64,000 nt of DNA, taken from contig DLST01000011.1 of NCBI GenBank assembly GCA_002500745.1, positions 246,836 through 310,835 on the forward strand, read 5' to 3'. This DNA comes from Sphingobacterium sp. UBA7855. Lineage in GTDB: Bacteria; Bacteroidota; Bacteroidia; Sphingobacteriales; Sphingobacteriaceae. Below the pieces are notes generated by a model that was not told the origin of the DNA, did no database searches, and saw only the letters and a program-made list of their open reading frames with translations. Position numbers and translations under genes: made by a program. Positions 1 to 64,000 of the stretch are shown one piece after another; positions within the stretch are counted from its first letter, which is position 1, and each line of letters starts with the position of its first letter.

Positions 1-585
1 AATTTAGATATGGGCTATTCGTTTCAATTGAATTGAATTGGCAAAACAAGATATTAATTAATATAAGTGAAATGAACCAAATGATATGATTTATTTACGA
101 AAACGTTTGAATCTATATAAAGAAAGCTTGTTCCATGCAAAAGTAAAAGTGTATAGGCTATATCTTTAGGTTAAAAGATGAAGTGTAAAAAAGCTTCTTA
201 AATCGCACTTTTAGATTGTTCCTTTTGAGAGCTGATAACGAGTTTATTTAAAACGTTGACGTGTTCCTTTTGTGTCAATATGCATAAATGAAGCTGATCA
301 GCAAGCTGCGTTCGATATCGATTTCGTGTGCTGGAGGGCGAATTTGGTGATATGATAATCTTTAATATGCGTAAATGAAAACAATCGGTAAAATATTTGG
401 ATAATACGAAAATTATACACAACTTTAAAGCACAAGCACCTGATCTAAAACAGGCTACAAATTAGTAGAGGAAATTTTTTATTTTAAAACGATGATTTTA
501 TCTTACAATCGATGATGGATAAAATTCTAAATTAGTTTTTTTTGCAGAAAAACTTACTTAATGTACAAAAAGTAGCATACGAAAT
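1..585. other. AT-rich stretch without a recognised gene
   Basis: I see no supportable gene here. One open frame of 74 codons on the minus strand (198-422) has no ribosome binding site, no recognisable family and low-complexity composition, so I leave it out. The 585 bases probably hold the promoter of the gene starting at 586 and may contain debris of an older gene beyond the left edge. Confidence 0.4.
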
Positions 586-1071
586 ATGACAACCAACCTC
601 ATTAAGGTATATACAGTAGTTTCAAAAGAAGTAAGGGAAGATCCAGATTTGTTCACTAATCTCGAAGGTGTCTTCTCAACATATGAAAAAGCACAGGAAT
701 ATATTGATCAGTTTTTTGGTAATGCTAAATATGGTTATCGCTCTATCATTACGACATATTTAGATCCTTTTCAAGAAGAAATCCAAAATAAAAATTCTTA
801 TTATAGCATTTCATCACAATTAATAGGTACGCATCTAGATGTTGAGATTTGTAAAACTTCTTTCGCGGTTGTTCTCTCGGAAGTTGAACGACTGCGCATC
901 GATCCAGCAACCTCAGAAAAACCGCTTGAACTAAACCTGCATTGTTTTGCTGCTTCCGAAGGGAGTGCTATGGAAAAATTCGAAAAATTAGTGCATGACT
1001 ATGCAAAAGAGCACAACCTTCAATTCAGAATTAATCCCTTCCGTGTTGCTGACTCGGAACAATGTTACTAG
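586..1071 (+). CDS. Hypothetical protein, 161 aa
   Basis: I do not recognise this family. The protein is soluble, acidic and lacks a signal peptide or membrane segment. Residues 28-43 resemble the short pattern 'gVFStyEkAqeyI' found in several small proteins of unknown role, where it forms a strand followed by a helix. The C-terminal third (about 115-150) is probably another helix-strand unit. The ATG at 586 is the only sensible start. The gene stands alone, with a decayed regulator gene convergent to it 3 bases downstream. The coding bias looks normal for the window, so I believe it is expressed, but no function can be given. Confidence 0.6.
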   Translation: MTTNLIKVYTVVSKEVREDPDLFTNLEGVFSTYEKAQEYIDQFFGNAKYGYRSIITTYLDPFQEEIQNKNSYYSISSQLIGTHLDVEICKTSFAVVLSEVERLRIDPATSEKPLELNLHCFAASEGSAMEKFEKLVHDYAKEHNLQFRINPFRVADSEQCY

Positions 1072-1074
1072 TCT

Positions 1075-1293
1075 TTAGTTGCCGCTAATTTTAACGGCGC
1101 ATTCAGCGGATTTATTGTTTATCGGATCACTTAGATATTCGGGTGTAAAGCTTAGAAATGATGCAATTGAATGTGGCGGAATACGCTGCAAAATGAGGTG
1201 CGTTTTTGTCCTAAAATAACCCATTATTTCGGCTAATTGGATCGGATCTACATCGATAAGTTTCTTTAAATGTTGCTTGAGATTTACCAACAT
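1075..1293 (-). pseudogene. Crp/Fnr family regulator, internally deleted remnant
   Basis: The 72-residue frame joins two ends of a Crp/Fnr-type regulator of the Bacteroidota kind. The first 27 residues read like the start of the family (a 'LKQHLKKLIDVDP' helix leading into the sensor domain). Residues 36-56 read like its DNA-binding end: 'RIPPHSIASFLSFTPEYLS' matches the usual 'R(V/I)PQ..IASYLGITPEYLSRIRKK'. About 120 residues of the cyclic-nucleotide-binding beta barrel are missing, and the recognition helix tail (normally SRIRKK) is altered to SDPINNK. It is therefore most likely a non-functional deletion product. The family recognition is by eye; the deletion interpretation is inference. 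Confidence 0.55.
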
Positions 1294-1576
1294 TATGTCA
1301 ATTTATTCTTCAAGCAAAACTACTATTCATTAGACTAAAAAAGATATATTCAAATCTATTTCAATGCCATTTAATTTAGAAGTACTCACAACATAAATTG
1401 ATATATTGCGGATAATCACTCAACAGCTGCGAATAATAATTGCCAAGAGATTCGACCGGTTTTACTGCTTATATTTATAAAAGGTATCTCAAAATGGGCA
1501 CAGAACATAAAGAGCCGTTTTGCAGCAGATAGTCTTCGCCTATTTTTAACAGAGTTTATATGCTTATAAAAAAATA

Positions 1577-2071
1577 ATGATCAAAATTCATTTTAACAGA
1601 GGAAAAATTATCATAAGTATGGCGCTTTGTTTTTTCGCTATAGTCGTTACGCTTAATGCATGGTTACATAAAGATTTAATGTTAAAATTGGCTTCGACGG
1701 TGTGGGCACTAGCAGCAGCAAGCGTATTTCACCTCAGAATACAACAAATGAACCGCTATCGAAAAGGGATAGCAGCACTCACGATAGGTCAAGACATGCT
1801 CGTAAACAACAGCGCATTAGTACCCCAACCAATTCCGTGGACGGACATCGATTGTTTTGTAACTGGTTTATATCGAACATCCTCTATATTTATAAAATTA
1901 AAAGAATCTTCCTTGCTACGAAAACAAAAAACAAACCGTGTTATAAATCTCTTAAGCTTTATCGATCGTAATCTTATTACAAAGCCAGCTCATCTATGGA
2001 TCGACATGGATGTGATCAATATCCGGATTGAGGAACTTGTTCCACTGTTAAATCAAAAATTGAAACAGTAA
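1577..2071 (+). CDS. STM3941-like small membrane protein
   Basis: A 164-residue protein with two predicted membrane helices near the N-terminus (about residues 12-28 and 36-54), followed by a soluble domain of about 100 residues that looks like a PH-like beta domain ('ALTIGQDMLVNNSALVPQP' then 'IPWTDIDCF'). This arrangement matches the family annotated as STM3941, whose function is unknown. The soluble part would face the cytoplasm. An overlapping frame (1702-1971) is a shadow. A strong hairpin right after the stop ends the transcript. No neighbouring gene suggests a role. Confidence 0.55.
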   Translation: MIKIHFNRGKIIISMALCFFAIVVTLNAWLHKDLMLKLASTVWALAAASVFHLRIQQMNRYRKGIAALTIGQDMLVNNSALVPQPIPWTDIDCFVTGLYRTSSIFIKLKESSLLRKQKTNRVINLLSFIDRNLITKPAHLWIDMDVINIRIEELVPLLNQKLKQ

Positions 2072-2086
2072 ATAGGAATTGTTCAT

Positions 2087-2127
2087 ATCTTAACAAAGGA
2101 TAATTTCAAGATACCCTTTGTTAAGAT
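2087..2127. terminator. Bidirectional terminator hairpin
   Basis: An inverted repeat of 13 bp (ATCTTAACAAAGG at 2087-2099 against its complement at 2115-2127) lies between two convergent genes, 15 bases after the stop at 2071 and just before the stop at 2133. It can serve both strands. Confidence 0.7.
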
Positions 2128-2132
2128 GCTAT

Positions 2133-3242
2133 TTACTGTATGACATACTGAACTTCGTGAGCTTCTGTGAGCTGAGGAACATCCAAACTACCGAGCATTT
2201 TATCTAAGACTGCATCAGGTAATGGATATTCTCGATCTCTATTCTGTGTTCGCCATACCTGATAGGGTTTTTCGATATACAATAATTTAACATAGGCTTT
2301 GTAGCCAACAAAAAGATCGATCAGCTGCTGACGCATTTGGGAAGTTATATTCGTGGCATTCCAGATAAAATCTTGTCCACAGCGCAAATATTTTTTTGCC
2401 TGTTCTTTTGCTTCTTGTATGACCCATCCATTTCTCCTTTTATCAGTGGGATCAATTCGATATTTGCGTCTGATATCATCCAGGCTAATAACGGGGATAT
2501 CTGCATTCATTTTTTGAATATGATAGTCTTTACCCATCCCTGGCAGCCCTGAAAGAACGATTACTGTAGATTTAAACGTATCAAAAGGAACATAATCGAC
2601 GTAGTTGTCATTTCCATTAAAATAAGTAAATCGAGCATTTTCTGTTAAAAAGGGCCGAGGCCCATTCCAGCAGCCAACCTCCTTGCTATACAGTTCAAAC
2701 ATATCCAACGCATAAAGCAGTGTATCCAGATCGCGACAATATCTACCTTTGGCATCTGCTTCAGCCAACAGTTTGAGCTGACTCATATCTACAGCGAGCG
2801 AAGCCTCCAGGGCGCTTTTCATTGGATCAACTTTTTCCATAAGCCATAATGGCAAACCATGGTAGCGTACCAAAGACACAATTTGCTCCCGTATGACGAA
2901 AGGAGTCTCCACATCACGAAACAAAATCTCCCGCGTGGTTTTCGCCCCTTTTTTAGCGTGATTTGGCGAACTGATACGGCCATCTGATCCGATGATGGTG
3001 GTGGACCTTTTTTCGACATCATGCAATAAGGCCGAAGCCCAGATCAACTCCTGTTTTTGCCGGTTCAGCTTTTGGTATTCAGGTAGCTCTTGAAGCTGCT
3101 GAAGAACCATTTGTGTATGAATTGCTACATTGCCTTCTGCATGATGCAAAGGATCCTGCTGTACCTTTCCCATATCCTTTACCCAAGAGAATGTATTCTC
3201 TAACGTCGACCAGTCCTTATCTACTGCTATCGTCCATTCCAT
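2133..3242 (-). CDS. HD-domain / polynucleotide kinase fusion (RNA repair)
   Basis: A two-domain protein of about 369 residues. The N-terminal half is an HD phosphohydrolase: a His near residue 44, 'LLHDVEK' (H76, D77 in the longer numbering) and 'RYHGLP' near 128-133. The C-terminal half is a P-loop kinase: Walker A 'GLPGMGKD' at about 234-241, 'SLDDIR' at 256-260, and 'NATNIT' at 297-302, a signature of polynucleotide-kinase-like enzymes. Such proteins heal broken RNA ends by removing a terminal phosphate and phosphorylating the 5'-OH. Two in-frame ATGs lie 6 bases apart (3248 and 3242). A good AAAGGAGA sits only 1-2 bases before the first but about 8 bases before the second, so I choose 3242. 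The start overlaps the end of the ligase gene upstream, so the two are translated together. Confidence 0.8.
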   Translation of the reverse strand: MEWTIAVDKDWSTLENTFSWVKDMGKVQQDPLHHAEGNVAIHTQMVLQQLQELPEYQKLNRQKQELIWASALLHDVEKRSTTIIGSDGRISSPNHAKKGAKTTREILFRDVETPFVIREQIVSLVRYHGLPLWLMEKVDPMKSALEASLAVDMSQLKLLAEADAKGRYCRDLDTLLYALDMFELYSKEVGCWNGPRPFLTENARFTYFNGNDNYVDYVPFDTFKSTVIVLSGLPGMGKDYHIQKMNADIPVISLDDIRRKYRIDPTDKRRNGWVIQEAKEQAKKYLRCGQDFIWNATNITSQMRQQLIDLFVGYKAYVKLLYIEKPYQVWRTQNRDREYPLPDAVLDKMLGSLDVPQLTEAHEVQYVIQ

Positions 3243-3939
3243 TATCATCTCTCCTTTCCCAAATCATTTTTGTTCTGCGCCATGATTTTGTCCAATGCTC
3301 ATCAGTCTGCACATGTCCTTTTCTCACATATTTAAAGACGTTGTGCTGAAATTTCCCAACAGGATATGCGTCGACATTCCTACATACCACCCCTTCCATC
3401 GTACACATATGTCCCGTTTTAGCATCAACAGATCCGAACACCGAGGGCTGTATGGCCAAGTTTTCGACTGAACGTTGAAGTTGCTGTTCTGACAGATCCT
3501 TTACATTTTCGAGTTTTAAAACAGGTACCATGGGCAAATCAAATAAACTAGCGTAAAATGTAACTTCTTCCCAAGAAAGCCATCGATCTTTAATTCGAGC
3601 AGCGAAAATATAGTAATAGTGCTCTAGTTTCCGATATTCGATTGAATGTACAGCATAAAGATTTTCACCAAAAAACTCCAAATCATCCAGATCATTTTTT
3701 AATCTGGCCCAATGTTCCCTTAGCTGAGCCGTCCATGGCGAAGTAGTTGGGGCTGCATGAGATCGCGCAAATACCCCCCTTTGTGAAAGACAGTTGTTTT
3801 CACCATCTAATTTTTCTGTATATAACAGTTGATGGAAGGATTGTATATCCGTCCAATAATGCTGATTAAAACGATCGTCGCTGCTTGTTCCCGGAGAAAA
3901 GGGAAAATGGTAGGTACGACCATATTTTGTTGAATCCAT
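3217..3939 (-). CDS. RNA ligase of the Rnl2-like nucleotidyltransferase superfamily
   Basis: A 240-residue ligase carrying the superfamily motifs in order: motif I 'EKLDGENN' with the nucleophilic Lys43, motif III 'FFGENLYA' (89-96), motif IIIa 'YYYIFA' (109-113), motif IV 'MEGVVCR' (181-187) and motif V 'VFKYVRKG' with Lys203 and Lys207. All catalytic residues appear present. It would seal a 5'-phosphate to a 3'-OH end of RNA through Lys-AMP and RNA-adenylate intermediates. It is the first gene of a two-gene operon; its last 26 bases overlap the start of the HD/kinase gene (3242), which would supply the matching ends. There is no tailored C-terminal domain, so substrate choice may come from the partner. 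Confidence 0.8.
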   Translation of the reverse strand: MDSTKYGRTYHFPFSPGTSSDDRFNQHYWTDIQSFHQLLYTEKLDGENNCLSQRGVFARSHAAPTTSPWTAQLREHWARLKNDLDDLEFFGENLYAVHSIEYRKLEHYYYIFAARIKDRWLSWEEVTFYASLFDLPMVPVLKLENVKDLSEQQLQRSVENLAIQPSVFGSVDAKTGHMCTMEGVVCRNVDAYPVGKFQHNVFKYVRKGHVQTDEHWTKSWRRTKMIWERRDDNGMDDSSR

Positions 3940-4268
3940 TTTTAAAATTTAAGTCCATACTAAAAAATTGAAGACATAGGTATAGGGTAGTCAAATCGGA
4001 TAAATCCTATTGATTACTTCCACCCTAAATATCGACAATGCATTACATGGCTTTACGTTTTAAAAATTGATAACATAAATGATCTACAGCTGCAAAATTA
4101 TAAAATTTATTTTAAAAATATATGCGCAATGCTATCGATTCTAGAAATAAGCGTGTATATGCATACCAAAGAGAAATGTTATTCACCTGAAATTTATGAA
4201 AATTATTACATTTGCCACCAATTACATCACTCGCAATTTCGTTTAAACTGAATTGAGGACTTAATCAA
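3940..4268. promoter_or_regulatory. Divergent intergenic region with a Bacteroidota-type -7 element
   Basis: This 329-base AT-rich gap separates the RNA ligase gene (leftward) from an acetyltransferase gene (rightward). TACATTTG at 4207-4214 matches the TAnnTTTG -7 element and lies 54 bases before the ATG at 4269. I do not see a matching -33 TTTG at the right distance. Nothing else stands out. Confidence 0.35.
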
Positions 4269-4802
4269 ATGAAAGATTTCCCACAACTAGAAACAGAACG
4301 ACTTATTCTCAATGCAATTACTGCTTCTGATATTCCGCAGATTGTCGACTATCTTCAAGATAAAGTATATTCGGACTTTACATCAACTATTCCTTATCCA
4401 TACCGAAAAGAAGATGCTGAATATTGGCTTAAATTAGCAGAAGAAGCATATATCACTCGTAAAGGTTTTACATTTGCTATCAGAAATAAAGACAAAAAAC
4501 TGATTGGCGCGATCGGATTACACGATGAAGGCTCGGATAAGGCTGAACTGGGATACTGGATTGCTATTCCTTATTGGAATAAGGGTTATGTCACGGAAGC
4601 AGCAAAAGCAATCATTGACTTTGGATTTAATGAACTGCATTTTAACAAGATTTTTGCGACCTACTTTCCACATAACCCCGCTTCGGGAAAGGTCATGGAA
4701 AAAATAGGCATGGAAAAAGAAGCGCTATTGAAACAGCATCTAAAAAAAGATGGAAAATATTATGATATTCCATTATACTCTATTTTCAATACCGAAAAAT
4801 AA
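4269..4802 (+). CDS. GNAT N-acetyltransferase, RimJ/RimL type
   Basis: A 177-residue acetyltransferase of the RimJ/RimL branch. It begins with the typical 'LETERLILNAITASDIPQI' (7-25), has the beta-4/CoA-binding segment 'GYWIAIPYWNKGYVTEA' (96-112) and the late 'NELHFNKIFATYFPHNPASGKVMEKIGM' region (122-149), in which the Asn and Lys around 'NPASGKVMEK' are family hallmarks. It transfers acetyl from acetyl-CoA to an amine, but the acceptor cannot be told from sequence. It is monocistronic. Length and motifs are normal for the family. Confidence 0.85.
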   Translation: MKDFPQLETERLILNAITASDIPQIVDYLQDKVYSDFTSTIPYPYRKEDAEYWLKLAEEAYITRKGFTFAIRNKDKKLIGAIGLHDEGSDKAELGYWIAIPYWNKGYVTEAAKAIIDFGFNELHFNKIFATYFPHNPASGKVMEKIGMEKEALLKQHLKKDGKYYDIPLYSIFNTEK

Positions 4803-5049
4803 AACAAGTATACGTGAATAAAAAAATCAAGTTTCGCTCGGATTATATTTGATCAATCTGAATCACTATGACATGCCAGTTTTTTCCGTCAATCTGGAAA
4901 AAGATGGATTCCCAGGGGAAGGATGCTTAATAGGCCAAGTTACATACATACACCTCCGCATAGGGGTAATTCTATGCTATCCATCAGGCAGGAATTAAGA
5001 CAAACTCGGTACAAAAACAGTAATTCGCTATTTACTTTTTACGCGCTAC

Positions 5050-5397
5050 CTACGCTATTAATTCTGGTAATTCTGGTTCTTCGTAAAAGGATTCGTTCCA
5101 TTTAGCCAATTGGCACATAATAGGAATTAAGGCTTTACCTTTCTCAGTTAAAGAATATTCGACGCGTGGTGGCAGTTCCTTATATTCTTCTCTAAGAATA
5201 ACACCATCCTCTTCCAATTCTTTTAATGAGCTGGTCAGAACCTTGCGGGAAATGTTTTCTATCAACGCATCGAGCTGACCAAATCGGGCTTTCCGATCAC
5301 GCAGTGTATAAATAATGACAGGTTTCCACCTCGTACCTAAAATTGCCATCGAGCGCTGCATCGCACAGGAACAGCTTTTAAATTCAGTCCTTTTCAT
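5050..5397 (-). CDS. HxlR family transcriptional regulator
   Basis: A 115-residue winged-helix regulator. It has the N-terminal Cys pattern 'SCSCAMQRSMAILGTRWKPVIIYTL' typical of HxlR proteins, the recognition region 'FGQLDALIENISRKVLTSSLKELEEDGVI' (36-64) and the wing 'PPRVEYSLTEKGKALIPI' (75-92). The two Cys near the N-terminus (positions 9 and 11) may sense redox or electrophile stress, as in related regulators. It is divergent from the adjacent old yellow enzyme gene, separated by 110 bases that carry a palindrome over its own promoter, so it probably regulates that gene and itself. Confidence 0.9.
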   Translation of the reverse strand: MKRTEFKSCSCAMQRSMAILGTRWKPVIIYTLRDRKARFGQLDALIENISRKVLTSSLKELEEDGVILREEYKELPPRVEYSLTEKGKALIPIMCQLAKWNESFYEEPELPELIA

Positions 5398-5413
5398 TTG
5401 ATGTTTTGAGAAT

Positions 5414-5453
5414 AGTTACACAAAGGTAACTAGTTTATACTAATAATAGTTAC
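5414..5453. promoter_or_regulatory. Palindromic operator over the HxlR promoter
   Basis: AGTTAC-N6-GTAACT (5414-5431) is a perfect 6+6 palindrome. On the minus strand it overlaps TACCTTTG (5421-5428), a perfect Bacteroidota -7 element, 24 bases before the regulator's ATG. A further AGTTAC half site lies at 5448-5453. For the rightward gene, TATCTTTG at 5473-5480 is a second -7 element. Binding of the regulator here would shut off its own transcription. Confidence 0.6.
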
Positions 5454-5507
5454 AAATATACACTATTTAAAATATCTTTGTGGAGATTTACAATTTAAAC
5501 AAGAAAA

Positions 5508-6572
5508 ATGAGCATACAAACACTTTTTAATCCCTTTGAATATAAGAATTTAAAATTGAAAAACCGCTTTGTCATGGCACCAATGACGAGAGCATTCTCT
5601 TTGGACGGAATTCCCGATAGCGCCGTAGCTGGTTATTATGAGCGGCGTGCTGCTGGTGATGTCGGCTTAATCTTAACAGAGGGTACAGTAATTGAAAGAC
5701 CTTCTTCAAAAAATTTAAAAGACATTCCCAATTTTTATGGTGATCAAGCTTTAAATGGCTGGAAGAATATTGTTGATGCTGTGCATAGCAAAGGCGGAAA
5801 AATAGCCCCTCAAATATGGCATGTCGGTTATACCCCAATGCAATGGACGCCGCCGGCAGCATTTGAGAGTCCGGATACGATGACATTGGCTGACATAGAA
5901 GCCACCATACAGGCATACGCTGCCGCAGCCAAGTCTGCGAAAGATCTCGGCTTTGATGCTTTTGAAATCCATGGTGCCCACGGTTATTTGATCGATCAGT
6001 TTTTTTGGGAAGGAATGAATCATCGAACTGACGAATTTGGAGGCAAAACGATTAAGGAGCGTTCTAAATTTGCTGTGGAAGTTGTTAAAGCCATGCGAAA
6101 AGCTGTAGGACCGGATTTTGTGATTATCCTGAGATTATCACAATGGAAACAACAGGACTATACTGCCAAGCTTGCTCCTACCCCTGCAGCAATGGAAGAT
6201 TGGATCCTACCATTGACGGATGCCGGTGTCGACATTTTCCATGGAAGCCAACGCCGTTATTGGGAAGCAGAATTTGAAGGCAGTGATTTGAATTTCGCCG
6301 GCTGGCTTAAAAAGATCTCCGGACAACCCACAATCACAGTTGGATCTGTAGGCCTTGATAAAGACTTTGGCGACGTATTTACAGACTCCGAATTCGAATC
6401 TTCACCTGCGTCGCTAGACGAATTGGTCCGTCGGTATGACCGTGGCGACTTTGACCTTGTCGCCGTGGGAAGGGCTCTCTTACAAGATCCAAATTGGGTA
6501 AAGAAAGTACAGGCCGAAAAATACAACGAACTGTCCACTTTTGAAGCGAAAAGTTTAGCGAGCCTGTCGTAA
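5508..6572 (+). CDS. NADH:flavin oxidoreductase, old yellow enzyme family
   Basis: A 354-residue FMN-dependent TIM barrel of the old yellow enzyme type. Visible landmarks are 'KNRFVMAPMTRAFS' (18-32, FMN binding), 'GGKIAPQIWHVG' (95-106), the substrate-binding pair in 'EIHGAHGYLIDQFFW' (near 153-167) and the phosphate-binding 'DLVAVGRALLQDPNWVKK' near the C-terminus. It reduces electron-poor C=C bonds of enals, enones or quinone-like compounds with NAD(P)H. Divergence from an HxlR regulator fits inducible defence against reactive electrophiles. A terminator hairpin follows at 6625. Confidence 0.88.
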   Translation: MSIQTLFNPFEYKNLKLKNRFVMAPMTRAFSLDGIPDSAVAGYYERRAAGDVGLILTEGTVIERPSSKNLKDIPNFYGDQALNGWKNIVDAVHSKGGKIAPQIWHVGYTPMQWTPPAAFESPDTMTLADIEATIQAYAAAAKSAKDLGFDAFEIHGAHGYLIDQFFWEGMNHRTDEFGGKTIKERSKFAVEVVKAMRKAVGPDFVIILRLSQWKQQDYTAKLAPTPAAMEDWILPLTDAGVDIFHGSQRRYWEAEFEGSDLNFAGWLKKISGQPTITVGSVGLDKDFGDVFTDSEFESSPASLDELVRRYDRGDFDLVAVGRALLQDPNWVKKVQAEKYNELSTFEAKSLASLS

Positions 6573-6624
6573 AATAGGAGCAATAACCGCTGCACTAAAA
6601 TTATGTTACTCCGTTATATAAAAC

Positions 6625-6670
6625 AGGGGCGAAAATTGATTTTTAATCATTATTTTGCCCCTATTTATTT
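6625..6670 (+). terminator. Intrinsic terminator after the old yellow enzyme gene
   Basis: AGGGGCGAAAAT (6625-6636) pairs with ATTTTGCCCCT (6652-6662), followed by TATTTATTT. It lies about 55 bases past the stop at 6572. Confidence 0.65.
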
Positions 6671-6722
6671 AAAGTGATCATCCAGCAGCTGTCTCCATAA
6701 ATGTATCCAAACACTTGATTCA

Positions 6723-6914
6723 ATGAAAACAACTGATACCAAAATATATATCATAAGCGGATTAGGTGTAGACCAACGGGTATTTAGCAAGATAAACTTT
6801 GGTTCGCTTGACATCGAATATCTAGATTGGATTACGCCAAGCCCCCATGAATCACTGACCATTTATGCAAAAAGATTATCGTCAAAAATCACCGTAAGAC
6901 TATCAAGAATGTAA
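6723..6914 (+). pseudogene. Alpha/beta hydrolase, truncated remnant
   Basis: The frame of 63 codons starts like a small alpha/beta hydrolase ('KIYIISGLGVDQRVF' followed by 'LDIEYLDWITPSPHESL', then 'YAKRLSSKI'), but stops before the nucleophile elbow Gly-x-Ser-x-Gly and everything after it. The following 355 bases (6915-7269) contain no continuation that I could recognise beyond scattered codons and several stops, so the rest has been deleted or scrambled. I call it a broken gene. The family assignment rests on the N-terminal strand-loop pattern only. Confidence 0.5.
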
Positions 6915-7269
6915 AGTCCAACTTTATACGGTCACGCATGCCAAGGAAATTGAAAAGCTTTTATGGGGAATGCTATTGTAGATCTCTACTTAGTGGTTAT
7001 TTATTGAGATCACCTTATCTAAAAATTTGGGCATCTAAAATTCAAGTGGATTCAAATCGGAATCATTCATTCCATATACGGATAGCTATAAAGAAATATA
7101 CTTGAAAGCAAGACAGTACAGCTATAAAAACTTGATAAAGCTTTTCCTTATTAAAACAATACTAGCCGAAAGACAGTTATTTTATAAAGGCATCGACCCG
7201 CTATGAAGCTTATAACATACCGCTTTGTAACGCTAAGGGAATAAAATCAGGTTAAATTAACACAATAAC

Positions 7270-8403
7270 ATGCGAAAAAGGCTCTTATTTAGTTTTCTAT
7301 TCTTTCACATCTTTTTTCTCAACATAATGGCCCAAGTCAATAATTCAACAAGCCCACAACTAGAGGTAGCAGTAGATCTAGGTCCCTTCCGTCCCATTGG
7401 CGTGAGTGTTACATCCAGCAACCGTCTATTTGTTTCCTTCCCTAAACAAACTAAGAATTTTCAGTATGCACTGACTGAAATCATCGACGGAAAACCTGTC
7501 CCTTATCCGGATATTGAGTGGAATAAAACAGGAATAGAGAATTCCCACTTTGTTAATGTACAGGATATATTTGTCGATGCCCAGGACAATCTTTGGGTAT
7601 TAGATTCCAAACCATCATCTGCCGGATCAATTTTTGGCGATGATGAAAAACCAAGCCAAGGGCAGTTCAAATTGTTGAAAATCGACACAAAGAAGGATCA
7701 AATTGAACGTATTTACAGTTTCGATGACCTTGATAAAACCAAATCGGGTCTAAATGATATGCGCATTGACGGAAAGAAAAATTTAGCCTACCTCTCTGAT
7801 CCAGGCCAAGCCGCCATCATTGTTCTAGATCTTAAAACCGGAAAGAGCCGAAAAGCATTAGCTGGAAGCCGATTTACACTGGCTGATCCTGAAGTGATAT
7901 TAAGCTACGACGGTAAAGATATGCGCAATGAAAACGGAAAACCTTTTTCTTCTAATGTGAATGGCATTGCATTGAGTCACGACTTTAGATATTTATACTT
8001 CAAACCGATCAATCAAACTCATTTATACTGTATCGCAACGGAATTTTTGGCCGATTCTACGTTAACGAAACAAGATCTGGAGGCGAAAGTTGAAGACAAA
8101 GGACAAGTAGGTATCACACATGGCTTACTATCAGATATGAACGGAAATATTTACCTAACTTCATCCATCGATTATAGCATAAAATATTTAAGTCCTGATG
8201 GAAAATTGCATAACTTAGTCCAGGACCGACGCATATTATGGCCTGATTCTATGGGGATCGGCGAAGATGGATATCTTTATTTTTCTTGCGCACAGCTTTT
8301 TAAAGATCCACAATGGAATAAGGGAATCGACGAGGTGGAATTGCCTTATTATATTTTTAAAATAAAACTACCTAACTCAAAAAATGAGTTTAATAACAGA
8401 TAA
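7270..8403 (+). CDS. Secreted major royal jelly / L-dopachrome tautomerase-related protein
   Basis: A 377-residue secreted protein. Residues 1-21 form a signal peptide ('LLFSFLFFHIFFLNIMAQ'). The rest is a six-bladed propeller of the royal-jelly/yellow family. 'LGPFRPIGVSVTSSNRLFVSFP' opens the fold. The landmarks 'VDAQDNLWVLDS', 'LNDMRIDGKKNLAYLSDPG', 'SNVNGIALSHDFRYLYFKP', 'GITHGLLSDMNGNIYLTS' and 'ILWPDSMGIGEDGYLYFSC' are all in place. Bacterial members are poorly understood; they may be lactonase-like or ligand-binding proteins in the periplasm. The gene is alone on its strand. Confidence 0.8.
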   Translation: MRKRLLFSFLFFHIFFLNIMAQVNNSTSPQLEVAVDLGPFRPIGVSVTSSNRLFVSFPKQTKNFQYALTEIIDGKPVPYPDIEWNKTGIENSHFVNVQDIFVDAQDNLWVLDSKPSSAGSIFGDDEKPSQGQFKLLKIDTKKDQIERIYSFDDLDKTKSGLNDMRIDGKKNLAYLSDPGQAAIIVLDLKTGKSRKALAGSRFTLADPEVILSYDGKDMRNENGKPFSSNVNGIALSHDFRYLYFKPINQTHLYCIATEFLADSTLTKQDLEAKVEDKGQVGITHGLLSDMNGNIYLTSSIDYSIKYLSPDGKLHNLVQDRRILWPDSMGIGEDGYLYFSCAQLFKDPQWNKGIDEVELPYYIFKIKLPNSKNEFNNR

Positions 8404-8765
8404 AACAATTAAATACAACACGTTATAGAGTACTGCTGTTTACAGAACTGATATGCCATGCACCGTTAAATATAACGGTGCACGTGTTGCAGCTATCCAT
8501 ATTCTTACGAACTCTTCTCCCCATGAAGTTCAACGCCTCAAGCCCCATTATTGGTCATCAAAACGCTAGAATAGGCAAAAGCTACATCCCCAAAATTCAA
8601 CCAACTGCTAACAATAAAAATAACATGTAGCGAAAAACCGCTCAAAGGATATGTTCCGCCTAACAGAATCAACGAGCGCCTACTAAAAGAATAAAATTTT
8701 TAGTAATAATTTTTAAATACTAACATTATTAGTATATTTGATTATCAGTTTTAGACGACACTTTT
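8404..8765. other. Intergenic region with a nested inverted repeat and a -7 element
   Basis: After the stop at 8403 there is a strong inverted repeat, TGCACCGTTA at 8456-8465 against TAACGGTGCA at 8472-8481, with outer arms CAACACG (about 8416) and CGTGTTG (to 8488). There is no T-run, so it is a stem-loop rather than a classical terminator. TATATTTG at 8733-8740 is a likely -7 element for the gene at 8766. No gene was recognised in between. Confidence 0.4.
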
Positions 8766-8996
8766 ATGGAACAAATCACAGGTTATGACAATAAGGAGTT
8801 GCACGTTGGTGACATCGTTCGCTTTCATACCCCCTATCCCGATGAAGACCCGAATACGATTTTCATTGTACTGTGGTCATACTATGATCCAGAAGGAAAA
8901 TCATCGAGAGCTGAAGTCGTTAAATTCGAACAGCGTTGCAAACAGCATCCTGTCATTCAGAAATGGTTTATAAGGGATCTCGAGAGGGTACCCTAA
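8766..8996 (+). CDS. Small hypothetical protein, 76 aa
   Basis: I do not recognise the family. The protein reads 'GYDNKELHVGDIVRFHTPYPDEDPNTIFIVLW', which looks like a small beta barrel of the SH3/KOW kind, with a polar C-terminal tail. A plausible -7 promoter element lies 25 bases upstream, which supports expression. It precedes two small paralogous genes on the same strand (9112 and 9444), and the three may share a transcript. Confidence 0.5.
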   Translation: MEQITGYDNKELHVGDIVRFHTPYPDEDPNTIFIVLWSYYDPEGKSSRAEVVKFEQRCKQHPVIQKWFIRDLERVP

Positions 8997-9111
8997 GTAA
9001 GCCTGGAATTATTGAAACAGATTGAGCTATTTATGAAAAGTAAACTTGGCAACGCTATTATCAGCAAGCTAATTATCTAATAGATTTTACAAATCAGATT
9101 TAAAGAAATAC

Positions 9112-9432
9112 ATGGTAAACAAATTCAAAGAGAAAAGAACAGCAATATCGAACTCCATTTGGTCCGACTGGCGCGAGCAGCTTAGAGAAAGTGAATTAGT
9201 GGGCTTACAGCAAAGGCTTGAAAAACTTGAAAAAGAAATGCTGCTTGATTGGCTACAATGGAATAATCCAAAAGGAAACTATACCGATCGCAAATGCATT
9301 GAAAATGGAGTACAGCAGATCTCTAAAATGAAGGCTGTAGAATATATATACAAAGAAATATTGCGTATCCATATGAAAAGAAAATATAAAGCTTTTTCGA
9401 ACACCCATGCACAACTTATGTTCAACAACTAA
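9112..9432 (+). CDS. Small hypothetical protein, first of a paralogous pair
   Basis: A basic helical protein of 106 residues. It shares with the next gene the block 'LLDWLQWNNPKGNYTDRKCIENG' versus 'LLGWLQWYDKTGTFSDHDCIRRG', followed by K-x2-A and an (I/L)-hydrophobic-R ending, so the two arose by tandem duplication. No signal peptide or membrane segment. The family is unknown to me. The 11-base gap to the second copy indicates co-transcription. Confidence 0.55.
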   Translation: MVNKFKEKRTAISNSIWSDWREQLRESELVGLQQRLEKLEKEMLLDWLQWNNPKGNYTDRKCIENGVQQISKMKAVEYIYKEILRIHMKRKYKAFSNTHAQLMFNN

Positions 9433-9443
9433 AATTTGAAATT

Positions 9444-9776
9444 ATGGAATCTTTTATCAAACAGATCATCGATCATCAGCTGCCAAAAATTCTAGCAATG
9501 GAATCGCATCGAAATGATTGGCGTTATCAGCTTTTAGGCTTAAAAGATAAGATGCTTTTCGATCAATTAAAGCTGATGACTCGACAAGAATTACTCGGTT
9601 GGCTTCAATGGTACGATAAGACTGGAACTTTCTCCGATCATGACTGCATCCGGAGAGGTATACCTTTATTGACGAAGGTTCAGGCATTGACAGCAGCATA
9701 CCAGCGAATTATGCGTGAACATGAGGGCTGGGATGGTTATATGGGAACTGAATATATACGTAATCGGATCCTTTAA
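9444..9776 (+). CDS. Small hypothetical protein, second of a paralogous pair
   Basis: A 110-residue helical protein homologous to the product of 9112-9432 through the WLQW...CI..G core (about residues 52-75). The N-terminal part ('FIKQIIDHQLPKILAMESHRNDWRYQLL') matches 'SIWSDWREQL' of its partner only loosely. The function is unknown. The pair sits beside an oppositely oriented DUF72 gene. Confidence 0.55.
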   Translation: MESFIKQIIDHQLPKILAMESHRNDWRYQLLGLKDKMLFDQLKLMTRQELLGWLQWYDKTGTFSDHDCIRRGIPLLTKVQALTAAYQRIMREHEGWDGYMGTEYIRNRIL

Positions 9777-9789
9777 AGAGAAAATAGTT

Positions 9790-10554
9790 TTAAAGAGATG
9801 ATGCTTTGCTCGCTGTGATATATTCCGTCAATGTATTCAAGTTAGCAAGTGCCGATCCAATGGTATTATTAAAATATACATATACCTCTTTTTCCTCTGC
9901 GATCCAACTATTGATATAGGTACTGTATTCCCTCAGTACACTGTCTGAATAGTTTCCCCGATAGTCACCATCCGGCCCATGGAGACGCATATAGATAATT
10001 TTAGTATCGGTATATTGAAGACGCATGCCACGAGTATCCTTATCATGGATAACAACATGCATTCCATATGATTTTAACAGAGTCAGAGTTTCTTCCCTAT
10101 ACCAAGAATCGTTTCTAAATTCTATGCATACCTTATAGGCCTCACTTCTCTGATCCTGACTGATACAGTCCAATAGCGCAGTAAGCTTTCCAATAGAAGT
10201 AAATTTACATGAGGGCGGTAATTGTATAAGCAGACATCCTTTCTTTTGACCGACACCATCAATAACGGATAGAAATCTAACTACATCCTGCGGATCAAAC
10301 CTGAGTTCCTTTTCATGCGTAATTCCTTTCCATAATTTAAAAGTAAATCGAAAGCTGTCTGCTGTTTCTTCGGACCATCTTCTAACAGTTTCTTCACAGG
10401 GAATTTTATAGAAAGAACTGTTCACCTCCAAAGAATTAAATAATAAGCTGTATACGGCAAGGCGGCTCTTTCCCTGTAAATGCTTGGGATAAAAACTTCT
10501 ATTTTTATATGGCAAAAGGATACCACTTGTTCCAGAAAAATAAGATTGTTCCAT
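9790..10554 (-). CDS. DUF72 domain protein (YecE-like)
   Basis: A TIM-barrel-like DUF72 protein of about 254 residues. Landmarks are the start 'YFSGTSGILLPYKNRSFYP', 'YSLLFNSLEVNSSFYKIP', 'FRFTFKLWKGITHEKEL', 'GCLLIQLPPSCKF', 'VCIEFRNDSWY' and the end 'IYMRLHGPDGDYRGNYS' plus 'VYVYFNNTIGSALANL'. The biochemical role of the family is not established. The open frame extends upstream to an ATG at 10599 (and a TTG at 10602), but family members begin a few residues before the GTSG motif, so I prefer the ATG at 10554. It stands alone. Confidence 0.8.
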   Translation of the reverse strand: MEQSYFSGTSGILLPYKNRSFYPKHLQGKSRLAVYSLLFNSLEVNSSFYKIPCEETVRRWSEETADSFRFTFKLWKGITHEKELRFDPQDVVRFLSVIDGVGQKKGCLLIQLPPSCKFTSIGKLTALLDCISQDQRSEAYKVCIEFRNDSWYREETLTLLKSYGMHVVIHDKDTRGMRLQYTDTKIIYMRLHGPDGDYRGNYSDSVLREYSTYINSWIAEEKEVYVYFNNTIGSALANLNTLTEYITASKASSL

Positions 10555-10753
10555 ATTGTTATAACAATCGAACTGTATACAATGGTTCATTTTTTTCATC
10601 AAAAAAGATTCCCTTTTTTACATAAAAAGTAATTGAATTGCATATAAAAAACATTTTAGTTGATTTTGAGTAACGAGATATATAACAGCCGCTCTTTTCA
10701 GGCATCTCTTTTTTCTGCTTATTACAAGATGATAAAACAAGCATACCATCTCA

Positions 10754-11863
10754 ATGAAGAAAAAATCTTATCTAATTAGTTTCATGATTATGGCCGTTTT
10801 GAGCGGCTGTAATGAAAATAATCGCAATAACACCAGTAGGACTTCAAATTCCCAATCTGGACAGCCCGAAGAAAGTCCAACATTTACCTTTGACAGTATC
10901 AAACAGCACTATGCACTGGGAGAAGATTTGGTTTTAAAAATAAATCGAGAGAAGAAGCAGAAATTAGATACTGTGGTCTATTACATCAATAGTAAACAGA
11001 TTGGACAAGTAAGGGGCAATGCGTCATTCAAATATTCATTAAAACATGAAAAATTTGGGAAACAGATTATTAAAGCAGTCGTGTTTAGTGATGGAAAACA
11101 AGAAGAAAATACAATAAGCATAGATTTATTCGCTTCTGCTCCTCCTCGCTTGCTCCAGTATAGCATTGTAAATATTTATCCACATGATATTAAAGCTTAT
11201 ACGCAAGGCTTAGAGTTTTATGGTAATAACCTAATCGAAAGCACGGGAAATGGTATTGGACCAAGTGGAAATAAAGGTAAATCGAGTATTCGCATTACAA
11301 ATCCTAAAACTGGTGCACCCATCAAGAAAATTGAATTGGATGATTCAATTTTTGGCGAAGGCGCCACTGTCCTGAATGGAAAATTATATCAATTGACCTA
11401 TAAAAATAATACAGGCTATGTATACGATATAAACACCCTAGCCCTTGTTAGTACACTGCCTTACTTTCAGCCAATGGAAGGTTGGGGCCTGACTTCTGAC
11501 GGCAAAAACCTATACATGTCCAATGGTTCGGATTACATCTATATACTCAATCCACATGACTTATCAAAATCGGACTATATTCGTGCCGCGACGAACACAG
11601 CTATGGTCGATCAGATCAATGAAATGGAATGGGTAAATGGAAAAATATATGCAAATTTCTATATGGAAGATGTCATTGGACGGATCGACCCTAAAACAGG
11701 CACCGTAGAGGCATTGGTGGATCTTTCCAAATTACGTGAAAAAGTAACGCAACATGTCGATTTGGATGTACTCAATGGGATCGCCTACAATCGAAAATCG
11801 AATACCTTTTTCGTGACTGGCAAAAACTGGGATAAAATGTTTGAGGTTAAGCTGATCGAATAG
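10754..11863 (+). CDS. Glutaminyl-peptide cyclotransferase, lipoprotein
   Basis: A 369-residue protein starting with a lipoprotein signal whose lipobox is 'LSGC' (Cys19). Residues about 45-130 form an Ig-like or cohesin-like spacer. From about 135 on there is a five-bladed propeller of the plant/bacterial glutaminyl cyclase family: 'YPHDIKAYTQGLEFYGNNLIESTG', 'FGEGATVLNGKLYQLTYKN', 'GWGLTSDGKNLYMSNGSD', 'INEMEWVNGKIYANFYMEDVIGRIDPKTG' and 'LNGIAYNRKSNTFFVTGKNWDKMFEVKL'. It converts N-terminal Gln to pyroglutamate, releasing ammonia, on proteins in the periplasm or at the outer membrane, where it may protect exported proteins from aminopeptidases. Confidence 0.88.
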   Translation: MKKKSYLISFMIMAVLSGCNENNRNNTSRTSNSQSGQPEESPTFTFDSIKQHYALGEDLVLKINREKKQKLDTVVYYINSKQIGQVRGNASFKYSLKHEKFGKQIIKAVVFSDGKQEENTISIDLFASAPPRLLQYSIVNIYPHDIKAYTQGLEFYGNNLIESTGNGIGPSGNKGKSSIRITNPKTGAPIKKIELDDSIFGEGATVLNGKLYQLTYKNNTGYVYDINTLALVSTLPYFQPMEGWGLTSDGKNLYMSNGSDYIYILNPHDLSKSDYIRAATNTAMVDQINEMEWVNGKIYANFYMEDVIGRIDPKTGTVEALVDLSKLREKVTQHVDLDVLNGIAYNRKSNTFFVTGKNWDKMFEVKLIE

Positions 11864-11925
11864 CTTTATCTTAAATGAGAAAAAAAAGCATCACTATTGA
11901 ATCATTTAACCTATAACTTCTCGCG

Positions 11926-12801
11926 CTAGGGCAACTCTTTCATTTTATTAAATCCTTCAGTTACCATCGGAACGAGTTGTGGGGCGAATAGCTGAGATAA
12001 AATGGGCGTTTCGCGGTTATCTTTAGGGCTAGTCCATTGTGCATATACATTAGCTAAAAAATCCAATCGCTGTACAGAGGATAATCCAGGCAACGTGTAG
12101 TAGATACTTTTTTCACCTTCTTTCCCTTCCATTTGCACATATCTCCCTCTTGTAATGTTCAGGTAATGCCGTCTTTCAAAATCACGTAAGAAAGATTCAG
12201 CTTCATGAGCAGTATCCCACTTCGGATCACGTGGACAACAGACGGATCCATAACTTTCCTTCCTATAAACTGTTAGCATATTTTTAGGAGATACGGGTTT
12301 AAAGAAATCAAATACCGGATTATCATCACCTGAACGACGAATACTATCAACCCTAACCACACCGTCCTGTCTATTAATATAATAATAAAAATTGGTCGTC
12401 GTTGGTTCTATACACATACCTTGTTTTGACGCCTGTTCAGCAATCCGATCATAAAATGCCCGATCTGGTACAATCAACACAAATTTTTGAAGATCGGGAT
12501 AAAATTCATTTGCTTTTTTAAATAACTCCACTGGAATTCTAGCGTTCAAAAAGAAAATATAGGTAGAATCTGGAAGGATCTGCAAAGGAAGGTCTATTAA
12601 ATAACTGTCGTTTTTTTTAACCACTAAATCATCGTCAATCATAACAACCTGACCATAGTTTTCACGATACCAATCTGGCTTTACGGTATCCACCAGTGCA
12701 ATAGGCGTTGATGGCTGCTGTGCTGTTATTTTACTCTTACAGGATGATGCCATCATTGATAAAATGATGAGCAAATACCACATATTTCTTTGTTTTATCA
12801 T
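11926..12801 (-). CDS. Hypothetical lipoprotein, 291 aa
   Basis: The protein starts with a lipoprotein signal ('LLIILSMMASSCKSK', lipobox Cys at about 21). The mature part is not recognised. It contains 'GSVCCPRDPKWDT' (about 183-195), whose two adjacent Cys could form an extracytoplasmic disulphide, and a C-terminal region rich in aromatics. The stop is 62 bases from that of the convergent cyclotransferase gene. Normal coding bias and a clean signal sequence argue for a real gene. Confidence 0.6.
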   Translation of the reverse strand: MIKQRNMWYLLIILSMMASSCKSKITAQQPSTPIALVDTVKPDWYRENYGQVVMIDDDLVVKKNDSYLIDLPLQILPDSTYIFFLNARIPVELFKKANEFYPDLQKFVLIVPDRAFYDRIAEQASKQGMCIEPTTTNFYYYINRQDGVVRVDSIRRSGDDNPVFDFFKPVSPKNMLTVYRKESYGSVCCPRDPKWDTAHEAESFLRDFERRHYLNITRGRYVQMEGKEGEKSIYYTLPGLSSVQRLDFLANVYAQWTSPKDNRETPILSQLFAPQLVPMVTEGFNKMKELP

Positions 12802-13293
12802 CGCAACATTAAGTTAAACATTTTACACTATTTCCCCCCCCCTAATCGCTATCCAAATGCACCGCTACTTGTGTCTAGGGATCATGGTTCAAAGCGCGTG
12901 CCGTATTCAATTATTGGTTATTTATTGACATCATGATTGCCATCCAGCATGACCGGCTACTTTACTGAACAATAATTTAGCGTATCAATCTCATTTGGCA
13001 AATAACATATTTTTGAAATTAAACTTTCTTGACATTTTATATTCGCCGTGACTATTTTAAGATTCGTAGCCGTTTAAATAATCCTTACGAGTTATATGGC
13101 GATATCTTGTTTTTTTGTGCAACTTTGAAAAATATAGATCTATCATTTCTCCTTAAAATGATCAAATTCCCAAAATCTATTTAACATTTTCATCAAAAAT
13201 ATTGAATCTATTAATATTTATACGAAATTTAACATAAAACACTTTGTTTCTTAGATAGAATTATAGAAATTAGAGGTATAAACCGAAGAATTT
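12802..13293. other. 492-base intergenic region
   Basis: It separates the divergent lipoprotein and the small membrane protein gene. A C-tract of ten bases (about 12833-12842) begins 31 bases before the lipoprotein start, a possible slippage site in its leader. The rest is AT-rich and contains no gene that I can support. Confidence 0.35.
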
Positions 13294-13542
13294 ATGAATA
13301 ATAGACCTTTAAACGGAATGACTATAGAAGAGCTGCATAACAATAGGAAAAACACCCTCGTCGTCACTTGGATGCTAACCATTATGCTATTTATCTTGTT
13401 GGGCACGGGGATATATACATCAATCACTAAAGGATTTAGTGCACTAATGGCTATTCCCTTTGCTTTATCCCCAATTGCAATACTCAATTTCAAAAGAATA
13501 AAAGAGATCAATGAAGAACTCAAAGTAAGAAAAGCACACTAA
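13294..13542 (+). CDS. Small two-helix membrane protein
   Basis: An 82-residue protein with a short cytoplasmic start ('MTIEELHNNRKNTLVV'), two membrane helices (about residues 25-43 and 48-65) and a charged tail ('KRIKEINEELKVR'). This layout is common in Bacteroidota and is often labelled 'redox-active disulfide protein 2', although no cysteine is present here, so that name says nothing useful. The function is unknown. Confidence 0.6.
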   Translation: MNNRPLNGMTIEELHNNRKNTLVVTWMLTIMLFILLGTGIYTSITKGFSALMAIPFALSPIAILNFKRIKEINEELKVRKAH

Positions 13543-13545
13543 AAT

Positions 13546-13640
13546 ATTAAAAACAGTTTAGGTTATTTATCCTGTTTATATTCGCTTCGGGTACAGTATA
13601 TGGTCAGGAGATCAGTAAATAAAAGACACAGACAATAACG
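13546..13640 (+). pseudogene. Possible remnant of a secreted protein's signal sequence
   Basis: In one frame the bases after 13550 read 'KQFRLFILFIFASGTVYGQEISK' and then stop. This is a perfect-looking signal peptide with a cleavage site after VYG, but there is no start codon in frame and nothing recognisable after it. It is probably the 5' end of a deleted gene. Confidence is low because a hydrophobic stretch of this length can arise by chance in AT-rich DNA. Confidence 0.25.
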
Positions 13641-13793
13641 CAATCAGGAATACGCCCTAGCCGTCATCACTTCTTGGGACCGTTATAGATCAATTCTTTT
13701 GGCTTTAAGTCGCGGAATACTTGACTGGCTATATGTCGTCCATTTTGCTTTTACCCGAAGGGGAAAAAGATTTACAATCAAACATGCCTTTCC

Positions 13794-14369
13794 ATGCTTA
13801 CTTCCACTATAGAATATGTTATTGAAGAAATCAAAGAATCCAGTGACATCTTAATTACTCAACTCGTACACTTGACTTTTAACGTTGTCCAAGGAGGTGC
13901 CTCTATAGGTTTTATGGACGACTTGACGGTTGAACAGGCGAGCAGGTTCTGGTCCGAAGTCCTGGATAAGGTCAAACAGCAGAAAACTGTATTAATTGTG
14001 GCCAAAAATAGCGTGACAAATCAGCTCTTCGGAACAGTTCAATTGCAGATTGATCTTCCTACCAATCAGGCACATCGTGCAGATGTTGCCAAAATGCTGG
14101 TTCATTCTGATTTTCGGAGAATGGGTATTGCACAGAAATTGCTTCAGCGAATTGAAAAGATAGCCATTGCTCTAAATAAGACACTCATGGTGCTCGACAC
14201 GGTAACTGATAGCGCCGCATATTTCATGTACCAAAAATGTGGCTGGACTATTGTCGGTGATATTCCAAATTACGCTCTTCTTCCCAATGGCTTGCCGTGT
14301 AGCACAACCTACTTTTACAAAAGCCTTAATAGTCCAGCAGAGAAAACAAGCAGCCCCCAAATTCATTGA
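13794..14369 (+). CDS. GNAT N-acetyltransferase
   Basis: A 191-residue acetyltransferase. The core is 'VLIVAKNSVTNQLFGTVQLQID' (beta 2-3), 'RADVAKMLVHSDFRRMGIAQKLLQRIEKIA' (85-114; Q/R-x2-G-x-G/A loop as 'RRMGIA' for acetyl-CoA phosphate) and 'MLVLDTVTDSAAYFMYQKCGWTIVGDIPNYA'. The ending resembles acetyltransferases acting on small toxic amines, but the acceptor is unknown. A terminator overlaps its last codons. Confidence 0.82.
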   Translation: MLTSTIEYVIEEIKESSDILITQLVHLTFNVVQGGASIGFMDDLTVEQASRFWSEVLDKVKQQKTVLIVAKNSVTNQLFGTVQLQIDLPTNQAHRADVAKMLVHSDFRRMGIAQKLLQRIEKIAIALNKTLMVLDTVTDSAAYFMYQKCGWTIVGDIPNYALLPNGLPCSTTYFYKSLNSPAEKTSSPQIH

Positions 14370-14397
14370 ATATTCATTTGGAGGCTGCGTTTAAAAA
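14350..14397 (+). terminator. Terminator hairpin overlapping a gene end
   Basis: GCAGCC(C)CCAAAT (from 14350) pairs with ATTTGGAGGCTGC (to 14388). The left arm lies inside the last codons of the acetyltransferase gene, and a short AT-rich tail follows. It also separates that gene from the convergent glycosidase gene. Confidence 0.5.
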
Positions 14398-14420
14398 GAT
14401 CTATCTAAATAGAAATGAGG

Positions 14421-16667
14421 CTACTCATTTTTGTACCACACCGGTCCTGGTTTCTCGCCCATTTCAAACACTAATGTCGCACCTGACATAATCTGTTCAT
14501 GTGTAATATAACTTGTTTCAAGAGGTTTACCGTCAAGGGTAACAGCTTGTATATAAATTTTGGATTTGCTCACCTGATTAGCTTTTACAGTAAATTTCTT
14601 TCCATTGGACAGTTTTAATTCGGCTTTTTCAAACAAAGGTGTGCCGATCTCATATTTCCCACTGATAGGATCAACGGGGTAAAAACCCAACGAGCTGAAT
14701 ACATACCAAGCTGACATCTGTCCACAATCATCATTTCCACTCAATCCAGCAGGAGTATTTAAATAAAGTTTATTCATAACCTCTGCTGCATATTGCTGTG
14801 TTTTCCAAGGTCGTCCAACAGCATTAAATAAATAGAGTGCATGGTGACTTGGCTCGTTGCCATGTGCATATTGACCAATCATACCTGTACTAAAAATTGG
14901 TAGTTTGCTGGTATCCGAAGGATGAAATGTGAACATGCTGTCCAACTTCTGAGCGAAGCGTTCTTGCCCACCAACAAGCTTAATCAATCCAGGGATATCA
15001 TGCTGCACCGACCAGAAATATTGCCAAGCATTACTCTCACAGATATGCGCACTATACTCTTCGGGATCAAATGGGGTGATAAATTTACCTCTACTATCCA
15101 GGGGCTGCATAAATGAAGTCGACGGATTATAAACATTTTTGTAGTTCTGCGCTCTAGAAAAAAATGTTCCCGCAATTTCTTTCTCTCCCATCTTATCTGC
15201 CATCATGGCGATACAATGATCATCGTATGCATATTCAAGTGTTCTCGATAGCGACCAGTTTTCAGCATTATATTCATCCTTTACATCATAGGGAACATAG
15301 CCCAATTTTTTATACAGACCTATTCCTCTATAATTGTCGATATTAGCTGTCGCAACACAGGCTTCTAATGCTTTTGCAGCATCAAAATCACCGATTCCTT
15401 TTAAATATGCATCTACAATGACAGGAATTGCATGATTCCCGATCATCATATCTGTTTCACTCCCGTAAATATTCCATACTGGCAATCGGCCATGTTGTTC
15501 ATAAAAAGCGATGAACGATTTAATCATATCGTTTACGCGATTAGGATCAATATAAGTAAATAAGGGATGCGACGCTCTATAAGTATCCCAAAGGGAAAAG
15601 GTGCTGTAGTTGGTCCAGCCTTCAGCCTGATGTATTTTTCTGTCAGCCCCCCTATAAGCACCATCAACGTCACTAAAAATTGTAGGTGCAAGCATGGAAT
15701 GATACAATGCTGTATAGAATTTGATCTGCTCCTCTCTGTCTTTTGTTTCGATGGCAACCCTCCCCAATTCATTGTTCCAATTTTGCTGTGTCTCTTTCAA
15801 ATAATAGTCAAAATCATCTTTAGGAACTTCCGCTTTCAAATTTTTGGAAGCACCTTCCATGCTTACACCTGAAAGTGCTGTGCTAAGCGTTACCTGTTCA
15901 CCTTCGGCAGTTTTAAAATCAAATCTTGCTTTATAGGCTGTACCGATTCGCGTTGCATTCTTCGCTGTTGTATCGGCACTTGATAATATTACTGTGCTAT
16001 CGATATGAACAGCTGTAAAAGGTTTGGAAAAACGAGTTTCAAAATAGACACGTTGCCCTCTGGCCCAGCCTTCAGAAAATCGATAGCCACGAATAGTCAC
16101 AGAATCTACCACTTCGATGCGCGAATCTGTAGTCGCATCCCAGTTCATCGCTTTCTTTAAATCTAAAAATACGGCAGATTCTGCCTTTGGAAAAGTATAG
16201 CGTTGAATACCACAACGTGCTGTTGCCGTCAGTTCTACATTGATATCATAATCAACCAGTTTTACCTGATAATATCCTGCATGTGCCTTTTCGTCTTTGT
16301 GGGAAAACTTCGAATGTATACCAAGCGGAGCTTCCGCTTCATGATAAGGCAATGTCACCGGCATGAAAGATATATCGTATAAGTCACCTGCCCCGGTACC
16401 GCTTAAATGGGTATGGCTAAAGCCAGAAATTGTACTGTCGGGATAAAAGTATCCGGAAATACGGTCCCAGCCGGGCAGTCCATTATCTGGACTTAGCTGC
16501 ACCATCCCAAAGGGGGATTGTGCGCCTGGATATGTATTTCCGGTAAAGTCCGTTCCGATAAAAGGATTTACATACTTTGCATAATAACTTTCATCGGAGC
16601 TTTTTAGCGAAGCACAACCAATCAAAGATAATAGGCCCGCGCAGACCGCATAATTAATATAGTTCAT
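14421..16667 (-). CDS. GH92 alpha-mannosidase-type glycosidase (lipoprotein)
   Basis: A 748-residue glycoside hydrolase of family 92 with a lipoprotein signal (lipobox 'LIGC', Cys18). The N-terminal beta domain opens with 'YVNPFIGTDFTGNTYPGAQSPFGMVQLSPD'. The catalytic (alpha/alpha)6 part has 'TFSLWDTYRASHPLFTYIDP', the general acid region 'GNEPSHH' (E605) and the base region 'SGNDDCGQMSAWYVFSSLGFYPVDP' (D646/D647). GH92 enzymes are calcium-dependent exo-mannosidases, mostly alpha-1,2, that trim mannans or N-glycans. It is the second gene of an operon, 33 bases after another GH92 gene. Confidence 0.92.
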   Translation of the reverse strand: MNYINYAVCAGLLSLIGCASLKSSDESYYAKYVNPFIGTDFTGNTYPGAQSPFGMVQLSPDNGLPGWDRISGYFYPDSTISGFSHTHLSGTGAGDLYDISFMPVTLPYHEAEAPLGIHSKFSHKDEKAHAGYYQVKLVDYDINVELTATARCGIQRYTFPKAESAVFLDLKKAMNWDATTDSRIEVVDSVTIRGYRFSEGWARGQRVYFETRFSKPFTAVHIDSTVILSSADTTAKNATRIGTAYKARFDFKTAEGEQVTLSTALSGVSMEGASKNLKAEVPKDDFDYYLKETQQNWNNELGRVAIETKDREEQIKFYTALYHSMLAPTIFSDVDGAYRGADRKIHQAEGWTNYSTFSLWDTYRASHPLFTYIDPNRVNDMIKSFIAFYEQHGRLPVWNIYGSETDMMIGNHAIPVIVDAYLKGIGDFDAAKALEACVATANIDNYRGIGLYKKLGYVPYDVKDEYNAENWSLSRTLEYAYDDHCIAMMADKMGEKEIAGTFFSRAQNYKNVYNPSTSFMQPLDSRGKFITPFDPEEYSAHICESNAWQYFWSVQHDIPGLIKLVGGQERFAQKLDSMFTFHPSDTSKLPIFSTGMIGQYAHGNEPSHHALYLFNAVGRPWKTQQYAAEVMNKLYLNTPAGLSGNDDCGQMSAWYVFSSLGFYPVDPISGKYEIGTPLFEKAELKLSNGKKFTVKANQVSKSKIYIQAVTLDGKPLETSYITHEQIMSGATLVFEMGEKPGPVWYKNE

Positions 16668-16700
16668 TGTGTAGATCAGTTTTCAATTTAGTTTGCTTAT

Positions 16701-18950
16701 TTATCTATTTCCAGTCACAATTAGAATATCCTTGCTATTGACTAAAGTCTGGTGACTGATTTTAAATCCACTGAATGTTTTTCCGTCGATCACAATCTTT
16801 TTGATATATTCACCAGTCCCCTCTTTTTGGCGTCTTATAGTTACTCTATCGGCATTTGGATAGTATTTCTTATCGAGCTGAATAGTTACTTTATCAAATA
16901 CCGGGGTTACAACGGTGTAATCTGGTCTACCCGGACAAAAAGGATAAATACCGATCATGTTCATGAGTGCCCATGTGGACATCGTCCCCGTGTCATCATT
17001 ACCTGGTATACCACCGGGGCTGTTGGTAAAATGTTTTTCCAGTATTTCTTTCACCAACTTTTGAGTGCGCCATTCTTCGCCTTTAATTTCTGAAAACACA
17101 TGTGGATACAGCATATCCGGTTCATTTGTCACATCAAAATAACCCTTATCAAACGTTGCCTGAAGCCGATCTACAAATTTTTTCTTTCCGCCCATCAATT
17201 TCACCAAACCAGGAATATCAAATGGAATTGCAAAACTGTAATTCCAGGCATTACCTTCATGGAAACCATGGTTAGGTTCAAAATTAGCTCCCATCAATGG
17301 ATTAAATGGGCTCAAAAACTTGCCGGTGGGGAGGATAGGTCTGAAAGTCCCATACTCGGAAGAATAGTAATGTTTATACCCCTGCGCCCGCTTACCAAAA
17401 AGCTGTGCATCGTCGGTTTTCCCTAAAGAGGCAGCCAACTGCGCTAAATTCCAGTCCGCAACATAATATTCTATCGCATGCGATACGGAATTATCAAACG
17501 AATCGCGCAACGGTACATACCCATACTTCACATAATCCGCATTGTCAGGCCTAATTTTATTTTTTGAGTCAGTTGTAGTGGCAGATTTCAAAAAGGCTTC
17601 ATAAGCTGTATTGATATCAAAATCCCGAATACCTTTCATCCATGCATCAACGATCACAGGAATTGCGGGATCGCCATCCATCGTATAGCTTTCTCGGCTA
17701 TACAATTCCCATTTGGGCATCCAACCGTTTTCGTTATACATATCAATCATGGAACGTATCATACCCACCTGCTTATCGGGATAAACCAACGACATAAGCG
17801 GCTGTACATTTCTATAGGTATCCCATAGTGAAAACACTGTATAACGATTATGAGCTGCAACCAGAGTCTTCCGGCTCTCCATTGCGGGATACTCCCCATT
17901 CACGTCCTGTAAAACATTGGGATGAATCATGGCATGGTATAGTGCTGTATAAAACACGGTTTTCTGATCTTCCGTTCCACCCTCTACCTGTATCTTGGAC
18001 AAAGCATTATTCCATTGCAAAGAAGCCTGCTGATGCGTTTTCTCAAATCCCAAATCGGCCTGCTCGGCTTCTAGATTTTTACGGGCATTATCAACGCTCA
18101 CAAACGACACGGCAAGCTGTACCTCTAAACTTTCATTCTCTTGCACATCAAAGCTAAAAAATGAACCAAGATCATCACCCGAAAGCTGGTCTGTATAGTC
18201 TGTGAAAATTTTATATTTTCCAGCATCTTTATTCCAGTCATTTTCCCATTTTTCTCCCGCACGCTGGAATTTCCAGTAACCTCTTTTTGCGGGCTTTTTA
18301 TTGACACGCATGACGAAGAAAATTGGGTAAACAGCTTGATTATTACTGTAGCAGAAAGAGCCCAACAGCTTAGATCCTTCTATTTCAGTATCACTCACAT
18401 AACGAACTGTCGCCCCCGTTTCATTTGTTAAACCTTCGCCCAAATTGAGCAGGATATTTGCCTGCCCTTTTGGAAAAGTAAATTTTGAAACTCCCACACG
18501 TGCTGTGGCTGAAACTTCCGTCTTAATGTTATATTTCTTCAAAACGTTGCTGTAATATCCTGGATGGGCAACCTCTTGCGTATAGGTACTGCCATATTGA
18601 TGGTAATCAACCTCCAGTTTTCCCGCGGTTGGCATCAACAACAAACTTCCCATATCTGGACATCCTACTCCACTTAAATTGACATGCGAGAAACCTGTAA
18701 AATAGCTGTTGCTATGCTCATAGGGAGTTGACCACCATCTTGCATCTTTATCAAATGCATTAAGTGATGACCCCATTACATTAAAAGGGGAGACATTCAT
18801 TAAACCGTTGGGAACCTGAGCTCCCGGATTGGTTGTTCCATAATTGCTGGTACCGATAAACGGATTGACATAGTCGGCAGGAAGCTTTTGGGCAGAAATA
18901 TTCTCCCAAAGAAAGAATCCTAAAAATAAAAAATGAATAAATTTGATCAT
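16701..18950 (-). CDS. GH92 alpha-mannosidase-type glycosidase (secreted)
   Basis: A GH92 enzyme of 749 residues. The open frame reaches 19001, but the ATG at 18950 gives a clean signal peptide ('IKFIHFLFLGFFLWENISAQ'), so I use it. Landmarks are 'YVNPFIGTSNYGTTNPGAQVPNGLM', 'GFSHVNLSGVGCPDMGSLLLMP', 'TVFSLWDTYRNVQPL' and 'GNDDTGTMSTWALMNMIGIYP' (base Asp pair near 652-653). The acid motif reads 'TNEPDMLYPHVF' instead of the usual 'GNEPSHH'. This keeps the Glu (about 610) but loses the His pair, which suggests a different linkage or substrate from its neighbour. It is the first gene of the two-gene operon. Confidence 0.9.
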   Translation of the reverse strand: MIKFIHFLFLGFFLWENISAQKLPADYVNPFIGTSNYGTTNPGAQVPNGLMNVSPFNVMGSSLNAFDKDARWWSTPYEHSNSYFTGFSHVNLSGVGCPDMGSLLLMPTAGKLEVDYHQYGSTYTQEVAHPGYYSNVLKKYNIKTEVSATARVGVSKFTFPKGQANILLNLGEGLTNETGATVRYVSDTEIEGSKLLGSFCYSNNQAVYPIFFVMRVNKKPAKRGYWKFQRAGEKWENDWNKDAGKYKIFTDYTDQLSGDDLGSFFSFDVQENESLEVQLAVSFVSVDNARKNLEAEQADLGFEKTHQQASLQWNNALSKIQVEGGTEDQKTVFYTALYHAMIHPNVLQDVNGEYPAMESRKTLVAAHNRYTVFSLWDTYRNVQPLMSLVYPDKQVGMIRSMIDMYNENGWMPKWELYSRESYTMDGDPAIPVIVDAWMKGIRDFDINTAYEAFLKSATTTDSKNKIRPDNADYVKYGYVPLRDSFDNSVSHAIEYYVADWNLAQLAASLGKTDDAQLFGKRAQGYKHYYSSEYGTFRPILPTGKFLSPFNPLMGANFEPNHGFHEGNAWNYSFAIPFDIPGLVKLMGGKKKFVDRLQATFDKGYFDVTNEPDMLYPHVFSEIKGEEWRTQKLVKEILEKHFTNSPGGIPGNDDTGTMSTWALMNMIGIYPFCPGRPDYTVVTPVFDKVTIQLDKKYYPNADRVTIRRQKEGTGEYIKKIVIDGKTFSGFKISHQTLVNSKDILIVTGNR

Positions 18951-19153
18951 ATAATCTTGATAGGCGGCTTTGCTAATCGCTTTTGTTGAAGCAAACATCA
19001 TAGGCCGCGCATTTTAGCGTGTACCTACAATACTACAGATAATCAGAACGATTTACAAATCTTAATGACCGTTATATCGATGATTTTACGTTTGTTAATA
19101 GGTTTTAGCATAATTAAAAACATCAAGCCATGCTATTAATTTCAGTGAATAAC

Positions 19154-19220
19154 AATAAAAACCTGAAGCGGGGAACTTCAGGTTTTTATCAACTAACCAA
19201 TTATTAACCTAAATTATGAA
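19154..19220 (-). ncRNA. Copy D of a repeated small RNA-like element
   Basis: On the minus strand the element reads TTCATAATT, then TAGGTTAATAATTGGTTAG, a short spacer, and a hairpin AAAAACCTGAAG / CTTCAGGTTTTT (19157-19168 with 19176-19187) with loop TTCCCCG and a T-run after it. It matches three copies at 41.1-41.6 kb in the conserved stretch, in hairpin position and in the CCC loop, while the stem sequence differs. Here it lies between a GH92 remnant and the GH92 operon. Unlike copies A-C, it has no TTG at the -33 position. Confidence 0.6.
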
Positions 19221-19272
19221 ACTACTAGTATAACGCCATACATAGTCGTTTGTTATATGGTCGCCTGCGTTT

Positions 19273-19865
19273 AACTAAACTTTAACAAATCGGTGTCGTC
19301 ATAATCTCTAATCCCCATCTGATAGGCCCCGACAGTAAACGGTATTTCATGTTGTGCAACCATAACGGGTGTTTACTTCATTCCGTCTGGTTCTTTAGCC
19401 AACCAACCATTTGCGTCATACATTTCAAGCTGCGACCGGACCCTTTTATTGGAGAACTCGGGTGTAATCAGATTCCAAAATTGATTTAAATTCCAAAATG
19501 CATCATTGCTTAAAGTGCGATCCCCTTTATGGGATAAAATTCGTATCACTTCGTATGAGGTTCTCCATTCTCCATTGACATGGCTGAATGTGTTTCGGCT
19601 TGCCAAAACGAGATGCATATTGGTATATAACATCCCTTTTTCTAGACAATCTGAGGATCGCCGTCATAACCAAAATCATGTTCCAAAAATTTCTTATTTC
19701 CGTTAAGTGCAAAAGCAACCCCATTACTTGAATCGTTTGAATTTTCCAATTGGCAAATTGCATGCCCTTGCCCTAAGGCAGACTGTCAACACATCAATAT
19801 CAGACCAGCCGCAAAAGAAAGTTAACCACTTAGCAAAACGTTTAAAATTAAGAATTTAAGTAAAA
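19273..19865 (-). pseudogene. Remnant of a third GH92-like glycosidase
   Basis: Reading the minus strand from 19865, one frame gives a signal-peptide-like start ('KFLILNVLLSG', stop, 'LSFAAGLILMC', stop, 'QSALGQG') and then 'GVAFALNGNKKFLEHDFGYDGDPQIV' and a stop. After a frameshift follow 'SNDAFWNLNQFWNLITPEFSNK' and 'SQLEMYDANGWLAKEPDGMK', and after a further break 'PVMVAQHEIPFTVGAYQMGIRDYD'. The last pieces are the catalytic-core pattern of GH92 enzymes ('AFWN.N..WNL', 'W..SQLEMYD..GWL', 'EIPF.VGAYQ.GIRD'). The start, several stops, frames and most of the length are damaged or missing, so it is a decayed gene, in the same orientation as the intact pair. Confidence 0.65.
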
Positions 19866-20540
19866 AATTACTGCAAAAAACAAATATCAAATGAATAAAA
19901 ATAAAATATATATACATACTATTAAAGAAATAAATTGAACTGAATTAATCAAATTCACACGAAACCTAGAAAATAAACGATTGTAATTTACAGTTAGGGA
20001 AATAGGAAAATTTACGATTTATATAATTTCAACCCTATTGAACACCTTTCCTGATTGTGGGAGTCGGCAAGTTCCGTCAACAAAAAAGTTTCTACTGAGT
20101 ATGCGCCGGAAAACGAGGCGTCGAGGTAAGCACACAAATTAAGAAATCGCTGGACGTCATCATTTTAGGATTGTACCTTTGTCAAAAACTAAGGCAAAGT
20201 AATAATAACTATTGGCTATTTGGCTCCAATAGGTTATATTTATACATTATTTGCTTTAAACCCTTAAAGATAATAGTATTATCTTTTGTATTATCATTAT
20301 AAACAATATTCTACCCATTTGTGTAGAAACTTATTAGATTGTTGGATAGATATTTAATATTTTGAATAGGTTTAGATATTACTTTAACGATGGTTACAAA
20401 GTAAGAATAGGATGTAAAAAAGCCTTTTCCAGCGTATAGATTGAGAGTGTGCCCTTATTTTTGTAACTTGCACGCCAAGACAACATCGATTTTACGTGGT
20501 ATTTCAAAAGCGATTACGGATCATCTTTGTAATTTACACT
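19866..20540. other. Long intergenic region before a LuxR-type gene
   Basis: No gene was recognised in these 675 AT-rich bases. One segment (20045-20290, plus strand) has open stretches in two successive frames ('VSTEYAPENEASR', then 'EVSTQIKKSLDVIILGLYLCQKL') that might be debris of a coding sequence, but I cannot name a family. TACCTTTG at about 20176-20183 is a candidate -7 promoter element. Confidence 0.3.
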
Positions 20541-21302
20541 ATGAAAATTAAGATTGAAGATTTTTTCAAGCCGATACAAGTTAAAGACGACTTTAGCAAA
20601 GATGATTATGAGATTGTCGAAGCCTTTATTAATTTCGCTAAATCCTTAAGCAGATTAACCTATCAAAGTATATATTTAATTGATTATTCAAAGAAAAGCT
20701 TTCTATTTGTTTCTGATAATCCGATCTTCTTGTGCGGAAGCACACCTACAGAAGTAATGCGGGACGGTTATTATCACTATGTAAATAATGTCCCTGAGAG
20801 CGATTTGCATTTACTTAAAAAAATCAACGATGTTGGTTTTGACTTCTTTGGAAATTTAGATGTCGAAGATCGTTTAAAATTCTCCATATCTTATGATTTC
20901 CATTTAAAGCAACCCGGTAATAAACCACTTTTAGTGAACCATAAACTAAAACCCCTACTCTTGGATAAGTTTTCCAATCCTTGGATCGCGCTATGCCTGG
21001 TTTCGATGTCCTCGCATGCAAACTCTGGAAATATTCGATTTAAATCTGATGAAGATGGGAAACAATTTGAATATGACCTGAATAAAGATGTATGGATAGA
21101 GACTCCGCGTATTAAATTGAAGCCACGTGAAAAGGATATTCTTCTCTTTTCGGCACAAGGGCTTACGATGGATCAAATAGCAGATCGACTATATGTATCA
21201 ATTGATACCGTAAAATTTCATAAAAAACAAATATTTTCAAAACTAAAAGTCAAAAGTATAACAGAAGCTACAGCATTGGCTATTGAATTATCTCTTTTTT
21301 GA
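20541..21302 (+). CDS. LuxR-type regulator with PAS-like sensor domain
   Basis: About 253 residues. The N-terminal 180 look like a single PAS-type sensor ('KSFLFVSDNPIFLCGSTPTEVMRDGYYHYVNNVPESDLHLL' is the PAS core). The last 65 are a LuxR/GerE helix-turn-helix: 'LKPREKDILLFSAQGLTMDQIADRLYVSIDTVKFHKKQIFSKLKVKSITEATALA'. The open frame extends to a GTG at 20496, but the ATG at 20541 starts the conserved region, so I use it. It has no receiver domain, so it likely senses a ligand or partner directly. It is convergent with an acyltransferase-like gene whose stop lies 2 bases from its own. Confidence 0.82.
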   Translation: MKIKIEDFFKPIQVKDDFSKDDYEIVEAFINFAKSLSRLTYQSIYLIDYSKKSFLFVSDNPIFLCGSTPTEVMRDGYYHYVNNVPESDLHLLKKINDVGFDFFGNLDVEDRLKFSISYDFHLKQPGNKPLLVNHKLKPLLLDKFSNPWIALCLVSMSSHANSGNIRFKSDEDGKQFEYDLNKDVWIETPRIKLKPREKDILLFSAQGLTMDQIADRLYVSIDTVKFHKKQIFSKLKVKSITEATALAIELSLF

Positions 21303-21304
21303 TG

Positions 21305-21997
21305 TTATTCACTATTTTTTGAACGTAACAGCATCCGGTTAGACATCTCAACAAATTTTTGTATATCCACATTATTTCCCACGCTAAGCTGGGAATACTT
21401 ATTTTTCTCTATAAAAGCCTCCAGCCATTCCGATTTAATATAGATTGGTAAAGTTTCAGAATATAAGTATATAATAGGATCTCCAAGCTGATAAGATTCA
21501 ATTTCCAGTTTACGAAGTGTGTTCACAACTTTCCGGTCACATTCGGCTATGACTAATCCGCTACCAAGGCAATGTGGCCCGTAAAAAGCATCAAAAAGCA
21601 TCTTTTTTAAGATATTAATTCGGTTACCTACTATCTTACCAGAGATAACAAAACGACCGATATGCCAAAAATTAGTTACATGTGGAATTAATAAGCTTTC
21701 TGTTTCGATATCAAACAATTTCTGAATAGGTAAGCTTGTTTCCTTATCCCAAAATGTAATTCTAATACATGCATGGATACTGTTATGGAGCTTACTTCGA
21801 AGGACATAATAAATAGAACAATCAAAAAAAATCTGATCCTCCCCCATTAATGACTCAAAATCAAACTTATATGCCTCTTCAGAATAACTATCCAGTTTGT
21901 AATGCTCCCGGGTCGTTACTAAATAAAAATGAATAAGTTCAGGAAGTTCGCTTTTATTAAGCTTAGTAAAATAATAATTTTCAGGCGTCCAGTTCAT
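21305..21997 (-). CDS. N-acyl amino acid synthase / autoinducer-synthase-fold protein (putative)
   Basis: A 230-residue protein without obvious named homologue. The pattern 'SIHACIRITFWD', 'FWHIGRFVISGKIVGNRINILKKMLFDAFY', 'SGLVIAECDRKVVNTLRKLEIESYQLGDPIIYLYSETLPIY' matches the GNAT-like fold of long-chain N-acyl amino acid synthases (FeeM type) and acyl-homoserine lactone synthases: a (E/W)xxR strand, a long helix after the acyl-carrier site, and a late 'G....lG..i.y' block. I infer that it transfers a fatty acyl group, probably from acyl carrier protein, to an amine. It lies 118 bases downstream of the ThiF-like gene on the same strand. Confidence 0.5.
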   Translation of the reverse strand: MNWTPENYYFTKLNKSELPELIHFYLVTTREHYKLDSYSEEAYKFDFESLMGEDQIFFDCSIYYVLRSKLHNSIHACIRITFWDKETSLPIQKLFDIETESLLIPHVTNFWHIGRFVISGKIVGNRINILKKMLFDAFYGPHCLGSGLVIAECDRKVVNTLRKLEIESYQLGDPIIYLYSETLPIYIKSEWLEAFIEKNKYSQLSVGNNVDIQKFVEMSNRMLLRSKNSE

Positions 21998-22115
21998 GCA
22001 AATGTTATTCGATATGCAATTATAAAAATAAATACTTTTCGTTTAAATTCCTACACCTAAAAATTTAATACAGAAAAGTGTAATGGAAAGAATATTTTCT
22101 TCAATTATATTAAGT

Positions 22116-22865
22116 TCAACTCATCATTGACAAATAATAGGAATCCGGAAAGAATTTTACAGGTTTTATTGTTGCCAAGTTGAACACGATGTGACTAACC
22201 ATCCCCGATAAGATGTACAAACCTAATGATAACTGTGGCGGGGGGGATATTAAGGCTATTTTACCATATTCTGCCAAAAACTCCTCAAACCATTTCGCAT
22301 CAATATCTTTTGCTCTTAAGCTATCCGCAATAAATTTACCGACATTTAATTCAAAAGTCTCATGTGCCTTTTCCAACGACTGCAGATTCAGGCCTTCCGG
22401 AGGAAGAACAGTTAAAAATCCCGCCCAACCTAAATTATAAGGATGTACTACTGGTATATTTTTCTTGGCCATATATTGGTCAAAAACAAAAGGTATATCA
22501 GAAGAAAAATCCAGCGCATTAATGGCAACCTTATGATTGAGATCGATTTCATGCAAGTTGTCCTGATTAATAAATTCAGGAAACACGGTTATATTGGCTT
22601 CTGGATTAATTGCATGTAAACGATCTCGTAAGACTATTGCTTTCTTGACACCAATATCCTTGTTTGTATAATTTTGACGGTTTAGGTTTGTCAATTCAAC
22701 AACATCTCCATCGGCAATTGTCAAATTTTCGAAACCCATACGTAATAAGCATTCTGCGATATAACTTCCTATTCCACATCCCCCGATCAATACAGGAAAA
22801 TCTTTGATACGTTGTTGATCCTCTTCTTTAATATGTATGTTATTCCGAATATACCTCAAATCCAT
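22116..22865 (-). CDS. ThiF/MoeB/E1-like adenylating enzyme
   Basis: A 249-residue Rossmann-fold protein of the ThiF/E1 superfamily. It has the nucleotide-binding 'VLIGGCGIGSYIAECLLRMGFENLTIADGDVVELTNLNRQNYTNKDIG' (26-73, with the Asp and 'NLNRQ' that bind ATP), 'KVAINALDFSSD' (130-141) and 'NLGWAGFLTVLPPEG'. The CxxC zinc pairs and catalytic Cys of ThiF/MoeB are absent, so it probably adenylates a carboxylate without sulphur transfer. Thiamine or molybdopterin partners are not nearby. The neighbour downstream is the acyltransferase-fold protein, which suggests activation of an acyl amino acid or a peptide end. Confidence 0.75.
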   Translation of the reverse strand: MDLRYIRNNIHIKEEDQQRIKDFPVLIGGCGIGSYIAECLLRMGFENLTIADGDVVELTNLNRQNYTNKDIGVKKAIVLRDRLHAINPEANITVFPEFINQDNLHEIDLNHKVAINALDFSSDIPFVFDQYMAKKNIPVVHPYNLGWAGFLTVLPPEGLNLQSLEKAHETFELNVGKFIADSLRAKDIDAKWFEEFLAEYGKIALISPPPQLSLGLYILSGMVSHIVFNLATIKPVKFFPDSYYLSMMS

Positions 22866-23056
22866 AGCTAATATTTAATAATTTTGTATCACATAAAGAT
22901 AGAATTATAATTTATAATATTTTTATTAAAGAAATTACTAAGCACTTTTTTAGATAGTCGCGTAGCAAATAGGTTCGATTTATTGTTATTTTCAAACTAA
23001 AATTACTGAGAATGAAAAACAAAATACATATCTTTAGTAGTATCAACCTATAAAAA

Positions 23057-23407
23057 ATGGATAATACAAGAATATATCGCATGACATTTGCCGGCGTATA
23101 TCCGCTTTATATACAAAAGGCCGAAAGAAAAGGACGCACCAAAGAGGAGGTCGACGAAATTATATTTTGGCTAACCGGTTATAATCCTGCATCGATAAAG
23201 CACCTAATTGTGGATAAAACTGACTTTGAACACTTCTTTGAATATGCACCATGTTTACACCCGAATTTATCGAAGATTAAGGGTGTCATCTGTGGCTATC
23301 GGATTGAAGAGATTGATGACCCGTTGGTCCAAAAAGTTCGCTATCTCGATAAATTAATTGATGAGTTAGCTAAAGGCAAACCCATGGAAAAAATTTTAAG
23401 AAAATAG
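23057..23407 (+). CDS. DUF2200 family protein
   Basis: A 116-residue cytosolic protein matching DUF2200 almost end to end: '[38 protein letters not shown]' (5-42), '[60 protein letters not shown]'. The family is widespread, with unknown function. It stands alone. Confidence 0.88.
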
Positions 23408-23512
23408 TTTTTATCCCACTACCTTTGGAATATCATTTAGACACCACCTCTAAATGAGGCGATGAGTAATATTTAAACATCGCGTTGAGCTAAATTTTTA
23501 TATAAATTGACA

Positions 23513-24379
23513 ATGGAAAAGCAGGTAAATGCAGGTGAATTTGTAGATCGTTTTATGACAGGCAGTCTGAAGCATCTTCGCTATCAACAATCTCCGATCA
23601 AGATATTTCAGCTCAGTGAAATCGCTCCTTACATTAAGTTTCCTACCCCGCCAATTTTCTTAGGTTATAACCTCCTTGTTCATATAACTGAAGGGTATTT
23701 CAAACACCAGATCGGAGCCAAAGAATATGTCGTTCAGGCTCCGGCGATTCTTATCAGTAATTACGGAAATATTTCCACCATAAAGTCTGTCGATAAATCT
23801 GCGAAAGGACATTGCGTTTTAATAAACGACAATGCGATGACCTCCATTTTTCGGGAGCAGGAGATTTTGAATATCTTCAATATCTCACCCTTGCTTAACT
23901 TAACTTCCCAAGACAGCATTGATCTCCAAGAGCTTTTTAGATTGCTTTATAATGAACTGCTTTCGGAATTACCCTATAAAGAATTGTTTGAAAATCTATT
24001 AAAATCAGCAATTTTAAAAATCATCAAACTCTCTTCCTCCAATCAAGCGCTCAATCGGAGACAAGAAATTGCAATGATGTTCAAACAGCTTGTGCACAAA
24101 AACTTCAAAAAGCAAAAAAATATTGCATTCTACGCGGACAAGCTCGCAGTATCTACAAACTATCTTAATCGTTGCGTATTTTCGGTGTTCAAAAAATCTT
24201 CCAAAGAACTCATTCTTGAAGTGCTGATTATGCACAGTCAATTTCTATTGTTTGAATCCAACAAAAGCATTGCAGATATCTGTTATGAATTGGATTTTTC
24301 AGACCCCTCTTACTTCTCACGACTTTTCAAAAAGATCGTTGGCGTTTCTCCTACTTCTTATCGAAACAGAGCGACTTAA
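23513..24379 (+). CDS. AraC family transcriptional regulator
   Basis: A 288-residue regulator with a cupin-like sensor (about 30-130) and a C-terminal double helix-turn-helix: 'LVHKNFKKQKNIAFYADKLAVSTNYLNRCVFSVFKKSSKELILEVLIMHSQFLLFESNKSIADICYELDFSDPSYFSRLFKKIVGVSPTSYR'. A TTG at 23507 is in frame, but the ATG at 23513 is the better start. It precedes an acyl-CoA dehydrogenase gene on the same strand by 178 bases, which it may control. Confidence 0.88.
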   Translation: MEKQVNAGEFVDRFMTGSLKHLRYQQSPIKIFQLSEIAPYIKFPTPPIFLGYNLLVHITEGYFKHQIGAKEYVVQAPAILISNYGNISTIKSVDKSAKGHCVLINDNAMTSIFREQEILNIFNISPLLNLTSQDSIDLQELFRLLYNELLSELPYKELFENLLKSAILKIIKLSSSNQALNRRQEIAMMFKQLVHKNFKKQKNIAFYADKLAVSTNYLNRCVFSVFKKSSKELILEVLIMHSQFLLFESNKSIADICYELDFSDPSYFSRLFKKIVGVSPTSYRNRAT

Positions 24380-24557
24380 ATTTCCAATATGCACGATTTG
24401 TCCTATCTTTTATACTGAAGTACACAAGCGAATCAAATTGATTGCAGTTAATTTTGTGTAAGTGATTGAAACAAAAGAGAAGTTTAGTTCAACAGACACT
24501 CTTTATTCTTTCTGTTTCGATCTGCATTGTTCCATCATTTAATTATATATTTTAAAG

Positions 24558-26078
24558 ATGCTTAAGGTTCCAGCACACAACAATATAACCCAAGATTTCG
24601 ATTTATTTATTGCGGATTTTAAAACTAGGCTATCAAGCTTATTCCATAAAGAATATGATTACAACTCGCTCAGTCTAACACGCGGGCTACCGCCTGATTT
24701 TTTAGCTGAGATCATGAAAATGCAACCCTTATCGGTTGCTATCCCCGAAAACCACGGTGGCCGAGGCCTTCATGTCAAAGAATGCTTGGGGGTACTTGCA
24801 GCCGCTTCTTATGAGTCACTATCTCTCTCGCTGATCTTCGGAATTAATATTGCTTTATTTTTGGAGCCTTTTGCTAAATATGGCAATACATTACTTCAGG
24901 AGAAGGTATTCCAGCAATTTCTGGAAAATCAAGCCATGGGAGGACTGATGATTACCGAACAAGCTTACGGCAGTGATGCACTCAATATGCGAACATCTTA
25001 CGAACAAAAGGATGATAAGTATTTTATAAAGGGGGAAAAACATTGGCAGGGTCTTACTGGCGCGGCAGATTTTTGGCTCGTAACAGCACGTAAGAAAAAT
25101 GAAAATGGAGAATTGGTGCGGGATATAGACTTTTTTGTAACGGAGAATGCTTCCGAAGAACAAAAGATAGTAGTCACAAAAAAATACAATAGTCTTGGCC
25201 TATATGCAATCCCTTATGGGGTTAATAATATTGATATCAATGTTCCTACCGATCACAAACTAAACCCAGAGAGCACAGGTATTAAATTGATGCTGGATAC
25301 CCTGCACCGCAGCAGACTTCAATTCCCTGGCATGGGCATGGGTTTTATCAAACGCATGTTGGACGAAGCGATGAGACATTGTTCAGAACGCCGTGTAGCA
25401 GGTATTAGTTTAAATGAATTAGACTCCGTTAAGTTTCAGTTGTCTCGCATACAGGCTGCATTTACATTGTGTTCCGCAATGTGTTCGTACAGCGTCTCCA
25501 TTAGTTCCATCAATAATGATCTTTCCGCTCATGGTATAGATGCCAATAGTGTAAAAGCGTTTGTGACAGACTTAATGCACGAAGCCGCGCAAATATGTGT
25601 GCAATTATCAGGTGCAAATGGCTACAGATTGGATCATGTAGCAGGCCGAGGCCTCATTGACAGTAGACCTTTCCAAATCTTTGAAGGATCAAATGAGATG
25701 CTTTATTCGCAAGTGGCTGAAGCGATTGGCAAACTTATGCGTAAAACCAAAGAAAGCAACTTATTGTCTTTCTTAAAAAAATATAGCGGAACCGAGTTCG
25801 CTGCGCCATTTTTCTCATCAATCTTAAATTTTGATTTTCCGCTGCAGCCTAAGCAGCGTGAACTGGTTACCCTTGGAAAGATAATCGCCCGCGTCATTTG
25901 TTTTCAATATGTTCTACAAATTAACAATGCAGGTTTTAATGATAAGATGACAGAAATAACACGTCAGCATGTTAGCATGGACATTTATATGTTGGTAGGT
26001 CAATTATCAAATAATAATAATGCCGAACCATTGATGAACTATGACGAGAACACAGACTGGATGAAGTTCAATTCTTAA
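24558..26078 (+). CDS. Acyl-CoA dehydrogenase family flavoprotein
   Basis: A 506-residue flavoprotein of the acyl-CoA dehydrogenase superfamily. Visible parts are the N-terminal helical domain with 'MQPLSVAIPENHGGRGLHVKECLGVLAAASYES', the FAD site 'GGLMITEQAYGSDALNMRTSYEQKDDKYFIKGEKHWQGLTGAADFWLVTARKK' (about 126-178), and the C-terminal 'GANGYRLDHVAGRGLIDSRPFQIFEGSNEMLYSQVAEAIG'. The last contains the Glu region ('EGSNE') that holds the catalytic base in many members. It is longer than typical degraders (about 380), so it may act on an unusual acyl or non-CoA substrate. It lies after the AraC gene, and a hairpin terminator follows. Confidence 0.8.
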   Translation: MLKVPAHNNITQDFDLFIADFKTRLSSLFHKEYDYNSLSLTRGLPPDFLAEIMKMQPLSVAIPENHGGRGLHVKECLGVLAAASYESLSLSLIFGINIALFLEPFAKYGNTLLQEKVFQQFLENQAMGGLMITEQAYGSDALNMRTSYEQKDDKYFIKGEKHWQGLTGAADFWLVTARKKNENGELVRDIDFFVTENASEEQKIVVTKKYNSLGLYAIPYGVNNIDINVPTDHKLNPESTGIKLMLDTLHRSRLQFPGMGMGFIKRMLDEAMRHCSERRVAGISLNELDSVKFQLSRIQAAFTLCSAMCSYSVSISSINNDLSAHGIDANSVKAFVTDLMHEAAQICVQLSGANGYRLDHVAGRGLIDSRPFQIFEGSNEMLYSQVAEAIGKLMRKTKESNLLSFLKKYSGTEFAAPFFSSILNFDFPLQPKQRELVTLGKIIARVICFQYVLQINNAGFNDKMTEITRQHVSMDIYMLVGQLSNNNNAEPLMNYDENTDWMKFNS

Positions 26079-26125
26079 TCAAGCGTTGTGTTAACAAAGT
26101 CAAACGTTTTTAGCATCGTGAAATA

Positions 26126-26167
26126 TAATGCACAAAGCCATTTCCTAGGAAATGGCTTTATGCATTA
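26126..26167. terminator. Long hairpin between convergent genes
   Basis: An almost complete inverted repeat: TAATGCA-CAAAGCCATTTCC at 26126-26145 with TAGGAAATGGCTTTA-TGCATTA to 26167. It overlaps the last codons of the helicase gene and ends both convergent transcripts. Confidence 0.7.
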
Positions 26168-28078
26168 TATCGCTGAAATATCCCATTCCCATACGCTATG
26201 GTAATGCCCGATTGCTTCCGTATAGGCGATAAATTCACGATAAAAAGAATGTGAACCGATTGTGGCACTATCACCTATTACAATTAGTTTTTTCTTAGCT
26301 CTAGTCATCGCCACATTCATCCGGCGGACATCAGACAAAAAACCAATCTGCTGTTCGGCATTGCTTCGTGTCAAACTGATATAGATTATATCTTTCTCCT
26401 GGCCTTGAAAACTATCGATGGTCTGTATTTTAATCAAATCAGCAAAAGATTTCAGGCTATCCCTCCCCTCAAATATTTCCTGTAATAGCGAGACCTGTCT
26501 CCGATAAGGTGCGATCACGCCAATGCTCAAGCTCCCATCAATGCTTAACGAAGCTGTCCAAGCCCCAATATGTTCGTTCAGATGAGATGTCAGAAAATGG
26601 ACTTCCCCGGAATTGAAGATTGCTCCATCGATCTCCGTTTCTTCAAATCCCGCTCCCGCTGTATCAATAAATAACACGGGCTCAGAATCTCCTGGTATGT
26701 TCCAACGTGCGACTGCACTATCCGCCCTCAATAAACCATCATACAACGCTACGGAAGGATATTGCATAATTTGTTCGTTCATTCGATACTGTATATCCAA
26801 CAAAGAAACTAATTGCGGATTATGGTCTACCAATTTTTCGAACAATGTATGGCTCAGGCCATGACCAGCTATTTTACTTGATTTTACTGTGGGCGACAAT
26901 TGATTGTGATCGCCAGCTAAAACAAGTCGATGTGCTTTTAATATCGGGATCCAGCAAGCAGGTTCCAGTGCTTGTGCAGCCTCATCTATAATGACTGTTT
27001 CATAGCTACGATTTCGAATAACCTCATGGTTTGATCCAACCAAAGTTGCAGTGATTACCTGCGATTTATCTAAAACATCAGCGCTGATAAAATCTTGAAT
27101 CTGATCGACCTCCTTCCGGATTCGGTGAGCTTCATCAAACAATGCCTTTCTCTGCTCCCGCTCCGCCTTTCCAAAACTACGTTTATATTTTTGAGCCATC
27201 TCGGTATAGGCACGCACTTGCTTTTGAAGTATTTTAATATCCTTATTTGCAGGATGTCGATCAATTTTTGCATCGAGTGTCAGTTCCTGCAGATGCTCGG
27301 AAACTTTTACAGGGTTACCTATTCTTGTTACCGCGACTCCAACCGCATCTAATCGTTCGGTCAACAGATCAACTGCCGTGTTGCTCGGTGCAACAACCAA
27401 CAGCTGCTTGCTGTCCTGTTTTAACAACGCCTTCACGGCCTGTATCAATGTTGTTGTCTTTCCAGTTCCCGGAGGGCCATGCAAAAGTGCCACTGTATTG
27501 GCTTTCAAGATTTGCTGAACAGCATTATTCTGACTGACATTCAAGTTGGGGTGGACAAAGAACTCTTCGTTGGATTCCATTGGAATTGATTCTTCTCCGA
27601 TTAGCTTCCTCACGAAACCACCCTGCTTTGTATCTTTACTCAATTCCTTGCCTTTTTCAAGCGCATTGAACATCTCCCGATAAGAATACTCATCAAATAA
27701 TAAATCAATACCAAGCTTCCCTCTCCTGCTCCATTCAGGCAGTTCATCCACACGGAATGAGATTCGCATCCCGTCCCTACTTACGGAGGATATCATCCCA
27801 TCTATTCGGTCCCTTTCGGGATCGTGATTCGAGAATAGGGAAACTGGCATACCGAAGCGGAACTTGTGATCGACATCATAATGATTGGTTCTGTTTAAAC
27901 TAACAGACAAGTAATCCCCTCTTCCCAGCTCAGTATCTATTAGCTGAATCGGAAACCAAGTAACCCCTTGCATCCGTCGTTCATTCAAGCCACTTTTCAA
28001 TAACAAATTCTCATGCTGTAATCTATCAAATTGTTGTTCTTCACGTAATAAAGTGATAAGTTTGTCGAAATAATTCAT
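26165..28078 (-). CDS. SF1 DNA/RNA helicase, IGHMBP2-like
   Basis: A 637-residue superfamily 1 helicase of the Upf1/IGHMBP2 group: beta-barrel N-terminal part, Walker A 'HGPPGTGKTTTLIQAV' (200-215), 'VVAPSNTAVDLL', DExx box 'VIIDEAAQALEPA', 'VLAGDHNQLSPTV', 'LDIQYRMNEQIMQYPS', 'GVIAPYRRQVSLLQ' and 'IQTIDSFQGQEKDIIYISLTRSN', 'DVRRMNVAMTRAKKKLIVIGD'. All motifs are intact. It would unwind nucleic acid 5' to 3' and is probably a housekeeping repair or RNP-remodelling enzyme. It is monocistronic. Confidence 0.9.
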   Translation of the reverse strand: MNYFDKLITLLREEQQFDRLQHENLLLKSGLNERRMQGVTWFPIQLIDTELGRGDYLSVSLNRTNHYDVDHKFRFGMPVSLFSNHDPERDRIDGMISSVSRDGMRISFRVDELPEWSRRGKLGIDLLFDEYSYREMFNALEKGKELSKDTKQGGFVRKLIGEESIPMESNEEFFVHPNLNVSQNNAVQQILKANTVALLHGPPGTGKTTTLIQAVKALLKQDSKQLLVVAPSNTAVDLLTERLDAVGVAVTRIGNPVKVSEHLQELTLDAKIDRHPANKDIKILQKQVRAYTEMAQKYKRSFGKAEREQRKALFDEAHRIRKEVDQIQDFISADVLDKSQVITATLVGSNHEVIRNRSYETVIIDEAAQALEPACWIPILKAHRLVLAGDHNQLSPTVKSSKIAGHGLSHTLFEKLVDHNPQLVSLLDIQYRMNEQIMQYPSVALYDGLLRADSAVARWNIPGDSEPVLFIDTAGAGFEETEIDGAIFNSGEVHFLTSHLNEHIGAWTASLSIDGSLSIGVIAPYRRQVSLLQEIFEGRDSLKSFADLIKIQTIDSFQGQEKDIIYISLTRSNAEQQIGFLSDVRRMNVAMTRAKKKLIVIGDSATIGSHSFYREFIAYTEAIGHYHSVWEWDISAI

Positions 28079-28271
28079 ACTTGGATATCCATATTGCCCC
28101 AGCGCAAAATAACTGTTTTTTCCGTTATTTGAATCATTTGTGTTTAATTCTCTGCGTCTTTGACCAAATTCTAGAAAGCATATTTATATGCTCACCACAA
28201 ATTCATATTTATTTGCTATAATTGAAAAACAAAGAATTTACGATCGAAACATTCACAAAAATAGCAATCAG

Positions 28272-28610
28272 ATGAGCGCAATATTTCTACACGACAGCGA
28301 ACAGCAATGGACAGACTTGGGCGAAGGCGTCATGCGCAAGATACTCGTTTTTAATGAGGAGCTCATGCTCATGAAAGTTCGATTTGAAAAAGGGGCCATC
28401 GGGGCACTTCATCAACATCCACATACGCAAATTTCTTATGTCAGTGCTGGAAAATTCAGCTATCATATTGATGGTGTTGATAGCATCTTGACGGCAGGAG
28501 ATTCGTGTATCATTTATTCAAATCTGATTCATGGATGTGAATGTCTGGAGGAAGGAGAACTGATCGATTCGTTCAGTCCCTATCGTGAAGATTTTGTGCA
28601 ATCGACATAA
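28272..28610 (+). CDS. Small cupin protein
   Basis: A single-domain cupin of 112 residues. The open frame begins at 28188, but the ATG at 28272 ('MSAIFLHDSEQQW') fits the family and removes an unlikely 28-residue head. The metal-binding motif is 'GALHQHPHTQISYVSAGKFSYHIDG' (His, His, Gln of cupin motif 1) and 'LTAGDSCIIYSNLIHGCECL' (motif 2, His). It is of the YhhW/DUF-type 'cupin_2' class with unknown substrate. It lies 71 bases before a metallo-beta-lactamase gene on the same strand and may share its transcript. Confidence 0.8.
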   Translation: MSAIFLHDSEQQWTDLGEGVMRKILVFNEELMLMKVRFEKGAIGALHQHPHTQISYVSAGKFSYHIDGVDSILTAGDSCIIYSNLIHGCECLEEGELIDSFSPYREDFVQST

Positions 28611-28681
28611 CATATTCTAATCAAACGTTGAAGAAGCAATATTCATTTCGTTCCAACGTTAATGCAATAACATTAAAAAAT

Positions 28682-29443
28682 ATGATTTCACTTCTTTCAG
28701 CTAGTATCCGTGGTGTCCTTGTTAGTTTTTGCTTGGGCACTGGTTTTCTATGTCTTTCTCCAGCAGTACAGGCGCAGGAGAAACCTCTTTTAATAGAGAA
28801 AATTAATCCGAAACTATATCTTTACACGACCTTTAATACCTTCGACGGCACCAAATATGCAGCTAATGCCGTGTACTTAATCACGAAAAAAGGTGTTATC
28901 CTTTTTGACACCCCATGGGATTCAACCCAATATCAGCCTTTATTGGATAGTATCAAACAGAAACATAATTTACCCGTCATTGCTGTTTATGCAACACATT
29001 GGCACGAAGACCGTGCAGGTGGTTTTGCCTATTACAATCACATTGGGATTCCCACCTACGCTACAAAAATGACGAATGATCTACTAAAGGCAAATCACAA
29101 AGCACAAGCCGCCCATCTTGTTGACCTCAATAAAACCTATAAAATCGGTGGTCAATCTTTTGTTCTGAACTTTTTCGGCCCCGGACACTCCATGGACAAC
29201 GTTGTTGTCTGGTTTCCCCAATATAAGATCCTGGACGGTGGCTGTTTTATAAAAAGCGCTGAGGCTCGAGATCTAGGTTTTACGGCTGATGGAGACGTAA
29301 AATCCTGGAAACCGTCATTGGCGAGGTTGCTGACAAAATATCCCCAAATTAACATGGTGATTCCCGGACACGATGCCTGGAAAGATGAAGGTCAGATAAA
29401 ACGAACAGAAGCGCTTCTAACAGCAAAAATAATATGTCTATAG
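28682..29443 (+). CDS. Subclass B1 metallo-beta-lactamase (putative)
   Basis: A metallo-beta-lactamase-fold protein of 253 residues with a signal peptide ending 'LSPAVQAQ'. The TTG frame start at 28628 gives 18 extra residues; the ATG at 28682 makes a better export signal. All six class B1 zinc ligands can be placed: 'HWHED' (H106, H108, D110), 'GPGHSMDN' (H169), 'LDGGCFIKS' (C188) and 'VIPGHDAW' (H230). This ligand set, including the Cys of 'GGC', is typical of B1 enzymes that hydrolyse beta-lactams in the periplasm, and the sequence is close in style to chromosomal BlaB-type enzymes of Bacteroidota. There are no mobile-element sequences around it, so it looks resident. Substrate range cannot be read from the sequence. 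Confidence 0.85.
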   Translation: MISLLSASIRGVLVSFCLGTGFLCLSPAVQAQEKPLLIEKINPKLYLYTTFNTFDGTKYAANAVYLITKKGVILFDTPWDSTQYQPLLDSIKQKHNLPVIAVYATHWHEDRAGGFAYYNHIGIPTYATKMTNDLLKANHKAQAAHLVDLNKTYKIGGQSFVLNFFGPGHSMDNVVVWFPQYKILDGGCFIKSAEARDLGFTADGDVKSWKPSLARLLTKYPQINMVIPGHDAWKDEGQIKRTEALLTAKIICL

Positions 29444-29709
29444 GAGGAGCTTTACAAAAAGTTTTTCGCCGGGGCTAATTGGAACAGTTGATTGATAAGA
29501 AAGACCCCTTATTGGTAAAACTCACTTATTTTCAATAGGATAAAAATACGTAAAGTATTTTGTTGGACAGATTAAAATTGCTCATTAGCCTGCATTTAGG
29601 TAATCAAAAAAACGAAAGTGGATAACAGCGTAGAAAAAACAGCATAAAAGTAAAAAAAGGACTACGTTTATCTAAAAAAGTGCTATATTAGCGACACGAA
29701 ATAAAAGCA

Positions 29710-29783
29710 GGGGCATTAGCTCATTTGGCTAGAGCGCTTCGCTGGCAGTGAAGAGGTGATCAGTTCGATCCTGATATGCTCCA
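29710..29783 (+). tRNA. tRNA-Ala (anticodon GGC)
   Basis: A complete cloverleaf of 74 bases. The acceptor arms GGGGCAT and ATGCTCC pair with one G-U, the D arm is TTAGCTCATTTGGCTAGAGC, and the anticodon arm CTTCG-CTGGCAG-TGAAG has GGC at its centre. The T arm is ATCAG-TTCGATC-CTGAT, with discriminator A. The 3' CCA is not encoded. An intrinsic terminator follows 7 bases later. Confidence 0.95.
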
Positions 29784-29789
29784 CAGAAA

Positions 29790-29820
29790 AGGGTACTTAA
29801 TACAAGTACTCTTTTTTTTA
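29790..29820 (+). terminator. Terminator of the tRNA-Ala gene
   Basis: AGGGTACTT pairs with AAGTACTC across a short AATAC loop, followed by eight Ts. It is placed directly after the tRNA. Confidence 0.85.
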
Positions 29821-29849
29821 TTCTTTATGCCACGTTTTAAGATACAGTC

Positions 29850-30278
29850 CTATTTGTATGAATTTACAGATTTTGAAATTTTCCAGGTTCCGTTTTCTTT
29901 AACAAGCGTAATCAGATCCGTTTTAGCGAAATCGTCGAATTGCATAGTAACTTTCGCGATTGCATAATCGGGTAATTCTTCCACGATCTGGGTTGTTGTT
30001 CTGCAGTTCAATTTGATCCCTTTTTGTTTTTTCAAAAACTCAATCATCTCAAGACGACTATGTTGCAAATCTTGTTTGCCACAAATTCTTTGGTTAAAAT
30101 CAGCAGTAAAAAGATTATCCAAATTAGCTACCTGACCTTCGGTCATCGCACCAACATACTCGTCGATGGCCAAATCAGCAGTAATTAAATTGCGTTCTTC
30201 TGGTTTAACAGAAGCCATTGAGCAAGTAGAGATTGCCACCATTGCTGCTGCTACAAATGTTTTTACTAGAGTTTTCAT
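29850..30278 (-). CDS. Secreted NTF2-like (lumazine-binding-type) protein
   Basis: 142 residues with a signal peptide ('VKTFVAAAMVAISTCSMA'). The mature part folds like NTF2: 'VGAMTEGQVANLDNLFTADF', 'ATKVTMQFDDFAKTDLITLVKENGTWKISKSVNSYK'. Bacterial members of this kind act as small binding or scaffold proteins in the periplasm. No enzymatic residues can be assigned. The gene is alone. Confidence 0.75.
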   Translation of the reverse strand: MKTLVKTFVAAAMVAISTCSMASVKPEERNLITADLAIDEYVGAMTEGQVANLDNLFTADFNQRICGKQDLQHSRLEMIEFLKKQKGIKLNCRTTTQIVEELPDYAIAKVTMQFDDFAKTDLITLVKENGTWKISKSVNSYK

Positions 30279-30573
30279 ATTTCTTTTTTAAATTTTATAA
30301 TGAATTGGTATATTTTTTTCCTATCGTATTGTCGCTTCCTATATAAATTTGTTGCGCACTTTTAAGTTATTTTCTGTTTCAAAGTTAAGACAACTCATCT
30401 ATTGATATCATTACATTTAGATTAACCTTGTATTAAAGTCGGTGAATGATCTAATTTTCTAGGCGAGTGAAATTTTCAATCGGTTCTTTATATATCCAAA
30501 ACGTGACAGAATGAATAAATTATTGGTTTGAATATTGTTATTCTGTCTTTTTCCTATTAGATTGCACGCTTTC

Positions 30574-31830
30574 ATGACACATACTAATACACAATATCTT
30601 TTTGACTTTAGACTACCCCTGCTCTTGATTTTATTGCTGTGCAGCGAGAAATTTATATATGCTCAACGCCCTGCAAATGAAATAGAAGCCACCAAACATC
30701 TGGCTGATACAAGCAAACAACGTGACCTAATTGATATTGGCAAAGAAATATTAAATATCAGGCCGCCGCAAACGGTAAAAAGTACAGGAAAGAAAGTCTA
30801 TTTTTCATTTTTGCCGTTTTCGACAAATGTTCCTGGCGGAGGGCATGCTTTAATTACCAGTACGACAGCAGGATTTTATCTGGGTGATCGTTCTAATACC
30901 TATATGTCTAAAATGACATTTACTCCATATACAAATTTTGGCAAAAGATTTGGCCTTCCAATCCGATCCTATGTTTGGTTAAAGGAGAATTCCTGGGTAA
31001 TTGACGGAGATATACGTCTTTTAAAATACCCACACGAAACTTGGGGCATAGGTAAAGAGCACCAAGGTGACCAACAGATTAATTTAGATTACACTTATTT
31101 TCGCCTATACCAACACGCATTAAAAAGAATTCATGGAGGTCTTTTTATGGGAATTGGTTATGATCTGGATTATCGAATGAATATTAAGTCGACAAGCGAT
31201 ATCAAGCTTGAGGACTACACCTCCTACCCTTATGGAACAGATTTAAAAGATAATACCATGTCTTCAGGAGTGAGTTTCAATTTAATTTATGATACACGTG
31301 CCAATTCGATCAATACCTGGTCGGGGAACTATGCCAATTTACAGTTTCGAGTAAATCCAACATTTTTAGGTAGTGATCAAAATTGGAAATCACTATTTTT
31401 TGAAGTCAGAAGATACCATAGGCTTACCCAAAACCGAAATCGACAGAATATGATCGCGGTAAGGAGCTTTTTCTGGACTGTATTTAACAGCAAAGCTCCA
31501 TATCTCGATCTTCCTAATTTAGGTTGGGATCCCTATAATAGTTCTGGAAGGGGGTTTCCTGTAAGTCGCTTTCGGGGTAAATCGCTTTACTATTTAGAGA
31601 CGGAATATCGGCGTGATATTACGAGAGATGGCTTATTTGGATTTGTAGCATTTATGAATTTTACCACTTTAAACGGGCCAAAAAATACCATGTTTGAAGA
31701 TTGGAATGTCGGTACCGGGGCTGGTGCGCGAATTAAGTTTAACAAAAATTCAGGCACCAACATCGGCATCGATTATGGAATTAGTAAGAACCACCGCAGC
31801 GTGAGACTTACCTTAGGAGAAGTATTCTAA
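30574..31830 (+). CDS. BamA/TamA-type outer membrane beta-barrel protein
   Basis: About 418 residues. The frame opens with TTG at 30535, but the ATG at 30574 is more plausible and is followed by a signal peptide ending 'FIYAQ'. The rest resembles the C-terminal barrel of BamA/TamA (surface antigen family): many amphipathic strands, 'SFNLIYDTRANSINTWSGNYANLQFRVNPTFLGSDQNW' and 'GWDPYNSSGRGFPVSRFRGKSLYYLETEYRRDI'. The latter contains the 'RGFPVSRFRGK' loop equivalent to the conserved VRGF/Y motif. There are no POTRA domains, so it is a barrel-only member, possibly a lipid or protein exporter. Its stop is 3 bases from that of the convergent FemAB gene. Confidence 0.75.
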   Translation: MTHTNTQYLFDFRLPLLLILLLCSEKFIYAQRPANEIEATKHLADTSKQRDLIDIGKEILNIRPPQTVKSTGKKVYFSFLPFSTNVPGGGHALITSTTAGFYLGDRSNTYMSKMTFTPYTNFGKRFGLPIRSYVWLKENSWVIDGDIRLLKYPHETWGIGKEHQGDQQINLDYTYFRLYQHALKRIHGGLFMGIGYDLDYRMNIKSTSDIKLEDYTSYPYGTDLKDNTMSSGVSFNLIYDTRANSINTWSGNYANLQFRVNPTFLGSDQNWKSLFFEVRRYHRLTQNRNRQNMIAVRSFFWTVFNSKAPYLDLPNLGWDPYNSSGRGFPVSRFRGKSLYYLETEYRRDITRDGLFGFVAFMNFTTLNGPKNTMFEDWNVGTGAGARIKFNKNSGTNIGIDYGISKNHRSVRLTLGEVF

Positions 31831-31833
31831 CCC

Positions 31834-32958
31834 CTAACTCAAGTGATAACTTTGGTTTTTGAACTCCATTGAAGTATAGTACTGGTATTTTTTATTGTCA
31901 AGCGGATAATCCCAACAACCCATGCGGTGATAGATTTCACCACCAAAGCCTGTTTTGAACCGATAAAGCCCATAAAGAGGATGTGAAGAATCTGCTTGTG
32001 GAGCGACGCCAAAGAAGTCATATTCTGTACACCCTTTTTCTTTCGCAAGCTGCATTGCACGCCATTGCAGAGCATATGTTGCCATATAATTACGATTCTC
32101 GGAAGCAGAGGCTCCATAAAGGTAAGTGCCACGATTTGCTGCAATCACCAAAAACATAGCTGCCAAGGACTGATTATCCACTTCTGCCACTAGAAGATAC
32201 ACATCAGCGGGCGATGATGTATCATTTGCCCTTGCAGAGAGAACAATCTTAAAATAATTGATATCATGTAAAAAAAAGTTATTTCGAAGTGCCGTTTGTC
32301 TATAAAGTTCATACCAAGTTTCTAGACTTTCCATTCCCAATGAACGCACGCGCACCCCTTTCCGTTCTGCCAAATTAATATTATATCTCGTCTTGGATTT
32401 CATATTTCCAAGTAGCATATCCTCTTCCTTTTTAAGATCCATAAAAATAGTATTGGAAGGAAGTATATCCGTATTTGCTTTATGAAAATTCCAGTTTTCT
32501 GTATTAAAGTTAAAACGCATCTCCTGAATACGTTTTTCGGGGACACCCAACCAGTTTCCATGAAGGTCATAACAATCATCCTCTTTAGCCCAATGAGACT
32601 CCCAAGATAGATCGTAGCGTATCATAATGCAATTTGGCGGCAGATGGGAACGCAAGCTCTCCGATAACTGTTCCAAAAAATAACCTTGATTTTCGTCCGA
32701 TGGTTCAACCTCAGGCCCATAGGGTACATAGGCGATGCTATGCTCTTGATCTATGGCCTGTATAATAATCAATAAATCGCCGATAAAATACGTATCGTCG
32801 TCGACCCCAACGTAGAGATCAGATTGTTTCGACTTAAAGTTAAATGCCTTCGAATGTATTCCCTGCATTTTTTTTACTGCAGACCAATAAGCAGTCTGTT
32901 GAATAATACCTGTTTTATAAAGCCCACTGATTTCTTTGTCATTAATGTCTGCTATCAT
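31834..32958 (-). CDS. FemA/FemB-like aminoacyltransferase
   Basis: A 374-residue protein of the FemAB family, made of two GNAT-like domains. Landmarks are 'QQTAYWSAVKKMQG' near the N-terminus, 'SKTRYNINLAERKGVRVRSLG' (about 184-204), 'ETWYELYRQTALRNNFFLHDINYFK', 'LAAMFLVIAANRGTYLYGASASENRNYMATYALQWRAMQLAKEKGCTEYDFFGVAP' and 'LYRFKTGFGGEIYHRMGCWDYPL'. These use aminoacyl-tRNA to add residues to peptidoglycan precursors or related acceptors. The acceptor is not known here, since Bacteroidota usually have direct crosslinks. Confidence 0.85.
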   Translation of the reverse strand: MIADINDKEISGLYKTGIIQQTAYWSAVKKMQGIHSKAFNFKSKQSDLYVGVDDDTYFIGDLLIIIQAIDQEHSIAYVPYGPEVEPSDENQGYFLEQLSESLRSHLPPNCIMIRYDLSWESHWAKEDDCYDLHGNWLGVPEKRIQEMRFNFNTENWNFHKANTDILPSNTIFMDLKKEEDMLLGNMKSKTRYNINLAERKGVRVRSLGMESLETWYELYRQTALRNNFFLHDINYFKIVLSARANDTSSPADVYLLVAEVDNQSLAAMFLVIAANRGTYLYGASASENRNYMATYALQWRAMQLAKEKGCTEYDFFGVAPQADSSHPLYGLYRFKTGFGGEIYHRMGCWDYPLDNKKYQYYTSMEFKNQSYHLS

Positions 32959-33103
32959 GATATTTCTCCAATTTTAATAAGTATTTTTTCAGATTCTTAT
33001 AAAAACCATCGATTTTTAAGCCCAAAAACGGCAAACATAACCAAAATTTTCGCCCAAATAGTTACTCATTTGTCACTTTGTTGTTAATTTTGAGGAATAC
33101 AAA

Positions 33104-33130
33104 GAAATAGCTATCTAAGATGGCTATTTC
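33104..33130. other. Short stem-loop in a divergent promoter region
   Basis: GAAATAGC at 33104-33111 pairs with GCTATTTC at 33123-33130 in the 259-base gap between the divergent femAB-like and polX-like genes. It could be a terminator remnant, an operator or part of a 5' leader; no T-run follows. Confidence 0.35.
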
Positions 33131-33217
33131 AAATATTTTACCGTTAGAATATCCTCATCTGAATTGTTATTTTGATCTAAAATTTAAGATATTTGTAGCT
33201 TAACAATTCAGCACACG

Positions 33218-34879
33218 ATGGACAATAAAGCGATTTCCAAAATTTTCAAATTATGCAGCCAATTGATGGAATTGCACAATGAAAATCCTTTTCGAACAAA
33301 ATCCATGGCGAGTGCATCTTTTAAGTTGGACAAGCTACCTTTCCGTATTGCTGAGGCCAATATCGAAGAATTGAGTGCGCAGCCCGGCATAGGAAAAAGC
33401 ATCGCTGAAAAAGCAAAGGAAGTAGCTGCTACCGGAACATTTAAAGAGCTTCAAACTCTTATGGAAAATACGCCGTCCGGTATTGTTGACATGTTAAATA
33501 TTAAAGGATTGGGTCCTAAGAAGATTCAAATAATCTGGAAGGAGCTAAAGATCGAAAGTATCGGAGAGCTACTTTATGCCTGTAACGAAAACCGTCTTGT
33601 TGAAGCGAAAGGATTTGGACTTAAAACCCAAGAAGACATCAAAAAATCCATAGAGTTTTCGATCTCCAACAAAGGATGGTTTCTATATGCAAAAGTGCTT
33701 CGGTGGGCAGAACGCTTTTTCACTGACCTTAAATCGCATTTTCCGGCTTCGCTATTGTCTTTTACTGGCGATTTCAGAAGAAAGTGCGAAATTTTAAGTA
33801 CTGTAGACCTATTGATTTCTGAGCATATCGATAGCGTAGAGAAATTTTTAGGAGCATATACCTTAATCGAAAAAACAGAAAACTCCATAGAATTAACCGA
33901 CGATCTAGGATTTACTTTCAAAGTCTTCAGCAGTAATATCAATGATTTTTATCGTGATCTGATTCTTAGCACCGGATCTACCGCACACCTGGATCTCCTA
34001 TATAATATACTTCCAGACCTCCCTTTACTTTCCAGTGAAGAAGCAATTTACCGCAACTTGGGTTTGGATTATATCGAGCCCCAACTACGTGAAGGATTGA
34101 ATGAAATAGATCAGGCCCAAAATCACAGCCTACCAAAACTAATCGAATACAGAGACCTTAGAGGCACACTTCATAATCACTCTACGTATAGCGATGGTGT
34201 ACATAGTCTCGAGCAGATGGCCCTGCATTGTAAAGGTGTGTTAGGACTCGAATATTTGGGAATCTGTGATCACTCGAAAACGGCAGTTTACGCTAACGGA
34301 TTAACTATCGAAAGATTAGAAGAACAATGGAAGGAGATTGCTGCATTAAATGAAGAATTGGCACCATTCAAGATCTTCCGCGGGATTGAATCCGATATTC
34401 TAGGTGATGGTTCATTGGACTACCCTGATGAGATACTGGCAAAATTCGATTTTGTGGTTGCTTCCGTTCACTCCAATCTAAAAATGGATGAAGAAAAAGC
34501 AACCGCCAGGCTAATTAAAGCGATCGAAAATCCATACACAACAATATTAGGACATCCTACCGGAAGGCTATTGTTAAGTAGAGCGGGCTATCCATTAGAT
34601 TTTAAAAAAATCATTGATGCCTGTGCTGCAAATGGAGTTGTGATTGAGATAAATGCCAATCCTTTACGCTTGGATCTTGACTGGAGATGGCACCGTTATG
34701 CCGTAGAAAAAGGAGTACTGCTATCTGTGAATCCGGATGCCCATCGTACGGAGGGGCTACAAGACATGCAGTATGGTGTTTTAGTGGCTCAAAAAGGCGG
34801 TCTTCAAGCAAACAACTGCCTAAATACGTACTCTTTAGACGACATTACAGCATATTTCTACAAGAAAAAACAGCACTAG
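33218..34879 (+). CDS. polX: PolX-like PHP phosphoesterase with a degenerate polymerase domain
   Basis: A 553-residue member of the bacterial PolX family. It has a helix-hairpin-helix N-terminus ('LSAQPGIGKSIAEKAKE', 'LNIKGLGPKKIQIIWKELKIES'), a pol-beta-like palm/fingers region, and a C-terminal PHP domain. The palm is damaged: where PolX has 'GDIDLL', this protein has 'STVDLL' (194-199), and where it has 'VDLRVV' it has 'FTFKVF' (232-237), so two of three catalytic Asp are gone. The PHP domain keeps its metal ligands: 'LHNHSTYSDG' (H319, H321), 'ICDHS', 'GIESDILGDGSLDYPD', 'VASVHSNLK', 'ILGHPTGRL' and 'NPDAHRTEG'. It is therefore probably a 3'-5' exonuclease or phosphoesterase, not a polymerase. 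It is followed after 3 bases by ybaK. Confidence 0.85.
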   Translation: MDNKAISKIFKLCSQLMELHNENPFRTKSMASASFKLDKLPFRIAEANIEELSAQPGIGKSIAEKAKEVAATGTFKELQTLMENTPSGIVDMLNIKGLGPKKIQIIWKELKIESIGELLYACNENRLVEAKGFGLKTQEDIKKSIEFSISNKGWFLYAKVLRWAERFFTDLKSHFPASLLSFTGDFRRKCEILSTVDLLISEHIDSVEKFLGAYTLIEKTENSIELTDDLGFTFKVFSSNINDFYRDLILSTGSTAHLDLLYNILPDLPLLSSEEAIYRNLGLDYIEPQLREGLNEIDQAQNHSLPKLIEYRDLRGTLHNHSTYSDGVHSLEQMALHCKGVLGLEYLGICDHSKTAVYANGLTIERLEEQWKEIAALNEELAPFKIFRGIESDILGDGSLDYPDEILAKFDFVVASVHSNLKMDEEKATARLIKAIENPYTTILGHPTGRLLLSRAGYPLDFKKIIDACAANGVVIEINANPLRLDLDWRWHRYAVEKGVLLSVNPDAHRTEGLQDMQYGVLVAQKGGLQANNCLNTYSLDDITAYFYKKKQH

Positions 34880-34882
34880 TCT

Positions 34883-35359
34883 ATGTCCAGTAAAACAAAT
34901 GCCGTTCGCCTGCTGGACACCGCTGGAATACCTTATGAACTACGAGAATACGAAGTTGATGAGCAGGACGTCAGTGCCGAGCATGTTGCCAAAACCTTAG
35001 GTTTATCACTTGAAACATTATACAAGACTTTGGTTCTAAAAGGAAACAAAGACCCTTACATTGTGGCAGTCATCCCTGGCAATGCGCATCTTGATTTAAA
35101 AAAAATAGCAAAAGCTTCAGGCAATAAAAATTGTGAGATGCTTCTTATGAAAGATCTCTTATCGGTCACGGGCTATATTCGCGGAGGCTGCTCTCCCATT
35201 GGAATGAAAAAGCAATTTCCAACATTCATTGAAGAAGCCGCTCAACTAGAAAATCATATTTCAGTAAGCGCAGGAAAAAGAGGTCTTCAGATGGTATTAA
35301 ATCCGCTGGATTTCGCTTGCATTGTTCATGCCCACTGGGCGGATCTGATTAGTTTATAA
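34883..35359 (+). CDS. ybaK: Cys-tRNA(Pro) deacylase (YbaK/EbsC)
   Basis: A 158-residue YbaK-type editing protein. It hydrolyses Cys (or a similar mismatched amino acid) from tRNA(Pro) after release from the synthetase. Family marks are 'NAVRLLDTAGIPYELREY' (6-23), 'VAKTLGLSLETLYKTLVLKG' (36-55, with the Lys that binds the acceptor end), 'GGCSPIGMKKQFPTFIEEAA' and 'GLQMVLNPLDFACIVHAHWADL'. It follows polX by 3 bases, so the two are co-transcribed. Confidence 0.92.
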   Translation: MSSKTNAVRLLDTAGIPYELREYEVDEQDVSAEHVAKTLGLSLETLYKTLVLKGNKDPYIVAVIPGNAHLDLKKIAKASGNKNCEMLLMKDLLSVTGYIRGGCSPIGMKKQFPTFIEEAAQLENHISVSAGKRGLQMVLNPLDFACIVHAHWADLISL

Positions 35360-35364
35360 TAGAC

Positions 35365-36132
35365 TTACTTTTTACGCCCGTATAATAGTATGCGTTTGAA
35401 AGAGTAAATAGCCGGAAATTTTGAAAAATGTTTATTGATTCGAGTTTTGAACTCATCAATAAACAGTACCTTCTTATCTTCTGCTAATCTTTCAAGATAG
35501 GGAATCAAAGCTGAGCCTGCAATGAAGCTGTAAAGCGTATCAGCGTCAGTAGCAATTAAAGGATACACGCGGAGCGAAAGATCTAATTGATCCACGCCAT
35601 TTTCAAACAGCAGCTTTGCGTAGGCATCAATATCCAATACTGACGATGACCTATTCCAATCATTTAGATACGTACAAAAAGGCTCCTCGTTCCCTAGTTC
35701 AAATAACATCTTATTTAAGATATTTTCTGGCTGATAAGGCATCTGCACTGCTAATTGTCCGCCAGCATTTAATTTGGAAATCAGTTGAGGGAAAAGAGCC
35801 TGATGGTTTTCCAGCCATTGTAAGGCAGCATTGCTAAAAATAAGATCCCAGGTCCTTGGCTCATTAAGGAATTTTTCGACTGAACTTTGTCTAAATTTTA
35901 AACGTTCAGTTTCAAGTTGATGGCTTCCAGAAAGCATTTCTGCTGAAGAATCTATCCCAAGAAAATCTGCTTCAGCTAATTTTTCACTTAGAATAGCTGT
36001 TTGTTCCCCGGTACCGCAACCCAAATCTACGGCATTAAGTATGGTATCTCCAACGATAAGCTCGGCCAAATCATAAAATGGTTTAAAGCGAATTTCTTTA
36101 AATTGATTATAGTTGTCCGGATTCCAAGACAT
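35365..36132 (-). CDS. Trans-aconitate 2-methyltransferase-like SAM methyltransferase
   Basis: A 255-residue class I methyltransferase. The opening 'MSWNPDNYNQFKEIRFKPFYDLAELI' is that of Tam-type enzymes. The SAM site is 'AVDLGCGTGEQTAILSE' (34-50), followed by 'FLGIDSSAEML' and 'WDLIFSNAALQWLENHQALFPQLISKLNAGGQLAVQMPYQ'. Tam methylates trans-aconitate to relieve inhibition of aconitase; here the substrate is inferred only from similarity. The gene is 40 bases downstream of the lipoate ligase gene. Confidence 0.75.
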   Translation of the reverse strand: MSWNPDNYNQFKEIRFKPFYDLAELIVGDTILNAVDLGCGTGEQTAILSEKLAEADFLGIDSSAEMLSGSHQLETERLKFRQSSVEKFLNEPRTWDLIFSNAALQWLENHQALFPQLISKLNAGGQLAVQMPYQPENILNKMLFELGNEEPFCTYLNDWNRSSSVLDIDAYAKLLFENGVDQLDLSLRVYPLIATDADTLYSFIAGSALIPYLERLAEDKKVLFIDEFKTRINKHFSKFPAIYSFKRILLYGRKK

Positions 36133-36172
36133 ATTGTTTTTTTATTATATTTATAGGGCAATACGATATTTT

Positions 36173-37156
36173 CTATTTAAACAAAGCGAGAATTTCAGCA
36201 ACATCGACCTGACCAAAATAAGCGGTCAGATCGACGGATTGTAACAAAAGATCAATATCCTCCAATTCATGCTTTCTTCCAACCAATAAACTTTCAATTT
36301 CATGGATCGATTTCGATGCAAAAAAATCTCCAAAAATTTTAGCGCGTTCAATATATCCTTTATGTACATCCAGGTGTAATTCGATAAATCCCGCAGGAAT
36401 CTTAATTGCTTTTTTAAAATTGTAATTTGGAGAAAAACCAAAATTCCAGTCCCATGTTTCGTATTTTTCTTTGATCAGCTTTTCAATATTTTCAATATCC
36501 AGAGGAGAAAACGTGCTAATTTTAGCTTGTGGGTTCTCCATTTTCATTTCCTCAATAAGCAATTCTTTAAAATGAGCAGTTGTAAAACCAGTAGGCAAAT
36601 ATCCAATTAAATTCGTTACGCGTGCGCGATTAGATTTTACAGCTTTATCGACAAATTTCAATGGATTGACTTTCAAAGCATCACTTAGCACCTGCATCTG
36701 TGAATCGATCAATATGGTGCCATGTTGAATCATTTTGCCATTTTTGGCCAATTTAGCATTTCCGCTAAATTTTTTCCCGTCGACCAACAGGTCATTTCTT
36801 CCTTCCAATTTTGCAGGTATATGCAATTGATTCAGTAGCGAAATAATTGGCTGGGTAAAGGTTGAAAAGTCCATAAAATCATGATTCTCCAATAAGGTGT
36901 GAAACGAAAAATTAAGATTTCCAGCATCATGATAAACAGCACCTCCACCTGACATTCGTCTAACAACCTTAATATTATTGTCGTTAACGTAATCAAGATT
37001 TATTTCTGCAAGCGTATTTTGGAACTTACCTACTATAATTGAGGGAGCATTTATATAGATTAGAAAGATATCTTCTTTAGGATATTTACCCAATAAATAT
37101 TCTTCGGAAGCGATGTTAAAATAAGCATCGTCAGACGGAGATTCTATAATTAGCAT
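36173..37156 (-). CDS. lplA: Lipoate--protein ligase
   Basis: A 327-residue LplA. 'RRMSGGGAVYHDAGNLNFSFH' (66-86) is the lipoyl-AMP-binding motif, and 'GRNDLLVDGKKFSGNAKLAKNGKMIQHGTILI' (120-151) supplies the conserved Lys and the substrate loop. The C-terminal domain (about 245-327) is the accessory domain of the LplA class. It attaches free lipoate to E2 and GcvH proteins in the cytoplasm with ATP. Confidence 0.92.
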   Translation of the reverse strand: MLIIESPSDDAYFNIASEEYLLGKYPKEDIFLIYINAPSIIVGKFQNTLAEINLDYVNDNNIKVVRRMSGGGAVYHDAGNLNFSFHTLLENHDFMDFSTFTQPIISLLNQLHIPAKLEGRNDLLVDGKKFSGNAKLAKNGKMIQHGTILIDSQMQVLSDALKVNPLKFVDKAVKSNRARVTNLIGYLPTGFTTAHFKELLIEEMKMENPQAKISTFSPLDIENIEKLIKEKYETWDWNFGFSPNYNFKKAIKIPAGFIELHLDVHKGYIERAKIFGDFFASKSIHEIESLLVGRKHELEDIDLLLQSVDLTAYFGQVDVAEILALFK

Positions 37157-37267
37157 ATTTTTCTTTTTTCAAAAATAAAAATAAATTAACCAAGGTTCTT
37201 CATCTCAAATCCATAATTATCTCAAATCTATCTAACAATATTCCCTCGCGTTGCTCATACAACCAAT

Positions 37268-38281
37268 TTATTTAAGTGATACTTTTTTGCTGATTGCCAC
37301 CTTTTCCTCCAGTTTATTAATAATAAAACCTGAGAAATCCTCCTTTAATATTTCTTCCGCCTGACATAACGCACCTGGACTAAATACATTAATTTCCATA
37401 ATACGATTACCAACCACATCTAGACCAACAAAACACATCCCATCCCGGATCAATTTGTCTTTTATTTTTTCGACCATCCCCAATAGTTCCGCTGAAATAA
37501 CGGCACCTTGCGTCGTTGCTCCTTGATGAACATTACTCCGTATCTCATCGCCCTGTTGTACCCGATGAACAGCAGCAAATTTACCATTGATCAAAATAGG
37601 CTCTCCATTTAGCAAAAAGAACCTTATGTCGCCATGCGCAGCTTCCGGCAGGTATTCTTGACCAATTACATAACCATCTCGCGCAATAGCATCTACGGTT
37701 TGTTTTAGATTTTGCTGATTATCTTTATTGATCAAAAACACATTTTTGCCACCCGAACCTTTTAAAGGTTTTAAAATTATTAGCCTGTTCTGTTGTTCAA
37801 AAAATCGTACCACGTCCGCATAATTTCGTGTTACAATAGTTTTAGGACGAATAGATTCATCGAACTCTTCTAAATACAACTTATTACTGGCTCTACCAAG
37901 GCTATCTGGATCGTTGATGACCAATACTCCTTTCGCTTTTAGGAAAGACGCAAATTGCAGTGCGGAAGCTGCCGCCCAAGGTCTGCTTACCATATCCAAT
38001 ACTGGATCAAATCTTAGCCAAACTACGTCCATCTCCTCCAAAGACATTTTAGTTTTTTCCGTTTCTCGTAATACCTCCATGAAACGGTCAGCAGATGTCA
38101 GCATCTGATTAGGCATTACTTTTCGCACATGGGCAGCAATATATGCCGACTCGTAGTAGAAATCGGCCAGGCCAATATAATAAACTTCATGTCCCATTTG
38201 ATGGGCCTTCAATGCCAAAAGAGTAGTCGTAAAACGCGCAGTTTCTTTGTGGGTTTGGTTGATCACGAATGCTATCTTCAT
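37268..38281 (-). CDS. ATP-grasp ligase of the glutathione-synthetase type
   Basis: A 337-residue ATP-grasp enzyme. An upstream TTG (38287) is in frame, but the ATG at 38281 is the start. 'WLRFDPVLDMVSR', 'VLVINDPDSLGRASNKLY', 'LIILKPLKGSGGKNVFLIN' (ATP-grasp Lys and Gly loop), 'GDIRFFLLNGEPILINGKFAAVHRV' and 'FVGLDVVGNRIMEINVFSPG' place it with prokaryotic GshB-like ligases. It joins a carboxylate and an amine with ATP. It is third in an operon with the metallopeptidase and the N-formylglutamate amidohydrolase-like protein, so it probably does not make glutathione but a peptide or modified amino acid handled by its partners. Confidence 0.85.
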   Translation of the reverse strand: MKIAFVINQTHKETARFTTTLLALKAHQMGHEVYYIGLADFYYESAYIAAHVRKVMPNQMLTSADRFMEVLRETEKTKMSLEEMDVVWLRFDPVLDMVSRPWAAASALQFASFLKAKGVLVINDPDSLGRASNKLYLEEFDESIRPKTIVTRNYADVVRFFEQQNRLIILKPLKGSGGKNVFLINKDNQQNLKQTVDAIARDGYVIGQEYLPEAAHGDIRFFLLNGEPILINGKFAAVHRVQQGDEIRSNVHQGATTQGAVISAELLGMVEKIKDKLIRDGMCFVGLDVVGNRIMEINVFSPGALCQAEEILKEDFSGFIINKLEEKVAISKKVSLK

Positions 38282-38294
38282 ATACAAAATTCGA

Positions 38295-40127
38295 TTATTG
38301 AATCATTTGGAATATTCCGTTATTCTTTTTGAGATTTAACAAGGCATCCCTATAGGGAGCCATTAAGTATCTCGGGGTTAAAATTGGAGACTTCAAGACC
38401 CCTTTTAAAGTGAGCTCCTCGACAATTGGTATATAATCTTCACGGATTTTGCCCATAGTTAAAAGTGCAACTTCCCTTCCGCTTTTGATATAATTGGTCA
38501 ATTCTATTAATCCACTCAAGTACAATGCATCTTTTGTAAGCCCACCACTTCTATAGACTCGCATTGTCATTTGGAAAGCAGTTTCGTGCAAAAATTGGTA
38601 CTTGTCTACTAGAAGTGAGAACGTATCAATAAATGAATTGCCTTGCTGCATATGATGCACAGCAATAACTCTTCCAGCTAGGATACGCAATCTATTATTG
38701 GTCAGCCCTCCGACTAAATATTCGGCGAGCACAGCGAGACCTTCCTGAAGTTTTTCATAACCAGGAACTCCAAGTCTAAAAAGGCTGAAAGGTTGCTGTT
38801 TCCCATTATAGTAGGTGACAATGTGTGTTCCAACTTCATGCTGTATGAGTGCCTTTACCCTATTACGTGGTAAACTGTACTGCTTGCTTATGTTGAGCAC
38901 ACCTTGGTTGACCATCACACCGTAGATGTCATCGCGAAGTCTTACTGTCGTTCCAAAGTTTGGATCTTGGCTTTTCAAATAATCCAATTCCTCCTGAGCC
39001 AGCTTGGCGAATTCCTCAGCGTAAACAATGTCTTCGTCTTTTGTCCTCACTTCTCGATCAGTTGTGGTAATCGTTAGGATTGCTTGTGCTTTTTCCAATA
39101 ATTTCTCATTAACTGTACCAAAAACTTGCATACTTCCGAGCAAGAACCCCTCTTTTCCACGCTCACTCAGCATTGTCATCATCTGGTCGAGCTCTTTTCG
39201 TTTATCACGAAATAAATAGGCCATGGAGGGATCAAATAAATCTTCTATATGCAAATTATAAAGATTCCTTTTAATAATATCTGGATCGATAGGCATGGGC
39301 CTATAGCGGAATACAGGTGTTTTTCGATAATTCCCTTTCTTAAATTGTTGCCAAGCATCGTAAGAATTTGTCGGAGTAATCAACAGCAAAAAATCAAATC
39401 TTTGGCTCTCTCGAGCCAATTTCTGATCAATTTCCCATGCTAAAGGAAGCATCTTTTTTGGCTGGCTGATTTTAAATGCAGTAGGTTTCGATAATGTATG
39501 TATACGAATGAACTCAAAGAATGTTTTAGACAAGCTTCTAGATATGGCTTCACGGAAATGGCGCAGATCGATCGGTAAAATCTGCTGATCTACTCCTAAT
39601 AGATACTTAGGTTTTACCTCAAGCCCCATGTAAAATATATTTGTGTTTAGATTATCCAATTGAATACTTGACGGTGACAGACTCTGCGTTGCATTCGTTT
39701 TTGATTCCGTCAGTATTTCTACTTTGGAAATCGACTCTTCAGTAGTCAGTTGCTTTACTAAATATTGAGCAATCGACTGCACGTTTTTACGGGCAATGTG
39801 GATTAAAATATCCTCTTCCTGCCCAGGATCTGATGCCCAGACTTCAATGATTAGACAAGCACCAAACTCCTCTACGAGTTTGTTTAGTATAGGTGCAATC
39901 CATTCAGAAACATTCATCCGCTCATCTCTTACTTTAAAATAAGCTGGTTCTGACTTGACCAACTCTGCAAGCATGGGATCTGGACTCAAAAACTGTCGGT
40001 ATAAAAATAGATAAGGAACGATTTGATTGAATACCAATTTATTCTTAGACGGAATTTGTGCGTGAAAAACTTCCTTGTTTTTGATCATTTTTAAAATGCC
40101 AGCAAGTTGTTTCGCATTATCTTTCAT
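38295..40127 (-). CDS. QEGLA-motif metallopeptidase (DUF1704)
   Basis: A 610-residue protein of the family annotated 'flavohemoglobin expression-modulating QEGLA motif protein'. It has a metallopeptidase signature 'QHEVGTHIVTYY' (H-E-x3-H, 430-435) and the family hallmark 'LQEGLAVLAEYLVGGL' (461-476), whose Glu is the likely third zinc ligand. The N-terminal 300 residues are a large mixed domain. The ATG at 40127 is chosen over a TTG at 40133; it overlaps the stop of the upstream gene by 11 bases, so translation is coupled. Its substrate is not known. Confidence 0.85.
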   Translation of the reverse strand: MKDNAKQLAGILKMIKNKEVFHAQIPSKNKLVFNQIVPYLFLYRQFLSPDPMLAELVKSEPAYFKVRDERMNVSEWIAPILNKLVEEFGACLIIEVWASDPGQEEDILIHIARKNVQSIAQYLVKQLTTEESISKVEILTESKTNATQSLSPSSIQLDNLNTNIFYMGLEVKPKYLLGVDQQILPIDLRHFREAISRSLSKTFFEFIRIHTLSKPTAFKISQPKKMLPLAWEIDQKLARESQRFDFLLLITPTNSYDAWQQFKKGNYRKTPVFRYRPMPIDPDIIKRNLYNLHIEDLFDPSMAYLFRDKRKELDQMMTMLSERGKEGFLLGSMQVFGTVNEKLLEKAQAILTITTTDREVRTKDEDIVYAEEFAKLAQEELDYLKSQDPNFGTTVRLRDDIYGVMVNQGVLNISKQYSLPRNRVKALIQHEVGTHIVTYYNGKQQPFSLFRLGVPGYEKLQEGLAVLAEYLVGGLTNNRLRILAGRVIAVHHMQQGNSFIDTFSLLVDKYQFLHETAFQMTMRVYRSGGLTKDALYLSGLIELTNYIKSGREVALLTMGKIREDYIPIVEELTLKGVLKSPILTPRYLMAPYRDALLNLKKNNGIFQMIQ

Positions 40128-40896
40128 AGGCAAAATAATTTTCCAGTGTTTCTATACTTTGCAAAAGAAGTTGCTTATATTCCTGTAGTTTTTGTGGAAA
40201 AACTTCCCCCGTCCACTCATCCATAAAATCTTTCCTAAATTCTATCGAAAAAATACAGCCTTTATCGCCAAACTTACTATTCAAGTACGCAGAAAGAAAA
40301 CCACCTTTAAATTTCACATTCTCACGCACGTCGTAAACTTGCCCATCTTTTCCAGTTTGTAATACTTTTAATAACTGATCAGTCAATTCTCTCCATTTTT
40401 GGTGATTATGTTGCGTACCTAAATTGATTTGTGGATCGGTAGCAGTGTTCAAGATTGCTTCAGGTCCTTCGCGCCGCATGTTGTAGCTATGAATATCATA
40501 GATGACAAAATAACCATAACGATCAATAGTATGCTGAATATGCTGACATACATCTGCATACACACGGTCATAAATCGCATATAACTCATTTATCTGCCCC
40601 TGTGGCAATGCTGCTCGCCAAACACGCAAGCCCCAAGATTGCTCAGGTTTAAGATAAATAGCATCTTCTCGCTTTCGGTTCAAGTCTAATTGAAACCTAG
40701 ACGTTCCAGACACGAACCTATTGAAAGGTAACTCCGCCAAAAGAGCCGTGTAAGGATCCTCCTCCCGTAATCGCTCCTCTTCAGAAATATTAAAATTGAG
40801 TAGTATATTATCGTCGACGTGATGACCATCATGTATTGCAAAAGCCCAAAATGGACTTTCTTTATTTTCAAATTGATAACGGTATGTTAGTGACAT
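40117..40896 (-). CDS. N-formylglutamate amidohydrolase-like protein
   Basis: A 259-residue protein of the N-formylglutamate amidohydrolase family (a zinc amidase related to carboxypeptidases). Landmarks are 'FAIHDGHHVDDNILLNFNISEEERLREEDPYT', 'RFVSGTSRFQLDLNRKREDAIY', 'YFVIYDIHSYNMRREGPEA', 'LNTATDPQINLGTQHNHQKW' and 'VKFKGGFLSAYLNSKFGDKGCIFSIEFRKDFMDEW'. The open frame starts at 40974, but the ATG at 40896 begins the conserved part. It is the first gene of a three-gene operon. There are no histidine-degradation genes nearby, so the formylglutamate role is unlikely and the true amide substrate is open. Confidence 0.82.
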   Translation of the reverse strand: MSLTYRYQFENKESPFWAFAIHDGHHVDDNILLNFNISEEERLREEDPYTALLAELPFNRFVSGTSRFQLDLNRKREDAIYLKPEQSWGLRVWRAALPQGQINELYAIYDRVYADVCQHIQHTIDRYGYFVIYDIHSYNMRREGPEAILNTATDPQINLGTQHNHQKWRELTDQLLKVLQTGKDGQVYDVRENVKFKGGFLSAYLNSKFGDKGCIFSIEFRKDFMDEWTGEVFPQKLQEYKQLLLQSIETLENYFAYER

Positions 40897-41105
40897 AGAC
40901 TTTTTTTTGTAGTTTATGAAAACAAGGCCATATTGATTGATAGCCCCCTGTGTTAAATTAACAGCTATGACCAAAAAAAAGTTTGAAAATAAAACGGATT
41001 ACCGCTATAATCAGAAACCTTTCTCATTACTCAAGTAAGTGCATGTTAAAAATCGTTAAACGGCGGGTTCTATACAAAGTGTTGGCATCTTTCTTGAATA
41101 AAAAA
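40897..41105 (+). promoter_or_regulatory. Divergent promoter region before the small RNA repeats
   Basis: The region between the leftward cassette and the first small RNA-like element. TTG at 41082-41084, 21 bases before TAGTAGTTTC (41106), fits the Bacteroidota promoter layout. The same spot also reads TTGGCAT-N5-TTGAA, a near match to the sigma-54 -24/-12 pattern. The choice between the two cannot be made from sequence. Confidence 0.45.
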
Positions 41106-41112
41106 TAGTAGT

Positions 41113-41183
41113 TTCATAAAGTTAGGTTAATAATTTAGTTAGTTTATAAAAAACCTGTTAGTATACCCACTAACAGGTTTTTT
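41113..41183 (+). ncRNA. Copy A of a repeated small RNA-like element
   Basis: TTCATAAAG, then TTAGGTTAATAATTTAGTTAG, then an A/T-flanked hairpin CCTGTTAG (41154-41161) / CTAACAGG (41170-41177) with loop TATACCCA and a T-run to 41183. It is the first of three copies in tandem at about 200-base spacing. The putative transcript would be about 70-75 bases. The conserved 5' stretch is identical in type to copies B, C and D; the stem differs. Confidence 0.65.
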
Positions 41184-41319
41184 ATTTCTAGAAGGAGATC
41201 TTATAGAAAATATGATTGTTTGTTGAATTCCGCTCTTAATTATTAAAAAATGTTAAAATTTGAAATAAAGGATATGAAATGGAAACATTTTTTGAAGATA
41301 CTACGTTATATAAGTACTT

Positions 41320-41386
41320 TTCATAAATTTAGGTTAATAATTGGTTAGGAAAACTCCTGTTAGCTCCCAGCTTCAGGAGTTTCTAT
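41320..41386 (+). ncRNA. Copy B of a repeated small RNA-like element
   Basis: TTCATAAATT, then TAGGTTAATAATTGGTTAG, then a hairpin AAACTCCTG (41351-41359) / CAGGAGTTT (41374-41382). Within the loop AGCT-CCC-AGCT extends the stem. A TTG at 41292-41294 lies 20 bases before TACTTTTC (41315-41322), a good promoter of the Bacteroidota kind. The weak tail (CTATTTTA) makes it the poorest terminator of the set. Confidence 0.6.
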
Positions 41387-41533
41387 TTTATCCATTTATT
41401 GAAAATAATAAAAGACAGCACATATCACAGCGACCAGATTTATTAATTTACTTTCATTATGTCACATTTGAATGGCGAGTACCATCACATAAAGAAAATG
41501 TTTTTTGGCACAGCCTTTGTACTGTTTTAAGCA

Positions 41534-41602
41534 TTCATAAATTTAGGTTAATAATTGGTTAGTTAGAAACACTTGAAGTTCCCCGCTTCAAGTGTTTTTT
41601 TT
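41534..41602 (+). ncRNA. Copy C of a repeated small RNA-like element
   Basis: TTCATAAATT, then TAGGTTAATAATTGGTTAG, then a strong hairpin AAACACTTGAAG (41567-41578) / CTTCAAGTGTTT (41586-41597) with loop TTCCCCG and eight Ts. TTG at 41505-41507 lies 20 bases before TAAGCATTC (41528). The T-run is only on this strand, which fixes the direction of transcription. The loop and inner stem are shared with copy D. Confidence 0.68.
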
Positions 41603-41644
41603 ATAGTTGTACACTATATAATATAAAAAACCGTCGGCTTATAT

Positions 41645-42892
41645 TCAGTTGACCGTTTCCACCAATTGCTTCAGGGCAATTTCGTAGGCTCTTGACGAAA
41701 CATGAGTCTTTTGCGGAGAAAATGCCTTGATTTTTTTGAGTGCTTCAAAAATCACTTTAGAAACATCCGAAAAAATTGCATCATCACTAATTTCGATATT
41801 GCGTTGCATTAAATAGGCAAATACTCTCGCCATGCCACAATTGGCAATAAAATCTGGTATAACTGCAACATGCTGGTCAGCAAACTCCATAACAGGTCCA
41901 TAAAATATTTCCTGATCAGCAAATGGAACATTCGCACCGCAAGCAATTACCTCAAGTCCGTGATCTATCAGATGTTCAATCTGATCTTTCGAAACTAATC
42001 GCGAAGCGGCGGCGGGCACGAAAATATCTGTTTGTAAATTCCAAATCTGTTTTTGTATCTGATCAAAAGGGATCAAGTTTGCTGCATGAAGTTCATTACC
42101 TTTCCGTTCTAAAAACAAGCGAGTGATAGCTACCTCATCAAAGCCTTCCGGATTGATCAATCCACCAGCACGATCGATTATTCCGACGACTTTAACCCCT
42201 AGTTTCGACAGATAAAATGCTGCTGCGGCAGCAACATTTCCCCAGCCCTGAATCACCGCACGCTTTCCAGCACAATGCGATCCAAAAAGCTCGTAGTAGT
42301 GGCGAATTGACTCTGACACGCCATAACCAGTGATCATATCTGCCACTTTGTACTTTCGTTTCAGATCTGGACTGTAGGAACTGTCCTCCAATACTTTGGA
42401 AACCCCATAGCGCAATTGTCCAATTTGGTGAATGCGATTGCTTTCATTCACCTTAAAGTGTCCATTCAAGATTCCTTCTTGTGGATGCCACAGTCCATAT
42501 TCTTCCGTCAATGGAATGACATCATGAATTTCGTCTATGTTCAGGTCCCCACCTGTCCCATAATAATTCTTCAATAGCGGTGTGACAACCTTAAACCAAC
42601 GTTCTAATACTTCGTTTTTCCTTGGGTCGTGTGGGTCGAAATCAATGCCCGATTTTGCTCCACCAATTGCAGGGCCCGATACCGTAAACTTAACCTCCAT
42701 TGTTTTGGCCAGAGATTCTACCTCATGCCTATCCAATCCAGCTCGCATCCTTGTTCCACCACCAGCAGCCCCCCCACGCAAAGAATTGATCACAATCCAT
42801 CCTCTTGCATCCGTCTCGCTATCTTTCCATTCGAAAACAATTTCGGGGCTTTTATGCTCAAACGCCCGTAATAACTCTTTCATCTCTCCCAT
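41645..42892 (-). CDS. Glu/Leu/Phe/Val-type amino acid dehydrogenase
   Basis: A 415-residue NAD(P)-dependent dehydrogenase. 'GWIVINSLRGGAAGGGTRM', 'MEVKFTVSGPAIGGAKSGIDFDP' (catalytic Lys in GGAKSG) and the Rossmann 'RAVIQGWGNVAAAAAFYLSKLGVKVVGIID' are clear. The GTG at 42925 is in frame, but the ATG at 42892 has AGGAAATT upstream and lies 4 bases after the hppD stop. It would deaminate an amino acid to its 2-oxo acid. Position downstream of hppD and hmgA suggests a role in aromatic or branched amino acid breakdown; it might stand in for the tyrosine aminotransferase that is absent from the cluster, but this is inference. Confidence 0.85.
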   Translation of the reverse strand: MGEMKELLRAFEHKSPEIVFEWKDSETDARGWIVINSLRGGAAGGGTRMRAGLDRHEVESLAKTMEVKFTVSGPAIGGAKSGIDFDPHDPRKNEVLERWFKVVTPLLKNYYGTGGDLNIDEIHDVIPLTEEYGLWHPQEGILNGHFKVNESNRIHQIGQLRYGVSKVLEDSSYSPDLKRKYKVADMITGYGVSESIRHYYELFGSHCAGKRAVIQGWGNVAAAAAFYLSKLGVKVVGIIDRAGGLINPEGFDEVAITRLFLERKGNELHAANLIPFDQIQKQIWNLQTDIFVPAAASRLVSKDQIEHLIDHGLEVIACGANVPFADQEIFYGPVMEFADQHVAVIPDFIANCGMARVFAYLMQRNIEISDDAIFSDVSKVIFEALKKIKAFSPQKTHVSSRAYEIALKQLVETVN

Positions 42893-42896
42893 ACTA

Positions 42897-44024
42897 CTAT
42901 AAATTTCCTCGACGTTCCTGTTCACGTTCTATCGCTTCAAAAAGGGCCTTGAAATTTCCTGCTCCAAAGCTTTGTGCCCCTTTTCGCTGGATGATCTCAT
43001 AAAATAAAGTTGGCCTATCTTCTACAGGCTTCGTGAAAATCTGCAGCAAATACCCCTCTTCGTCACGATCGACCAGAATTCCAAGTTCTTGAATGATCCG
43101 TATTTCTTCATCAATTTTTCCAACTCGCTCGGGCAACATATCGTAATAGGCTTCGGGTGGGGCACCCAAAAACTCTACTCCTCTTGCTTTAAGTGCTTTC
43201 ACCGTAGCAACGATATCTCTCGTTGCCAACGCAGCGTGCTGTACGCCTTCTCCCTCATAAAACTCAAGGTATTCTTCAATCTGCGACTTCTTTTTCCCTT
43301 CAGCAGGCTCGTTAATCGGGAACTTGACATAGCCATTTCCATTGCTCATCACTTTACTCATTAGCGCGGAATACTCGGTATTAATCTGCTTGTCATCGAA
43401 AGACAGGATGTTGACGAAACCCATGACATCCTGATACCATTTCACTGTTTCGTTCATCTTATTCCATCCGACATTACCAACACAATGGTCGACATAAAGC
43501 AGACCTGTCTCACTTGGATTGTAATCACTTTCCCATTTTTCATATCCCGGCATAAATGTACCGGAATAATTCCGCCGTTCGACAAATAGATGGACCGTTT
43601 CGCCATAGGTATAGATACCGGCAGTCCAGACTTCCCCATTTTCATCCTTCATAAGCTGTGGTTCCTGATATACCTTTGCTCCTCTTTTTGTTGTTTCTTC
43701 AAAAGATTTTCGGGCGTCATCTACCCAAAGCGCTAATATTTTAACGCCATCACCGTGTTTTTTAACATGTTCTGCGATGGGATGATCAGATTTCAGCGCC
43801 GTGGTGAGCACCAAACGTATTTTATTCTGTTTGAGCACATAGGATACCCGATCTCGAACTCCTGTTTCAGGTCCGGCATAAGCATCCGACTGGAAGCCAA
43901 ATGCGGTCTTGTAGTAATGCGCCGCTTGCTTCGCATTACCAACATAAAATTCAATATAATCGGTTCCATTGATAGGTAGAAAATCTTGCGCTTGGGCAAT
44001 CTTTTCTGCAAATGTATTTGCCAT
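42897..44024 (-). CDS. hppD: 4-hydroxyphenylpyruvate dioxygenase
   Basis: A 375-residue HPPD. It is an Fe(II) enzyme that converts 4-hydroxyphenylpyruvate to homogentisate with O2. The iron ligands are His180 ('YVDHCVGNV'), His263 ('VQHAALATRD') and Glu343 ('LFYEIIQRKG'). The N-terminal vicinal-oxygen-chelate half opens with 'NGTDYIEFYVGNAKQAAHYYKTAFGF'. It lies between hmgA (34 bases upstream) and the amino acid dehydrogenase gene, in one operon. Confidence 0.95.
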   Translation of the reverse strand: MANTFAEKIAQAQDFLPINGTDYIEFYVGNAKQAAHYYKTAFGFQSDAYAGPETGVRDRVSYVLKQNKIRLVLTTALKSDHPIAEHVKKHGDGVKILALWVDDARKSFEETTKRGAKVYQEPQLMKDENGEVWTAGIYTYGETVHLFVERRNYSGTFMPGYEKWESDYNPSETGLLYVDHCVGNVGWNKMNETVKWYQDVMGFVNILSFDDKQINTEYSALMSKVMSNGNGYVKFPINEPAEGKKKSQIEEYLEFYEGEGVQHAALATRDIVATVKALKARGVEFLGAPPEAYYDMLPERVGKIDEEIRIIQELGILVDRDEEGYLLQIFTKPVEDRPTLFYEIIQRKGAQSFGAGNFKALFEAIEREQERRGNL

Positions 44025-44058
44025 AATTTATATAAAGGTTACTCTTCTTTTTATTAAT

Positions 44059-45216
44059 CTAACTCATCCAAGACTTATAATAATCTGGATCTTCTATACT
44101 GAGCGCTTCTTCTGTCAGCATCAATGGTCGAAAAGGATCGATCATCACAGCCAGCTCTTCGGTTTTAACCTGTCCGATACTTTTTTCCACTGTCCCTGGA
44201 TGAGGTCCATGCGGTATACCACCGGGATGCAGTGTAATCTGTCCTCTTTCAACCGACTTTCTGCTCATAAAATCACCATCGACGTAGTACAGTACTTCAT
44301 CCGAATCTACATTGCTGTGATTATACGGTGCAGGAATCGAATTTGGATGATAATCATACAGCCGTGGACAAAAGCTACATAGTACAAAGTTGTCAGTCTC
44401 AAAGGTCTGGTGGACAGGTGGTGGCTGATGTAGTTTACCCGTTATCGGCATAAAATCATGGATCGAAAAGGCCCAGGGAAAATGATAGCCGTCCCAGCCA
44501 ATAAAATCAAACGGATGACTTCCGTAGACATACGGATAAATCATCCCCTGTTTCTTGATTTTCACTTCGAAATCACCCAATTCATCAAAGGTTTCCAAAT
44601 TTTGAGGTACTCGAATATCGCGTTCAAAAAAGGGAGCGTGCTCCATCAATTGACCAAATTCATTGCGATACCGTTTTGGTGTACGCACAGGAGAAAACGA
44701 TTCAACGATAAACAACCGGTTATCTTTCTGCTCAAATTCCATTTGATAAATCGTTCCCCGGGGAATAACTAAATAATCACCATATTTAAATGGGATATTT
44801 CCATATCCAGTTTTTAATCTTCCGATCCCTTGATGAATAAAAACAATCTCATCTGCCTGACTATTTTTATAGAAGTAGTCATCCATGGACCGACGAGGAG
44901 CTGCCAAGGATATGTGCAGGTCCTGATTAACCAGCACGGGTGTTCGGCTTTCGAGATAATCATCTTTGGCCTGTACCTGAAACCCTTTTAAGCTGGTATG
45001 CTTAAGATGTTTATCCCGGGCGATCTTGGGTGATACATCGTAAGGCTCCCTGATTTGCTTGACCAATGTAGGCGGATGGCAATGATACACCAAAGAATAA
45101 AGACTGGAAAATCCATGGGTGGATACGAGTTCCTCAGCATAAAGCGTATTATCGGGCTTTCTAAAAACAGTATGTCGCTGTATTGGAATTTGCCCTTGTT
45201 TTACATAAAATGGCAT
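44059..45216 (-). CDS. hmgA: Homogentisate 1,2-dioxygenase
   Basis: A 385-residue homogentisate dioxygenase, somewhat shorter than the usual 430-445. The iron ligands are in 'PYNHSNVDSDEVLYYVDGDF' (His and Glu) and 'HPGGIPHGPHPG' (His). It opens the ring of homogentisate to maleylacetoacetate. It is the first gene of the leftward operon hmgA-hppD-dehydrogenase and is divergent from fahA across a 314-base gap. Confidence 0.94.
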   Translation of the reverse strand: MPFYVKQGQIPIQRHTVFRKPDNTLYAEELVSTHGFSSLYSLVYHCHPPTLVKQIREPYDVSPKIARDKHLKHTSLKGFQVQAKDDYLESRTPVLVNQDLHISLAAPRRSMDDYFYKNSQADEIVFIHQGIGRLKTGYGNIPFKYGDYLVIPRGTIYQMEFEQKDNRLFIVESFSPVRTPKRYRNEFGQLMEHAPFFERDIRVPQNLETFDELGDFEVKIKKQGMIYPYVYGSHPFDFIGWDGYHFPWAFSIHDFMPITGKLHQPPPVHQTFETDNFVLCSFCPRLYDYHPNSIPAPYNHSNVDSDEVLYYVDGDFMSRKSVERGQITLHPGGIPHGPHPGTVEKSIGQVKTEELAVMIDPFRPLMLTEEALSIEDPDYYKSWMS

Positions 45217-45530
45217 AATACTACGATTTAAACGGTTATAAAATTAATTGAATATCTAGGCACCAATAGAACTATTGGCAAGTGCATGAGAGAAGGTTAG
45301 TATTGTGCGAAAACGATATCAGCTATAATTGCTCTATTAAAAGCAATATAGGGCATGGAGAACGAAAAGCGATTTACGCCACGATTGATCATTTTTTTAG
45401 TTTATAATTCTTTAATAAAGTTAAGCATATTTTTCTATTTATAAGAGAAGAAATATTTTTTTCAAATCTTATACGATATATTTGTGTCAAATGCTCACAA
45501 CATTAAATAACCAAATAGAACACACAATAT
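45217..45530. promoter_or_regulatory. Divergent promoter region hmgA / fahA
   Basis: A 314-base AT-rich gap. TATATTTG at 45477-45484 is a matching -7 element 46 bases before the fahA ATG; the -33 region is T-rich without a clean TTTG. No regulator gene is next to it, so control may be by a distant regulator. Confidence 0.5.
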
Positions 45531-46505
45531 ATGAGAATTGTCACCTGCATTTGGGAAGGTAAGGAGGAATTGGGGATTGTCATAAACGACCGATGTTATC
45601 GTTGCTCAGCAATCGATCAAACCCTTCCAAAAAATATGTCTGATTTCCTAAAAGGTGAAGAAAAAGCCATGGGTAAGCTACAGGAATTCGAGCGTGCTTT
45701 GGCCCGGGGAACGATCAAAAGATCTTATCATCCCTTACAGGACACACAGCTTATCGCTCCAGTACCTCATCCAGCCTCTTTTAGAGATGCCTACGCATTT
45801 CGTCAGCATGTGGAAACATCAAGAAGAAACCGCGGACTCGAAATGATCCCCGAATTTGATAAATTTCCTGTTTTCTATTTTTCAAATCATCAGGCAATCC
45901 AAGGTCCTGGGCCTATTCACTGCATGCCCTTACATTTATATCAACTTGATTTCGAACTTGAGATCGCTATCGTCATCAATAAAACAGGAATCAACATTCC
46001 TGCGGCCAAGGCAGATGAGTATATCGCCGGATTCATGATCATGAATGATTTTAGTGCAAGAAAACTGCAGATGGAAGAGATGAAATTGAGTTTAGGACCA
46101 GCCAAAGGCAAAGATTTTGCGACAGCAATTGGACCTTGGTTAGTTACCAAAGATGAATTGGAGCCTTATAAAATTCAACCAGCCAAGGGGCATATTGGCA
46201 ACTGTTATGATCTCGATATGACTTGTAAAGTAAACGGCCGACAGGTTTCAGCTGGTAATTTTGCGAGCATGCACTGGACTTTTGCAGAAATTATTGAGCG
46301 GGTTTCTTATGGTGTACAGATCTTCCCCGGTGATGTGATCGGTTCAGGTACTGTTGGGACAGGTTGCTTTCTCGAACTCAATGGCACTGCACGCATAGCG
46401 AATCCTAACCACGAAGATCAATGGCTTAACCTTGGCGATGAGATTGAATTGGAGATCACCGCACTCGGAAAACTTTCCAATTCTATTGCTTTACACCATT
46501 CATAA
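45531..46505 (+). CDS. fahA: Fumarylacetoacetate hydrolase family protein
   Basis: A 324-residue FAH-fold hydrolase. Metal ligands are seen in 'YQLDFELEIAIVINKTG' (E-x-E) and 'FMIMNDFSARKLQMEEMKLSLGPAKGKDFATAIGPWLVT' (Asp, Lys). It ends with 'GDVIGSGTVGTGCFLELNGT', the usual catalytic cap region. In this setting it completes the homogentisate pathway by splitting fumarylacetoacetate to fumarate and acetoacetate. It is followed by a flavin reductase gene after 11 bases. Confidence 0.9.
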   Translation: MRIVTCIWEGKEELGIVINDRCYRCSAIDQTLPKNMSDFLKGEEKAMGKLQEFERALARGTIKRSYHPLQDTQLIAPVPHPASFRDAYAFRQHVETSRRNRGLEMIPEFDKFPVFYFSNHQAIQGPGPIHCMPLHLYQLDFELEIAIVINKTGINIPAAKADEYIAGFMIMNDFSARKLQMEEMKLSLGPAKGKDFATAIGPWLVTKDELEPYKIQPAKGHIGNCYDLDMTCKVNGRQVSAGNFASMHWTFAEIIERVSYGVQIFPGDVIGSGTVGTGCFLELNGTARIANPNHEDQWLNLGDEIELEITALGKLSNSIALHHS

Positions 46506-46516
46506 ATCTAGCGAAT

Positions 46517-47416
46517 ATGAAGCCATCTTTCGAAACCATAACCTTTGAGTCTGTAGCGGACAAAGCCATCATCGATAATTTAATCAAATATGCTATTGCA
46601 CCGCGTCCAATTTGTTTTGCGAGCACGATAGATCGCAATGGACAAGTCAACTTAAGTCCTTTTAGTTATTTCAACCTGATGTCGCATCAGCCGCCTATCT
46701 GCGTTTTTTCGCCACTGCGGCGGATGCGCGATGGCAGTACGAAGCATACATTGGATAATATACAGCAAGTTAAGGAAGTCGTCATCAATATTGTCAACTA
46801 CGATATGGTGCAGCAGCAATCTCTTGCCAGCACCGAATATGGGAAGGAAATAAATGAATTCGATAAGTCGGGTTTTACTGCTGTCCCTTCTATGCATGTT
46901 GCGCCACCACGGGTAGCCGAATCTCCAGTTCAGCTGGAATGTCGGGTTAGAGAAATCGTCGCTTTAAGCGATGAACCGGGGGCTGGTAATCTTGTTATTG
47001 CCGAGATCCTCTATATGCATATCCACAAACACTTATTGGGCAAAGACAATACCATTCAACAAAAAGATTTGGACCTTGTGGCAAGACTGGGTGGTGACTG
47101 GTACTGCCGCGTCACTGATGAAAATCTATTTATTGTACCAAAACCCCTCCGTAGTTTGGGAATTGGCATAGATCAACTTCCAGAAAAAATTAGATTTTCT
47201 ACCGTATTGACCGGAAATCACCTGGGATTGTTGGCCAATGTTGAAACACTACCCACATTAAAAGATATACAGCCAGCAGATAAGTATTTAAACTACCTGA
47301 AGCTAAATTTTGAAGACAGCCCATCGAAATTTAGCCAGAAAGTTCATGAATATGCTGCACAGCTATTGGATGCAGGCCAGCTCGATAAAGCCTGGCAAAT
47401 TTTATTAATGGGATAA
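46517..47416 (+). CDS. Flavin reductase family protein
   Basis: A 299-residue flavoprotein of the FMN-binding split-barrel flavin reductase class. 'YAIAPRPICFASTIDRNGQVNLSPFSYFNLMSHQPPICVFSP' (26-67) is the flavin-binding part, with 'LVIAEILYMHIHKHLL' near 160. A C-terminal extension of about 100 residues is not in the short reductases. It is in one operon with fahA; Bacteroidota often keep such a gene in tyrosine catabolism clusters, but its reaction there is unclear. It may supply reduced flavin or act on a maleyl intermediate. There is no separate maleylacetoacetate isomerase in the window. Confidence 0.82.
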   Translation: MKPSFETITFESVADKAIIDNLIKYAIAPRPICFASTIDRNGQVNLSPFSYFNLMSHQPPICVFSPLRRMRDGSTKHTLDNIQQVKEVVINIVNYDMVQQQSLASTEYGKEINEFDKSGFTAVPSMHVAPPRVAESPVQLECRVREIVALSDEPGAGNLVIAEILYMHIHKHLLGKDNTIQQKDLDLVARLGGDWYCRVTDENLFIVPKPLRSLGIGIDQLPEKIRFSTVLTGNHLGLLANVETLPTLKDIQPADKYLNYLKLNFEDSPSKFSQKVHEYAAQLLDAGQLDKAWQILLMG

Positions 47417-47430
47417 TTTAAGTAAGCGCA

Positions 47431-47471
47431 AAAAAATAGGACTTTCAAACTTTTGGATAGTCCTATTTTTT
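47431..47471. terminator. Bidirectional terminator
   Basis: AAAAAATAGGACT (47431-47443) pairs with AGTCCTATTTTTT (47459-47471), between the convergent flavin reductase and phhA genes. A-runs and T-runs on both sides suit both strands. Confidence 0.78.
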
Positions 47472-47526
47472 GGATCCTATTATATTGCTCCAAAGATTGA
47501 ATTTAGACCTTTGGAAGAACTATTTT

Positions 47527-49287
47527 TCATTGATTATTTAAAAGAGCTTCCTCCTTTGCAACACGCAGTCCATCATCAATCAGTTTTTTCAAATGTGGAT
47601 ATAGCGTAACAAATTTTAAAAGTCTCACTTCTGCCAGATGAGCTAACTCCTCTGCATTATTCGCCCAGGCGATTTCAAATAACTCAACCAAACCTAACCA
47701 ATGATCCGCATTTTCCGGTCCCAGGAGATTGAAGATATAAAGCCAAGCCTCTTGATCAAATCCTTTGTCTCGCAAATTCCTTATCGCAGCATGGAGATTC
47801 ACGAGCTTTACATCTTCGGTTTCGTTAGTCATGGAAAATGAAGCCTGCCCCGGATGTTCTTCCAGGGTTTCATAGGCATCCTTATCGGCAGCACCCGCAA
47901 AGACGGAGATAATTTCAGTTCCTACAGCCATATCATATATCCCCCATTCAGGTCTAAAGTACACTTCTTTCCCATCGTTACGGTATACTTCACATGCCGT
48001 AAATGAAATCAAAACAATCTTGTCAAATTGTCGGACAATCCGTTGAACAGTTCCTACGACAGTAATCCCCGAAGCAAAGTTTAACAGACACTGCTGGCCT
48101 TCAACTATACCGTATTGAATCAATGTTACTGCATCAAAATCTTCCAGATCTTGATCTGCACCTCTCAAATTTCCTACTGGAGAACCAAATCCTTCGCTAT
48201 GGTAATCTATACCGTGTCCTTCGAGTTGTTTACCCGCGAATGCCAAAGCGGTGGGTCCCTGTGTCTGAATATATGAAAGATTTTGATCTGTGTTGGCTAA
48301 TTTAAACACTCCCGATACTTGCAGGCCAGAACTATATTGCACCGTACATACAGCACGGCAATCAATGGCTTTGTCAACGCTCAGTTTCCCTCCTACTCGA
48401 AATGCCATGGTATCAGCAAATTTATCCAACACAATTTTTAGATGTTCAAAATCTGGTGTAACAAATAGCTGTGGCTGTGGTTTGGTAATATCATACGCAT
48501 ATTCAATCGCATTTAAACTATACGGCAACTTAGGCACATCTTCTTGCATGCAGCTTGCGCTTTCTCCAATGGATGACAGTAAGCCAGCTCCGTAAATTTT
48601 TGGGTTATGAAGATCTCCAATAAGTCCGTATTCCACAGTCCACCAATGCAGCCTACTCAACAACGCCATCTCCGAAGGTTCGCCCATATTATCTTGAATG
48701 ATCTGCAAATTTTTCTCTGCTTCCGCCAGCTCAACTTCCGTTGTTGTAGCATGTTCCTTTAAAATAGATAGGTAACGAATAGCTTCGTAGAGTTCAAAAT
48801 CTTTGCCCGAAGAAAGTGCTTTTGTCCCGACTTCTCCAAAATATTGAAGGTATGCAGCATAATCTGGCTCACCTATTATAGGTGCATGGCCAGAAGATTC
48901 GTGGATAATATCCGGCGCTGGTGTATATTCGATATGTTCCAATTGACGTATGTCTGCTGCAATAACCAGTACGCGATGCGCCTGAAATTCCATAAAAGCA
49001 GCTGGCGGAATAAAACCATCCACTGTCACAGCTCCCCAGCCAATTAACTTTAGACTATCGTTCATATCCTGCAGGTTTGGTATGGTCGCAATTGATAAAC
49101 CTGCTTTCTTCAATCCAGGGATATAAGGGTAATACGCTACATCTTTCAAAAAAGAATAATTCTGACGCATGACATAACGCCACAAAGCCTGATCCAGGGC
49201 GGTATAACGTTCATATCGCTGAGCTACCACATAGCGTTTCAAATGTCTGGGTAATCGCTCCAAAACTATGTTATTGTATGTTTCCAT
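47527..49287 (-). CDS. phhA: Phenylalanine 4-hydroxylase-like aromatic amino acid hydroxylase
   Basis: A 586-residue protein. The first 330 residues are an aromatic amino acid hydroxylase: the pterin/iron site 'PDIIHESSGHAPIIGEPDYAAYLQYFGEVG' with His129 and His134, and 'RLHWWTVEYGLIGD' with Glu219 as the third iron ligand. It converts phenylalanine to tyrosine with a pterin and O2. Compared with the bacterial 260-300 residue enzyme, there is a longer segment between the His pair and the Glu, and a C-terminal domain of about 250 residues with unknown fold. It lies 133 bases after tyrS on the same strand, and no other terminator was seen between them. Confidence 0.85.
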   Translation of the reverse strand: METYNNIVLERLPRHLKRYVVAQRYERYTALDQALWRYVMRQNYSFLKDVAYYPYIPGLKKAGLSIATIPNLQDMNDSLKLIGWGAVTVDGFIPPAAFMEFQAHRVLVIAADIRQLEHIEYTPAPDIIHESSGHAPIIGEPDYAAYLQYFGEVGTKALSSGKDFELYEAIRYLSILKEHATTTEVELAEAEKNLQIIQDNMGEPSEMALLSRLHWWTVEYGLIGDLHNPKIYGAGLLSSIGESASCMQEDVPKLPYSLNAIEYAYDITKPQPQLFVTPDFEHLKIVLDKFADTMAFRVGGKLSVDKAIDCRAVCTVQYSSGLQVSGVFKLANTDQNLSYIQTQGPTALAFAGKQLEGHGIDYHSEGFGSPVGNLRGADQDLEDFDAVTLIQYGIVEGQQCLLNFASGITVVGTVQRIVRQFDKIVLISFTACEVYRNDGKEVYFRPEWGIYDMAVGTEIISVFAGAADKDAYETLEEHPGQASFSMTNETEDVKLVNLHAAIRNLRDKGFDQEAWLYIFNLLGPENADHWLGLVELFEIAWANNAEELAHLAEVRLLKFVTLYPHLKKLIDDGLRVAKEEALLNNQ

Positions 49288-49420
49288 CTATAATTGGTAT
49301 GAAAATAAAGTTTGAGACTTCTATATGAAGTTAGAGATTATTTATGGTTTAAGAAAGCACTACAATGTCATTTTCTTGCTTTTCGCAAAATATTACAAAA
49401 GTATACCTTCATAAACCTTA

Positions 49421-50620
49421 CTAAACAACTTTAAAATAAGTTCTTTTACCTAATTTAATTTTAAGCCCAGGGCTTAAATCAATCGACAATTCCGGATTGA
49501 GCAGTTTTATGGAGTCGATCTGAACTGCACCACCGATAATCAGTCTTCTGATCGCCGACTTTGTTGATCCTTTCAGGAAATGACACAGATCGACCAGTTT
49601 AGCTTTTTCACCAAGCTCCTCCCGCAATGTTTGACCCGATATCTCCTCAAAAGCTTTTTCCTCCAATTTCTTGCTCTGAAATTGCTTGACAAAAAAATCA
49701 GCTGCAGTCAAAGCCAACTCTTCGCCATGGTACTGAGCGACAAGATTATGTGCTATAAGTTTCTTAATTTCCATAGGATTTTCGCCCAATTCAATACGGG
49801 TCTTTATTCCAAGTTTGGTTTCCTGATTGAAATCAGTTGTCAAATCAATATATTCTGGAATTAAGTGATCGGGAATAGACATGGTTTTACCAAACATTTC
49901 ATTCGGTTCATCCAAAAGACCGATCGTATTGTTTAATGATTTGCTCATTTTTTCTTTTCCGTCCAGCCCGCGCAACAAGGGCATACACAGCACTATTTGT
50001 GGATCCTGTCCAAAAGATTCCTGTAGCTGCCGGCCCATCGCGCAATTAAACAGTTGGTCCGTTCCCCCCATTTCGATATCACTTTTGATTTGGACAGAGT
50101 CAAAGCCCTGCAATATCGGGTAAAGCAATTCATGCATGGCTATTGATTGGTTTTCGTTAAAACGCTTATTAAAATCATGCCGCTGCATCAATTGAGCGAC
50201 GGTAACTTTCGATACCAGCTGGATAACTTCTGTAAAATTTAGTTGATCCAACCAGTCTCCATTAAAAACAATTTTCGCTTTTGAAACATCAATAATTTTA
50301 GACAACTGCGCAATGTAAGTTGCCGCATTGTGCGCTATCGCATCCTGGCATAAAGGTTTACGGGCTTTATTTTTTCCTGTAGGATCGCCGATCCGAGCTG
50401 TAAAACTCCCCACTAGGATCACGACTTCGTGTCCCAGCTGCTGAAACTGCCGTAGTTTCTTTAACACTACAGCGTGCCCTAAATGAAGATCCGGCGCTGT
50501 CGGATCGAAACCAAGTTTTATGATCAAGGGTCGGTTCTTTTCTTCAGCCTCCTTCAACTTCGATGCAAGCCCCTCCTTCGGTAAAATAATTTCGATATTT
50601 TCTTCTAACTCTTTTAACAT
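49421..50620 (-). CDS. tyrS: Tyrosyl-tRNA synthetase
   Basis: A 399-residue bacterial TyrRS (TyrZ-like length). 'HLGH' is at 46-49 and 'KMSKS' at 224-228 for ATP binding, with 'GSFTARIGDPTGKNKARKPL' and 'YPILQGFDSVQIKSDIEMGGTDQLFN' for tyrosine and ATP, and an S4 RNA-binding C-terminus ('IRRLIIGGAVQIDSIKLLNPEL'). It charges tRNA(Tyr). A leader with a Tyr-containing peptide and a terminator lies directly upstream, so its expression is probably controlled by charging of tRNA(Tyr). Confidence 0.96.
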   Translation of the reverse strand: MLKELEENIEIILPKEGLASKLKEAEEKNRPLIIKLGFDPTAPDLHLGHAVVLKKLRQFQQLGHEVVILVGSFTARIGDPTGKNKARKPLCQDAIAHNAATYIAQLSKIIDVSKAKIVFNGDWLDQLNFTEVIQLVSKVTVAQLMQRHDFNKRFNENQSIAMHELLYPILQGFDSVQIKSDIEMGGTDQLFNCAMGRQLQESFGQDPQIVLCMPLLRGLDGKEKMSKSLNNTIGLLDEPNEMFGKTMSIPDHLIPEYIDLTTDFNQETKLGIKTRIELGENPMEIKKLIAHNLVAQYHGEELALTAADFFVKQFQSKKLEEKAFEEISGQTLREELGEKAKLVDLCHFLKGSTKSAIRRLIIGGAVQIDSIKLLNPELSIDLSPGLKIKLGKRTYFKVV

Positions 50621-50635
50621 GGTGTTATATAAAAT

Positions 50636-50664
50636 AAAAAAAGCCCGAACGTTATATTCGGGCT
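50636..50664 (-). terminator. Attenuator terminator in front of tyrS
   Basis: On the minus strand GCCCGAA (50657-50663) pairs with TTCGGGC (50643-50649) across a TATAACG loop and is followed by seven Ts. It lies 16 bases before the tyrS ATG, so it can stop transcription before the gene. Segments of the leader upstream can pair with its first arm (antiterminator). Confidence 0.8.
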
Positions 50665-50695
50665 TAGCTATAAATAATAATTTGAATTTCTTAAT

Positions 50696-50782
50696 TTAAT
50701 AGGCATAGGGGTCCCGAACGATTATCGGGCGATAATAATTAAAGAAAGATGGAAGACGTAATATGTTGTTCATTTTCTTCAT
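50696..50782 (-). CDS. tyrS leader peptide, 28 residues
   Basis: An ORF of 28 codons and a stop, too short to be listed as an ordinary gene. From residue 11 it reads P-S-F-F-N-Y-Y-R-P, and the last five are D-P-Y-A-Y: four Tyr and two Phe in 28. The two adjacent Tyr codons sit just before a stem-loop (50713-50729) within the peptide. A ribosome waiting at these Tyr codons would cover the first arm and free GTTCGGG, which can pair with the first arm (CCCGAAT) of the terminator at 50636-50664. This is the classic design of ribosome-mediated attenuation. The promoter is 8 bases upstream of the ATG, so the mRNA is almost leaderless. An internal ATG at 50773 is an alternative start. Confidence 0.78.
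   Translation of the reverse strand: MKKMNNILRLPSFFNYYRPIIVRDPYAY
50713..50729 (-). promoter_or_regulatory. Pause stem-loop of the tyrS attenuator
   Basis: CCCGA (50713-50717) pairs with TCGGG (50725-50729). On the minus strand the order is 1 (CCCGA), 2 (TTCGGG). Arm 2 can pair instead with arm 3 (CCCGAA) of the terminator, giving mutually exclusive 1:2 + 3:4 and 2:3 structures. Confidence 0.72.
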
Positions 50783-50789
50783 TGCTTGA

Positions 50790-50820
50790 CAAAGGTAGTG
50801 CTATATTTTTAAAATGCAAA
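50790..50820 (-). promoter_or_regulatory. Promoter of the tyrS leader
   Basis: On the minus strand TTTG (50817-50820), 19 bases, then TACCTTTG (50790-50797), both perfect matches to the Bacteroidota primary sigma promoter (TTTG/TAnnTTTG). Transcription should begin a few bases before the leader ATG at 50782. Confidence 0.82.
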
Positions 50821-50861
50821 AATAGTGCGACCTCCTACCCGATTCGACATACTTTTTCCAA

Positions 50862-51701
50862 TTAGCCACCGGTATTTTTATCCATCAATTTTCCGGAGGC
50901 ATTATAAACATACGTTTCGGTATTCCCTTTATCCCTTTTCTCCACTACCTTTTGCAAGAGCAATGAATTCTTAAAATACTCATGGTAAAAGCAGTTATTA
51001 AGGGTATATTTCCGCTCGACAAGATTATTATGCTGATATAAATCTATATAATCAATCTTAGCTTTCCGATAGGTATGTTTTAGTAATTGGCCTTGAGTAT
51101 CAAATGACTTTGATTCCTGTATCTGCCCACTACAATTCAATTTGGCACTGTAAATTAAGCTATTGTCTAATCGATATCCAGCCCGGGTATGGTCAAAATC
51201 GTTTTCAATCGTATAATAATTATCAAAAAAGACCTTTGTTATTTTTTTCCCCTTATTTGCAACTCCGTAGAATACCGTTTTTTCCTGACTGATTTTCCCA
51301 TTCTTAAAATTACGCTGCACACTAGAAGTATCCGTTATTATGTATTGGAAGTCTGGTAACGTGGCAGATTTTACATTCATTTGCTGCAATACACCGTGTC
51401 GCACCACAACGATACCTTGTTTTCCGTCCTTTTCAATCTTAAAATCACCCGCTACTATACCTTCCTGATTGATCGAAATAAATGCATTGGAAAGTCCCAT
51501 AAATTGATTCTTCTGCAGAATATATTTACCTGGCTTTAACTTCGCTTCTTTACCTTTTTCAAATATCCGGATCGTATCCCTTGGATATTCTGATAAATGA
51601 AGCTGGTAACTATCTTTATCTAACCGAACATACTCTTGGGCAATTCCCAACTGAACAGCTAAACACAGGTATAATAATGTAATAAAACGTGATTTCGACA
51701 T
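50862..51701 (-). CDS. Secreted hypothetical protein with beta-repeat stretches
   Basis: A 279-residue protein with a signal peptide ('FITLLYLCLAVQLGIAQ'). The open frame reaches 51734, but the ATG at 51701 starts the signal. The body is rich in short beta strands ('YKGDFKIEKDGKQG', 'FKNGKISQEKTVFYGVANKG', 'GQIQESKSFDTQGQLLKHTY', 'NTETYVYNASGKLMDKNTGG'), with the 'G.L...F...G.L' rhythm of MORN/YwqK-like repeats. I cannot assign a function. It lies just upstream of the tyrS leader promoter, on the same strand. Confidence 0.6.
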   Translation of the reverse strand: MSKSRFITLLYLCLAVQLGIAQEYVRLDKDSYQLHLSEYPRDTIRIFEKGKEAKLKPGKYILQKNQFMGLSNAFISINQEGIVAGDFKIEKDGKQGIVVVRHGVLQQMNVKSATLPDFQYIITDTSSVQRNFKNGKISQEKTVFYGVANKGKKITKVFFDNYYTIENDFDHTRAGYRLDNSLIYSAKLNCSGQIQESKSFDTQGQLLKHTYRKAKIDYIDLYQHNNLVERKYTLNNCFYHEYFKNSLLLQKVVEKRDKGNTETYVYNASGKLMDKNTGG

Positions 51702-51925
51702 AGTGTAATAAAATTGTTGCAAAAAAAGTAACACAATTATTACACCAAAATTAAAATGAGACTGTTTTTTAAAATATTTTTCTAAAGAAAATGTACTAAA
51801 TGTCCCCCATTACATATCTGTTAAAAGCTTACGCGGACAAAAAAAGGAGAATTATCTACATATAACTCTCCTTATAATCAAGCTCTATTAATGTTCGCAC
51901 GGAAGGCGCGAACAGCATCCAGCAT

Positions 51926-52345
51926 CTAAACAGACTCCAAATACTGGGCATAACAATAGCCCTCCTCATTATCTTTGGTTCTGACCAGCCACCATTGATC
52001 ATTAGCTTTACTGATCAAAGTGATGATTTCTCCTTTAGCAGCTTTGCCTACGATAGGCTGATCTGTACCAGGACCTTTTCTAATATTCAAGTTGCTATTT
52101 TCCGTAATGACCTTCATCTGACTTCCCGGCACTTCTGTAGCCACATCTACATTCAGTACCACATCTCCAGTTTGGAAATTAGGATCTATATTACCGTAGA
52201 TTTCCCACAGCTTATTTTTCACATCTGCAGTAGGTGCAGTACCTCTAATCTGCAATACACCATCCATTTCGGCATAATTCAGGTCATTTACACCTGAAGA
52301 TTGCGCCGTATCCAAAAGAACTTTATATTTTTCTTGCAATGACAT
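51926..52345 (-). CDS. BON/LysM-like + SH3b protein
   Basis: A 139-residue protein. The first 75 residues ('LNYAEMDGVLQIRGTAPTADVKNKLWEIYGNIDPNFQTGDVVLNVDV') look like a BON-type domain, as in YgaU-like proteins. The last 60 are a bacterial SH3 domain ('SNLNIRKGPGTDQPIVGKAAKGEIITLISKANDQWWLVRT'). There is no signal peptide, so it may be cytoplasmic or lack a classical signal. It is the second gene of a two-gene operon, 12 bases after a BON lipoprotein gene. Confidence 0.75.
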   Translation of the reverse strand: MSLQEKYKVLLDTAQSSGVNDLNYAEMDGVLQIRGTAPTADVKNKLWEIYGNIDPNFQTGDVVLNVDVATEVPGSQMKVITENSNLNIRKGPGTDQPIVGKAAKGEIITLISKANDQWWLVRTKDNEEGYCYAQYLESV

Positions 52346-52357
52346 AGTTTTGTTATT

Positions 52358-52864
52358 TTATTTTTTGACAACAATACCACTTAGATCCACTTTTTTGGGA
52401 TTCAAGTTATCCAGTCCCTGTTTTAAAGTTATTATCTTTGGTTGCTCTAAGGTACCTGTAACAGCGATTACACCATCCTTTACACTTGCCTGTACGGTCG
52501 GAAAATCCTTCATAAACGTATTTACTGCAGCGCCCAGTACCGCGTCGTTATTGGCTACTTCAATTGGAGCTGGGGTAGATGACACCGGAGCGCTAACAAT
52601 AATATTGTTTTGAATAGACTTAACGTCTTTATCTCCTGCTGTTTTAGCAATCGACTCCACCTGTTGTTTTTCTTCCTCCGAAGCGACGGTACCGCTTAAG
52701 ATAACTTTTCCTTTTTCAACTTCGACGTCCACTGTTTTGCGGCCAGTAAGCGCATTTTCTATCTTTTCCTCCAGCTTATCGTCTGACAATCCCGATTTGC
52801 AGTACGTAAAAGAAAGTACAGCTGTCGTTGCCAATAGACAAAATGTTAATTTGCTAAATTTCAT
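52358..52864 (-). CDS. BON domain lipoprotein
   Basis: 168 residues with a lipoprotein signal (lipobox 'FTYC', Cys22). The first BON domain is 'KIENALTGRKTVDVEVEKGKVILSGTVASEEEKQQVESIAKTAGDKDVKSIQNNIIVS' (36-91); a second, shorter BON-like one is at 110-165 ('DFPTVQASVKDGVIAVTGTLEQPKI'). BON proteins such as OsmY respond to osmotic or envelope stress and bind the membrane. It is the first gene of the operon. Confidence 0.85.
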   Translation of the reverse strand: MKFSKLTFCLLATTAVLSFTYCKSGLSDDKLEEKIENALTGRKTVDVEVEKGKVILSGTVASEEEKQQVESIAKTAGDKDVKSIQNNIIVSAPVSSTPAPIEVANNDAVLGAAVNTFMKDFPTVQASVKDGVIAVTGTLEQPKIITLKQGLDNLNPKKVDLSGIVVKK

Positions 52865-53097
52865 AAGACCAATTTTAATTTATAATTCCAACAATAATCC
52901 TAACAAACTCCCATCACAATTGTTTGTCCAATTATTTTTAAACTTAAATTCCCTTGCCGGATCGTAATTATATAATTAAATTTAGAAGCAGAGGGTTTCA
53001 TGGTCATTTCATTCGGATTATTTTCTCCTCTAGGCTATAAAAACATTTTTAAAACACAGATACAAACATTGTTGATTCAATCGAACAACTATTAATT

Positions 53098-54201
53098 ATG
53101 GGATTTTTGAATAATATTTTTGGTAAAAAAGAAAACAAAAAGGATGATGTGCAAGGTTTTTGGAACTGGTTTATAAAAAACGAACAGATATTTTTTCAAA
53201 TTGTTAAAAGTGGAGAACAAATTGATCAGAATTTTTTCAGCAAGCTTTCACCGAAGATCGATGCGCTTCGCAAGGAACTGTATTTTTTGACTGGTATGTA
53301 TGATGATGAAACAGCTGAACTTGTAGTCACTCCTGATGGGGTCATTAAAAATATTGCTTTCGTAGAACAGCTGATTGCTTCTGCTCCATCACTACCACGC
53401 TGGAAATTTACGGCACTAAAACCAGCTATTGCGGATATGGAAAAATTCAAAATCAAGATGTATGGATTCTCCTTTGACATCAAGGATATGTTTTTTTACC
53501 CTATTCAGCATAAATACCAGCCGGATGAAGTCGATATCGTTATCGTTCACCCCGATTATACGGAAGAAAACAAAGCTAATATTGCCCATGGAATAGAAAT
53601 ATTCCTTGATAATTACATTGGTGAACTCAATTCAATTATAGCTATAGACAATTTAAATGTGACCTCAACAGATCTCGCAGCTGAAGAGTTGATTCCGATG
53701 ATCAAATTAAAAGATTATTTGATCTGGCGAGAAAAAGAATTTGTGGAAAAGTACACTGATCTAAGACACAATACCGCCGATGACACCTATATTGCCTTTG
53801 AAGGTATATTAGAAAACGACCTACCTATCTTGGCTATTATTAACACAACGCTATTAGACTGGGATGGAAAAGTCTCCCACCCTTGGATCGTTACCCTCAA
53901 AATCAGCTATGATGGAACGGCAACCAATGGAATGCCAAATCAGGAAACTTATGATTTAATGGATAGGTTTGAGCGGGAATTAATGAATAAACTTGCTGCT
54001 GATATTGGCTTTCTTCATATTGGTCGGGAAACCGCTGATAACCTAAGGGAAATATACCTGGCCTGCAAAGAATTCCGAAAAACCTCCATGACCATTGATG
54101 AGTTAATCGAGCAGTATATGGAAAAACTTCAAATTGATTATAGTATCTACAAAGATAAATACTGGAAATCCTTCGAGCGATTCTATACTCAAATAGAGTA
54201 A
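53098..54201 (+). CDS. DUF695-type cytoplasmic protein
   Basis: A 367-residue cytosolic protein. 'KNEQIFFQIVKSGEQIDQNFFSKLSPKIDALRKELYFLTGMYDDETAELVVTPDGVIKNIAFVEQLIASAPSLPRWKFTALKPA' resembles the DUF695 region, and the second half ('PWIVTLKISYDGTATNGMPNQETYDLMDRFERELMNKL') is typical of its partner domain. The function is unknown. Its stop overlaps the last 13 bases of the convergent gene. Confidence 0.65.
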   Translation: MGFLNNIFGKKENKKDDVQGFWNWFIKNEQIFFQIVKSGEQIDQNFFSKLSPKIDALRKELYFLTGMYDDETAELVVTPDGVIKNIAFVEQLIASAPSLPRWKFTALKPAIADMEKFKIKMYGFSFDIKDMFFYPIQHKYQPDEVDIVIVHPDYTEENKANIAHGIEIFLDNYIGELNSIIAIDNLNVTSTDLAAEELIPMIKLKDYLIWREKEFVEKYTDLRHNTADDTYIAFEGILENDLPILAIINTTLLDWDGKVSHPWIVTLKISYDGTATNGMPNQETYDLMDRFERELMNKLAADIGFLHIGRETADNLREIYLACKEFRKTSMTIDELIEQYMEKLQIDYSIYKDKYWKSFERFYTQIE

Positions 54202-55694
54202 AGTTCCTTGATCGAATCTAACAAAACCTGATAAGGGCTTCCAGAAACAACAAGAGCCTTTAACCAAGCAACAAACCCCATAACAAACAAATCTTTATTT
54301 TCTTTTTGATTCACCATGGCTTCGACTGCTGCACGAAAAGATTTCCCTTGAATGACTGCAGGATTTAAAAGATATTTTTCCACCAATTTAGCAAAATCAA
54401 TAACTCTATTTTCATTGACACTCATCAAGTACTTTTTATACCTGCGGACAAAGCTCTTTAGCTTCGAAGTTGCCAAATCGATGTGATCGAATTGAATATG
54501 GATCAGAATCTCAAGCAGACTCTTCCGAATAGTCCATAACATCCCCATTTTCTTCTCATACCAGGCGTCTGTTCGAGTCAATTTTTGAAGCTCAGCTAAA
54601 GCAGTTTTATCACGGAATTGGGTTAAAAACATGACCAAACATAATTGCAGATCCGCGAGATCAAGTTCACTTGACTTTGGTGCGGCTTGTTTGACCCCTT
54701 CTCTCAACAGAGCAAGACCTTGCTCGCCATCGCCAAGGTAATGAAAATTCAATGCCTTCAACAATTGGCACCGCAGCTGAAACTGTGTTCGAAAAGCAGG
54801 ACTTGCTTGCGACAAAACCACATCCATTCGTTCCAAATCACCCAGACTTTCCGTAAAAAAACCATTCCGCAAATTGAAGTTAGCGAGATAATACAAGATA
54901 TGGAGATAGTAAAATAGCTGAAGGATTCCCTGCTCCTGATGCTTTAGCAGGAAATTACCTGCTGTTTTTAAGAAAGAACGCACCAGCGTATAATTTTGAT
55001 GAATTGCGGCATACTCGTTTGCAATATACAAGAGTTGATAAAGTGATTTAAATGATAAAAGATCATCTAAGGAAATACTGTATTTGCTCAACGTATCCAT
55101 AATCAACTTATTGAGATCAACTATTTTTGCCTTCAGATGAATTTCCTGTAATTCCGCGCGCAACAAAGCATAAGCTATCTGAAATTTCGCTTCCTGCTGT
55201 AATTTTCGTTGATTTTCAGCAAAACAATCGACAAGCAATTCCAAATTGACACTTGGATCCAAATAAGCATATTGTAATCTAGTTTGCAATATCTCGTTCA
55301 ACAAACTAAACTGTTCAAGAAGAAGCGCTTTATCTTCCGCTCGCTGAAGACATTTAAACCCAATCTTAATGAGCTGACTTTCCAGTAGAAAACGGCCCAC
55401 AACAAGCAATCTCAATGCTTCATGCGCCTCGCTGTTGTCCCGCTCAAAAACCTTATTTGAAAGAAAAAACAACAGACTCTCATGAAGCCTCTTCCTCAAG
55501 GCATGGTAAGCATTACGATTTTTTGCAGGACCATATAATTTTTTTAATCTATTTATATCGTCAGTTTCTATAATTTCGAGCAACTTGATATTTTTCACGT
55601 CATTTCGCTTGTTTTTACGTTTCAAAAACGCCTTAAAATCCTTTTTATCGTCATCATTAAGCAGTAATAGTAAGTCTGATATTGCATCTGTCAT
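54189..55694 (-). CDS. Large helical hypothetical protein, 501 aa
   Basis: A cytosolic, almost entirely helical protein of 501 residues with many LL and KxL runs, probably a TPR- or HEAT-like solenoid. The basic N-terminal stretch ('FKAFLKRKNKRNDVKNIKLL', 'NAYHALRKRLHESLLFFLSNK') may bind nucleic acid. Proteins like this are conserved in Sphingobacteriaceae, but I know no function. It is convergent with the DUF695 gene and overlaps it at the stop. Confidence 0.65.
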   Translation of the reverse strand: MTDAISDLLLLLNDDDKKDFKAFLKRKNKRNDVKNIKLLEIIETDDINRLKKLYGPAKNRNAYHALRKRLHESLLFFLSNKVFERDNSEAHEALRLLVVGRFLLESQLIKIGFKCLQRAEDKALLLEQFSLLNEILQTRLQYAYLDPSVNLELLVDCFAENQRKLQQEAKFQIAYALLRAELQEIHLKAKIVDLNKLIMDTLSKYSISLDDLLSFKSLYQLLYIANEYAAIHQNYTLVRSFLKTAGNFLLKHQEQGILQLFYYLHILYYLANFNLRNGFFTESLGDLERMDVVLSQASPAFRTQFQLRCQLLKALNFHYLGDGEQGLALLREGVKQAAPKSSELDLADLQLCLVMFLTQFRDKTALAELQKLTRTDAWYEKKMGMLWTIRKSLLEILIHIQFDHIDLATSKLKSFVRRYKKYLMSVNENRVIDFAKLVEKYLLNPAVIQGKSFRAAVEAMVNQKENKDLFVMGFVAWLKALVVSGSPYQVLLDSIKELYSI

Positions 55695-55835
55695 AGCTCA
55701 AATATAGAATTAAATAAACACATAAAATAAAATAATATCGTCAGTATTCTTATAAAATTAAGTTTATAAATAATTAGATCTTATAGATATTTGAATCACA
55801 AAACAACAACAAATTAAAACTAAAACAAGAAAATT

Positions 55836-56303
55836 ATGGAACCGCTAAAAAACATGATTGAAGAAAAAAAAGCTGACAGAGATTCAAACAAAAGAAATCC
55901 ATTTAAACCAACAGGCGCATTTATTGGTGCTTCATGGGCCGCATTATTGGTTGGAACCGTTGGCTATTGTATAGGATTATGGAATGCAACAATGGCATTG
56001 AATGAAAAAGGGTATTATTTTACCATTTTACTGTTTGCCCTGTTTGCTGTTATCTCCGTTCAAAAAAGTGTCAGAGATAAAGCGGAAGGACTGGCTGTTA
56101 CCGAATTATATTATGGTCTCAGCTGGTTTGCAACAATTGCTTCCGTTGTTCTATTAACTGTAGGCCTATGGAATGCAGAACTGCTTTTAAGTGAGAAAGG
56201 ATTCTATGCGATGTCCTTCTCCTTGAGTATATTCTCTGCAATCGCAGTTCAAAAGAACACACGCGATGCAAAACTTATCGATGACCATGAAATAAAACTT
56301 TAG
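55836..56303 (+). CDS. yiaA: YiaA/YiaB-like inner membrane protein
   Basis: 155 residues with four membrane helices as two repeats: 'FIGASWAALLVGTVGYCIGLWNA' / 'YYFTILLFALFAVISVQKSVRD' and 'GLSWFATIASVVLLTVGLWNAE' / 'FYAMSFSLSIFSAIAVQKNTRD'. The twice-repeated 'G.WNA...L.EKG(F/Y)Y...' and 'VQK..RD' are the YiaA/YiaB signature. The role is unknown. It stands alone, with a terminator following. Confidence 0.88.
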   Translation: MEPLKNMIEEKKADRDSNKRNPFKPTGAFIGASWAALLVGTVGYCIGLWNATMALNEKGYYFTILLFALFAVISVQKSVRDKAEGLAVTELYYGLSWFATIASVVLLTVGLWNAELLLSEKGFYAMSFSLSIFSAIAVQKNTRDAKLIDDHEIKL

Positions 56304-56311
56304 CGGGTGCC

Positions 56312-56349
56312 GATCCTGCGGCCTCTGCAATGCAAGTCGCAGGATCTTT
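56312..56349 (+). terminator. Terminator of yiaA
   Basis: GATCCTGCG (56312-56320) pairs with CGCAGGATC (56338-56346), followed by a TTT. It is 8 bases past the stop. Confidence 0.7.
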
Positions 56350-56407
56350 CAATCCCCTTTTGGACGAAAAAAATGGAAGAGCGTGTTATTTTAGCTTTTC
56401 CTTTTTT

Positions 56408-58168
56408 TTAGGCTGGTGGGTTGTAGGCTAATGGTCTAGGCCGAGCAGTCGGAAGGTAAACAAAAAATGTACTTCCAGTCCCAAAATCACTTTGAACATC
56501 AATTTCTCCCCCCATGCTTTCGATAAATTCTTTGCTTATGCTCAGCCCCAAACCCGTTCCTTCTTTTGTACTTCCCGGGACACGGAAATAGCGATCAAAA
56601 ATTTTCGTTAAATATTGCGCGGGAATACCTTGACCATGATCTTCAACAAGTAAAAGTACCCTTGCACCAATTCTTTTGGTAGAGATAGCGATCACTCCCC
56701 CCCCATGGGAATACCGAATTGCATTGGATAATAAATTCGTCAACACCCATGCGGCTTTTTCCGTATCGATAAAAACCATTGGCAACTCTTTTTCCAATTG
56801 CACGTCTATCCGAATTTGTTTTTGCTCTACCATCGACCGATTGGCTAAAAGTGCATAATCTACAATAGGTCCGATAGAGGCTGGGGCCAGCTTCATCTGA
56901 ATCGTACCGCTCTCCACTTGTGCAATATCTAAAAGTTCTCCCGTAATCTTCAGGAGACGCGCTGTATCATCAGCTATCCCTTCGAGCAAGTTTTTTTGTT
57001 CTTCATTTAAATCTCCGACCCGCTTATTCTCTAACAATTGGATACCCATTCGTATTGAAGCGATAGGCGTTTTCAATTCATGGGAGACCGTTCCAATAAA
57101 ATTTGTTTTTGCTACATCACGCTCCTTAAAACTGGTTACATTCTTCAACAAAATAAATTGTCCGATAAATTGGGAACTTTCCTCTCCTGTTGGAACAACA
57201 TTGAGATCAATGACCTCTAACTCAAAATAGTTTTCTTTTCCAAAAGCAAATGCCTGCACCAAGCCCAGATGACCAGATTCCTGATGCAAGGAATTAATTT
57301 TGTCGAGGAGGTTTCTGATCAAATCATTAAATGATGCAATTTCCTCCAAATTCTTCCCCTCAAATTCAACAAGCTTTAACCCCGAAATTAAACATGCAGG
57401 TTCATTTGCAAACAGCACTCTTTTTTCCTCATCCACCCCTATAACAGCATCATGCATATTATCGATAAGTGCTTCAATTCTCTTTTTATGCTGCAAGATC
57501 TTACCCAATTTACTTTCCGTATATTCCTCGAGTTTTTGAGCCATTGTATTGAACGATTGCGCCACTTCTCCAAATTCATCCTTCCGCTTAAAATGAAGTC
57601 TCCTTTTATAGTTCCCGGCAGCAATCTGTTTAATACTATCTGTTAATTGTACAATTGGACCAGCAATGGCTAGGGGGAGATTGACAAGTAATACAAACGC
57701 AATCATAAAACAGATCGCACCTACAATGGAGATCGCCAAAATAGCTTTTTCTGCTGTTGTATTGGCAACATTGTTTTTATATTCAATCGCCTGCATATTA
57801 AGATACATCAACTGGAATATATCTTTACGTAAATTGGCCACGATAGTGCCATTTTTCACTTCTCTTTTTAAACGCAAAAAGTGACGATTTACACGTTCAG
57901 TTACAGCCCGTTCCCCACGCTCGGTCACATTGCTTTTTTGGAGCATTAAATTATGTTCAAATAGCTGAACACTCTTCGCCTTTGTACGAAAATCTTCCAA
58001 AGCCAACAGCATATTCCGGGAATAATGCAAGGTCTTATAGTTGTCGACTAAAATATTGTTTGTATCTTTTTTCAGCCGGTAAATGTAACACCCACTCACT
58101 ATGGCAAGCAACAAGATCATGAAAAATAAAAAACCTACCCCAAATGTCAGCTTAGCTTTTAGTTTCAT
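56408..58168 (-). CDS. KinB-like membrane sensor histidine kinase
   Basis: A 586-residue kinase with two membrane helices (about 8-30 and 143-167) around a helical periplasmic sensor of about 110 residues, a HAMP domain (168-222), a PAS domain (about 228-345), then HisKA 'GTVSHELKTPIASIRMGIQLL' (His363) and an HATPase domain ('LLSNAIRYSHGGGVIAIS', 'VEDHGQGIPAQYLTKIFDRYFRVPGSTKEGTGLGLSISKEFIESMGGEI'). This order is that of KinB. Its start overlaps the stop of the response regulator gene by 4 bases (ATGA), so the pair is translated together. Confidence 0.9.
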   Translation of the reverse strand: MKLKAKLTFGVGFLFFMILLLAIVSGCYIYRLKKDTNNILVDNYKTLHYSRNMLLALEDFRTKAKSVQLFEHNLMLQKSNVTERGERAVTERVNRHFLRLKREVKNGTIVANLRKDIFQLMYLNMQAIEYKNNVANTTAEKAILAISIVGAICFMIAFVLLVNLPLAIAGPIVQLTDSIKQIAAGNYKRRLHFKRKDEFGEVAQSFNTMAQKLEEYTESKLGKILQHKKRIEALIDNMHDAVIGVDEEKRVLFANEPACLISGLKLVEFEGKNLEEIASFNDLIRNLLDKINSLHQESGHLGLVQAFAFGKENYFELEVIDLNVVPTGEESSQFIGQFILLKNVTSFKERDVAKTNFIGTVSHELKTPIASIRMGIQLLENKRVGDLNEEQKNLLEGIADDTARLLKITGELLDIAQVESGTIQMKLAPASIGPIVDYALLANRSMVEQKQIRIDVQLEKELPMVFIDTEKAAWVLTNLLSNAIRYSHGGGVIAISTKRIGARVLLLVEDHGQGIPAQYLTKIFDRYFRVPGSTKEGTGLGLSISKEFIESMGGEIDVQSDFGTGSTFFVYLPTARPRPLAYNPPA

Positions 58169-59502
58169 TGAATTTTATATTCTTCAATTTTTCGATATAA
58201 GGTAGCTATACCGATTTCTAACAATCGAGCAGCCTCCGCTTTATTTCCATTCGTATGTTTCAATACACGCTGTATATGCTGCCTTTCTATATTCGTCATC
58301 GAAAAGTTTGACGCCCCCCCCGCCCCTTCTCTATACTCACGTGCTCCAAAAGGAAGACTCTGAATATCCAGCACGCCGTCCTCACTTAAAATTACACTGC
58401 GTTCAATCACGTTTTTCAGTTCACGAATATTTCCCCGCCATACATTGTGTTCCAAGGCCTGCATAAATGCAGGGCTCATCTGCAAAGGTTTCAAATTGGA
58501 TTTTACAGCAAAAATATCGGCGTAATATTGCGCCAGGGGCACAATATCTTGTACCCGCTCACGCAGCGGAGGTAGTTCTATCGTAAAAACAGATAATCTG
58601 TAAAAAAGATCACTCCTAAAATGATCAGAAGCAAGTTCAGTTTCTAGATTTCTGTTGGTAGCAGCTATGATTCGTACATCCACTTTCGTTGGTTTGGAGT
58701 CGCCTACTTTCAAAAACTCTCCGGTTTCCAAAACACGAAGAATTTTAGCTTGCAGCTCCAATGCCATCTCCCCGATTTCATCCAGAAAAATTGTACCCAA
58801 ATGTGCTTCTTCAAACAAGCCGCGCTGATCTTTCGTCGCTCCGGTAAAAGCACCGGATTTATGGCCAAACAATTCATTTTCTAGCAGATCTTTTGTAAAT
58901 GCGGCGCAGTTAATAGCCACAAAATTACGGTCTCTCCTTGAACTGGCCTGATGAATTGCCTGTGCAAAAACCTCTTTGCCGGTACCAGTTTCTCCAGTTA
59001 GTAGAACCGTTGTATTTGTAATAGCAACTTTTTGCGCCATTCCGATGGCCGCTTGAATCACATGAGATTTTCCAATAATCTTATCGAAAGAAAGTCTATC
59101 TCCTAATCGTTTTTCTAATTGCTGTACCCTTCGAGCCAATGCAACCTTTTCGCAAGCTTTATAAAGCAATGGTATAATGCGATTGTTGTCATCTCCTTTG
59201 GTGATGTATTCAAAAGCGCCATTTTTTATTGCCATCACCCCATCAGGTATATTCCCGTAAGCCGTCAATAAGATAACTTCCACCATTGGATATCGCTCCT
59301 TAATCAACTTAGCAGTTTCCACCCCATTACCGTCAGGCAGTTTAACATCGCAAAGCACAACATCTACATCATTGACTTCAAGTTTTTTCAATCCCGATTT
59401 AATATCCCCTGCCTCAATCACATCAAAACCTTCCAAGTTAATGATTTTGGACAGCAATTTCCGAAGTTTCTCTTCGTCGTCTATAAGGAGAATTCTATTC
59501 AC
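58165..59502 (-). CDS. Sigma-54-dependent response regulator, NtrC family
   Basis: About 445 residues. The receiver starts 'RILLIDDEEKLRKLL' with phospho-acceptor Asp52 ('LCDVKLPDGNG'). The AAA+ domain has Walker A 'GETGTGKE', 'GHKSGAFTGATKDQRGLFEEA' (GAFTGA intact, needed for sigma-54 contact), 'LFLDEIGEMALELQAKILRVLETGEF' and 'RIIAATNRNLE'. The end is a Fis-type helix-turn-helix ('IQRVLKHTNGNKAEAARLLEIGIATLYRKIEEY'). The frame opens with TTG at 59541; the GTG at 59502 is closer to the domain start. It precedes the kinase gene and must act on sigma-54 promoters elsewhere. Confidence 0.92.
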   Translation of the reverse strand: MNRILLIDDEEKLRKLLSKIINLEGFDVIEAGDIKSGLKKLEVNDVDVVLCDVKLPDGNGVETAKLIKERYPMVEVILLTAYGNIPDGVMAIKNGAFEYITKGDDNNRIIPLLYKACEKVALARRVQQLEKRLGDRLSFDKIIGKSHVIQAAIGMAQKVAITNTTVLLTGETGTGKEVFAQAIHQASSRRDRNFVAINCAAFTKDLLENELFGHKSGAFTGATKDQRGLFEEAHLGTIFLDEIGEMALELQAKILRVLETGEFLKVGDSKPTKVDVRIIAATNRNLETELASDHFRSDLFYRLSVFTIELPPLRERVQDIVPLAQYYADIFAVKSNLKPLQMSPAFMQALEHNVWRGNIRELKNVIERSVILSEDGVLDIQSLPFGAREYREGAGGASNFSMTNIERQHIQRVLKHTNGNKAEAARLLEIGIATLYRKIEEYKIQ

Positions 59503-59732
59503 AATATTCGTTTTTTCAAAATTACAATTTGTCTGAAGCAAATAGTAGAAAAATAAACAATTTGGCTATTCCTCAAAAGTTCAACTGATATCAAAATAAA
59601 AAAAACTATATTTGTACCTCCACAACAGAAATAAACTGCATGTAAGATTAAAATTCTTTAGAACGAAATACATTCCATGTATTGGCAATACCTGCTTAAA
59701 TGGTCTTTTTCTAATATTTAAAGAATTTCAAC

Positions 59733-61319
59733 ATGCTTTCATTACAACAACTTTCTTATATACATCCGAATAAAGATTTATTGTTTGAGAATATAAATCT
59801 TCATATAAACGCGCTAGAGAAAATTGCGTTGATCGGCCATAATGGCGTTGGCAAATCAACTTTATTGCGACTAATCGCCCGCGAACTATCCCCAGCGGAT
59901 GGCAGCATCCTTCTGAGTGCCAATACGTACTATGTTCCACAAGTTGTCGGACAATTTGAGGACAAGACCGTTGCCCAAGCGCTCGGAATCCACAAAAAAT
60001 TAGATGCACTTCATGCCATATTAGCGGGTGATGCATCAGAAGAAAATTTCAACAGCCTTCAAGATGACTGGACGTTGGAGGAACGTTGCAAAGAAGCTTT
60101 CGAACAATGGAACCTGCCCGACATCGCATTGACACAAAAAATGTCTTCTCTTAGTGGTGGACAAAAAACGAAAATTTTATTGGCCGGAATCCAGATTCAT
60201 CCATCCGAGGTCATTTTGCTCGATGAACCGAGCAACCATTTGGATTTGGATAGCAAAAAGCTCTTATACAACTGGATTCAATCTACCCAAAGCACACTGA
60301 TCATTGTAAGCCATGATAGAACCCTGCTTAATTTATTGGACGATATGGCCGAAATGACGCCCAAAGGTATTAAGCGATACGGAGGCAATTTCAGTTTTTA
60401 CGAGACCCAAAAAGAAAGCGAACACCATGCTCTGCAACAAGATATCCATCACAAGGAAAAGGCGATCAAAATTGCGAAGGAGAAAGAAAGAGAGACAATA
60501 GAACGTCAAAATAGATTAAATAACCGTGGTAAAAAAAAGCAGGAAAAAGCTGGTGTAGCGCGTATCATGATGAATACGCTACGCAATACTGCCGAAAAAA
60601 GCACCGCCAAAATAAAGAGTGTACATCAGGATAAAATTGGAGATATCAGATCTGATCTACAGGAACTTCGGGGCTCTCAATCGGCATTGGATGAAATTAA
60701 AATAGATCTAGGAAATAGCACTTTTCCGACAGGAAAAAGTATGGTTAAAGCAGAAAACATCAATTTTAGCTATGGCTCGCAGCAGCTTTGGGTAGATCAT
60801 GTTGACTTTCAATTATTCAGTGGCGACCGCATCGCACTACAGGGCCAGAATGGGTCTGGTAAAACGACATTGGTCAAACTCATACTTAACCAACTGACAC
60901 CTGAGAAAGGAAAAATTGAGCGACAATCATTTGACGCTATCTATTTAGATCAGACATATTCGATTATTTCGCCTAATTTAAGCGTTTACGAACAAGCTCA
61001 GCAATTCAATACTAATGCACTGCCTGAACATGATATCAAAATCAGGCTCAATCGCTTCCTATTTGGAAAGGAAGATTGGGATAAACCCTGTGCGCCACTT
61101 AGCGGCGGCGAAAAAATGCGCCTGATCCTATGCTGCCTCACTATTCAGCAACAGTCACCGGATTTAATTATCCTGGATGAACCGACAAACAATCTTGATC
61201 TTCAAAATATCCGTATACTGACGAGAGCCATTCAACTTTATAAGGGCACAATCCTCGTCATTTCTCATGATGAAGTTTTTCTTAACGAAATTCATGTAAA
61301 TAAAGTTATCACACTCTAA
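59733..61319 (+). CDS. ABC-F family ATPase
   Basis: A 528-residue soluble tandem ABC protein: domain 1 with Walker A 'GHNGVGKST' (35-43), signature 'LSGGQKTK' and 'ILLDEPSNHLDLDSKKLL', linker with a basic helical arm ('ERETIERQNRLNNRGKKKQEKAGVARIMMNTLRN'), and domain 2 with 'GQNGSGKTT', 'LSGGEKMRL' and 'IILDEPTNNLDLQNI'. ABC-F proteins act on the ribosome (translation or antibiotic protection), not in transport. I cannot tell the subgroup. It is divergent from the two-component genes. Confidence 0.88.
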   Translation: MLSLQQLSYIHPNKDLLFENINLHINALEKIALIGHNGVGKSTLLRLIARELSPADGSILLSANTYYVPQVVGQFEDKTVAQALGIHKKLDALHAILAGDASEENFNSLQDDWTLEERCKEAFEQWNLPDIALTQKMSSLSGGQKTKILLAGIQIHPSEVILLDEPSNHLDLDSKKLLYNWIQSTQSTLIIVSHDRTLLNLLDDMAEMTPKGIKRYGGNFSFYETQKESEHHALQQDIHHKEKAIKIAKEKERETIERQNRLNNRGKKKQEKAGVARIMMNTLRNTAEKSTAKIKSVHQDKIGDIRSDLQELRGSQSALDEIKIDLGNSTFPTGKSMVKAENINFSYGSQQLWVDHVDFQLFSGDRIALQGQNGSGKTTLVKLILNQLTPEKGKIERQSFDAIYLDQTYSIISPNLSVYEQAQQFNTNALPEHDIKIRLNRFLFGKEDWDKPCAPLSGGEKMRLILCCLTIQQQSPDLIILDEPTNNLDLQNIRILTRAIQLYKGTILVISHDEVFLNEIHVNKVITL

Positions 61320-61334
61320 GCACTGCACATACAT

Positions 61335-61370
61335 AATCCTTCTATTTTACTGCTACAAAATAGAAGGATT
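61335..61370. terminator. Terminator of the ABC-F gene
   Basis: AATCCTTCTATTTT (61335-61348) pairs with AAAATAGAAGGATT (61357-61370), followed by ATTTATG. Confidence 0.75.
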
Positions 61371-61613
61371 ATTTATGGCTAACCGCTATACGTTTCACTA
61401 AAACATTGTAGTTTTTGTAACAATCCCATATTCTTTATTTAAAATCTGCTAAATCGATAAATTAAATTAAAAAAAACAAATTTTTATCGATATATTCACG
61501 ATGATTTTAAACATGAAACAATAACCATTAAATTAATTGAACCTTCTCATTTACATAGCAGCCTTAGGGCAAATGTATCGCACAGGCCTCTCAATTAATT
61601 ACTTCATTTAATT

Positions 61614-63350
61614 ATGTCAGATTATCAAATTAAAGAAAATCCCGAATTATTTGACGCCATCGTAGTTGGTTCCGGCGCAGGTGGTGGTATGGCAGGTTAT
61701 ATACTTGCACATGCGGGGCTTAAAGTATTGATGCTAGAAGCAGGTCCTTTTTATGACCCAGCAAAAGATTCGTTACAACTGCGTTGGCCTTGGGAATCTC
61801 CAAGAAGAGGTGCGGGCACAACAAGACCATTTGGGGATTTTGATGCAGCCTTCGGTGGCTGGCAAATCGAAGGTGAACCCTACAGCAAGGTAGCGGGAAC
61901 TGAATTTGAATGGTTTAGAGCACGTATGCTGGGCGGCAGAACCAACCACTGGGGTCGAATTTCATTACGTATGGGACCCGATGATTTTAAACCCAAAGAT
62001 GGAGTTACTGAAGAATGGCCTATCACTTATGAAGAAGTTAAGCCATTTTATGACCGTGTAGATCGAATGATCGGTATATATGGCACCGTGGAAGGTATTC
62101 ATAATGAGCCGGACGGAATTTTCATGAAACCACCTAAGCCACGCTTAAACGAACTATATATTGCAAAAGGTGCAAAAAAAGCGGGGGTTCCAGTGATCCC
62201 GGGAAGAGGGGCTGTGCTGACTGAAGTCTCCAAAGACATCAAGGATCGGGGAGCCTGTTTCTATTGTGGTCAATGTGGTCGTGCATGTAAAGTATATGGA
62301 GACTTTTCATCATCCTCATGTCTTGTTATTCCTGCGATGAAAACGGGTAACCTAAAAGTAATAGACAATGCAATGGTAAGAGAGGTCATTACAAATGATG
62401 AAGGAATTGCCGTTGGTGTTTCTTATGTTAACACCAAGGATTTGCAGGAATATACCGTTAAGGGGAAAACCGTTATTTTGGGTGCTAGTGCTTGTGAAAG
62501 TGCGCGGATCATGTTAAACTCCAAATCAAAATCACATCCTGGCGGTATTGGTAATAGCAGCGGTTTAGTTGGAAAATACCTCCACGATTCTACGGGAGCC
62601 AGCTTATCGGGCTTTTTACCACAACTACTTGATCGGAAGCGTTATAATGAAGATGGCGTTGGAAGTGTCCATATTTATTCACCATGGTGGGAAGATAACG
62701 CCAAATTGAACTTTCCTAGAGGTTACCACATCGAATACGGTGGTGGTTTGCATATGCCCTCTTATGGATTTTTAAATTGGGTGCCTAAAGTAAATGATAT
62801 CGCCAAAAACTCGGATGGAAAAACAAAAGCCAAAGGCGGTTATGGCACTGCATTAAAAGAAGATTTCCGCAGCTATTATGGTGCAAATGTAGGCATGGCA
62901 GGACGAGGAACGGCATTGGCAAGAAAAGACAATTACTGTGAGATAGACCCCGATAAAGTTGACAAATTTGGGATTCCAGTGCTACGTTTCAACTATAAAT
63001 GGGCAAATGAAGAAATTGCACAAGCGAAGCACATGCAAGAAACCTTTCAATCGATTATGCATGAAATGGGCGCTGTGATCACATCAAAAATTCCAGGAGC
63101 CGATACCTTATATGGACTGGAAGCTCCAGGAAAAATTATTCATGAAGGTGGAACCACAAGAATGGGTAACGATCCTAAAACTTCTGTATTGAACAAATGG
63201 GGCCAGGCGCACGATTGTAAAAATCTCTATGTGGTTGATGCCGGGCCATTTGTACAACAAGGGGATAAAAATCTAACCTGGACAATACTCGCTTTATCGA
63301 TGCGAACAGCAGAATATATACTTCAAGAAAAGAAAAAATTAAACGGTTAA
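61614..63350 (+). CDS. GMC-type oxidoreductase with a Cys cluster
   Basis: A 578-residue FAD enzyme of the glucose-methanol-choline family. 'DAIVVGSGAGGGMAGYILAHAGLKVLMLEAG' (14-44) binds FAD; 'MLGGRTNHWGRISLRMGPDDF' and the C-terminal 'NLYVVDAGPFVQQGDKNLTWTILALSMRTAEYIL' are typical. Four cysteines, 'ACFYCGQCGRAC' (C215, C218, C221, C225), suggest a bound iron-sulphur cluster, as in membrane-linked sugar dehydrogenases. It should oxidise a sugar or polyol, passing electrons on through its partners. The next gene, 4 bases downstream, is its small subunit. Confidence 0.88.
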   Translation: MSDYQIKENPELFDAIVVGSGAGGGMAGYILAHAGLKVLMLEAGPFYDPAKDSLQLRWPWESPRRGAGTTRPFGDFDAAFGGWQIEGEPYSKVAGTEFEWFRARMLGGRTNHWGRISLRMGPDDFKPKDGVTEEWPITYEEVKPFYDRVDRMIGIYGTVEGIHNEPDGIFMKPPKPRLNELYIAKGAKKAGVPVIPGRGAVLTEVSKDIKDRGACFYCGQCGRACKVYGDFSSSSCLVIPAMKTGNLKVIDNAMVREVITNDEGIAVGVSYVNTKDLQEYTVKGKTVILGASACESARIMLNSKSKSHPGGIGNSSGLVGKYLHDSTGASLSGFLPQLLDRKRYNEDGVGSVHIYSPWWEDNAKLNFPRGYHIEYGGGLHMPSYGFLNWVPKVNDIAKNSDGKTKAKGGYGTALKEDFRSYYGANVGMAGRGTALARKDNYCEIDPDKVDKFGIPVLRFNYKWANEEIAQAKHMQETFQSIMHEMGAVITSKIPGADTLYGLEAPGKIIHEGGTTRMGNDPKTSVLNKWGQAHDCKNLYVVDAGPFVQQGDKNLTWTILALSMRTAEYILQEKKKLNG

Positions 63351-63354
63351 AAGC

Positions 63355-63987
63355 ATGAATAGAAGAGAATCTTTACGGGCATTAGGATTAATTGCAGCTG
63401 GATCTGGTCTTTTAACAGCAGCTTGCAATTCAAAAGATGCTAAAAATACAGTAGCAGACAATAGCAAAAAATTACCTGGAGTCCAGGATTTTGAATACGA
63501 ACGCACAGAACAATTATATGCCGAAAAGTTTTTTGACGAACATGAAATGGCTACAATAACTGTGTTGGCTGACATTATTATACCCAAAGACAGTAAGTCT
63601 GGCAGTGCATCGGAAGCTGGTGTACCCGATTTTATCGAGTTTATCGTAAAAGATTTGCCTGACAATAAAATCCCAATGCGAGGTGGACTTCGTTGGCTAG
63701 ATCTCCAATCTAAAAGACGTTATGGTACGGTATTTATAAAATGCAGTGAAAAGGATCAGCTTGCGTTGATAGATGATATCGCTTACCCCGAATTAGCAAA
63801 ACCAGAAATGAAACAGGGTGCTGCATTTTTCTCCTTGATGCGCAACCTGACTTCCTCAGGATTTTACACGAGCGAAATAGGTATAAAAGATATTGGCTAT
63901 GCAGGAAATAAACCTGGCGTCTGGAATGGTGTACCAGATGATGTATTGAAAGAACACGGTTTTGACCCGACTAAATTTTTTGGATAA
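63355..63987 (+). CDS. Gluconate 2-dehydrogenase subunit 3-like protein (Tat)
   Basis: A 210-residue protein with a twin-arginine signal ('NRRESLRALGLIAAGSGLLTAAC', RR plus a Cys at about 24 that could be a lipobox). The mature part matches the gluconate 2-dehydrogenase small subunit: 'FDEHEMATITVLADIIIPKDSKSGSASEAGVPDFIEFIVKDLP', 'GGLRWLDLQSKRRYG' and 'LMRNLTSSGFYTSEIGIKDIGYAG'. It probably carries the GMC subunit across the membrane by co-export. A third component (a cytochrome) may lie beyond the right edge. The stop is 13 bases from the window end. Confidence 0.88.
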   Translation: MNRRESLRALGLIAAGSGLLTAACNSKDAKNTVADNSKKLPGVQDFEYERTEQLYAEKFFDEHEMATITVLADIIIPKDSKSGSASEAGVPDFIEFIVKDLPDNKIPMRGGLRWLDLQSKRRYGTVFIKCSEKDQLALIDDIAYPELAKPEMKQGAAFFSLMRNLTSSGFYTSEIGIKDIGYAGNKPGVWNGVPDDVLKEHGFDPTKFFG

Positions 63988-64000
63988 AATAAAAAAATCC

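Follow-up and report, generated by a model that had tools for sequence, protein, structure and literature searches.

Small RNAs (sRNAs) that silence SusC genes are a kind already known, with laboratory proof in FopS. According to the available part of the FopS report (PMC11697453), B. thetaiotaomicron has 14 FopS sRNAs, which pair with the start region of susC and repress translation, and the RRM_1 protein RbpB antagonises them. The same part of the report describes FopS, by long-word BLAST, as a Bacteroidaceae family tied to RbpB that is conserved in Bacteroidaceae and also present in one phage, and its authors state no strong sign of sub-diversification in B. thetaiotaomicron (PMC11697453). 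The Bacteroides sRNA GibS resembles the element studied here in that it carries the R1 seed type, as does FopS, and acts at start regions (PMC11697453, PMC7366714; available parts of both). It differs in its length (~145 nt), its single described locus, its non-canonical promoter motif PM2 and its targets, as far as these parts report. The sibling sRNAs Qrr and LhrC, named in the available part of PMC11697453, are a further likeness, i.e., several copies feeding one process.

Here, we analysed a window of 64,000 nucleotides, i.e., the whole stretch presented above, in which we find four copies (w1 to w4) of a putative sRNA element: three in tandem on the plus strand and one on the minus strand ~22 kb away (Table 1). 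The near-invariant 5' stretch of the element is UUCAUAAAUUUAGGUUAAUAAUUGGUUAG, followed by an intrinsic terminator. That is, a single-stranded 5' seed precedes a terminator hairpin within ~65-75 nt, where length and ends are taken from the sequence only. The common layout of three copies, proposed in an earlier reading of the sequence alone, is borne out by 29-nt repeats starting at 41113, 41320 and 41534, which are spaced by 207 and 214 bases and form the sole direct-repeat family of at least 14 bases reported in 40975-41644. Allowing for up to 3 mismatches, a 19-mer of the element has 3 matches in the window vs. 0.01 expected from shuffles, by which a chance repeat is rejected; one of these matches is w4 (19193-19211, minus strand). 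Copy w1 is outside this match set and reads AATTTAGTTAG where the others read AATTGGTTAG, such that the 5' stretch is nearly invariant, as had been claimed, in three of the four copies but not in w1. That it is the reverse complement of TTATTAACCTAAATTATG (w4) or ...AAATTTATG (w2, w3) also proved correct. The tandem copies w1-w3 are located between two minus-strand genes, one N-formylglutamate-amidohydrolase-like (40117-40974) and the other encoding a Glu/Leu/Phe/Val dehydrogenase (41645-42925). Among the loci compared, the proteins flanking this cluster adjoin an element only in loci of G001, the nearest genome compared (78% of sampled words in common with the window), most loci having short flanks. 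The covariance model R1 was built from 20 copies, including all four of the window, and the scores of the latter (57-87 bits) are thus high by construction; the informative part is the gap to the next match in the window at 15 bits.

Table 1. Coordinates of the putative sRNA copies, their parts and upstream promoter-like sites within the window.
Feature	Position	Strand	Basis
sRNA copy w1, seed variant UUCAUAAAGUUAGGUUAAUAAUUUAGUUAG and terminator	41113..41187	+	R1 57.3 bits, E 2e-10 (window)
sRNA copy w2	41320..41388	+	R1 68.9 bits
sRNA copy w3	41534..41603	+	R1 86.5 bits
sRNA copy w4	19151..19220	-	R1 83.8 bits; exact 19-mer
5' single-stranded seed of w1, 29 nt	41113..41141	+	direct repeat family
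5' seed of w2, 29 nt	41320..41348	+	direct repeat family
5' seed of w3, 29 nt	41534..41562	+	direct repeat family
Terminator hairpin of w1, loop ATACCC	41150..41181	+	sequence
Terminator hairpin of w2, apical part with CTCCC	41350..41382	+	sequence
Terminator hairpin of w3, loop TCCCC (within TTCCCCG)	41565..41599	+	terminator scan
Terminator hairpin of w4, loop TCCCC (within TTCCCCG)	19157..19187	-	sequence
Sigma-54-like -24/-12 site GGCAT-N5-TTG of w1, 30 nt before TCAT	41084..41096	+	sequence; class statistics
Sigma-54-like -24/-12 site GGCAC-N5-TTG of w3, 28 nt before TCAT	41507..41519	+	sequence; class statistics
GTTAA-N5-GTTAA pair upstream of w1	41045..41059	+	sequence; class statistics
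GTTAA pair upstream of w4	19271..19286	-	sequence; class statistics

Each of w1-w4 is followed by a hairpin and a T-run, in accordance with the intrinsic terminator already ascribed to every copy. A simple terminator scan of both strands of 40975-41700 reports three sites vs. 0.3 expected, two of them at copies, and misses the terminator of w1. In an alignment of 105 matches (91 distinct rows) drawn from 92 chosen sources, 95.2% of the hairpin cells are paired; this alignment was fitted to the structure and thus leans towards it. The stem covariation of the distinct rows is 0.943, compared to at most 0.302 for slid and 0.284 for shuffled alignments, so the co-variation once claimed from four copies holds on a much broader basis. 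Two-sided changes are observed for all 10 stem pairs, a count that by itself is not above shuffles (9.7). The CCC said to be kept in the loops is present in the window copies and in 90/91 loops of the family, while only 1 of 134 other terminators (from the examined G001 sequence and the window) shows it; when the same strict terminator filter is applied, only 4 elements pass, all four with CCC. For a pairing of this loop with GGG near SusC starts, we observe no clear enrichment (24/56 SusC vs. 59/182 control leaders).

Outside the window, the 19-mer with one free base is found in 36/36 genomes of the genus with 4-26 copies each and in 0/23 genomes of other families; the reversed 19-mer is absent from all 59. 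Running the covariance model over Sphingobacteriaceae genomes, as the sequence-only reading had suggested, reveals further copies in 118/151 genomes from 20/25 genera (E <= 0.001, where E-values are rough owing to short calibration and genera g25 and g197 are near the limit). Sphingobacterium, Mucilaginibacter, Parapedobacter and Olivibacter are the named carriers among the matches listed. R1 counts at least 22 copies in G001 and at least 7-31 in 19 Sphingobacterium genomes; scoring covered 33 candidates per genome, which makes these numbers lower bounds. Among 295 genomes sampled across the class, 13 that do not belong to Sphingobacteriaceae show one weak match each (34-44 bits). By eye, the weak matches L187-L189 from outside the family look real. 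A plasmid search gave no match for the element.

The Rfam model of FopS (RF04319, BTncRNA_FopS) scores w2 with 20.9 and w3 with 17.5 bits at a threshold of 56, and lists no match at w1 nor, in the gathering-score scan, at w4. No copy reaches the gathering score; we reject membership at threshold in any Rfam family. The alignment at w2 is full-length, with UUUUCAU and AGGUUAAUAA in common. Among 395 genomes of the phylum, RF04319 matches in 6 (5 over threshold), none of them Sphingobacteriaceae (12 candidates per genome, stricter filters). Conversely, R1 applied to 11 loci fetched with RF04319 finds one FopS copy weakly (19.1 bits) and one other place (11.2). Both kinds have many paralogues per genome, ~65-70 nt in length, with an unstructured 5' seed in front of a terminator hairpin, and UUUUCAU and AGGUUAA are common to their core seeds. 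SusC start regions are proven pairing sites for FopS and predicted ones, in silico, for the Sphingobacteriaceae element, and phages carry both (one phage in the available part of the FopS report, 30 viral contigs for the element). They differ in the spacing of UUCAU and AGGUU (5-6 nt vs. ~13 nt in FopS), in an extra AUUGGUUAG of the Sphingobacteriaceae element, in its CCC loop, which none of the FopS loops read shows, and in its subclass with a sigma-54-like promoter and a GTTAA pair. We call the Sphingobacteriaceae element a FopS-like family, i.e., a divergent many-copy counterpart that the Rfam criterion does not place within FopS. The two may plausibly share descent, and by analogy the element may work like FopS. 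As far as the literature searched shows, the lineage, the loop, the promoter classes, the absence of RRM_1 in Sphingobacterium and the number of viral copies are new: with most subscription papers outside its coverage, the search found no description of sRNAs from Sphingobacterium, Sphingobacteriaceae or Pedobacter, of sigma-54 sRNAs in Bacteroidetes or of receptor exclusion by phage sRNAs.

We read the element as a multi-copy, trans-acting sRNA that occludes the start regions of SusC-type genes, to which we assign a probability of roughly 0.8. Besides the observed gene anatomy, co-variation, copy number, distribution, promoter classes and SusC-specific complementarity of seed and leader, this reading comprises transcription, binding, repression and signals of the sRNAs, which we infer. 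Each copy would be the gene of a separate sRNA of ~65-75 nt, in which a terminator hairpin follows the unstructured 5' end UUCAU...AGGUU(A/U)AUAAUUGGUUAG. Acting in trans, its UUUUCAU would pair with AUGAAAA at the start codon of the target, while AGGUU and AUUGGUUA would bind the leader immediately ahead of it, which is rich in AACC/TAACCAAT. The predicted targets are mRNAs of SusC-type transporters and of some other glycan-utilisation genes, on which the paired ribosome site could no longer start translation. Near-identical copies behind different promoters may then convert several signals into one output, i.e., lower glycan uptake across the outer membrane. The sequence-only reading, which had named trans-acting RNAs against SusC-type start regions, is largely right, with transcription and repression by the window copies being predictions; it is favoured by spread, co-variation, short antisense ORFs and SusC-specific complementarity.

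To assess this complementarity, we used the SusC genes of G001 (at least 56 by TIGR04056, which are the best part of the set, since 56/154 first-look candidates were scored) and, as controls, 182 ORFs from 15 G001 stretches placed without regard to SusC, some of which may be unscored SusC relatives. The 56 SusC leaders show a mean duplex energy of -13.16 kcal/mol with the real seed compared to -10.55 (sd 0.50) with dinucleotide-shuffled seeds, and 0/120 shuffles reach the real-seed mean, in a test that ignores folding, accessibility and kinetics and on leaders whose paralogues and orthologues are not independent. The control leaders show no difference (-10.28 real vs. -10.29 shuffled; 66/120 shuffles reach the real seed). 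In G492, from another genus, the respective values are -14.53 and -11.39 (0/100 shuffles reach; 30/56 scored SusC genes). For the FopS-bearing genome G293, the FopS seed yields -16.09 vs. -11.95 (z -7.2; 30/46 SusC genes over the cut-off), so the duplex method also recovers the laboratory-proven kind. By z-score, each seed is strongest on SusC leaders of its own lineage. Cross-lineage pairings are weaker yet beyond nearly all shuffles (z -2.8, -2.5, -2.8), which means that SusC leaders in general account for some of the signal. Energies of -16 kcal/mol are reached by 14/56 SusC leaders vs. 4/182 controls; with complementarity being this partial, some SusC genes may fall outside the target set. 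The AUG is covered by the pairing in 47/56 SusC and 146/182 control leaders, and the SusC excess thus lies in strength, not position. Among all 467 ORFs scored, the ten best-pairing include 7 SusC genes vs. 1.2 expected. Outside SusC, the ten strongest pairings involve a rhamnogalacturonan lyase, GH67, GH32, GH43, SusD, a hybrid sensor, a TonB receptor, a sugar dehydrogenase and two fasciclin-domain proteins, from an ORF sample in which glycan loci are overrepresented, 25 of its stretches having been chosen around SusC genes. Within the window, none of the four ORFs of at least 600 codons is SusC-like at its start, as judged by eye.

In the duplex tests, the start codon is the best-pairing in-frame ATG, equally for shuffles, which is avoided by counting hexamers in leaders picked without the seed. 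Here, AACCAA (17/56 SusC vs. 5/182 control leaders), TAACCA (12/56 vs. 1/182) and ACCAAT (12/56 vs. 4/182) are the three most enriched of 908 hexamers. All three are part of the seed's reverse complement, which holds 26 of the 908 hexamers and 5 of the top 10. Of the start-region motif expected earlier, the TAACCAAT half carries the SusC-leader signal, and the literal motif AACCTAAA occurs in 0/56 SusC leaders of G001. Together with the frequency of CCTAAA (7/56 vs. 2/182 controls), this gives the AUUGGUUA half more weight than the AGGUUAA half. Changing the seed in silico also suggests this order. The SusC-minus-control difference of 2.88 kcal/mol (z 7.6) drops to 0.67 (z 2.7) for a change of AUUGGUUA, to 1.08 (z 4.3) for AGGUU and to 2.07 (z 4.5) for CAU; that is, the SusC preference is weakened without being abolished. 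It may also be that the seed just mirrors a leader motif whose role lies in translation.

The complementarity would equally fit RNAs that do not repress SusC, i.e., sponges or activators that titrate or stabilise SusC leaders or other sRNAs by pairing. We consider this unlikely, as the pairing is located at the start codon and immediately ahead of it, i.e., at the site from which repression by FopS has been demonstrated (PMC11697453, available part). Less probable still are elements that act in cis, i.e., leaders or terminators of neighbouring genes on either strand. Each unit does read as a leader plus ATG in antisense and ends with a terminator, w4 is located ~150 bases upstream of the ORF 16701-19001 on the same (minus) strand, and within islands of other genomes the ends of convergent genes closely follow some of the terminators. 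However, the antisense ORFs starting at that ATG have a median length of 8 codons among 248 distinct copies, with 5 reaching 50 codons and one running off its stretch, and we hence reject leaders of opposite-sense genes, a check that the sequence-only reading had itself put forward. Furthermore, the plus-strand ORFs between the window cluster and 45531 oppose minus-strand genes with Pfam matches, and the unit of promoter, seed and terminator is kept while its flanks differ.

For the promoter analysis, we used 212 non-redundant upstream regions (243 distinct before thinning), grouped by seed into class A (AGGTTAATAATT, 86 regions) and class T (AGGTTTATAATT, 126 regions). Class A shows GGYAY-N5-TTG in 46/86 regions (shuffled mean 0.5, maximum 4), with 43 sites placed 26-31 nt before TCAT, a spacing as would be expected of a -24/-12 element of sigma-54. 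The canonical Bacteroides promoter TAnnTTTG is found in 88/126 class T regions (12.8 expected), where 65 sites are 12-13 nt before TCAT, compared to 12/86 (9.5 expected) in class A, which includes the window copies. The split is not clean, i.e., 12/126 class T regions (0.64 expected) also have the sigma-54-like motif. With regard to the nearest site, class A comprises 46 sigma-54-like, 5 TAnnTTTG and 35 other regions and class T 5, 65 and 56, respectively; seed class and promoter are associated with a Fisher p of 7e-22, computed without the 'other' cells and over related copies that are not independent. Both seed classes have equal SusC preference (z 7.6 each). A pair GTTAA-N3-8-GTTAA, mostly 64-69 nt upstream, is present in 73/212 regions vs. 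1.2 expected (47/86 in class A, 26/126 in class T; 0.3 and 0.5 expected). Pair and sigma-54-like site occur together 21 times in 2.37 Mb, 20 times before an element, in a search for which many loci were picked because they bear one. All window copies fall into class A. The sigma-54-like site is present upstream of w1 and w3 and the GTTAA pair upstream of w1 and w4, while w2 has neither in full. The promoter proposed earlier (TTG, 20-21 bases, TA) is not the best reading, given that w1 and w3 carry the sigma-54-like GGYAY-N5-TTG. RpoN (PF04552) is encoded in 7/7 genomes. Among the multi-copy sibling sRNAs, Qrr genes are sigma-54 dependent.

A 25-mer with one free base is found in 30 IMG/VR contigs (L388-L417), all with the exact class T seed and varied hairpins. 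Among their 19 different bodies, 12 show a CCC at some point after the seed. PHROGs for terminase, portal, major head, tape measure or integrase are matched by 7 of the 9 neighbouring proteins that we tested. Antisense ORFs of the viral copies span 4-53 codons, with one of the 30 running off its stretch. ARAGORN calls a tRNA ending 7-9 nt before TCAT in 3/30 viral stretches and some tRNA in 13/30. Searches of the named-phage collection (E up to 10) yielded 108 and 13 records, all covering less than 80% of the query. The match in Tenacibaculum phage JQ (E 0.01, 27.5 bits), a seed-like stretch with no evident hairpin in the sequence read, was dropped, as were weaker matches in Cellulophaga and Bacteroides phages. 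A mobile repeat without cellular role that carries its terminator by chance would be in line with up to 31 copies counted per genome, clusters in variable islands and viral carriage, but is the least probable explanation in view of the compensatory stem changes, the retained CCC loop, the promoter class tied to the seed variant, the SusC complementarity and 45 aligned copies with nothing in common seen beyond the gene.

The RRM_1 partner of FopS is RbpB. PF00076 (RRM_1) gives no match in the family sample's 19 Sphingobacterium genomes, which carry at least 7-31 copies apiece, nor in any of 4 Sphingobacteriaceae genomes of a further search. That is, the sRNA exists in Sphingobacterium without a recognised RRM_1 protein. 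It is possible that a divergent RRM protein was missed there; PF00076 has 3 matches in the FopS-bearing G293 and is present in 67/151 Sphingobacteriaceae genomes. Qrr in Vibrio is based on Hfq, for which the 7 genomes searched show no match.

SusC/TonB-type proteins serve as phage receptors in Bacteroidota, and phages may gain from carrying sRNA copies. On a tentative and rather doubtful wider reading, one seed would serve three masters: host genes under the housekeeping sigma factor, a subclass under sigma-54 and a GTTAA regulator, and phages, some of whose copies follow tRNA genes such that tRNA processing could free the 5' end. Phages would then use the host's off-switch to remove SusC/TonB-type surface proteins, some possibly receptors, and thereby exclude competitors, all without RRM_1 proteins and with the CCC loop of host copies docking another partner. 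If SusC silencing by a shared seed holds in Sphingobacteriaceae that lack RRM_1, it would be a wider principle of the phylum to which an RRM_1 RNA-binding protein is not essential. Seed variants tied to different promoters would amount to the sub-diversification for which the FopS authors state no strong sign in B. thetaiotaomicron, and the viral copies would offer a way to test whether receptors are silenced by a borrowed RNA seed.

Some copies are preceded by tRNA-like sequence (L231:6132-6330, L182, L185, L199, L300, L313), in which ARAGORN calls no tRNA, nor does Rfam (L182, L185, L231, L300). This may be a degenerate tRNA from which processing releases the sRNA. In L177 (G538:C2:2889546-2890791), six copies within ~1.25 kb form a tandem cluster that exceeds the one of the window in length. 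Islands with many same-strand copies are seen in L128-L131 (G035:C6:150001-230000), with similar clusters in L132-L138, where the conserved unit is promoter, sRNA and terminator only. In L130-L131, the copies are located among two PD-(D/E)XK nuclease-family transposases (PF12784), Nudix, MutS-like and a macro-domain gene. Near 12032 of L130 and 2455 of L136, identical foreign sequence replaces the promoter of both copies, as if recombination had broken inside the seed region.
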